A stretch of 30,945 nucleotides of DNA, from the IMG/VR virus record IMGVR_UViG_3300027917_000125, positions 1-30,945 of that record, one strand, 5' to 3'. Positions 1 to 30,945 of this stretch are shown here, in pieces; the first letter of the stretch is position 1; each line of letters starts with the position of its first letter. Made by a program: the position numbers and the translations under genes. Under the pieces are notes generated by a model. It ran no database searches, had not been told where the DNA came from, and saw only the letters and a program-made list of their open reading frames with translations. The stretch comes from a virus.

Positions 1-590
1 ATCACATCAGCTTTCTGAGATACATCATACCACATTTTCAGATTATACTTCGCAATCGGTTTTATACTTTCGCCACTGATCTGATCCCCGGTTACTGTCA
101 CATATCCCGAGTTAATAAACAACTCACCACCTATGCATAGTTCCTTCGATAAGTTGGTACGTCCTGGCAAACCCTCTTTATCATCACATGTCATTAAGAT
201 CCTCAAGCCACATCCTGAAGGTGAGTATTCCATGTATGAATCTTGATCGATAATAAATTCCCTGAACTCTTCAGACAGATTCATTATATCAAACTTTCTG
301 TCACCTCTTTTGGCATCCTTATCATCGATGTCAAAAGCAATCAAGTTTGTATGCTCATTGATCTTAATTCCTGGGTAACCATCCGCAATCGCTTCATAGA
401 ATGTAACACCAGGCTTCTTGCTAGATACCGAGTGTCCTTGCTGGGAACACGGAGGCTTGGAATAAGTACCATCATCATTCTTCTTATAGTAATATGCCAA
501 CCAAATCGGTTGCTTAAGAATCTCTTCAGGTAGATTCTTACGTATCTTATCGACAAGCCGTTGTTTGTCTGGTATTGCATTCGACATCAT
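1..590 (-). CDS. Primase-polymerase (AEP-type prim-pol), N-terminal part; gene runs off the left edge
   Basis: About 196 residues are read on the minus strand from ATG at 590 with no stop before the window edge. An AEP-type prim-pol synthesises primers or DNA at the phage fork and is often fused to a helicase, which would lie outside the window. Visible landmarks are an early IWLAYY segment (about 29-34), KPP at 45-47, AFDID with the metal-binding DxD at D87/D89, YSPSGCGLR at 122-130 and a GELF...GYVTVTG stretch at 155-168. That order is typical of phage and NrS-1/D5-associated prim-pol N-terminal domains. The histidine often following the SG.GL motif is not present here. AGGAG lies seven bases before the start, which supports 590 (the next ATG is 587). 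The start overlaps the upstream HTH gene by 44 bases, so the two are probably translated together. Catalytic activity is inferred. Confidence 0.75.
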   Translation of the reverse strand, partial: MMSNAIPDKQRLVDKIRKNLPEEILKQPIWLAYYYKKNDDGTYSKPPCSQQGHSVSSKKPGVTFYEAIADGYPGIKINEHTNLIAFDIDDKDAKRGDRKFDIMNLSEEFREFIIDQDSYMEYSPSGCGLRILMTCDDKEGLPGRTNLSKELCIGGELFINSGYVTVTGDQISGESIKPIAKYNLKMWYDVSQKADV

Positions 591-786
591 TTCTTATCTC
601 CTGATCCATGAGTTGCATGCGGTCATACTTCTTAATACCCATCATTCCATAGCCATGGAAATACATTCGAACAGTGTTATAACTATAACCCATTATCCTC
701 ACTGTCTCACCAATGGTGTAATGACATTTGTACAATTCACACATGAATCGTTTCTCTTTTTCTGATAAGTGAATCTCTGCAGGCAT
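547..786 (-). CDS. Small helix-turn-helix protein upstream of the prim-pol gene
   Basis: This 79-residue basic protein starts at ATG 786 behind a good AAGGAG ribosome site. Residues about 7-45 (SEKEKRF...YTIGETVRIMGYSYNTVRMYF) look like a helix-turn-helix, with VRIMGYSYNTVRMY as the turn and recognition helix, similar in style to RNA polymerase sigma region 4 or small phage regulators. The C-terminal third overlaps the prim-pol start by 44 bases in another frame. A good promoter sits at 821-849, so this is the first gene of the leftward operon. It could regulate replication genes or help open the origin; no family was recognised. A coding call is favoured by the ribosome site, promoter and HTH pattern. 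Confidence 0.6.
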   Translation of the reverse strand: MPAEIHLSEKEKRFMCELYKCHYTIGETVRIMGYSYNTVRMYFHGYGMMGIKKYDRMQLMDQEIRNDVECNTRQTTACR

Positions 787-820
787 TAGTCTCTCCTTTC
801 TGTATTTTATTTTTACAAGT

Positions 821-849
821 ATAATATCGCATTCAACACAAAAAGTAAA
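821..849 (-). promoter_or_regulatory. Sigma-70-type promoter for the leftward HTH/prim-pol operon
   Basis: On the minus strand TTTACT (-35, 4/6 matches) is followed after exactly 17 bases by TATTAT (-10, 5/6 matches). Transcription would start about 810-815, roughly 25 bases before the HTH start codon at 786, leaving room for its ribosome site. Confidence 0.6.
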
Positions 850-1089
850 TGCGCAATGCTAGAAAAAGCACAAATATATTTGGATTAGAATCAGATAAGG
901 AAGGATGGTTGTTTAAGCTGGAAACCCATAACCGGCTGGCAGGTTAGTTGGAAACATAATAACGATCATCAGAATAACAATATATTTTAGTCAAATAGTT
1001 TACCCCCTATTGCTGGAAGGAGTGGATAAGTTGAATGGTATTTATTTGTCGAGAGGGATTCATTTTCCAGGTGAGTACCAAAAAGAAAA

Positions 1090-1114
1090 GCCGCACTCAC
1101 TAGGTGAGTGCGGC
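1090..1114 (-). terminator. Strong hairpin terminator after the winged-helix gene
   Basis: GCCGCACTCAC, loop TAG and GTGAGTGCGGC form a perfect 11-bp GC-rich stem with a 3-base loop. On the minus strand it lies 19 bases after the stop region of the winged-helix gene and is followed by a T-rich run (TTTTCTTTT), as in an intrinsic terminator. On the plus strand the following bases are only TTGTTT, so termination in that direction would be weaker. Confidence 0.8.
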
Positions 1115-1132
1115 TTGTTTGCTGAGGATTAT

Positions 1133-1636
1133 TTATTCAGTGGATTCCTCTTGATTTTCTGAATCAGATTCAGTTTTCTTGGATTCAACCAACATTTTGC
1201 GTCCATTTGGATCAGTGAATATGGCATATCCATCAGAACGTAAATAAGTTAATTGGGATGATACATTTTTTGTGGATATCCCTAAAAGTTTGGACATCTC
1301 CAAAATACTGATTGTCTCGTGTTTTCTAAGTAGATCTAAAACTTGTGATTTCCTACCATCTTTTGAGGTGGCTTCAAGTTTTGATTGAAGTTCAGCAATC
1401 AAGGAGTGATCCGCTTCACGAGCTTCTTTCAGTTCCTGAATCTCATTCATTTGATTAATGGCCAATTCAGTCAATTCAGTCTTATTCATGTCTTTAATTT
1501 CTTTCATTTTGTTTTTCCTTTTCATTTTGTGAGTTTGATTCATTTTGTTAGTTGGAAAATTAAAATATGAACTGGACACTAGACAATGAATGTCATTTAT
1601 TTTATCACCTCCCTTCATTTTATGAATTTGACTCAT
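1133..1636 (-). CDS. Winged-helix DNA-binding regulator with coiled-coil N-terminus
   Basis: Residues about 50-90 form a charged coiled coil (NQMNEIQELKEAREADHSL), and about 95-152 a winged helix: QVLDLLRKHETISILEMSKL, then LGISTKNVSSQLTYLRSDGY as turn and recognition helix, then a short wing (IFTDPNGRKMLV). The tail is acidic. ISTKNVSSQLTYLR resembles wHTH modules in phage and bacterial regulators. Two starts are possible: ATG 1636 after AAGGA, or ATG 1507 (residue 44) after AAAAGGA. The first 43 residues are low in complexity and their DNA repeats itself (MSQIHKMK and MNQTHKMK), continuing the adjacent repeat region, so 1507 may be the true start. The gene stands alone between a hairpin and the divergent region and is the obvious candidate to bind the nearby 18-bp sites; that link is inferred. 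Confidence 0.7.
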   Translation of the reverse strand: MSQIHKMKGGDKINDIHCLVSSSYFNFPTNKMNQTHKMKRKNKMKEIKDMNKTELTELAINQMNEIQELKEAREADHSLIAELQSKLEATSKDGRKSQVLDLLRKHETISILEMSKLLGISTKNVSSQLTYLRSDGYAIFTDPNGRKMLVESKKTESDSENQEESTE

Positions 1637-1662
1637 TGGAAATCCTTTTTATTTTTATAATA

Positions 1663-1679
1663 TGCAATAATTGTGCCAA
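1663..1679 (-). promoter_or_regulatory. Sigma-54-like -24/-12 promoter before the winged-helix gene
   Basis: The minus strand reads TTGGCACAATTATTGCA, an exact fit to the sigma-54 pattern TGGCAC-N5-TTGC. The start would be near 1652, about 16 bases before ATG 1636. A weaker sigma-70 reading overlaps it (GTGAAA, 18 bases, TATTAT). No enhancer-binding protein gene is seen in the window, so use of the site is unproven. Confidence 0.45.
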
Positions 1680-1798
1680 CTTTCACATTCATTAAATAAA
1701 TATCATTCATTGGACCTAAGTACTTGATTTTATTATAAATATTTTTTTATTTATTTTTCCACCTTATTTTAATTATAAAATGAATATGGCTCATAGTA

Positions 1799-1873
1799 CA
1801 TTATTTTGAACTTTATTTTATGAATGAGATTTTTCTAATAAAATCAATAGTTTATAAGTTCATTATTTTGAAC
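1799..1873. repeat. Pair of 13-bp direct repeats, 62 bp apart
   Basis: CATTATTTTGAAC occurs at 1799-1811 and 1861-1873. Both copies are close to ATGAATG-containing sequence, which recurs through the whole region and into the start of the winged-helix gene. Confidence 0.6.
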
Positions 1874-1922
1874 CCTCAGTGAATGAATTTGAACAATATA
1901 ATGAATGGGATTCACTATAATA

Positions 1923-2071
1923 TGTCTACAAAAGTATACACTTTAAATATCCAATGTATACAATAATATACATGTATCAAAAAGTATACATGCCATTGAC
2001 ATATGTATCTTTTTATCCACATGTATCAAAAAGTATACAGTTGATTTAATCAGTGTATACAATAAGATACA
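1923..2071. repeat. Array of six 18-bp inverted-repeat sites (TGTAT-N8-ATACA)
   Basis: Six sites fit TGTAT(A/C)-N6-(T/G)ATACA: 1923-1940 (one mismatch), 1955-1972, 1973-1990, 2004-2021 (right half degenerate), 2022-2039 and 2054-2071. The two copies at 1973 and 2022 are identical (TGTATCAAAAAGTATACA). Start-to-start spacings are 32, 18, 31, 18 and 32 bases, so sites 2/3 and 4/5 abut and the pattern repeats about every 50 bases. Such spacing suggests cooperative binding of a dimeric protein, as operators, iterons or a partition site. The half-sites recall LexA boxes but the 18-bp spacing is too long for LexA. Confidence 0.8.
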
Positions 2072-2138
2072 GACTGGTGAATGACATTCATCCACTGAAC
2101 TGGACTAATTAAGTGAAAGTAAAAGTGAGGTGCGATTC

Positions 2139-2250
2139 AAAACTATTTTATATGGTGTATTTTTATTTTTAATTTACTTTATTTATTGATTTATCACTAT
2201 TCACTTAAAAAGACTATAAAGTATTGAAATTACTATAAAAAATGAAAAGT
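2139..2250. other. AT-rich block beside the 18-bp site array
   Basis: About 110 bases are almost only A and T, with ACTATAAA occurring twice (2213 and 2231 areas). Located about 70 bases right of the site array, it could be the DNA-unwinding part of an origin. No ORF or convincing promoter was found here. Confidence 0.35.
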
Positions 2251-2601
2251 GATCAGAAAGTGGGGAAGTGCCAGATTCTGAGCACTACTTTGGAAATGGA
2301 TCTGATTCCCGTAATGAACAGGACTCATCAACTAGAATTGGCACTCGAAATTTGAATCAGATTCATGAGATGGATCCCATCCAGTAACTGGATCACTTTA
2401 TCATTGCTGGGTCTGGTTCATTTAATTAGTACTCACTGATTAGCTGAGCCGGATTCATTAAACCAAGATGAATGCCATTCATTCTTTTGGGATGGCTCTA
2501 AACACTGGGCTGGACGTATTTTCTGGGCGGCATTCTTTTTATGAGTGGTGTGTATTTACTGGATCACACTCACTTACTGAGTGGGACTTGGCAGTGAACC
2601 C

Positions 2602-2673
2602 GACTCAGTTAATGAACTGGACTCAGATAATGAATTGGATTCAGTGAATGAATGGGACTCAGTTAATGAATGG
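2602..2673. repeat. Four tandem 18-bp repeats (GACTCAGTTAATGAATGG type)
   Basis: Contiguous units lie at 2602-2619, 2620-2637, 2638-2655 and 2656-2673, differing from one another by one to a few bases. A degenerate 17-base unit precedes them (2585-2601) and GACTCGG begins a broken fifth at 2674. Sequence back to about 2285 can be parsed into further decayed 17-22-base units starting GATTCA/GACTCA/GATCAC. There are no spacers, so this is not a CRISPR array. Confidence 0.75.
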
Positions 2674-2825
2674 GACTCGGCGGGGGGTTCTTTATGAAAA
2701 GTCTGTTGCTACGACGGTATGCTCAATCGGAAGTATCCCTAAAATTTCGGGCCCCGGATGAAGTATCACCTTCCAGCCTCATCAGCCACGACCCCAACTT
2801 ATTTTCTGCCCAGCACATTTTATTG

Positions 2826-2854
2826 TTTACAAAGATGCAAAACTATGATATAAT
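2826..2854 (+). promoter_or_regulatory. Strong sigma-70-type promoter for the rightward late operon
   Basis: TTTACA (5/6 matches to the -35 consensus), exactly 17 bases, then a perfect TATAAT. The start would be about 2861, with the ribosome site AGGTAGGG and first gene at 2889 directly behind. No other equally good promoter was seen before the structural genes. Confidence 0.75.
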
Positions 2855-2888
2855 AATACTATGCGAACCTTAAAGGTAGGGAACGATT

Positions 2889-3398
2889 ATGCAAGACACT
2901 AACTGGGAACTGTTGAAATTTAAATACGAGGTCCTTGGGAATGATTTAGACCAAATAGCCGAGGAACACCAAGTTTCGCCGGCTGTACTCAAGTACAACG
3001 CTAAAGATTGGAAACAGATTCCTTTGGCACGGAAGGAACCCCTGAATCTTGAAGAGCTTAAATCGCTTGAAGATGTTTTATCGAAATTGGGAGAAGAGAC
3101 TGCCGCCCACACTAAAGCGTTTGCTATCCTCAAGCAGAAGTTTCTCGGGCCTAAATACGTGGAGCTCGAGACTGTTCTCCTCCATAAAGCTATTGAGATG
3201 GCTAACGGACTTTCTGCACAAGATCCACGGGGTGCGGCGACCTTGAAGAACTTGGCTAGTATACTCACTGAGTTGCTGGCTAAGAATCCGTTGTTAACTG
3301 TTGGTACTACGGAAGAGATCACTGATCCTAATAATCGTGAGTGGAAGATCACGGTGGTCGACTCCCGGAAAGATGGGGAAGAGGATGCCGACACGTAA
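2889..3398 (+). CDS. Probable small terminase subunit (HTH protein)
   Basis: This is the first gene of the late operon, 169 residues long, with a helix-turn-helix-like N-terminus at about 13-45 (EVLGNDLDQIAEEHQVSPAV) and a mainly helical centre (about 55-140). A small terminase recognises the packaging site and assembles as a ring that hands DNA to the large subunit. Size, N-terminal HTH and position upstream of the large terminase fit that role, although five genes lie between them. The ribosome site AGGTAGGG precedes ATG 2889. A transcription factor or another HTH protein cannot be excluded, since small terminases are very divergent. Confidence 0.5.
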   Translation: MQDTNWELLKFKYEVLGNDLDQIAEEHQVSPAVLKYNAKDWKQIPLARKEPLNLEELKSLEDVLSKLGEETAAHTKAFAILKQKFLGPKYVELETVLLHKAIEMANGLSAQDPRGAATLKNLASILTELLAKNPLLTVGTTEEITDPNNREWKITVVDSRKDGEEDADT

Positions 3399-3549
3399 AG
3401 TTAAGGGAGGCTATCGGTATGGAAAGAAAGGTAAAGTCTACCCTACAAAGAAACAGGCTGACCGTCAAGGACGTGCGATAAAAATTTCACAGATGCGCGA
3501 GAAGATGAAGAAGAGTGGCGGAATTGGTGGTTCAGGGAGAATGGGTTGA
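3385..3549 (+). CDS. Small basic phage protein (54 residues, GYRYGKKGKVYPTKKQA type)
   Basis: The start ATG 3385 sits behind GGGGAAGAGG and overlaps the end of the preceding gene by 14 bases. The in-frame extension upstream to 3301 has no ribosome site and is shadow. The protein is strongly basic, with GGYRYGKKGKVYPTKKQADR followed by QGRAIKISQ, a pattern common in small unnamed phage proteins near packaging genes. Its function is unknown. The C-terminus is glycine-rich (KSGGIGGSGRMG). The next gene starts at a TTG that overlaps its stop codon, which implies translational coupling. Confidence 0.65.
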   Translation: MPTRKVKGGYRYGKKGKVYPTKKQADRQGRAIKISQMREKMKKSGGIGGSGRMG

Positions 3550-3857
3550 GAAAAACAATCATGAGCATAGCATCAGCCTTACTTTTAATTGGTAGCTTCA
3601 TGGCTGCTGCTTTCTTTATGGAAGACCGATATGCGAAAGCTGATGCTCTCGCTGATAATAGCCAACGATTAAATGTGCATATCGCCCAGGATAGAATTAA
3701 TTTTTTGCAACAACAGATGTGGGCGATGGAAGACAGAGTAGGAAATGATATTTCCCGCATGAATCATGACCAGCGCCAGCGCTATAGAGAAATGGAAGCA
3801 GAGAAACGGCGACTGGAAGAGTATCTTAAAACCCTTGGTAAAGGAGGTAAACTGTGA
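3546..3857 (+). CDS. Membrane-anchored coiled-coil protein, possible inner-membrane spanin
   Basis: This 103-residue protein has one hydrophobic segment at about residues 5-25 followed by a long charged, helical stretch (about 35-100, ending in EMEAEKRRLEEYLKTLG). That is the shape of an i-spanin: N-terminus inside, coiled coil in the periplasm. TTG 3546 follows AGGGAGA at good distance and overlaps the preceding TGA; ATG 3561 is an alternative but lacks a ribosome site. The next gene, a lipoprotein, starts at a GTG overlapping this stop (GTGA). A Gram-negative host and a role in outer-membrane disruption at lysis are inferred from this pair; an unrelated virion membrane protein is possible. 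Confidence 0.5.
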   Translation: MRKTIMSIASALLLIGSFMAAAFFMEDRYAKADALADNSQRLNVHIAQDRINFLQQQMWAMEDRVGNDISRMNHDQRQRYREMEAEKRRLEEYLKTLGKGGKL

Positions 3858-4276
3858 AAAAGTTAGTTTCTGTTCTTTTGGTAATGGTTGCCCTGTTAAT
3901 AGGATGTTGGAATGATGTTGAGAGTTATATGCTTGGCCGGAGTTTGTATTATACTTTTGAGGCTAACCTCAAACCGGAGACCATGAAGAAACTTGAGGAT
4001 CGATACAATGTAACGCTTGCACAAATTGCTAATGTGGCAACTGTATCTTCGGATCAAGTTGTTTCGTTATTCAACGACATGGCCATGATCATTGCTACAG
4101 ATTATAAAAATCCTTATGGTCTGATGGGTGATCTGAATGAGCTATTCCGAGCAGCTGGTGCTGAATATGCTGAAAACGGCGCCATGATTTCTCTCAATCG
4201 ACCTATTACTGCTGAAACTCTTCGCGCCTTCTCCCGTGGATGGGTAAATAGCAAATCGGATAAGCCTTATGCGTGA
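3854..4276 (+). CDS. Lipoprotein, possible outer-membrane spanin partner
   Basis: The 140-residue product starts at GTG 3854 behind a perfect AGGAGG. A lipoprotein signal is clear: basic MKK, hydrophobic core, then LIGC with Cys18 as the acylation site and Trp-Asn after it. The mature part (about 123 residues) contains a mixed helical region (LKPETMKKLEDRYNVTLAQI) and no motif I recognise. Its place between a single-span coiled-coil protein and a cell-wall hydrolase suggests an o-spanin, but it is longer and less proline-rich than many. It ends eight bases inside the hydrolase gene. The lipoprotein call is firm; the spanin role is an inference. Confidence 0.6.
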   Translation: MKKLVSVLLVMVALLIGCWNDVESYMLGRSLYYTFEANLKPETMKKLEDRYNVTLAQIANVATVSSDQVVSLFNDMAMIIATDYKNPYGLMGDLNELFRAAGAEYAENGAMISLNRPITAETLRAFSRGWVNSKSDKPYA

Positions 4277-4682
4277 TGTAGCCCTCAAAATAGCTTTCTC
4301 ATATATCGGGCGTCCGTACATTTGGGGCGGTGATGATCCTTCAGGTTTTGACTGCAGTGGATTCATTATTGAAATCCTGAAGTCGATCGGGAGGCTGCCC
4401 AGGAAAGGGGACTGGACAGCCTCCCAACTCTCCCAAAAGTGGCAAAGAACAGGAACTCCACATCGTGGTGATTTAGTGTTCTGGGAGAATGAACACCACC
4501 ATGTGATTCATGTTGAAATGTGCATTGGCGATGGTTTAGCAATCGGTGCTTCAGGTGGTGGTAGTAAGACACTAACTGTTGCAGATGCAGCTAAACACAA
4601 TGCTTTTATTAAAGTCAGACCAATTATGTCAAGAAGAGGAATTTGGGGATATACAAATCCATTCCTCCAGGAGGTATCATAA
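4269..4682 (+). CDS. NlpC/P60 cysteine peptidase, probable endolysin
   Basis: This 137-residue protein is a minimal NlpC/P60 domain, a family that cuts peptidoglycan stem peptides. The core is visible: Y-I-G-R-P-Y-I-W-G-G (12-21), the catalytic cysteine in FDCSGF (Cys29) and the general-base histidine in VIHVEM (His81). There is no signal peptide, so it would need a holin or other route to the wall, or could be carried in the virion. It overlaps the lipoprotein gene by eight bases and its TAA overlaps the start of a 22-residue ORF. A strong intragenic hairpin covers 4389-4425. Lysis role is inferred from the neighbours. Confidence 0.85.
   Translation: MRDVALKIAFSYIGRPYIWGGDDPSGFDCSGFIIEILKSIGRLPRKGDWTASQLSQKWQRTGTPHRGDLVFWENEHHHVIHVEMCIGDGLAIGASGGGSKTLTVADAAKHNAFIKVRPIMSRRGIWGYTNPFLQEVS
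4389..4425 (+). promoter_or_regulatory. Large hairpin inside the NlpC/P60 gene
   Basis: GGGAGGCTG pairs with CAGCCTCCC (9 bp), then a 1x1 mismatch, then CCAG/CTGG (4 bp) around a nine-base loop GAAAGGGGA. No T-run follows, so it is not a standard terminator. In an AT-rich genome such a GC-rich coding hairpin may slow ribosomes or mark an RNA-processing site. Confidence 0.5.
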
Positions 4683-4750
4683 TGTGTTTTTGGCTTGTAG
4701 AATTTTGGTTTGACCCTTATTTATTAGTGATACCAATATGTATGAATTAA
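4682..4750 (+). CDS. 22-residue hydrophobic peptide, coupling ORF or mini-membrane protein
   Basis: AGGAGG lies seven bases before ATG 4682, the best ribosome site of this cassette, and the start overlaps the stop of the hydrolase gene. It encodes MCFWLVEFWFDPYLLVIPIC plus Met-Asn, almost entirely hydrophobic and aromatic. Its end overlaps the start of the phospholipase-like gene (4738), which has no ribosome site of its own, so translation of the mini-ORF probably delivers ribosomes to that start. The peptide may also act in the membrane (a tiny holin-like role), but 22 residues with two charges is marginal for that. Confidence 0.45.
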   Translation: MCFWLVEFWFDPYLLVIPICMN

Positions 4751-5079
4751 TAACACCTCCAAACTATTATGATTATGATAAAGTTGAAAGAGATACTTGG
4801 GGTTGTGGCCCCGGTGGTCTTGGTGATTATCTTGTTCCTGATACGGTCTATGGTTTGTCAGTAAAACCTGCTTGCCAAAGACATGATTGCCACTATCGTT
4901 TTGACAAAGATAAAAATGAAGTTACTCGTAAAGTTGCTGACGATGAGTTTCTTAAAAATATGCAGATTATTGTTGATGCAACTACTAATACTTGGCTTTT
5001 ACGTCGTTTGAGATTTACTCGCTGTAGAACAATGTATTGGGCTGTTAGACGATTCGGAAAAGGCGCATATTATGGCTAG
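4738..5079 (+). CDS. Phospholipase A2-like protein
   Basis: The 113-residue product has the two signatures of the phospholipase A2 fold: a glycine-rich calcium-loop-like stretch WGCGPGGLGD at 21-30, and CQRHDCHYRF at 46-55, matching the active-site helix with His49 and Asp50. A later ADDEF segment (about 67-72) could supply the partner aspartate. Phospholipases A2 cleave the sn-2 acyl bond of phospholipids using calcium. The C-terminus is arginine-rich. Lying between a wall hydrolase and the large terminase, it may attack host membrane at lysis or act on entry from the virion. No own ribosome site is visible; coupling to the 4682 mini-ORF is likely. Function is inferred from motif only. Confidence 0.6.
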   Translation: MYELITPPNYYDYDKVERDTWGCGPGGLGDYLVPDTVYGLSVKPACQRHDCHYRFDKDKNEVTRKVADDEFLKNMQIIVDATTNTWLLRRLRFTRCRTMYWAVRRFGKGAYYG

Positions 5080-6553
5080 AGCTTTAGAGCTTAAAATACC
5101 ATCAAAACTAATGCCTTTTATTACCAAAAAGAAAAGGTATAAAGTTGCTTTTGGAGGTCGTGGAGGAGCAAAATCCATGACTTTTGCAGGTATGCTTGCT
5201 CACAAAGTTCAAGTTGAAGGTGCTTTAGTTGGATGTCTACGGGAATTTCAAAATTCTCTTGATGACAGCGTGTTTGCCCTTCTCAAGTCAGAGATACGTC
5301 GTTTGAAAATCCCTGGTTATAAAAACTACAATAATAAGATTGAACACAATGAAGGAGGTGGTTTCAGATTCAGAGGACTAGCTCGCTCAATTGATGCAAT
5401 CAAATCCATGTTTGGTTTTAAATATTTCTGGCTTGAAGAAGGGCAATTTATTTCTGAGGATAGTCTGAAGATTTTGACTCCCACATTGCGTGAAGTTGAC
5501 TCAGAATTATGGATTTCAGGCAATCCTATGAGCGCAGCGGACCCCTTTTCACAAAGATTCATCAATCCTTATCAACGAGAACTAGATCGTGATGGTTTCT
5601 ATGAAGATGACCTTCACTATATCGTTAAAATAAACTATTCGGATAACCCTTGGTTCCCTAAGGAGTTAGAAGATGAAAGAATGCACGACTATCAAATGCT
5701 CCCCAGGGCTTTATATGATCATATCTGGGAAGGTGCGTTTAATGATTCCGTTGAGAACGCTCTCATTATGGCTGAGTGGTTTGATGCTTGTGTTGACGCT
5801 CACATAAAACTTGGTTTTGATCCACGTGGAGCAGTTGTTGCAGCTCATGACCCTGCAGATAGAGGAGACGATGCTAAAGGCTTTGCCCTTAGACATGGTT
5901 CTGTTGTTACAATGGTTGAAGAAAAGGATACTGGTGACATAAATGAAGGATGTGATTGGGCAACTGGTCTGGCTATCCAAAATAGCGCTGATGTTTTTCT
6001 TTGGGATTGTGACGGTCTTGGTATTGGCCTTAACCGTCAAGTTAACAACTCCTTTGAAGGCAAGAAAACCATAATTGCACAATATAAAGGATCAGAAAAA
6101 GTTGATGATCCTGATGCCCCTTATAATCCTGCAGATAAAGTTCAGATCCAAAACCAAAAAACAAATAAAGAAGCCATTAAAAACTGTCGAGCTCAATACT
6201 ACTTTAAGCTTCGTAATCGCATCTATCGGACATATATTGCAGTAACTCAACATGTTTATACTGATCCTGATACAATGATATCTTTTTCTTCAGATATCAC
6301 TGAATTAACTAAATTAAGAGCAGAACTTTGCAGATTGCCTATTAAACCTAACCCAAATGGTGTTTTTGAGCTTTATACCAAAGAAGAGATGTTGAAGAAA
6401 TTTAAAATTCCATCTCCTAATTTGGCGGATTCTGTCAAAATGTTGTTTAAAAAAGTTCATTCTCCAGTATTTGGAACTCAAGTTCGTCCTCCACCTATTA
6501 AAGCTGTTGGTGAAGGTTCAAGACCAAATAATAGATTGAGGAGAGTAGCATAA
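5072..6553 (+). CDS. terL: Large terminase subunit (ATPase and nuclease)
   Basis: At 493 residues this is a full-length TerL, the motor that pumps DNA into the prohead and cuts it. The ATPase domain shows Walker A FGGRGGAKS (27-35), Walker B FKYFWLEEGQ with the acidic pair at 122-123, and the coupling motif ISGNP (148-152). The RNase H-like nuclease domain shows AAHDPADRGDDAKG with Asp260/Asp263, VFLWDCDGLGIG with Asp312/Asp314, and a late NLADSVKMLF that carries the third acidic residue. The sequence style is that of PBSX/P22-like phage terminases. It starts eight bases inside the phospholipase-like gene. Confidence 0.93.
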   Translation: MARALELKIPSKLMPFITKKKRYKVAFGGRGGAKSMTFAGMLAHKVQVEGALVGCLREFQNSLDDSVFALLKSEIRRLKIPGYKNYNNKIEHNEGGGFRFRGLARSIDAIKSMFGFKYFWLEEGQFISEDSLKILTPTLREVDSELWISGNPMSAADPFSQRFINPYQRELDRDGFYEDDLHYIVKINYSDNPWFPKELEDERMHDYQMLPRALYDHIWEGAFNDSVENALIMAEWFDACVDAHIKLGFDPRGAVVAAHDPADRGDDAKGFALRHGSVVTMVEEKDTGDINEGCDWATGLAIQNSADVFLWDCDGLGIGLNRQVNNSFEGKKTIIAQYKGSEKVDDPDAPYNPADKVQIQNQKTNKEAIKNCRAQYYFKLRNRIYRTYIAVTQHVYTDPDTMISFSSDITELTKLRAELCRLPIKPNPNGVFELYTKEEMLKKFKIPSPNLADSVKMLFKKVHSPVFGTQVRPPPIKAVGEGSRPNNRLRRVA

Positions 6554-6735
6554 TGCCAAGTTCGATCTTTGATCCTAATTATAACCCTTTTACAATAGAT
6601 CCTGGTGGTGATGTCACATCGGGACTATCTAAACTTCAAGCCGGCCTTAAACGGAAAAAAGAGAAACTGGAAGAAGAGGAAAAGAAACGTAAGGAGCTTG
6701 AAAAAAGAATCCCAGGAGGATTTGACAATGCCTAG
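6553..6735 (+). CDS. Small charged protein between terminase and portal genes
   Basis: The 60-residue product begins at a TAATG overlap with the large terminase. After a proline/asparagine-rich N-terminus it becomes a strongly charged helix (residues 28-52, KRKKEKLEEEEKKRKELEKR), likely a coiled coil. It ends with GGFDNA, whose DNA also supplies the AGGAGG ribosome site and ATG of the next gene, eight bases overlapping. No family was recognised; its location suggests a head-assembly or packaging accessory. Confidence 0.6.
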   Translation: MPSSIFDPNYNPFTIDPGGDVTSGLSKLQAGLKRKKEKLEEEEKKRKELEKRIPGGFDNA

Positions 6736-7111
6736 TACACTGATGATGTATGAACGAGAGGTTCTTCCCAAAAAAGATTCTAGAGTAAAAGCTTACGATA
6801 AAAAAATTGGTAAATCTCGCAAGAAAAAAAGAAAAGATATTGAAAAAGAACGAGAGGTTATTCCCAAAAAAGATCCTAGAGTAAAAGCTTACGATAAAAA
6901 AGTTGGTTCTAGGGTTGAAAAAGCTAGAGATATGCTTAGAAAAATGGGTGAATCTGGTCCTGAGATTCGTCGTCAGCAACAAATGAAAAGAAACAAAGGC
7001 CTTATTTTGGCTGATGAAGAAGAAATTACAACTGAGCCTGGTGCAGTTGATGATGATGCAAAAGAAAGAATTAAGCGTCGGAAAAAACAACTTGAAGAAG
7101 CTGCAGGCTAG
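6728..7111 (+). CDS. Lysine-rich protein with a duplicated 20-residue module
   Basis: ATG 6728 follows AGGAGG at a good distance; the open frame upstream to 6605 is shadow. The 127-residue product is very basic and contains two near-identical modules, EREVLPKKDSRVKAYDKKIG (about 9-28) and EREVIPKKDPRVKAYDKKVG (about 41-60), encoded by a 60-bp DNA repeat. The C-terminus turns acidic and then ends in a charged helix. The KAYDKK motif resembles the D-P-x-x-K-A-Y-x-x-K-I ends of the repeats in the 21737 protein, so this may be a related virion module. No enzyme signature is seen. Confidence 0.65.
   Translation: MPSTLMMYEREVLPKKDSRVKAYDKKIGKSRKKKRKDIEKEREVIPKKDPRVKAYDKKVGSRVEKARDMLRKMGESGPEIRRQQQMKRNKGLILADEEEITTEPGAVDDDAKERIKRRKKQLEEAAG
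6752..6907 (+). repeat. 60-bp direct repeat within the lysine-rich gene
   Basis: 6752-6811 and 6848-6907 match with three differences and a 96-bp offset. All three differences are substitutions that keep the reading frame, showing a fairly recent in-frame duplication. Confidence 0.85.
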
Positions 7112-7119
7112 GAGGCAGT

Positions 7120-9249
7120 ATGCCTTTAGAACTTAATGACTTAAAACAACTGCACGATAAAGCATATCTTTCTGCACAGTTAACTCGTGAAAAAGGTGCA
7201 GATGATCTTGTGTTTTATTGGATAACTCAATGGGATGATTCTGTCCTCCAGGATTCTCAATTATCTTATAAAGGTGAATTTAACATCTTAAGGAAGGCTG
7301 GAAGGCAGATTTTAGCTGATTTGAGTATGAATCCTGTTCAAGTTGACTTTATACCCAAAGATGGTACACGAGATGATGCTGCAGACCTTTTAGATGGCCT
7401 TTATCGCTCAGATTGTAATAAAAATGACTCTATTGAAGCTTTTACAAATGCTCAAATAGAGTGTGTCGTTTGTGGTGTAGGTGCCTGGGAGCTAGAAACA
7501 GAATATGCTACAAAACGACTTGATGAAAAGAATCAAAATATTGTCAGAAAGCCTATCGTTGAAGCTAATAACAATGTTTTATGGGATCCAAATGCAAAAC
7601 TTCTCGATAAGTCTGATGCTGACTATGTATCTATTTTGGAGGCCTTTTCTGAGAATGGATACAAAGATTTAGTTTATAAATTAACTGGAGAAGAGATTGA
7701 CCGCGTAGACGGTGAATCTTTTAAACACCCTGAGCATTCATATGCTTTTCCATGGATCTTAGGAACTTCAAAACGAATCTATGTTGTAAAGTTCTACCAT
7801 AAAGAAGAAATTGAGGAAACTATATACACATTGTCTGATCCCTTTGAAAGTACATTAGATGTCAGAGAAGAAGAACTGATGGAAATTGAAGATGATCTTA
7901 TGGGTGCGGGCTATAATATAATAGATACGCACATACGTACGCGATGTCAGATAACAAGGTATATAGCTTCTGGAAGTGAAATATTAGATGCAACAATTAT
8001 TGCTGGAGAAAACATTCCAGTTATACCCGTTTTCGGTGAGCATGCTTTCGTTGAGGGGGAGGAGCACTGGGAGGGAGTCACGCGGCTGACTAAGGATCCA
8101 CAGCGCTTACGTAACTTTGCGGGGAGTTACTTAGGGGACATTCTCTCCCGGTCTCCTCGACGAAAACCAATCTTCTGGCCTGAACAAATTGCAGGTTTCG
8201 AAGATATGTACTCAGAAGCAGGTTCTGAAAACAACTATCCATATCTTTTGGCCAATAGGAAATCTGGTGATGGCACTGAGATTCCTCCTGGACCAATTGC
8301 TGAGATGCCTGAGCAACCGATGCCTACTGCTCTCCCAGCAGTTCTTCAATTGTCAAAAGAAGCTGTTGAGGATGTTGCGAATCCTGGAGTTCCCCAAGAT
8401 ATTGCGGATCCAGACATTTCCGGTCGAGCGGTATATGCTCTTCAATCTAGACTGGATATGCAATCGATAGTATATCAAGATCATACTAAGCATGCTATGC
8501 GTCGGGATGCTCAGGTTTTTGCTTCTATGGCAAAAGAAGTTTATGATGTACCAAGGAAAGTAAGAGTTGAAGCTCCTGATGGTACTAAGTCTGAAAAACA
8601 AATTATGGATCAAATTGTTGATAGAGCAACTGGTGACATAGTTGTAATCAATGATTTAAATAACTCTGAATTTGAGGTTTACTCAAAAATCGGTCCTAGT
8701 TATATGAGTCAAAAAGAACAGACTATCGATCGATTAAATTTTATGATTCAGGGTATGCCTGTTGAAGATCCAATGAGAAAAGCTCTTCAATTAAAAACAT
8801 TAACTCTTATGGATGGTGTTGATTTTGATGACATAAGAGATTTTGCAAATAAACAACTTCTTCTACAGGGTATTAAGAAACCTACAACTCCTGAAGAAGA
8901 ACAGATACTCAAGCAAGCTGCTCAAAACAAAGAGCCGAACCCAGCATTGCTTCTTGCGCAAGCAGAAAATAAAAAAGGCGATGCAGCTCTTCTCACTGAA
9001 AAACGAAAAGGTATTGAAATGCAGCTTAAAGCTGCTAATGATAGAGCTAAAACACAAATTGATCAATTTGAGGCACAAACTGGCCGTATGGAAGCACAGA
9101 TTAAAGCTAAACAAGCTGGTGCAAGCCTTGAATTGGACAAAATCAATAAACTTAGCAAACAGCTTGATAATACAGAAAAACTAATAGATATCAAGAGTTT
9201 GTTAAAAAATGGTAAAAAAGCCTCAGTTGGTGGGGCTCAACAGAGATGA
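7120..9249 (+). CDS. Portal protein, P22 gp1 type
   Basis: The product has 709 residues, close to P22 gp1 (725). Portal proteins form the 12-subunit ring at one capsid vertex through which DNA enters and leaves. Opening features such as RKAGRQILADLSMNPVQVDF (about 58-77), a conserved central segment with GEHWEGVTRLTKDPQRLRNF near 310-330, and a Q/K/A-rich helical C-terminal 110 residues (barrel-like) match the P22 portal style. It starts behind AGGAGG, eight bases after the previous stop, and is followed by scaffold and coat genes as in P22. A GC-rich patch at about 8041-8170 within the gene stands out from the AT-rich surroundings. Confidence 0.9.
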   Translation: MPLELNDLKQLHDKAYLSAQLTREKGADDLVFYWITQWDDSVLQDSQLSYKGEFNILRKAGRQILADLSMNPVQVDFIPKDGTRDDAADLLDGLYRSDCNKNDSIEAFTNAQIECVVCGVGAWELETEYATKRLDEKNQNIVRKPIVEANNNVLWDPNAKLLDKSDADYVSILEAFSENGYKDLVYKLTGEEIDRVDGESFKHPEHSYAFPWILGTSKRIYVVKFYHKEEIEETIYTLSDPFESTLDVREEELMEIEDDLMGAGYNIIDTHIRTRCQITRYIASGSEILDATIIAGENIPVIPVFGEHAFVEGEEHWEGVTRLTKDPQRLRNFAGSYLGDILSRSPRRKPIFWPEQIAGFEDMYSEAGSENNYPYLLANRKSGDGTEIPPGPIAEMPEQPMPTALPAVLQLSKEAVEDVANPGVPQDIADPDISGRAVYALQSRLDMQSIVYQDHTKHAMRRDAQVFASMAKEVYDVPRKVRVEAPDGTKSEKQIMDQIVDRATGDIVVINDLNNSEFEVYSKIGPSYMSQKEQTIDRLNFMIQGMPVEDPMRKALQLKTLTLMDGVDFDDIRDFANKQLLLQGIKKPTTPEEEQILKQAAQNKEPNPALLLAQAENKKGDAALLTEKRKGIEMQLKAANDRAKTQIDQFEAQTGRMEAQIKAKQAGASLELDKINKLSKQLDNTEKLIDIKSLLKNGKKASVGGAQQR

Positions 9250-9313
9250 CCTGGTTAAACATAGTTACGCATGACTTGCATGCGGTCTTTCACACAGGAA
9301 AGGAGTCCTGGTA

Positions 9314-10300
9314 ATGGCTGGAGAAAAAGTAGTAAAAGATGGTGAAATTGTTGATGCTGATGACGACATTCAGGATGATGTCATTGATGATGATGTTGAA
9401 GATGTTGATGACGACATTGTTGATGATGACATTCAAGATGATGACGATGACGATGATGCCAAAAAGAAAGAACCTTGGATGGCAGATGAAGACGGACAGC
9501 CACCTTCAACTGTTCCTGTCGGCACTCACATCAGAATGAAACAGAAACTGAAGGGGAGGCTGCATGACCAAAGCGATGAGTTGACAAAGCTCAGAGAGGA
9601 AAATGCTCGATTAAAGGCGGGGCAACAAACACCTGCACAACCCTCGAAACCTCCACGGAGGCCGAAGGAAAATGATTTTGAAACATTGGCTGAATTTGAT
9701 GAAGCACTTAGTGAATATGATCAGAAAATGGTTGATTACCGGCTTCAAACTGCAAATAGAAAGAATGAAATTCAACGATTGCAGATGGCCACGAAGGCCA
9801 AGTTGGAAGAAGCTGTGGATGGTCACTATACAAGAGCTGCTAAACTTATTCAGGACAATGGTATTGACACTGAGGTTTACCAACAAGCCGATCGCACTGT
9901 CAGGGAAGCTATGGAAACCCTGATGCCAGGTAGAGGTGAATTCACCACCGATCAGATTATATCTGTCTTAGGTGAAGGATCGGAAAAAGTTATGTATTTC
10001 CTTGGTAGAAATAAGAACGCCTTAAATGAGCTAAAATCCTTGCTAGTCGAAGATCCAACTGGGCTTAGAGCAACCATGTACCTTGGTCAGCAACGTGAAC
10101 GCCTCCTAAACAACAAACGACGAATGTCCAAAGCCCCAGCTCCTGGAAAGAAAGTCAAAGGTGATGCAGCACCTACCTCAGCTAAGGCTAAATCTTTGCT
10201 GAAGAAGAGAAAAGCTGCACAAGCTGTAGGTAATTTGCAAGCTGCCTATGACATCAAAAAACAGGCTAAGCAACAGGGTATAGACGTTTCAACTTGGTAA
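9314..10300 (+). CDS. Scaffolding protein
   Basis: This 328-residue protein between portal and coat holds the P22 gp8 position and has scaffold character: an extremely acidic N-terminus with long aspartate runs (about 10-50), a helical, charged middle and a basic C-terminus (about 270-325, KAPAPGKKVKGD and KKRKAAQ). In P22 the basic C-terminal helix-turn-helix binds the coat protein and the scaffold leaves before packaging finishes. A strong AGGAAAGGAG site precedes ATG 9314; the preceding 64-base gap shows no clear promoter. The sequence itself is not closely similar to gp8, so the call rests on position and composition. Confidence 0.75.
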   Translation: MAGEKVVKDGEIVDADDDIQDDVIDDDVEDVDDDIVDDDIQDDDDDDDAKKKEPWMADEDGQPPSTVPVGTHIRMKQKLKGRLHDQSDELTKLREENARLKAGQQTPAQPSKPPRRPKENDFETLAEFDEALSEYDQKMVDYRLQTANRKNEIQRLQMATKAKLEEAVDGHYTRAAKLIQDNGIDTEVYQQADRTVREAMETLMPGRGEFTTDQIISVLGEGSEKVMYFLGRNKNALNELKSLLVEDPTGLRATMYLGQQRERLLNNKRRMSKAPAPGKKVKGDAAPTSAKAKSLLKKRKAAQAVGNLQAAYDIKKQAKQQGIDVSTW

Positions 10301-10315
10301 GGAGAATAAACTACC

Positions 10316-11593
10316 ATGGCTCTTTCAACTGGTAAAATCGCAGAAGTCCTCTTTGAAAAAACCATGGAATCATACGAGCACCAAATGAGTATGCTTCCTT
10401 TGGTAAATTTTCATGAGCCCAACGGTGGGGACATGCAGAATGCGGGTAATTTTGTGTGGTATCCCGTTCAGCAGCATGCCCCTGTAATCTCAGGATGGGA
10501 CCTCACCGGTAATGAAACCGGTATTATCGAGGAAACCTATCCTGCCTTACTCGGCACCCCTTCGAATGATTTCGTAAGGATGAGAGCTGATGATCTTCGT
10601 GATCAACGGTTCTGGGAACGCCGAGCCAAAGAATCTGGCAGGAAACAGGCTACCGATCTCAATAAGGCAATTGCTCAGGCAGTTGTTACTCAGGGATCAC
10701 TGTTCTATCGATCAAATGCCACTAGCGGCTTCGACTTTATTGCTGAAGCTCAGGCCCTCATGAATGAACGTCAGCTTATGAATAATGGCCGCGCGTTCAT
10801 CCTCAATGATCGTGACAACTTGACCTTTGGTCAAGATCTTGCCGCTCGCCAAACCCTTCAGGGCCGTCCGGAAGAAACCTGGTCAAAGGGTCAGATCGGC
10901 GCTAACATTGCTGAGTTTGACATTTTCACTGGTTCATTCCTGCCGAATATCACAGGTGGTGCAGACCCAGCAGTTACGGTTACTGGTAATCAGGCCTTCG
11001 TTCCCTCAGGCGGCACTGTCAATGCAACGACTGGCGTCGTAACCAATGTTGATTACAGGGAAGCCTCTCTTGTTGTCAACGATTCATCGCTTGTGAGTGT
11101 CGGTGATAAATTTCAGCTTGAAAACAGTGGTACTGCCATTGATGCTGTCGGTCTTGCTGATAAGACTGATACCAATCAGCCGATGACTTTTTCTGTCATT
11201 GAGATCACTGATTCCACTCACATTAAAATCTACCCGAAACCGATTGCAGCAGATCAGACGGGTATTACAACTCTCCAGGCGGCTTATGCCAATATTGACA
11301 CCGCCATTCTTGATGGCGCCACCCTCACTCGCCTCAATATCGATGCTTCGAATAAGGCCAACATCTTCTTCGAACGCGATGCTGTCGAGGTTATCGGTGG
11401 CACCATTCCGGCCGATCTTTTCAAACAGTATGATGGCATGAAAGTCATCACTGATACAATGTCAAACGGCCTGCGTTTGTATCTGGTTTATGACGGCAAT
11501 ATCGCTACCATGAATTTCCGATTCAGACTCTTCACCTGGTATGGTATTACTATTTGCAACCCGTCCAATTGCGGAGTTGCAGTAACTTACTAA
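10316..11593 (+). CDS. Major capsid (coat) protein, P22 gp5 type
   Basis: The 425-residue product matches P22 gp5 (430) in length and landmarks: an opening MALSTGKIAEV, then WYPVQQHAPVISGWDLTGNE (about 48-67), NDFVRMRADDLRDQRFWERR (about 83-102) and an NKAIAQAVVTQGSL region, all aligning with the gp5 HK97-fold core. The central section (about 220-310, rich in T, V and G) probably contains an inserted beta domain like the gp5 I-domain. Codon third positions are more C-rich than in neighbouring genes, as expected of the most abundant virion protein. A UUCG-capped hairpin directly follows the stop. Confidence 0.92.
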   Translation: MALSTGKIAEVLFEKTMESYEHQMSMLPLVNFHEPNGGDMQNAGNFVWYPVQQHAPVISGWDLTGNETGIIEETYPALLGTPSNDFVRMRADDLRDQRFWERRAKESGRKQATDLNKAIAQAVVTQGSLFYRSNATSGFDFIAEAQALMNERQLMNNGRAFILNDRDNLTFGQDLAARQTLQGRPEETWSKGQIGANIAEFDIFTGSFLPNITGGADPAVTVTGNQAFVPSGGTVNATTGVVTNVDYREASLVVNDSSLVSVGDKFQLENSGTAIDAVGLADKTDTNQPMTFSVIEITDSTHIKIYPKPIAADQTGITTLQAAYANIDTAILDGATLTRLNIDASNKANIFFERDAVEVIGGTIPADLFKQYDGMKVITDTMSNGLRLYLVYDGNIATMNFRFRLFTWYGITICNPSNCGVAVTY

Positions 11594-11604
11594 TCATTCT
11601 ACCT

Positions 11605-11624
11605 GGTGGGGCTTCGGCCCCACC
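11605..11624 (+). promoter_or_regulatory. UUCG-capped hairpin after the coat gene
   Basis: GGTGGGGC and GCCCCACC pair perfectly (8 bp) around TTCG, giving the very stable C(UUCG)G tetraloop. There is no T-run, and a ribosome site follows within ten bases, so it more likely protects or sets the ends of the coat mRNA than terminates fully. Partial attenuation is possible. Confidence 0.65.
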
Positions 11625-11645
11625 CTGAACAAGGAGAATCAAATT

Positions 11646-12020
11646 ATGGCTGCAAGAGCTACTTTAGTTGAATTTTTACACCGTGATTTGATCCCTGAAC
11701 AAGGATCAAGTCCTGTCAAAGCTGTCGCCGCTGATACCTTGGCTATTCCTATTACTCATCCTATTGTTTCGAAAACGACTGGTGGTGATGCGGAAGCTTT
11801 GACCTTGGCAAATGGCAGCGAGGGTCAGATGTTGGTTATCATTCTCGCCACCGACGGCGGTGGTGATGGTACTCTGACACCTTCGACTGCAACTGGTTGG
11901 GCCACAATCGTTTTCGCTGATGCCGGTGATCGTGCAGTTCTGTATTATGTTGATGATACGGTTGGTTGGATCATCCTGGGTCTTTCCGGCGTTTCTGGTC
12001 CCCCGGTGACTACTGTCTAA
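11646..12020 (+). CDS. Probable capsid decoration or head-associated protein
   Basis: This 124-residue protein directly follows the coat gene. Residues about 35-115 look like an all-beta domain (VSKTTGGDAEALTLANGSEG, then VIILATDGGGDGTLTPSTAT, then YYVDDTVGWIILGLSG), a pattern I associate with small phage beta-sandwich proteins that decorate heads or fibres. Its codon use is C-rich like the coat gene, suggesting high expression. It is framed by near-identical hairpin/leader repeats. The decoration role is inferred from position, size and composition; no key catalytic motif is present. Confidence 0.6.
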   Translation: MAARATLVEFLHRDLIPEQGSSPVKAVAADTLAIPITHPIVSKTTGGDAEALTLANGSEGQMLVIILATDGGGDGTLTPSTATGWATIVFADAGDRAVLYYVDDTVGWIILGLSGVSGPPVTTV

Positions 12021-12033
12021 AACCATTCTACCT

Positions 12034-12053
12034 GGTGGGGCTTATGCCCCACC
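12034..12053 (+). promoter_or_regulatory. Second copy of the intergenic hairpin, TTAT loop
   Basis: The same 8-bp stem GGTGGGGC/GCCCCACC as after the coat gene, but with loop TTAT instead of the TTCG tetraloop, hence less stable. It lies 14 bases after the stop of the 124-residue gene and just before the next ribosome site. Confidence 0.6.
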
Positions 12054-12073
12054 CTGAACAAGGAGAATAAAAC

Positions 12074-12994
12074 ATGAGAGATTTCTTTCACACTGGTTTA
12101 CAAGTTAGTAGGAGTGACATTTCTGGTATTAAAAGTAATGTTTTGAATCCTACCAAAAAGTTTTTTGTAAGAGGAGGGAGTGGAGTTGCATCTCCTGTGC
12201 CCGGTATTTATGAAGCTGGGAGTGATAATAATGATGGTTTAACATGGGATACCGCTTTTGCAACTATTGCTAAAGCTATTTCAGTTTCCAATTCATATAT
12301 TAATTGGAGTGGATCTCCGTGGGCAGTAAACACTGAAATTCATATCGCTCCTGGAAAGTACGCTGAGAATTTAACATCAATGCCTTATGGTGGTTGTCTT
12401 ATTGGTCATGGTAATGCATTTGATGCTGATGGTGAACGTGGTGTTCGAATTAGACCTGCTTCTGGTGGCGCAATTGCTGTTACTTCAATGATTAACAGTG
12501 GATTGTATAACCTTAATATTCAAGTAGCTGATGCTTCTGACATTTTCTCAGCTACAAATTTTAACAACAATGAAATTATCCATTGTTCCTTCCAAGGTCC
12601 GCCTGAAGCAACTACAGCAACTCGAGGAATGAATCTCACTGATGCTGTTGCCAATCTTATTCGCGATTGCCAATTCTTTTATATGGATTGTGCAATTGAC
12701 TGGACCGCTGGCGGCGGTCCCACTTCTGTAAGAAATTGGATTGATAGAAATATCATTTCATTTTGTTCAGAAGCTGGTATTCGATTTCATTCTACTACGG
12801 TAGCTCCCATTACTATGATTACTAATAATTATATTAGTGGTGGTTCTGGTACTCTTGCTATTGGTATTGACATTAACATGGCTACTCCTACAATCGATGT
12901 CTATGGTAATTTTATTTCAGCCACTGATGGCATTGAGGGTGATACTACAGGAAACCATATTGGTGGCAATTACTGTAATGGCGTATTAGAATAA
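12074..12994 (+). CDS. Right-handed beta-helix protein, possible surface-binding or depolymerase-like protein
   Basis: The 306-residue protein carries the opening typical of parallel beta-helix (pectate-lyase-like) proteins: a GSDNNDGLTWDTAFATIAKA segment (about 51-70), then IHIAPGKYAE, followed by turns rich in N, G, I and F with repeats such as NEIIHCSFQG, IDRNIISFCSEAGIRFHSTT and TNNYISGGSG. Such folds occur in tailspikes and head-bound fibres that bind or cut polysaccharide. No transmembrane segment or signal is present. Placed with head genes rather than with the tailspike adaptor, it may be a head-decorating helix. AAGGAG precedes its ATG. A 7-bp hairpin lies in the gene at 12702-12720. 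Enzymatic activity cannot be judged. Confidence 0.65.
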   Translation: MRDFFHTGLQVSRSDISGIKSNVLNPTKKFFVRGGSGVASPVPGIYEAGSDNNDGLTWDTAFATIAKAISVSNSYINWSGSPWAVNTEIHIAPGKYAENLTSMPYGGCLIGHGNAFDADGERGVRIRPASGGAIAVTSMINSGLYNLNIQVADASDIFSATNFNNNEIIHCSFQGPPEATTATRGMNLTDAVANLIRDCQFFYMDCAIDWTAGGGPTSVRNWIDRNIISFCSEAGIRFHSTTVAPITMITNNYISGGSGTLAIGIDINMATPTIDVYGNFISATDGIEGDTTGNHIGGNYCNGVLE

Positions 12995-13003
12995 GAGGTT
13001 ATC

Positions 13004-13231
13004 ATGTCAGAAATTAGAACTATTTGTAAAAGGTGTGGTGGGTCAGGTGAAGTTCCATCAACTCAACCTGATCCACTTAATCCAGGTTCCTATAATCCAG
13101 AAATGGTCACCTGTAGTAGATGTGATGGCATTGGTAATTTTAAAAGTAGTTTTATTACAGGTGACCTATTGGATAAACTTGATGATATTATGGACAAAGT
13201 CAATGATATCTTCGAAAAAGTCAATGAATAA
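13004..13231 (+). CDS. Small protein with DnaJ-like zinc finger
   Basis: The 75-residue product has two CxxCxG-type knuckles, CKRCGGSG (Cys8/Cys11) and CSRCDGIG (Cys37/Cys40), as in the cysteine-rich domain of DnaJ, so it should bind one zinc ion. The C-terminal 25 residues form a short amphipathic helix (LLDKLDDIMDKVNDIFEKVN), a likely oligomerisation segment. It follows the beta-helix gene by nine bases behind AGAGG. Many phages carry such small zinc proteins among tail genes, without known function. Confidence 0.65.
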   Translation: MSEIRTICKRCGGSGEVPSTQPDPLNPGSYNPEMVTCSRCDGIGNFKSSFITGDLLDKLDDIMDKVNDIFEKVNE

Positions 13232-13243
13232 GGAGACCTGATA

Positions 13244-13363
13244 ATGGATAAATCAGTTGATCATTCCCAAGCTGATAAAATTGCTGCTGAAACAAAAGCA
13301 AAAATTTTAAAAGCGGTCAAAACTGAAAAACCAAAGAAAAAGAAAGCAAAGGCCAAAAAATGA
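13244..13363 (+). CDS. Tiny lysine-rich protein (39 residues)
   Basis: ATG 13244 follows AAGGAG at a proper distance, 12 bases after the previous stop. The product ends in a poly-basic tail (KTEKPKKKKAKAKK), suggesting DNA or RNA contact or charge balance within the virion. The stop TGA overlaps the ATG of the next gene (ATGA). It is short, so the call rests on the ribosome site and exact coupling to both neighbours. Confidence 0.55.
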   Translation: MDKSVDHSQADKIAAETKAKILKAVKTEKPKKKKAKAKK

Positions 13364-13650
13364 TCGTTCTGTTCAAAGAAGGTACTTCTCACAATTATAA
13401 GGGAATTACCTGTCAGATACAAATTGTTGATGAATTTGGGTTTGAGCCCTTCCTGAAGCGAGGTTGGGTTCTAAACCCAAATGACCTTTACAAAAACAAC
13501 GGAGGAGAGACTCCTAAAAGCTCCATGGAGAAAGAGGCGAAGCCTGCTGCGTCGCAAGTGACCGCTGGGAAACTTAGAGCAGCAGACAGACGTCTGAAAG
13601 CTTCTGGACCTAGTAAGACATCTACGAATGTGGCGACTTCGCAAAAGTAG
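13360..13650 (+). CDS. Hypothetical small virion-region protein (96 residues)
   Basis: The gene starts at an ATGA overlap with the preceding tiny gene. Residues 1-45 look like a small compact domain (MIVLFKEGTSHNYKGITCQI ... EPFLKRGWVLNPNDLY), while the rest is low-complexity, rich in K, A, S and T (KPAASQVTAGKLRAADRR). No known motif was found. It precedes the gp4-like adaptor by eight bases, in the region where podoviruses often encode small head-completion or assembly proteins. Confidence 0.55.
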   Translation: MIVLFKEGTSHNYKGITCQIQIVDEFGFEPFLKRGWVLNPNDLYKNNGGETPKSSMEKEAKPAASQVTAGKLRAADRRLKASGPSKTSTNVATSQK

Positions 13651-13658
13651 GAGGAATC

Positions 13659-14399
13659 GTGACCACAAAAGTTGATATAATAAATACTGCATACTCTTTA
13701 ATGAGAATATCAGGGCTCACCAAAGACCCTTCTGCTTCTGACCTGACTCTTGCTCTTGCTAGGTTAGAAGACATGGCTCATGAGTTTCTTGCAAGGAATA
13801 TTGATGTAAATTATAACTTCGAGAACTCACCAACAACCGGTGCTTTACATAACCTGGAGCGTAAATATCGTTTCCCGTTTGCGGCAAACCTAGCAGCTAG
13901 GCTTTTAGCTGATTTTGGCAAAGAGCCTTCTCCAGCATTGATGGCACAAGTATCATCAGGATTCTCATTTCTCTCCTCTGATACTGCACTATTTAGACCG
14001 GTCAATTACCCCACTCGAATGCCGAGAGGGGAAGCTAATGCCCGGAGATCTCTTTGGTGGTCACGATTCAACAATCCTGAATCTCAAACTCCTCAAGATG
14101 CTCAAGTCTCCCATACAATGTATATTGATGACATCAATGATTATGTTGAGTCTTTTGCTGCTTATCTTGACTCAGGTGAAACAATCTCATCATATACAAT
14201 TACAGCTGAAACTGGCTTAACCATTTCTACTTCAGCTAATGCAACCCCTCTTATAACTTATACAATACAGGCAGATGGATTAAGTACAGGTGCTGATGTT
14301 GGTTTATTAAGAGTTAAAATTGTAGTTACTACATCTGCTGGAAGAATAGAAACCCGTATTATAAACTTTCAACTTTTGGATTCAACCATTTCATCATAA
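13659..14399 (+). CDS. Head-to-tail adaptor, P22 gp4-like
   Basis: The 246-residue product starts at GTG 13659 behind GGAGGAAT. Its N-terminal 110 residues have the helical pattern of P22 gp4 and related adaptors (DIINTAYSLMRISGLTKDPS, then DLTLALARLEDMAHEFLARN), which binds under the portal ring and stabilises packaged DNA. The C-terminal part (about 160-245) differs from gp4: an Ig-like beta domain (ISSYTITAETGLTISTSANA ... LRVKIVVTTSAGRIETRIIN). Such a fused domain may help attach fibres. Location before the gp10-like gene matches P22. Confidence 0.7.
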   Translation: MTTKVDIINTAYSLMRISGLTKDPSASDLTLALARLEDMAHEFLARNIDVNYNFENSPTTGALHNLERKYRFPFAANLAARLLADFGKEPSPALMAQVSSGFSFLSSDTALFRPVNYPTRMPRGEANARRSLWWSRFNNPESQTPQDAQVSHTMYIDDINDYVESFAAYLDSGETISSYTITAETGLTISTSANATPLITYTIQADGLSTGADVGLLRVKIVVTTSAGRIETRIINFQLLDSTISS

Positions 14400-14409
14400 G
14401 GAGTAAGCA

Positions 14410-14715
14410 ATGGCTAATACAATTAAGACCACAAATCGGACCATTGAAGTAAGTGCAATTGATTCTGATTATTCAATGGGTGTTGGACTAAATGTTCAAT
14501 CTGTTCATTTTATCCCAGGAGCAGTTGATGATGTAGTAGACATCATTGAAGTTCATCCAGATTCGCCTGTAAAATGTCGATTGATGGCTGATGTAACAGA
14601 TGAACCAAGAACAGTGTATTTTGACAATCAACGTTTACGCCTTGGCTTTGTTTTTGCAAATGGTACATTTTCTGCAGGATCAAAAGTCATCTTCAATATA
14701 GGAGAACGCAGATAA
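14410..14715 (+). CDS. Hypothetical beta-rich structural-region protein (101 residues)
   Basis: This 101-residue protein follows the adaptor gene behind AAGGAGT. Its alternating hydrophobic pattern (NVQSVHFIPGAVDDVVDIIE, then SAGSKVIFNIGERR) suggests a small beta barrel or sandwich. No signal peptide, membrane segment or enzyme motif is seen. Its stop overlaps the next ATG (TAATG), so it is translated with the following secreted-type protein. A minor tail or decoration component is likely but unproven. Confidence 0.55.
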   Translation: MANTIKTTNRTIEVSAIDSDYSMGVGLNVQSVHFIPGAVDDVVDIIEVHPDSPVKCRLMADVTDEPRTVYFDNQRLRLGFVFANGTFSAGSKVIFNIGERR

Positions 14716-15125
14716 TGAAAAAATTAATTATTCTCCTGATATGTCTTTTTGCCACAGTTGCTTTTGCTGATATTACTGAAACTCTAACATTCGGATGGCA
14801 GCAAGAAACTCTTGATTATGTTACTCATTGGGAATTAGAAATGGGTATAAGCGATACAGGTCCTTTTATGAATATTGGATCTATTCCTTACGACGGAACT
14901 CCTCAAGCCGAGTTTCAAGCTCCTTTGGAAACAACAGTTACAGGTCCTGGAGGAACTACTCAAACAAGGTATTTTAGAATGAGAACTTGTGGTGATATTC
15001 CTCAATCTGATGGAACAACTCAAGCTGAATGTTCAACTGGTTATTCAAATATTGTATCTCATGATTTTTGGATTCCTGCTGGTGAATTTCAAGTACCAGT
15101 GCAATTTAGGATAATTGCTCAATGA
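14715..15125 (+). CDS. Exported protein with fibronectin-III-like domain
   Basis: The 136-residue product begins with a clear signal peptide (MKKLIILLICLFATVAFA, cleavage after VAFA). The mature part resembles one fibronectin-III-like beta sandwich (THWELEMGISDTGPFMNIGS ... YFRMRTCGDI ... STGYSNIVSHDFW). A Sec signal on a protein encoded in the structural operon is unusual: it may be exported to the periplasm or cell surface during infection. Two cysteines could pair there. ATGA coupling leads into the next gene. The function is unknown. Confidence 0.6.
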   Translation: MKKLIILLICLFATVAFADITETLTFGWQQETLDYVTHWELEMGISDTGPFMNIGSIPYDGTPQAEFQAPLETTVTGPGGTTQTRYFRMRTCGDIPQSDGTTQAECSTGYSNIVSHDFWIPAGEFQVPVQFRIIAQ

Positions 15126-16324
15126 TCGGTTTAATTGCTAAAATAGGAAAACATATTGGTGGTGTAGTTATACCATATGAAGATCTACTTACTTTTACAG
15201 AAGTAGACCCAAATAGTGATATAACAATTACCAAATATGTATGTACTTTTGATACAATGCAGCGAGGAGTTGCTGCTTATGTTTATAAAGATTATGGAGT
15301 TGGTTATTTTGGTGATTTTGAAATAGAATTTGAAGCTATAGCAACAGTACAACAATCTAATGTTTCAACTATTGTATTTGCATTAGTAAATACTCCTGGG
15401 TCTTTTCAAGATATAATAGATTCAAATGTTGGTGTGTCATTACATTTAAATTCTAATGCAGCTGTTGGTATAAAAATTCAAGAATATTCTTTAGATAATG
15501 GTGATGAAGCAGCTTTTGATCCAACTGGAACTCTTTATTATTACAAAATTACCAGAGTGGATACAACTTTAACTTGTTATATTTATTCAGATGCTGCTAG
15601 AACTGTTTTAGTAGATACTTTGACAATTACAGGTGTAACTACTCTCTATAGATATTTACAAGTATTAGCATCAAGAGAACTTGCAGCAACAGAATACTCT
15701 ACAGGTTATACACAAAATTTTGACATCAATCCAAATGATTACATAGAAGTTTATGATATAACTTCAGTTGATGAAAACGGCGATTATACAATATCACAGT
15801 TTAAAATTCATGCAAATAGTATGCGTAGAGATGCTAATTCATACAATTATATAGATTATGGAGTTGATTACTTTGGTGATTTTGAAATTCAATGTGTAGT
15901 AGAAATAGAAGCTTCAGAGAATTATAGTAATTTTGAATTTTTAATGTTAGCTAATACTATTGGCACAAGACAAGATCATCTTGATGCTAGTGAAGGTATA
16001 GGAATACAAGCTTACGGTGGAGCAGGTGATAGCAATGCAGAATTGCAAATATATGATAATCCACTTTCTAATAGTGATATTTATGAACCAGGTGGAACAA
16101 CAATATCACGTAAATATTGCACATGGAAAAGAGTTGGAACTACATTGACTCTTGAAATATATTCTGATGCTGCTAGAACAGTATTAGTTGATACTCTTAC
16201 AATAACATGTTCATCTACAGCTTTTAGATATCTTCATATTGGATGTGGTAGAGAAAATACATCTGTTGGAGATAGTGAAATTACTGCATTTGTAGAAAAA
16301 GTAAAAATAATAACTGCTTCTTAG
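15122..16324 (+). CDS. Tandem-domain lectin-like (jelly-roll) protein
   Basis: The 400-residue product is an internal duplication. Each half has KDYGVGYFGDFEIEF or IDYGVDYFGDFEIQC early, and YSDAARTVLVDTLTIT late; halves cover about 20-205 and 207-400. The alternation of aromatic and beta segments resembles concanavalin-A-like/LamG glycan-binding domains. Two copies would allow bivalent binding to a cell-surface sugar. There is no signal peptide; it is coupled to the preceding gene by ATGA. A role as virion fibre or adhesin is inferred; codon use is very AT-rich. Confidence 0.6.
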   Translation: MIGLIAKIGKHIGGVVIPYEDLLTFTEVDPNSDITITKYVCTFDTMQRGVAAYVYKDYGVGYFGDFEIEFEAIATVQQSNVSTIVFALVNTPGSFQDIIDSNVGVSLHLNSNAAVGIKIQEYSLDNGDEAAFDPTGTLYYYKITRVDTTLTCYIYSDAARTVLVDTLTITGVTTLYRYLQVLASRELAATEYSTGYTQNFDINPNDYIEVYDITSVDENGDYTISQFKIHANSMRRDANSYNYIDYGVDYFGDFEIQCVVEIEASENYSNFEFLMLANTIGTRQDHLDASEGIGIQAYGGAGDSNAELQIYDNPLSNSDIYEPGGTTISRKYCTWKRVGTTLTLEIYSDAARTVLVDTLTITCSSTAFRYLHIGCGRENTSVGDSEITAFVEKVKIITAS

Positions 16325-16334
16325 GAGGCCATAA

Positions 16335-16724
16335 ATGAGTGAAGAAAAATGGGATGGTCATACTGAAAGAAGAAAAGATGTTTGTCCATTTCATCATGAT
16401 AAAGTTCAACAAATAGAAGAACTTGAAAGGTCAAAAGTATCTTTTACTGTGCTAAAAATTTTTATTTCTATTATATTAATCATCGGTGGTGCTTATTGGT
16501 ACCATGAAGATATGCAAAGTCAAGAACGTTTTAAAGACATGTTTATAGTACAACAAAATAATACAGAACTTCTTCGGGAGCATATAAGAATTAGTAGTTA
16601 TATGCTTCGGAAGATGAGTGATGACGTTCGTGAGACTAAATTAAATCTTGAAGCTGTTATGACAAAAGAAGGTCTTCCATACCAAGAAATTCCAAATTCC
16701 CATGAATATAATCCTGAAAGGTAG
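16335..16724 (+). CDS. Single-span membrane protein, possible holin-like or virion membrane protein
   Basis: In this 129-residue product, a charged N-terminus (WDGHTERRKD) is followed by one transmembrane helix at about 36-56 (FTVLKIFISIILIIGGAYWY) and a helical C-terminal region (about 60-115, coiled-coil-like). Its shape fits small phage membrane proteins near tail genes, including holin-like and hemolysin XhlA-like families, but the lysis cassette is far away (3546-5079). The ribosome site AGGAGG is perfect. Cys17, His20 and His21 cluster near the N-terminus and might bind metal. Role uncertain. Confidence 0.55.
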   Translation: MSEEKWDGHTERRKDVCPFHHDKVQQIEELERSKVSFTVLKIFISIILIIGGAYWYHEDMQSQERFKDMFIVQQNNTELLREHIRISSYMLRKMSDDVRETKLNLEAVMTKEGLPYQEIPNSHEYNPER

Positions 16725-16733
16725 GAGATTGCA

Positions 16734-18140
16734 GTGCCTCAAATTCCAGTAACATTAATTAAAGGTGATTATCAAGGTTCAGATGTAGATTACCGCGATA
16801 ATCTTCCTGTCAATATGTATGCTGTACCAAGGGAGATCAAAGGTGTCCAAGGATATATGATTGGTTTTCCGGGATTAACTTCCTTTGGTACAAGCTTAGG
16901 TATTGATCGTGGTGGTATTTATAATGATAGGCAAAGCAATCATTTTCGTGTATCCGGTACACGATTTATATATGTTGATGCTGATGGTACTGTTACTAAT
17001 GTTGGTGAGATAACGGGTACTGGACAAGCGGCTATGCCTTTTTCATTTAACACACAAGCTGTTATAACTGATGGCAAAATGTGGTTATATGAATCAGTTG
17101 GTGGTCTTGCAGAAGTAACTGATGCAGATTTAGGTGATCCAATTGATGGAGTATGGATTAATGGTTATTACTTTCTAACAGATGGTGATTATGTTTATCA
17201 TACTGATATTGCTGATGAAACAGCTATAGATCCTCTTAAGTTTGCAACTGCTGAATTTATGCCTGATACTACTCTTGGTTTACTAAAAACTTCTGATAAT
17301 AAAGTTGCTGTATTCGGTAGATATTCAACTGAATTTTTTGCCGATGTAGCTCAGGCAAACTTTGCTTTTACAAGAGTTGAATCAAGAGCTTTAAAGCTTG
17401 GTATAGTAGCCACTCATGCTAAATGTGAATTAATGAATGACATTTTCATGGTTGGTGGGCCAAGAGATGAAGGTGTGGGTGTTTATAGAATATCTGCTAG
17501 TCAACCTCAAAAAGTATCTACAAGAGAGGTTGATAAATATATTGGTGAATATACTGAAACTGAATTAGCAGATATTAGAATGGAAGTTCGTTCACAAGAT
17601 AATATAACTTTCATTCTAATTCACCTCCCGGATTATGTTTTATGTTTTAATGAGACTATTGCTAGACAATTTGGTTTACAAAATGCATGGTCTTTATTAA
17701 AATCAGATGTTGAAAATGATACTCCATTCCGTGGGATAAATACTATATTTGATCCGAGAGCAGGTGAATGGATTTGTGGTGATAAAACAACTACATATCT
17801 TGGTAAACTTGATGATACAGTTCCAACACACTATACTACTCAAGTTGAATGGATATTATATACACCATTTGTGAATCTTGAAAAAATGTCTATTGATGAA
17901 GTTGAACTTGAGACTATTCCTGGATATTCAAACTCAGTAGAAACTGTAGGTCTATCAATGACTTATGATGGAGTTTTATGGGGTACTGAGTATTGGTCAG
18001 ACTATAGTGAAGTTGGCACTTATGATACTAATTTAATTATCCGAAGATTAGGTTATGTAGAAGATTGGGTGGGTTTTAAATTACGTGGAGCTTCTACAGC
18101 TAAAATGGCTTTTTCTCAAATGAAAGTGACGGCATCATAA
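16734..18140 (+). CDS. Tail accessory factor, P22 gp10-like
   Basis: The 468-residue product matches P22 gp10 (472) in length and layout. Shared landmarks include an opening PVTLIKGDYQ...DYRDNLPVNM, an early GFPGL segment, TADE/TETELADIRMEV (about 279-290), IHLPDYVLCFNE near residue 300, ICGDKTTTYLGKLD near 350 and a C-terminal VGFKLRGAST. gp10 forms the hexameric hub below gp4, closes the tail channel and holds DNA in. Start is GTG 16734 behind TAGGAGA. It ends at a TAATG overlap with the needle-like gene, as in P22, where gp26 follows gp10. Confidence 0.88.
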   Translation: MPQIPVTLIKGDYQGSDVDYRDNLPVNMYAVPREIKGVQGYMIGFPGLTSFGTSLGIDRGGIYNDRQSNHFRVSGTRFIYVDADGTVTNVGEITGTGQAAMPFSFNTQAVITDGKMWLYESVGGLAEVTDADLGDPIDGVWINGYYFLTDGDYVYHTDIADETAIDPLKFATAEFMPDTTLGLLKTSDNKVAVFGRYSTEFFADVAQANFAFTRVESRALKLGIVATHAKCELMNDIFMVGGPRDEGVGVYRISASQPQKVSTREVDKYIGEYTETELADIRMEVRSQDNITFILIHLPDYVLCFNETIARQFGLQNAWSLLKSDVENDTPFRGINTIFDPRAGEWICGDKTTTYLGKLDDTVPTHYTTQVEWILYTPFVNLEKMSIDEVELETIPGYSNSVETVGLSMTYDGVLWGTEYWSDYSEVGTYDTNLIIRRLGYVEDWVGFKLRGASTAKMAFSQMKVTAS

Positions 18141-19303
18141 TGGCTGAAAGTTTATCATTACCTAATATACCAACATCTAAAATGTTTATGGATGATCCTG
18201 ATGATAGGGCTCTTACCATAGAATGGCAAGAGTTTTTTAGAGGTCTACATAAACGAGTTGGTGGATTAATTGCACCGACTTTACTTGAAGTTCAAAGTGC
18301 TGATGTTGCTGAAGCATATAAGACTGAAGATAAAGAAATTGAAAAGCGGATAAGAGAACTTGAAAAGATGATGGAGTCTTTTCCTTTTCCTAAGTCCTAT
18401 GATAAAGATATAAATGCTTTAAAGGATGAAAAGCCTGTAAATCCATATGATACTTCTCCTAAATCATATGATAAAAGGCTTGATGAACTTGAAGAAAAAA
18501 TTGCTATGCTTCTTGTTGATCAACCAGAAGCAGAAAGAAATGAAGCTGTAGTAGTTCTTGATACTCCTAAATCATATGATAATGAACTTGCAGATATTAA
18601 TAAACAAATTCATGTTTTTCCAGCAGCTAGACAGTATGATAATGAGCTTGCTGATATAGAGAAAAAGATTATAGCTTTGACTGCTCAACCAGGTGGTGAA
18701 GAAAAACTTGATCTTATAATAAAACTTCTTGATGCAAGAGAACCATTTAAATATTATCTACCACAATTTGTATGGGATGATTTGCAAGTAGGTATATCTA
18801 ATATACGAGTTCCAGCATCAAATGCTCCTACAGAAAGATTATTTGCACATGGTATAGGTAGTGGAGTAACATTTCCATCATTAGGTTTTGATGTAAATGA
18901 CTATTTGTATTTTGATATACAGTCTTCCCATTCAATGAAATTAAGTACAATAATGGATAGCCATATACATTATTGTACACCAACTGATGGTAGTGGAACT
19001 CCTGATAGATTTCAATTTCAACTTGATGTTATTGCAGCTCCAATTGATGGTGCTTATGCAGTACCATCCGGTTCTCCATATACTGCAGAACATACAATAG
19101 CTGCTGATTATACTACTTTACATAAATTATTTCAAATAGCAGATATTGCTGCGATTAATACAACTGTCAGTACTTTATATAAATGTAAACTTACTAGAAT
19201 AGCAGCCACTCAAGATGAATATGGTAGTGAAGTATATGTTGATTTTATTGATTCACATTACCAAAAGGATACAGTAGGTTCAAGGATAGAAGACCTTAAA
19301 TAG
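18140..19303 (+). CDS. Coiled-coil tail needle or fibre protein with repeated PKSYD modules
   Basis: The 387-residue protein follows the gp10-like gene, the position of the P22 needle gp26. Four related motifs, PKSYDKDINAL (84), PKSYDKRLDEL (107), PKSYDNELADI (143) and ARQYDNELADI (164), alternate with short coiled-coil segments over residues 55-200, giving a rod. The C-terminal 180 residues form a beta-rich tip (about 215-380, with SHSMKLSTIMDSHIHY), similar in style to fibre-tip domains of environmental phages. A trimeric needle or fibre that plugs or extends the tail is the best reading. The start is coupled to the previous stop and has no strong ribosome site. Confidence 0.6.
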   Translation: MAESLSLPNIPTSKMFMDDPDDRALTIEWQEFFRGLHKRVGGLIAPTLLEVQSADVAEAYKTEDKEIEKRIRELEKMMESFPFPKSYDKDINALKDEKPVNPYDTSPKSYDKRLDELEEKIAMLLVDQPEAERNEAVVVLDTPKSYDNELADINKQIHVFPAARQYDNELADIEKKIIALTAQPGGEEKLDLIIKLLDAREPFKYYLPQFVWDDLQVGISNIRVPASNAPTERLFAHGIGSGVTFPSLGFDVNDYLYFDIQSSHSMKLSTIMDSHIHYCTPTDGSGTPDRFQFQLDVIAAPIDGAYAVPSGSPYTAEHTIAADYTTLHKLFQIADIAAINTTVSTLYKCKLTRIAATQDEYGSEVYVDFIDSHYQKDTVGSRIEDLK

Positions 19304-19312
19304 GAGGATACA

Positions 19313-19801
19313 ATGGCTTTATCAACTAAATTCTTTTATGAATTAGCAGAAAACAAAGCTCGCATTCAATTTTACTCTGATGATGTTTTAATTAATGAAT
19401 GGGTAGCTACTAATGGCCATGAAACTTCTCAGATATCAGTACCTACATCCCCAGGTAATACAGTTCCAAGAATAGAATGGATTAATGCTCGTTTAAATGT
19501 TAAAAAATGGATAAGAGGTATTGATAATTGTGGTCTTTCTTTTTGTGATCATAGACCTCAATCAAACTTCTGTTTTGAAATGAAACAAAAAGACAATAAT
19601 AAACTTGAGCTTAAATTGGAAGTTCAAGATACTCTTGATACTTGTAGAACCCTAAGGGAAATTGAATATAATAAAACTACCGATATGATAACATTAGAAC
19701 CTAGAGCAGAAGCTTTTGCAATATTTTGGATTGATTACCTAAATCTACTATTAGCTCAAGATCAATTTGAGATACTAGTAAATAAACTTCATACTTTATA
19801 A
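19313..19801 (+). CDS. Hypothetical tail-region protein (162 residues)
   Basis: This 162-residue product starts behind AGGAGG. The N-terminal half looks beta-rich (ELAENKARIQFYSDDVLINE), with three cysteines at about 70-85 (DNCGLSFCDHRPQSNFCF) that could bind metal or form bonds; the C-terminal half is helical (AEAFAIFWIDYLNLLLAQDQ). It lies between the needle-like protein and a probable decoration protein. No known family was recognised. Confidence 0.55.
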   Translation: MALSTKFFYELAENKARIQFYSDDVLINEWVATNGHETSQISVPTSPGNTVPRIEWINARLNVKKWIRGIDNCGLSFCDHRPQSNFCFEMKQKDNNKLELKLEVQDTLDTCRTLREIEYNKTTDMITLEPRAEAFAIFWIDYLNLLLAQDQFEILVNKLHTL

Positions 19802-19813
19802 GGAGAAAGAGAA

Positions 19814-20149
19814 ATGCCGGTAACCTTAAAGAATGCGTACATGGCCCAAGCTGGAGCAACGGATACCACCCTCTATACCTGTCCTGCTAATACAGTGGCA
19901 AGGGTATTGAAATGTACGGTAACAAATGATACTACCACCGTTGCTTCAATTTCATTTAACAAGGTTCCAAGCGGTGGGTCAGTTGGTGTTGATAACTTGA
20001 TTATGAATACCAAATTGATCGGCGGTCAGGAAACCTATGAATGCCCTGAGGTTGTAGGCCAAGTACTTGATGCGGCAGACTTAATCAGCGCAATCGCAAG
20101 TGCTGCCGATCAACTTACTGTTGCTTTGGATGTTGTTGAGATCGTCTAA
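19814..20149 (+). CDS. Small beta-sandwich protein, probable abundant virion component
   Basis: The 111-residue protein is all-beta (ATDTTLYTCPANTVARVLKC, then TVTNDTTTVASISFNKVPSG, then a late LTVALDVVEIV), a pattern common in small phage structural proteins attached to heads or fibres. Its third codon positions are more C/G-rich than those of the strongly AT-rich genes on both sides and resemble the coat gene, which suggests high expression. It starts behind AAGGAG and its stop overlaps the next ATG (TAATG). Confidence 0.55.
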   Translation: MPVTLKNAYMAQAGATDTTLYTCPANTVARVLKCTVTNDTTTVASISFNKVPSGGSVGVDNLIMNTKLIGGQETYECPEVVGQVLDAADLISAIASAADQLTVALDVVEIV

Positions 20150-20499
20150 TGATTTTATCTTTCAGTCCATATACTGGGGATACAGGTAGATTAGTAACCT
20201 CAGAAAATCATTTGAACTTCAGATGGAATAATCCTGATTGTAAGATCTTATTTTCAGCAACTCAACAAGGAAATGCTGTGGTTGGTCATTTCACATCTGA
20301 CAAAGCGGGCTTACGGAAATTGAAACAAGCTCTTAATGAGTATTGTGAATTTATCTTTGATATATTTGATTGTGAAATGGTTATCGGTGTAATTGAACGA
20401 CGAAGTGTCGTTAAACTTGCCGAGGAATGTGGATTCATACTTCTACGTTCCTTTGGTAAACAAAAAGTATATGTAAGGAGAAAACAATGGGCGGAATAA
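20149..20499 (+). CDS. GNAT-fold-like protein ahead of the ejection genes
   Basis: This 116-residue product resembles a shortened GNAT acyltransferase: a central beta/alpha run (GNAVVGHFTSDKAGLRKLKQ), then MVIGVIERRSVVKLAEECGF followed by ILLRSFGKQKVYVRRK, which is the typical late GNAT strand-helix-strand. The glycine-rich acetyl-CoA loop is not obvious, so it may be non-catalytic. T7 encodes a GNAT-like internal core protein (gp13) close to its ejection proteins, so a virion-assembly role is plausible. The start is a TAATG overlap, and the end overlaps the next gene by 13 bases. Confidence 0.5.
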   Translation: MILSFSPYTGDTGRLVTSENHLNFRWNNPDCKILFSATQQGNAVVGHFTSDKAGLRKLKQALNEYCEFIFDIFDCEMVIGVIERRSVVKLAEECGFILLRSFGKQKVYVRRKQWAE

Positions 20500-21737
20500 T
20501 TGATTTTATTTTTAATCCAGGTGACGATGCTGCTGATGCTGCAGAAAAAGCTGCAGAAACTCAAGCTCAATGGCAGAATCGAGCTCTTGACTATCTCCAA
20601 GAAACTGAAGAGGTTCCACAAGCTTTACGCAAAGAAGCTTTAACAACTCTTGGTGGTTTATATGGTCTAGGAGGTCCAGGTAGTGAGCTTTATGGAGGTG
20701 GCAGTACTAGTACTGGTGATATTTATGCTCCTGCGCCTGCTGGAGGTGGAGGAGGTACAGGTACTGGGGGTTATGAGATTCAAAAGTACGAAGGAGACCC
20801 ACGTCATTTTGGTTATATGGTAAATAGTGGTGAAGGTTTAACTCGTCCATCTAATCTTATTGATAGATATAAACAAGTTGCTTATGAGCTTGATTATCTA
20901 CAAAATGCTTGGAATAATTACAGTGGAAAAATGCGAGATCAGTCAGCTGGACATATTAAAAATTCTATAAGTGTATTGCAAAATGAGTTAGATGAACTTG
21001 AAAAAATGCAATTAGGAGTTATTCCACTTGGTGAAGGTATAACTTTGGGTCCACCTTCTGATACACAACCCACTGATAGTACAGGTGGTGCAGTTGATCC
21101 TGTTACTGGAGAACCTGTAACTGAAGAGTGGGATCCATATGGTAAAATGAATGAATTCATTGAAAGAGCTAAAATGAGTCCACTTTACCAAAATATAATG
21201 GGTGGCCAAGAGCTTGGTGAAGAAGCTATCATGCGTAATGCTGCAGCTACTGGCGGTTTAAGGTCAGGCAATGTCCAAGGTAATATGTATGACTATATTA
21301 CTCAACTTCAAAATCAAGCTTTGTTGTCATCTTATAATGAACAGTTATCAGGTCTTCAAGGTATGGCAGGCTTACCTTCAAATGCTGGTATGATTGCTAA
21401 TCAAATGGGTAATATAGGCCAGACTTATGCACAAGGTCAGGTAGCTGCTGCTAATGCTCAGAACCAGGGTGTAACAAACTGGCTTAATACTGGTTTAGGT
21501 ATTGGAGGTTTAATCATGGCCTCTGATATACGTCTTAAGAAAAACATTGAAAAGATAGGTAAAGTCAATGGATTTAATTTCTATTCCTTTGACTGGAATT
21601 CAATTGCAAATAAACTGGGTCTCACAGGATCAACTTGTGGATGTATGGCTCATGAAGTATATGATGTAATGCCTGAAGCCATTGTTCTCAGGAATGATTT
21701 CATGTGGATCAATTACTCAATGATAGGAGTCTTCTAA
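20487..21737 (+). CDS. Ejection protein (P22 gp7 position) with C-terminal S74 chaperone-like domain
   Basis: The 416-residue product opens with a helical segment after a short acidic start (DDAADAAEKAAETQAQWQNR), carries a glycine/proline-rich linker (about 64-100), and then helical, Gln/Ala-rich sequence (about 230-335, LQNQALLSSYNEQLSGLQGM), as in podovirus ejection proteins. The last 72 residues match the Peptidase S74 intramolecular chaperone pattern: ASDIRLKKNIEKIG with Ser346-Asp347 and Lys351/Lys352, then MAHEVYDVMPEAI and DFMWINYSMIG. That domain usually ends tailspikes and fibres, where it trimerises and cuts itself off; finding it on an ejection-type protein is unusual. The ejection role is inferred from gene order. 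Confidence 0.65.
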   Translation: MGGIIDFIFNPGDDAADAAEKAAETQAQWQNRALDYLQETEEVPQALRKEALTTLGGLYGLGGPGSELYGGGSTSTGDIYAPAPAGGGGGTGTGGYEIQKYEGDPRHFGYMVNSGEGLTRPSNLIDRYKQVAYELDYLQNAWNNYSGKMRDQSAGHIKNSISVLQNELDELEKMQLGVIPLGEGITLGPPSDTQPTDSTGGAVDPVTGEPVTEEWDPYGKMNEFIERAKMSPLYQNIMGGQELGEEAIMRNAAATGGLRSGNVQGNMYDYITQLQNQALLSSYNEQLSGLQGMAGLPSNAGMIANQMGNIGQTYAQGQVAAANAQNQGVTNWLNTGLGIGGLIMASDIRLKKNIEKIGKVNGFNFYSFDWNSIANKLGLTGSTCGCMAHEVYDVMPEAIVLRNDFMWINYSMIGVF

Positions 21738-23506
21738 TGAATGGAAATCCGTTCTATGTTGATCCAGGTTTCAATCTATTGCCAGGCCTTAAAATGTTTG
21801 GTCAAGGTATGGCTGTTCGCCGAGAAAAGCAAGCTATTATGGAAGCTGAAGAAAAGAAGAGAAAAGCTTCTGAGGCGGCTATTGAAGCCTACAAAACTAA
21901 TGATCCAGATATCATTGCAACAACTATTTTGGCAAATCCAGAAATTGGTGAGACTCTTAGTAGTCTTTATGAAAAGCGCCGTGATTATAAACGTGAAGAC
22001 TATGTTACTGATTTAGAGAATATGCTCACTGAACTTGAAACAACTGGTACTATATCATCACCTCCTGAAGAAACGGAAGGTCTTGGATTTACTGAAGAAG
22101 ACCTTCCTCCAGACACCCTGCCGGGCGCAGCTCCAGCACCTATGGCTCCTACCTCCGGCCTGACAGGTCTGGCAGGAGGGACCCCCACTCCTGTTACTGC
22201 GCCCGGTAAGGGTCCAATAAATAAAACTGATATTGTCAAGAGTATCTATAAAAAGAATCCAGCAATTGGCAAGAAAATGATTGAGTATGAGTTTGCCAAA
22301 AATGATCCTAAACGATATAAAGTATGGAAAGAAGTATATCGTGATGGTGGAAGTAAAACAGGAAGTAATCTTAAGAAGCTTATTGATGAACGTCAGAAAC
22401 TTCTTGATGAGGGTCTCTCTGAAGATGATCCCAAAGTAAAAGCTTACAATGCAAAAATCTGGCCTGAAGAGAATCAGGGTGCTCCTAGTAACCTTAAAAA
22501 GATGATTGAGGAAAGAGCTACTTATCTCCAAAATGGTGCTGATCCTACAAGTGATATTATCAGAGGGTACAATAACCGCATCCTTGGTGAAGCTGCTGAT
22601 AAAGTTTATAGTCCTAGCCCCTTAAAGAAGCTTATTCAAGAACGCCAGGATTATATCAAAAGTGGTATGAAACCAACTGATCCCATCATTAAAGCTTATG
22701 ATAATAAAATCTCAGGTATCGACATTGATATTGAAGACCTTACTCAAGAGGAAATTGATATGTGGGGTGCTTGGGTTAATGCTGTAGGTAAAATGCCTTC
22801 AGTTGGTCGCGGTAAACAAGCAACTAAGATTAGAGCAGCTATTCTTAAAAGTGCTGCTCGACAAGCTCTTGGTGATACAATTGGTGATAAAAAGAGAACA
22901 CCCATAGATGCTGCCATGGAAGTTGTTGGTAAGCAAGCTGATACTAAATCCATACAAATGGCTCTTGGACAACTTGAAAAGCAAACTGCTGCTATGGGTA
23001 GTTTTATCACTAATATGGAAGCACAAATAGAACGTGTTAAAGAGATTGCAGCAATCCTTGATCAAGATGGCATAAGAATTATGAACGTTCCACGTAGATT
23101 GTGGAGAAGTAGAATCATTGGTCATCCTAATCAGGCTAAATACGATTTATACCTTGCTGAGATTGAAACTGAAATTGGTAAACTAGCACAAGGTAATGCT
23201 CAATCAATTGCAGAACTTTCTACTCATGCTCAACAGAGATGGGATAAGATCCATGATAAAAACCTCAGTACATCTGCTATGCTTGAACTTTTATCAGAGA
23301 CATCTCATGCAGGTAGAATGAGAATAAGAAGTGTTGAGGATCAATTAGAAAGGACTCGTGAAAAAATGCGAACAAGAAAATATACTAAAACTCCAATTGA
23401 AGAAGGTGAAAAACCTGTGGTTGGTTCTAGAGAAGAATATGAAGCTCTTCCTTCAGGAACTGTTTATAAAAATAAACACACCGGAAAATTGATGAGGAAA
23501 CCCTAA
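21737..23506 (+). CDS. Ejection/internal virion protein with three ~42-residue repeats (P22 gp20 position)
   Basis: ATG 21737 overlaps the previous TAA and follows ATAGGAG; the frame upstream to 21704 is shadow. The 589-residue product has a helical N-terminus (about 25-95), a GC-rich linker of Pro/Ala/Gly/Thr (about 115-165), three repeats starting SNLKKLIDER (210), SNLKKMIEER (251) and SPLKKLIQER (294), each ending in a D-P-x-x-K-A-Y-x-x-K-I-like segment, then a long helical C-terminus. It ends with a VGSREEYEALPSGTVY tail of a type seen in phage ejection proteins. These proteins travel in the virion and enter the cell with the DNA, forming a conduit. Exact role is inferred. Confidence 0.65.
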   Translation: MNGNPFYVDPGFNLLPGLKMFGQGMAVRREKQAIMEAEEKKRKASEAAIEAYKTNDPDIIATTILANPEIGETLSSLYEKRRDYKREDYVTDLENMLTELETTGTISSPPEETEGLGFTEEDLPPDTLPGAAPAPMAPTSGLTGLAGGTPTPVTAPGKGPINKTDIVKSIYKKNPAIGKKMIEYEFAKNDPKRYKVWKEVYRDGGSKTGSNLKKLIDERQKLLDEGLSEDDPKVKAYNAKIWPEENQGAPSNLKKMIEERATYLQNGADPTSDIIRGYNNRILGEAADKVYSPSPLKKLIQERQDYIKSGMKPTDPIIKAYDNKISGIDIDIEDLTQEEIDMWGAWVNAVGKMPSVGRGKQATKIRAAILKSAARQALGDTIGDKKRTPIDAAMEVVGKQADTKSIQMALGQLEKQTAAMGSFITNMEAQIERVKEIAAILDQDGIRIMNVPRRLWRSRIIGHPNQAKYDLYLAEIETEIGKLAQGNAQSIAELSTHAQQRWDKIHDKNLSTSAMLELLSETSHAGRMRIRSVEDQLERTREKMRTRKYTKTPIEEGEKPVVGSREEYEALPSGTVYKNKHTGKLMRKP

Positions 23507-26500
23507 TGACAGAATATGAGTATGACTTTGAATCGTCTGAAGCATCTGAGCCATACCTCGGTACAGTGAATGCCGCTGAGGAAAGATATGGCTTGCCGAA
23601 AAACATGCTTGCGAACTTGATTCAGGCTGAAAGTAGTTTTAATCCTGATGCTCTAGGTCCTGAGACTAAGTACGGAAAAGCAAAAGGTATTACACAAATC
23701 ATTCCACAGTTTCATCCTGATGTTGATCCTTATGATCCTGAAGCTTCTATTGATTATGCTGCCGAGAAACTAAGTGAGTATTATGAAGAATTCGGTGATT
23801 GGGATTCTGCTATTGCATCTTGGAATGCAGGCCCAACTAATGTCCGTAAGCATGGTCTTAAAAAACTTAGGGGAATGAAAGCTTTTACTGAAACAGATAA
23901 TTATCTTAAAACAATTAATGCTTCAAGACGAGCAATCAACAATCCTCTTCTACCTGATATACCTGCAGATGATCCTAATGCAGATGTCGATGAATGGGGT
24001 GGTATACCGATAGAAGAGGGTGATGAATATGGCGGTCAATCTGTTGAAACTGATGAATATGGTGGTCAAGTATATAATCCAAAGGATCTAAAATGGGAGA
24101 AACCGCATCCTTTGGGAAGGCGCCTTATTGACAATTGGGTTAGACCAGTATTAGAAGGTTTTGGTTCTGCTGCAGGTGCTATAATTGGCGGCGGTGGTGG
24201 TGCTACTGGTGGTACACTTCTTGGTCCTGGTGGTACTATAGCAGGTGGTGCTGCAGGTGGTGTTGCAGGTGGCGCTTTAGGCTATAGCATGGCTGATAGA
24301 TTTACTGATATGCTTCAAGAATGGCTTGGATATTATGAACCTATGCCAGTTATGCTACATATGCAAAAAGCCGGAGAAGCTGCTGTAGAAGGTGCTACTT
24401 ATGAAATGGGTGGCATGGCAGCTGGACCTATGTTAAAAGGCGCAGGCAGAGGAGCTGCTTGGGCAAAAAGTAAAATTTATCCTTCAGATAGACAAGCTAA
24501 GCAAGCAGCTGGTAAAGTACTTGCTGCTTTTACTAATAAAGGCCCAATAATTGTAGAAAACATGGAACAAGCAAAAGCACTTGAAGAAATGATACCTGGA
24601 CTTAAATTTGATTTAGGTCAAGCAACTGGTGATCAAGGTGCTTTAAAATATATTATAGAAGGTGTAGACGACTCTGTTGAATTAGCAGCCAAAAGAGCTG
24701 AAAGAGAAGCTGCTAATATGAAAGCTATTACTGACTTTATTAAAAAACAAAAAGGCCCGCGTGGTGCTGAAGATGTCATGAGACCTCTTAGAGCTGTACG
24801 TGCTATGATGGATGAGGCTGAAAGTTTAGCAGCATCTAATTTAGAGCGGCAACAAACTGCTTTACAAGGCAAGATTGATCCTATGGAAATTGGATCTACT
24901 GTTCGTAGTGAAATGGAGGCAGGAGAAAAAGCTGCTCGAACAAAAGCCGAAGAACTTTTTGCAGCAGTTCCAGACCAAGAAATGCTTGCTGATGATTTAA
25001 TTACTGGATTTGAAAAAATACTTAAGCCTGGCCGCTTTGAGGGTAGAGATAAATTTCCAAAAGTCTTACGTGATGCTCTTGAGGAACTGAAAAGTGGTGG
25101 TAAAAAATCATCTAAGGAAATGGATCTTGCCAAAGCTGCTTATTTAGAAAATATTGAAATACCTATGAAAGGTGAAGCACCAACTGATCATGCTTATAGA
25201 ATAGCTAGATCAGGTAAATATACAGCATCAGAAGCAAGAGCTAAAGCAGATATTTTTTATCGTCAATCTGAAAAACTTTCAGCAGAAGGAAAATTGCAAG
25301 AAGGCATGGATGTTGGTACTAAAGGACAAACTTGGCGAGAAGTTGCTGAAGCTCTTGAAGGTTTACCACAACATAAAGGCTGGGAAAAAGAAACTGCTAG
25401 AGATGTTATTGAAGAAGCTGGTCCTAAAACAATAACTCTTGCAGAAATACAACAATTAAGAAGCGAGATTCTTGAAGATCTTCGTACTGCAAAAGATAAG
25501 GGTTTACCTCGTAGCTTACGAAAAAGATTAACTCAAGCTGTCGATGTCATTGATAAAAAGCTTATGGGCGAAACAACTGAAGAAGGTGGAGAAGTACTTT
25601 ATCATGCAACTGATGCTGATGTTAAAACTGAGAATTTAAAAAGTGGTTTCTTTGGTGGTAAGTATTCTCTTGACAATGAAATAGTTCAAGTGTATGGTGA
25701 AAATATACATGCTATCAGATTACCTAAAAATACTAAAGTATTGGATCTATGGGATGGAAGTAAAGATTCCAGAGACTTTATGAAAAAATTTGCCAAAAAA
25801 CATCCAATGACTCAAAAAGAATATGATGAAGCAAGTGAAATTTTTGGATATGGCGGTCCTTATGGAGAGCTTGATTTAAAAATAGAAAAAGGAAGTGGCG
25901 AAGAGGCTGCTGATGCTTTTGTTACTTGGTTTATGAATACTAAAGATATTGATGATAAATTAAAACTTGCAAAAGAAATGGGATATGATGGATTAAGGTG
26001 GCAAGATGAATTTTTAATTCCACAAAGTTTAATTAAAAAATCAAAAGCAGTTGATCCCAAAACTGCTAAAGCTCCTAGCGAACAACTTCGTAAAGCTCAG
26101 CAATATTTCCGTACAGAAGTTGTCGAAAAATATGGTAAAGGTTCTGTTGGTCGAGTTCTTCGAGGAGAAGAAACTGTTTCAGATGCCATGGTTGCTGATG
26201 CTTTCTTCCAAAAGAGAGGTAAAGGTGAACAAGCTGCAGTTGAGTTTATGAAAATCATGGGTGATAATAATAAAGCAAGAAGTGCCATGAGAGAGCATAT
26301 CAACCAAAAACTGTATGATCTTAGAAACAATCGAACTGGTGAAATCACTACAGCTTCTCTTAAAGGTTTTCTTAAAGACTATCGCCTTGCAATTAATAAG
26401 CTAGGTTTAGGTGGTGAATATAATACACTTATTAAAGCACGCCTCGCTGCAGATAAAGCCTTAGCAGCTAGTAAAGAATTTCAAAAATCGGCTGCTTCTC

Positions 26501-27162
26501 GAGTTCTGAAAGCTGATGTTAATGACATGGTGAAACAAGCCTTTGCTGTAGGTGGTTCTAAGAAAGATGCAGCAGAAGGCTTAATGAGCCAATTAGATGA
26601 AGCTATGAAAGGCTTCCATCCTGATGATCAGAAGAGAGCTGTTAGAGGCTTGCAAAACGCAATGATTGATGAAATCCTGACCGATATTCCTTTGGAAGGG
26701 ACATCAAGAGATTTACTATCCTCAACTGCCATGGCTGGCCAATTCAGGAAATATGATGCTGCTCTTAAAGTAGTATTCAGAGATAATCCTGAGAAGCTCA
26801 AGGCAATGCAAGCAGTTAGAAAAGCCGTTAAAGCTCTTGAATATCATACCGGTGAGAAGATTGAAGGCGGTGAGAAGTATGCTGCTGACGTCTTTAGAAG
26901 GATTGCTTTTCTACAAGGTCATACTGCAGTTGCTGCAGTTGATATTTCTAGGAAAGCCATTAGAAAATTGAGAGGACTCGGCAAAAAGAGAATTCGTAAA
27001 TATATTAACCGTGGTATTCTTGATCCTGATACTGCTTATGAATTAATGGAAATTGGTAAAGGTGGTTCTAAAGAAAAAATTGAATCTGGTGTGTCACGAA
27101 GTCTAGTTCGCTTAGGTCTTATTGCTCCCCAGAGGAAAGAAGATGAAAGGAAGAAACGCTAA
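23506..27162 (+). CDS. Large ejection protein with lytic transglycosylase and embedded ADP-ribosyltransferase-like domain
   Basis: The 1218-residue product starts at a TAATG overlap. Residues 18-115 are a soluble lytic transglycosylase domain: catalytic Glu42 in QAESSFNP, GITQIIPQ (61-68) and SWNAGP (105-110), fitted to cut a hole in peptidoglycan during DNA entry. A glycine-rich membrane-like helix follows (about 221-265). Most of the rest is helical, as in P22 gp16 or T7 gp16. Inserted at about 696-850 is a mART-like domain: LYHATDAD (698-705), a GGKYSLDNE...VYGENIHAIRLP segment, LDLWDGS, and GYDGLRW (826-832). Such domains occur in phage polyvalent proteins. A delivered host-modifying activity is possible but unproven. 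This is the last ejection gene before the tailspike adaptor. Confidence 0.7.
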   Translation: MTEYEYDFESSEASEPYLGTVNAAEERYGLPKNMLANLIQAESSFNPDALGPETKYGKAKGITQIIPQFHPDVDPYDPEASIDYAAEKLSEYYEEFGDWDSAIASWNAGPTNVRKHGLKKLRGMKAFTETDNYLKTINASRRAINNPLLPDIPADDPNADVDEWGGIPIEEGDEYGGQSVETDEYGGQVYNPKDLKWEKPHPLGRRLIDNWVRPVLEGFGSAAGAIIGGGGGATGGTLLGPGGTIAGGAAGGVAGGALGYSMADRFTDMLQEWLGYYEPMPVMLHMQKAGEAAVEGATYEMGGMAAGPMLKGAGRGAAWAKSKIYPSDRQAKQAAGKVLAAFTNKGPIIVENMEQAKALEEMIPGLKFDLGQATGDQGALKYIIEGVDDSVELAAKRAEREAANMKAITDFIKKQKGPRGAEDVMRPLRAVRAMMDEAESLAASNLERQQTALQGKIDPMEIGSTVRSEMEAGEKAARTKAEELFAAVPDQEMLADDLITGFEKILKPGRFEGRDKFPKVLRDALEELKSGGKKSSKEMDLAKAAYLENIEIPMKGEAPTDHAYRIARSGKYTASEARAKADIFYRQSEKLSAEGKLQEGMDVGTKGQTWREVAEALEGLPQHKGWEKETARDVIEEAGPKTITLAEIQQLRSEILEDLRTAKDKGLPRSLRKRLTQAVDVIDKKLMGETTEEGGEVLYHATDADVKTENLKSGFFGGKYSLDNEIVQVYGENIHAIRLPKNTKVLDLWDGSKDSRDFMKKFAKKHPMTQKEYDEASEIFGYGGPYGELDLKIEKGSGEEAADAFVTWFMNTKDIDDKLKLAKEMGYDGLRWQDEFLIPQSLIKKSKAVDPKTAKAPSEQLRKAQQYFRTEVVEKYGKGSVGRVLRGEETVSDAMVADAFFQKRGKGEQAAVEFMKIMGDNNKARSAMREHINQKLYDLRNNRTGEITTASLKGFLKDYRLAINKLGLGGEYNTLIKARLAADKALAASKEFQKSAASRVLKADVNDMVKQAFAVGGSKKDAAEGLMSQLDEAMKGFHPDDQKRAVRGLQNAMIDEILTDIPLEGTSRDLLSSTAMAGQFRKYDAALKVVFRDNPEKLKAMQAVRKAVKALEYHTGEKIEGGEKYAADVFRRIAFLQGHTAVAAVDISRKAIRKLRGLGKKRIRKYINRGILDPDTAYELMEIGKGGSKEKIESGVSRSLVRLGLIAPQRKEDERKKR

Positions 27163-27980
27163 TGTCTACTTTAGTTGTATTAGCACCACAATACTTCCCA
27201 TTATCAGCAACTGGTGCACCTGCAGGTGGAGGTAGTCTTTATATAGGTGAACCTGATACTGATCCCACTGACTCTGACAATCAAATTACTGTACAAGCTT
27301 TACTAGAAAATGGCACTTTACAAACATTATCACAACCTATTACTTTAAGTGGTGGTGGTATTCCATTATATAATGGCTCCCCGGTATCTCTTTATATTGA
27401 TGATCAAAAATATTCAATGACAGTTAAAGATATCAATGGTGCACAAATATATTATGTACCAAATTCTCCTTTGTATATACTGTCAGATTCATTAGCAATA
27501 GATGGTGATATCAATGCGTCAGGTGATATAACTTCTGAAAACTGGCCGGTTAGTAATAACCTTGCACAGTTTGATGGTAATGATCCTGCAGGCATTGAAG
27601 ATTCAGGTGAGCCAATATCAAATGTTGGTTTACTTGACACTGCTAAAGAATGGACTGCTCAACAGAATACTGATGAAGTAGCTATTACTAGTTCCAGTAA
27701 CTCTGTGGCATGGAATGTAAATACAGCTCAAGCAGCTCTTCATACATTAACTGAGAATACTACTATAGCAGCACCTACAAATCTTAAACAAGGCGGTTAT
27801 TATTCATTAAGAGTTGTACAAGCTGCAGGTGTATATACTCTTGCATGGAATGCTATATTTGATTGGGGATCTAAATCTGCATCTGCTGAACCTGCTGCTG
27901 ATGGTGATCAAATACTTGTAACTTTCTATTATGATGGAACAAATATGTTAGCTGTTGAATGTCATAGGAAGGAAGCTTAA
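27162..27980 (+). CDS. Short tailspike/fibre protein with P22-type head-binding domain
   Basis: Residues 1-100 match the head-binding domain of P22 tailspike: GGSLYIGEPDTDP (23-35), NQITVQALLENG, ISQPI-like LSQPITLSGGGIPLYNGSPV (56-75), YIDDQKYSMTVKDINGAQIY (78-97). This domain plugs the spike onto the tail. The protein has only 272 residues against 667 in P22, and lacks the endorhamnosidase beta-helix. Instead it ends with a small beta domain (about 185-270, WNVNTAQAALHTLTENTTIA), probably a coupling tip for the next gene's protein. It is therefore best read as an adaptor fibre. TAATG couples it to the ejection gene. Confidence 0.75.
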   Translation: MSTLVVLAPQYFPLSATGAPAGGGSLYIGEPDTDPTDSDNQITVQALLENGTLQTLSQPITLSGGGIPLYNGSPVSLYIDDQKYSMTVKDINGAQIYYVPNSPLYILSDSLAIDGDINASGDITSENWPVSNNLAQFDGNDPAGIEDSGEPISNVGLLDTAKEWTAQQNTDEVAITSSSNSVAWNVNTAQAALHTLTENTTIAAPTNLKQGGYYSLRVVQAAGVYTLAWNAIFDWGSKSASAEPAADGDQILVTFYYDGTNMLAVECHRKEA

Positions 27981-28792
27981 TGCTACCAATAATTAAAATG
28001 ATGCCTAATGCTGGGTATCCACCATGGACTTGTGATGCTTTTTCTGCACCTCAATACCCTTTATTTGATACTGATGGTATACCAGGTGGTACCTTAGCAT
28101 CAGATGCTTTTCCTGGTGGCATTATAACATTATATAATAATACTACTGGAGTTATTTGGGACAGAGACTGGACTGTTAAAGCTGGAGGTGGAGGATGGTT
28201 CACCACTTCTTGGCCAGGTGCTACTCCTGGTTCTGCTGGTCATGGTGCTAGAATGGTGTTTGCGCTATCTCTTCCTGCAAGTACTCAAGGAAGATGGCGA
28301 TGTGCAATGGAGATTATTACTCCACGAACTGTAGAAACACAGATGTTTTTTAGATGGTATATGATGAATATAAATGCCACTAATACATATGCTCGGTGGA
28401 TGTATAGATCTCAATCTAGAGATTGGGAATGGAGAACTGTAAGGAATGGGACTAATACAGAAATAAATACTACCAATTCACAAGACTATGACTTAGGTGT
28501 ATCAATAGAAAGATATAGTTCAGGAATAGTAACTTACAATGATTGTATTGGTGGTAGATATTCATTTACTGGTAACTGTAGCTCATCTCTTTCTACATAT
28601 GCAAAAGATGGTGTATTAAATGTCCAATATATCTATTTTGTAGATGTTTACAGTCAAACTAATTGTCCGGCATTTGAAGTTAATTTTAAACCAGGAGTAT
28701 GTGTTTATCCTTGTCTTGCAACTAACTTAATTGAATTTGCAGATCTTGATAGTTTAGGGTGGAATGCTGCTAATGGTTGGTTTGAAGGTTAA
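27980..28792 (+). CDS. Probable fibre tip or receptor-binding protein
   Basis: The 270-residue product follows the tailspike adaptor behind AAGGAAG with a TAATG overlap and ends the rightward operon. It is rich in aromatic residues, glycine and threonine, with alternating beta-type sequence (GGWFTTSWPGATPGSAGHGA, then RTVETQMFFRWYMMNINATN, then YIYFVDVYSQTNCPAFEVNF) suggesting a jelly-roll fold. Several cysteines occur late (NCSSS, TNCP, GVCVYPC). Position after the adaptor and absence of enzyme motifs favour a receptor-binding tip. The stop overlaps the stop of the convergent helicase gene. Confidence 0.55.
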   Translation: MLPIIKMMPNAGYPPWTCDAFSAPQYPLFDTDGIPGGTLASDAFPGGIITLYNNTTGVIWDRDWTVKAGGGGWFTTSWPGATPGSAGHGARMVFALSLPASTQGRWRCAMEIITPRTVETQMFFRWYMMNINATNTYARWMYRSQSRDWEWRTVRNGTNTEINTTNSQDYDLGVSIERYSSGIVTYNDCIGGRYSFTGNCSSSLSTYAKDGVLNVQYIYFVDVYSQTNCPAFEVNFKPGVCVYPCLATNLIEFADLDSLGWNAANGWFEG

Positions 28793-30132
28793 CGCTTGAG
28801 GGCGTTTAGTAACATAGCTTGTGTAGCATCATCTCTAGCAAGTACTGCAGCAACTCTCTCATCAACAGTATCTTCCATCATTAAATGATTCACTATAACA
28901 TGGTCAGATTCCTGGCCTTGCCGTCTTAATCTCCCATTCAGTTGCTGATAATCTTCTAGACTCCATGTTAATGCAAACCATAATAGTATATGCCCACCAG
29001 CTTGAAGATTGACACTCTTACTCAAGCTTCTAGGGTGACATAATAACAATGGAAGATCACCCCGGTTCCAGGCATCTATATAATACCGACGTTCTTTTGG
29101 ACTTGTACCACCTACAATACATGGTACATTTCTGTCAATGAATTCACGGATCATCTTCAGTTCAAACTTAAACTGTATTGGGCAGAGAATAGGTTGGCCG
29201 GCTGAACTCTCAAGCAGATTTTTGAGGGCATTAACTTTGATCTGATGCAGGGGATAAAAGCTACCATCCTTTGCATCAGTATATACTGCACCTTGAATAA
29301 ACTGGCGTAGCTTCATAGACAATGCTGCTGCGCTAAATGCTGTGGCACCTGCTTCCTCAAATTCAAGAAAGAAGTTATCCTCTAATTCCTTATATTTCTC
29401 ACGCAGCTTAGGTGGTAACTTGACCGGTATATTGTTGTATATAAACTTAGGCAAATCCAACCAGTCATCACCCTCAAGTCTATATGTAATATCCTTGATT
29501 TTGTCTCTGATAGCCTCGAAGCTACCTTTACGGAGGGTTGTCTTATACAAGGGTGGGCCAGTGTAATTGAAAAAGGCACCCCGGAATCTATAATAGCTTT
29601 CATACAGACGTTTGCCACGATCGAGCATATAGTACTGTGACCAGAGATTATGGTATCCTTTTGGTGCGGGAGTTGCGGACAGACATAATCTATAGTCTGT
29701 CCATAGTGGCATAAGCTTCCTCAGCATTTTAAAACGTTTAGTTGATGGATCTTTTATCAGCGAGGATTCGTCAAGAATTAACATACGTTTTTTCCATTTG
29801 ACTCGTTTATCTAATACTTGGTGAAAAAACCACCTCAATCCTTCATAATTCATTAGCAGAAAATCAGCATCTGAATGGGCCAGGATATTATCTTTATTGG
29901 GTCCATGTAAAATACTGTATGTATATTGTGGATACCACTTTTGAATCTCTTTAGGCCAGGTGTCATAAATAGCATCCAAGTTACCCAGCACAATTGCAGG
30001 TTGATCCACATTCTTTTTCACAGTCATGCTTACTATTGTCTTGCCCAATCCTAGATCCATCGCTAGGAATACGTTTTTCTTCTCCAGACAAAAGTCCACC
30101 GCTTTCTTTTGGTATCCGTGTAGCTTCAGCAT
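28789..30132 (-). CDS. SNF2-type (superfamily 2) DNA helicase
   Basis: This 447-residue product has the SF2/SNF2 core: a Q-motif-like LHGYQKKAVDF (4-14), Walker A AMDLGLGKT (24-32), the DEAD-like motif II LILDESS (118-124), motif III LSATPAPKG (151-159), and late motifs IV-VI including QPILCPIQFKF, LPLLLCHPRSLSKSVNLQAG and QQLNGRLRRQGQ. Such phage helicases may remodel replication or recombination intermediates or displace bound proteins. ATG 30132 follows AGGAGG at nine bases and lies inside the preceding small gene (152-base overlap). Its end overlaps the plus-strand operon by four bases. The N-terminal helicase region appears intact. Confidence 0.88.
   Translation of the reverse strand: MLKLHGYQKKAVDFCLEKKNVFLAMDLGLGKTIVSMTVKKNVDQPAIVLGNLDAIYDTWPKEIQKWYPQYTYSILHGPNKDNILAHSDADFLLMNYEGLRWFFHQVLDKRVKWKKRMLILDESSLIKDPSTKRFKMLRKLMPLWTDYRLCLSATPAPKGYHNLWSQYYMLDRGKRLYESYYRFRGAFFNYTGPPLYKTTLRKGSFEAIRDKIKDITYRLEGDDWLDLPKFIYNNIPVKLPPKLREKYKELEDNFFLEFEEAGATAFSAAALSMKLRQFIQGAVYTDAKDGSFYPLHQIKVNALKNLLESSAGQPILCPIQFKFELKMIREFIDRNVPCIVGGTSPKERRYYIDAWNRGDLPLLLCHPRSLSKSVNLQAGGHILLWFALTWSLEDYQQLNGRLRRQGQESDHVIVNHLMMEDTVDERVAAVLARDDATQAMLLNALKR
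28791..28806. terminator. Weak hairpin at the convergent gene ends
   Basis: AACGC and GCGTT can pair (5 bp) around TTGAGG just after the stop codons shared by the two convergent genes. The stem is short and neither side has a long T-run, so any termination would be weak. Confidence 0.25.
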
Positions 30133-30271
30133 CTTTTAGTTCCTCCTCTTCCAGATAATCTTTATACCCCGTTTCAGCAGCAAATTCATTACCATACCAC
30201 CCTTGTTTCCTACCTTTCTTGTCAATGTAATACCACGTGCCATGGGTTTCTTCTTGATATATTTGGCTCAT
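29981..30271 (-). CDS. Small protein overlapping the helicase start
   Basis: ATG 30271 (GAGGA upstream) gives a 96-residue product beginning MSQIYQEETHGTWYYIDKKG. The first 45 residues look folded and tyrosine/tryptophan-rich (TWYYIDKKGRKQGWYGNEF); the rest is acidic, then cysteine-containing (CEKECGSTCNC) and is read through the first 152 bases of the helicase gene in another frame. Two overlapping coding frames of that length are unusual. The section before 30132 is convincing; the overlapping tail could be real or the product of an annotation-level mistake or indel. A TTG start at 30280 is less likely. Confidence 0.5.
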   Translation of the reverse strand: MSQIYQEETHGTWYYIDKKGRKQGWYGNEFAAETGYKDYLEEEELKDAEATRIPKESGGLLSGEEKRIPSDGSRIGQDNSKHDCEKECGSTCNCAG

Positions 30272-30299
30272 CTTATTCAATCCTCATTCATTTAGATAT

Positions 30300-30379
30300 G
30301 GTCGTATACGACCGTAATTTTAAAAGATATACCCTTATAAAGGCCCCTTATATACTAACTTTTCCGATCGTATACGATC
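30300..30379. promoter_or_regulatory. Two 14-bp perfect palindromic operators
   Basis: GGTCGTATACGACC at 30300-30313 and GATCGTATACGATC at 30366-30379 are perfect palindromes with the same core (TCGTATACGA), centres 66 bases apart. A half-site GGTCGT recurs at 30407. They sit in the AT-rich 171-base gap before the 30271 gene and overlap where a leftward promoter would be, although no consensus promoter was clear. A dimeric repressor or activator, perhaps the neighbouring HTH protein, is the likely ligand. Confidence 0.7.
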
Positions 30380-30442
30380 ATATTCAATGCTCATTCGTCA
30401 GGAGATGGTCGTTTAAGATAAAAAGCTTAGAAAGTCTCAGAC

Positions 30443-30691
30443 CTATTCATCCAGACCATTTTTATTTATGCCAAAGGAATTAAGAGGCTGTTCAAGCATC
30501 CAGTTTCTGACATCATTCATGCCATATATTACTCGTTTATGTGATAGCTTGATGAAGTCAATAAATTTCTGTTTGCCTTGGACATGGTGACTTCGCAAAT
30601 CCCTTAGTCGTTCAGGACTTACATCCAAAAGTTTTCCAAGTTGTTCTTCAGTGACAAAATTCTCATCAATAAATTTCTCAAATGCCGACAT
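30443..30691 (-). CDS. HTH (excisionase/MerR-like) DNA-binding protein
   Basis: ATG 30691 follows a perfect AAGGAGG; the frame upstream to 30778 is shadow. The 82-residue product carries a helix-turn-helix at about 11-35 (FVTEEQLGKLLDVSPERLRD followed by LRSHH), then KQKFIDFIKLSHKRVIYGMN and DVRNWMLEQP. The VTEEQ(L)..LL.VS...L..LR and closing 'xxDVRxWM' pattern resembles excisionase or MerR-type small DNA-binding proteins. It is one base from the ligase stop, so co-expressed with it. It is a candidate to bind the 14-bp palindromes just downstream. Confidence 0.65.
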   Translation of the reverse strand: MSAFEKFIDENFVTEEQLGKLLDVSPERLRDLRSHHVQGKQKFIDFIKLSHKRVIYGMNDVRNWMLEQPLNSFGINKNGLDE

Positions 30692-30692
30692 A

Positions 30693-30945
30693 TTACACCT
30701 CCTTGTCTGGGCGGAAGTCAAAGAATCTAGCGTGCCGCATATTGCCATCATCAGTTTCTTCCATGTAATGGATTTCAATCATCTTGCCGATGATTAGTTC
30801 AGGTTGTTGCCAATACACTTTTCTTTGGTGATCAGACCAACCACCGCCGACTTTGTTTTCTACACCATTCTTAAAGAGTACAATGACGCCGCCCATCATA
30901 CCCTCATACTTGCCTTTACCTTCGTAGACATCATGGATCAAGCCA
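30693..30945 (-). CDS. ATP-dependent DNA ligase, C-terminal OB-fold part; gene runs off the right edge
   Basis: The frame is open to the window edge; no start is seen (the first in-frame residues read G-L-I-H-D-V-Y-E-G-K-G). The visible 83 residues fit the OB-domain end of small ATP-dependent ligases: YEGKGKYEGMMGGVIVLF, NKVGGGWSDHQRKVYW, IGKMIEIHYMEETDDGNMRH and final FFDFRPDK. That domain closes over nicked DNA for step 1-2 chemistry; the catalytic lysine would lie upstream, outside the window. Phages use such ligases to seal Okazaki and repair nicks. The stop (TAA) ends two bases before the HTH gene's start. Confidence 0.8.
   Translation of the reverse strand, partial: GLIHDVYEGKGKYEGMMGGVIVLFKNGVENKVGGGWSDHQRKVYWQQPELIIGKMIEIHYMEETDDGNMRHARFFDFRPDKEV

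Follow-up and report, generated by a model that had tools for sequence, protein, structure and literature searches.

A phage-specific array of paired dyad sites as a putative exchangeable cassette in a probable replication and early control region

The non-coding DNA between the replication genes and the terminase genes of the virus analyzed here (a stretch of 30,945 nucleotides, referred to as the window) contains at positions 1923–2071 a tandem array of dyad sites of the form TGTAT-N8-ATACA, termed A sites, in a place where related phages carry arrays of unrelated sequence. On the evidence set out below, we lean toward reading the A array as a phage-specific iteron or super-operator array that would act as an exchangeable cassette in a replication/early control region. 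The array sits in a non-coding region of approximately 1.25 kb, with a leftward regulator/primase-helicase operon on one side and the rightward terS/terL genes on the other. The genes concerned are:

1–590, minus strand: N-terminal part of a primase-polymerase/VapE-like helicase (791 aa; the whole gene is at 3141–5516 of contig L005)
547–786, minus strand: 79-aa helix-turn-helix (HTH) protein, encoded first in the primase operon; candidate A-site binder
1133–1507, minus strand: 124-aa coiled-coil and winged-helix protein (likely start 1507), putative conserved partner of a second site family (B)
2889–3398, plus strand: terminase small subunit (terS), an assignment based on its conservation and on its place immediately upstream of the terL operon

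The A array comprises six dyad sites within 149 bp, beginning at 1923, 1955, 1973, 2004, 2022, and 2054; both these coordinates and the 32-18-31-18-32 spacing had been given correctly in a preliminary description of the sequence. The statement made there that all six sites fit TGTAT-N8-ATACA holds exactly for four (1955, 1973, 2022, and 2054), whereas one mismatch is found in site 1923 (TGTCTACAAAAGTATACA) and two in site 2004 (TGTATCTTTTTATCCACA). In 2,000 first-order Markov simulations of 1501–2700, 0.0075 exact sites were expected against the four present (at most 1 in 2,000 runs), 0.14 against five when one mismatch was allowed, and 1.8 against seven when two were allowed; the count of exact sites rules out a chance origin. 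No further exact match occurs in the rest of the 30.9-kb window, nor beyond the array in the 14.2 kb examined of L005, an overlapping contig of 99% identity, and the array was seen only in the single lineage that these two represent. Its rhythm reflects three head-to-tail units of about 50 bp (50, 49, and 50 bp) rather than six independent placements, and the 18-bp steps arise because these tandem units abut:

1923–1972: A unit 1, sites 1923–1940 (one mismatch) and 1955–1972 (exact), 32 bp apart
1973–2021: A unit 2, sites 1973–1990 (exact) and 2004–2021 (two mismatches), 31 bp apart
2022–2071: A unit 3, sites 2022–2039 and 2054–2071 (both exact), 32 bp apart

The 31–32 bp within each pair is three helical turns. 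In ungapped comparisons between units, the left sites are 83–100% and the right sites 56–94% identical, and the spacers only 23–50%, so that sites appear to have been retained while spacers diverged, as expected if the sites are under selection. Units 1 and 3 also form a 51-nt direct repeat with 78% identity.

A similar geometry recurs outside this lineage. Among exact TGTAT-N8-ATACA pairs in unrelated viral contigs, scanned at gaps of 22–32 bp and with redundant contigs included, 35 of 55 are spaced by 30–32 bp and a second cluster lies at 23 bp; abutting pairs are present in few viral contigs. The 30–32-bp pairing fits cooperative dimers on one face of the DNA. The genes behind these pairs are varied, ranging from an integrase-like gene to those for a LexA-domain protein and for terminase small subunits, so a common operator geometry is indicated rather than one regulator; a single regulator behind all the pairs is probably not the explanation, given such diverse flanking genes. 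Across contigs L089–L142, pairs at 30–32 bp were seen in many unrelated viruses, some before genes for DNA polymerase or integrase-like proteins. A search of the open literature did not turn up the exact operator sequence, one of known RNA families gave no match, and no DNA homologous to 1700–2700 was found in named phages. The earlier proposal of a nucleation array for a dimeric protein is supported in part: the sites look like a phage-specific array of dimer sites in what resembles a replication/early control region, with similar pairing found elsewhere, and the array may belong to an origin or be a super-operator.

The A array is not the only site family in the region. The first inventory missed a conserved second family, TGAAT-N3-ATTCA (B), arranged on an 18-bp lattice. 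Thirteen strict B sites are present in 1508–2888, where 0.03 are expected, and a reversed-pattern control gave zero matches in 21 of 21 records (whole-record counts). Over all relatives, the distances between neighboring B sites pile up at 18, 36–37, and 54 bp, and the arms of the sites are conserved around three nearly random central bases. In the window the B sites are distributed as follows:

1530–1635: B sites at the start and promoter of the winged-helix gene (1530, 1587, and 1623)
2595–2679: B lattice near terS in exact 18-bp steps (2595, 2613, 2631, and 2649, with a decayed site at 2667)
1781, 1902, 2078, 2315, 2353, 2445, and 2469: other B sites

B sites are present in the window and in L007, L008, L010, L011, L020, L021, L027, L049, L050, L051, and L055, and absent from L017, L018, L022, and L040. 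When viral contigs were scanned by DNA pattern alone for three consecutive lattice sites, the search led to L065/L067, in which a distant homologue of the winged-helix protein (E about 1e-12) has next to it a lattice of 13 sites that stands in front of a gene in the terS position; three other contigs (L066, L069, and L070) have the lattice without the protein. The 124-aa protein is predicted to consist of a long helix and a winged helix, and in a fold search it resembles NiaR/BirA/MarR-type domains only; neither it nor the 79-aa protein had an NCBIfam match above cut-off. Judged by this co-occurrence, the winged-helix protein is likely to be the binder of the B sites. The lattice, linked to this protein, spans 1032–2680 of the window and is probably more general than the A array.

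Related phages lack the A array, which the preliminary description had named among the refuting conditions, but unexpectedly other arrays fill the same slot. In an alignment of the window with L007, identity is roughly 80% on either side of the array (about 1501–1915 and 2075–2480, judged by eye), and the L007 slot itself holds a GTCRAA-N4-TTYGAC array in place of the A array. Arrays of ACTAC-ATT-GTGGT occupy the position between two lattice blocks, or an equivalent place, in L008, L011, L017, L022, and L024, and other relatives have 15–17-bp repeats in the slot. Long 15–17-bp (34-bp) tandem arrays of unrelated sequence were also noted in the same non-coding region of relatives, at 198–494 in L017, 408–808 in L018, and 468–645 in L022 (region coordinates for these three), and at 1–299 in L025. 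Because different relatives have unrelated arrays at this one position, we regard the A array as an exchangeable part within conserved surroundings. The pattern of replacement suggests that the slot may be an exchangeable specificity module controlling genome copying or switching-on.

Which protein might read such a module? Leftward from the array the gene order is winged-helix protein, 79-aa HTH protein, and primase-polymerase/VapE-like helicase, and rightward it is the gene taken from its position to be terS, then terL and a P22-like portal; the same order is found in L005, L007, L008, L018, L020, L021, L027, and L028. The preliminary description had named the products of both the 1133–1636 reading frame and 547–786 as proteins to test for binding. 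As the former, the winged-helix protein, is tied to the B motif, the 79-aa protein is left as the better candidate for the A array. It is also the protein best placed to track the array because it is divergent amid conserved neighbors: between the window, L007, and L008 the neighboring proteins are 65–77% identical and the HTH protein 37–41%, and for L007 alone the figures are 37% against 69–77% for its three neighbors. A helical HTH is predicted for its structure, and a fold search gave weak LuxR-type/transposase HTH matches, none significant. L020 and L021, whose HTH proteins are 78% identical yet whose arrays differ, tell against a simple rule linking HTH protein to array class. We put forward the 79-aa protein as A-site binder only tentatively. 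Among the proteins scanned, no lysogeny genes were found. TerL relatives in named phages are less than 60% identical, and in three of these phages other genes are placed upstream of terS, in a comparison of annotations alone. One contig of the phage group (L056) is binned in a Pacearchaeota assembly (JAFCGI010000013.1), probably through a binning error.

The array is surrounded by further elements of a control region:

1663–1678, minus strand: sigma54-like promoter (TGGCACAATTATTGCA) about 250 bp from the array, directed into the winged-helix gene
1716–1734 (minus strand) and 1835–1853 (plus strand): inverted pair of C motifs, TAATAAAATCAA-N4-TTA, kept in most relatives
2013–2021, plus strand: perfect DnaA box TTATCCACA, inside the weakest A site (2004) and the sole perfect box in the window
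2096–2270: F block, AT-rich and conserved, core TATAAAGTATTGAAAT-N-ACTA, directly adjoining the array; origin candidate
2826–2854, plus strand: sigma70-type promoter TTTACA-17-TATAAT, 11 of 12 consensus positions, predicted to drive terS

As in iteron origins, short repeats are clustered (six in 149 bp, none exact elsewhere), and they lie beside AT-rich DNA (75–80% AT around the array, 1700–2270) and a DnaA box, though a single one only. Since the array is adjoined by AT-rich DNA and by the conserved elements C and F, the region probably includes an origin; that the control region as such is the replication origin we hold to be an evenly balanced proposition. In several relatives, the F block lies on the opposite side of the winged-helix gene, and therefore array and origin candidate need not be one unit. 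The inverted C motifs form the base of large stem-loops in L018 (3099–3306) and L020 (7763–7957) and are an origin candidate. GC skew was not used as origin evidence because two ways of summing it disagree: the base-level cumulative minimum is at 839, not at the array, and a coarser windowed sum has its minimum at 1951–2100.

If the A array is indeed an exchangeable iteron or super-operator array, a small phage-encoded HTH dimer would fill the A sites cooperatively to form a nucleoprotein complex, and this complex would govern the leftward early promoter, the start of replication in the AT-rich, origin-like DNA next to the array, or both. In that case, the swappable specificity cassette would be the array, with the surrounding lattice and winged-helix protein conserved. 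A more elaborate version, in which a scaffold lattice on an 18-bp step is bound by the winged-helix protein and the swappable array by a fast-evolving HTH protein, the two layers setting replication or superinfection compatibility between close relatives as an analogue of plasmid incompatibility, is speculative and rather unlikely. Were the array such a cassette, the large non-coding control region shared by a group of uncultured phages would have two layers of protein sites, one of them conserved and the other replaced as a whole even between close relatives, and the A array would offer a natural way to test how phages alter the specificity of replication or immunity. Two protein/site pairs would be on offer, the winged-helix protein with TGAAT-N3-ATTCA and the 79-aa HTH protein with TGTAT-N8-ATACA.

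Several known systems resemble this arrangement in part. Plasmid and phage iteron origins likewise have clustered protein sites, AT-rich DNA, nearby replication genes, and a DnaA box, and their array sequence varies between relatives, as between incompatibility groups. However, the A sites are dyads in spaced pairs and not uniform direct repeats, initiator and origin are putative here, and the primase-helicase is 65–77% identical despite unrelated arrays. The stoperators of Cluster A mycobacteriophages, 13-bp sites recognized by a phage repressor and distributed genome-wide in one orientation (PMC6550527), are also many phage-specific copies of a short site that differ between relatives (heteroimmunity). 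In our case, the dyads are packed into one non-coding region, with no lysogeny gene among the proteins scanned. In the pRN1 operon, which is associated with a putative stem-loop origin, the gene for a small DNA-binding protein precedes one for a primase-polymerase that includes a helicase domain, but this origin candidate lies on the 3' side of the replication gene and, by the paper's account, lacks iteron structure (PMC4234260). In our assessment, pRN1 and the Cluster A stoperators are the nearest parallels, and neither fits fully.

The array might alternatively serve transcription only, as a super-operator or enhancer through which a host or phage regulator controls the leftward sigma54-like promoter, the rightward late promoter, or both, the array itself taking no part in replication. 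The leftward promoter is conserved in L007, L022, and L027, and the variety of genes that A-type pairs precede in unrelated viruses would suit such a function. On the other hand, no strong promoter overlapping the array was found, and AT-rich conserved blocks together with a DnaA box exceed what a promoter needs; we consider this explanation credible but unlikely. Use of sigma54 by phage early genes would be unusual, and no directly relevant work on early phage promoters dependent on sigma54 emerged from a literature search. The array does not match a NifA-type sigma54 enhancer (TGT-N10-ACA), as the exact A sites have TGT-N12-ACA arms.

Another possibility is a structured origin, in which, along the lines proposed for pRN1-like replicons, the primase-helicase reads a stem-loop or cruciform of about 127 nt and not dimer sites. 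As single-stranded DNA, 1934–2060 forms one long hairpin (z −3.7 versus shuffles), and the C/F block of L018, with the C motifs at its base, folds with z −5.3. The same kind of element is described as a putative origin for such replication proteins (PMC4234260); in that work, which covers the only prim-pol replicons with a published comparison, a stem-loop 3' of the replication gene is favored as the origin, and this position counts against reading the array as origin. Symmetric sets of dyads always fold well, however, and shuffles do not keep dyads; the hairpin is at least in part a by-product of array symmetry. The L007 slot folds no better than shuffles (z −0.6), and the hairpin lies 5' of the replication gene, on the other side from the pRN1 element, while no folding was seen in the 161 nt tested on the gene's 3' side (z −0.3). 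Hence, no conserved stem-loop of the pRN1 type was found in these segments, and a structured origin appears improbable.

That the winged-helix protein binds both site families is very improbable: a single base separates TGAAT from TGTAT, and 18-bp steps occur in both families, but the half-sites of the B family stand closer together by 5 bp, or half a helical turn, and relatives with a near-identical recognition helix (ISTKNVSSQLTYLR) have no A sites. A packaging (pac) or partition site is likewise less likely, and the most doubtful of these explanations, since, although the array lies upstream of terS, as do A-type arrays just upstream of a gene in the terS position in the unrelated phages L062 and L063, TerS is 65–76% identical in the window, L007, and L008 despite their unrelated arrays, a different repeat is nearer terS in most relatives, and the partition site proposed earlier is countered by the lack of an annotated partition gene among the neighboring proteins scanned (the genome is incomplete). 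This other repeat, CCAGCATTA, forms an element at about 2774–2815 and in relatives, between the arrays and the terS promoter, and is itself a possible pac/cos or TerS site.
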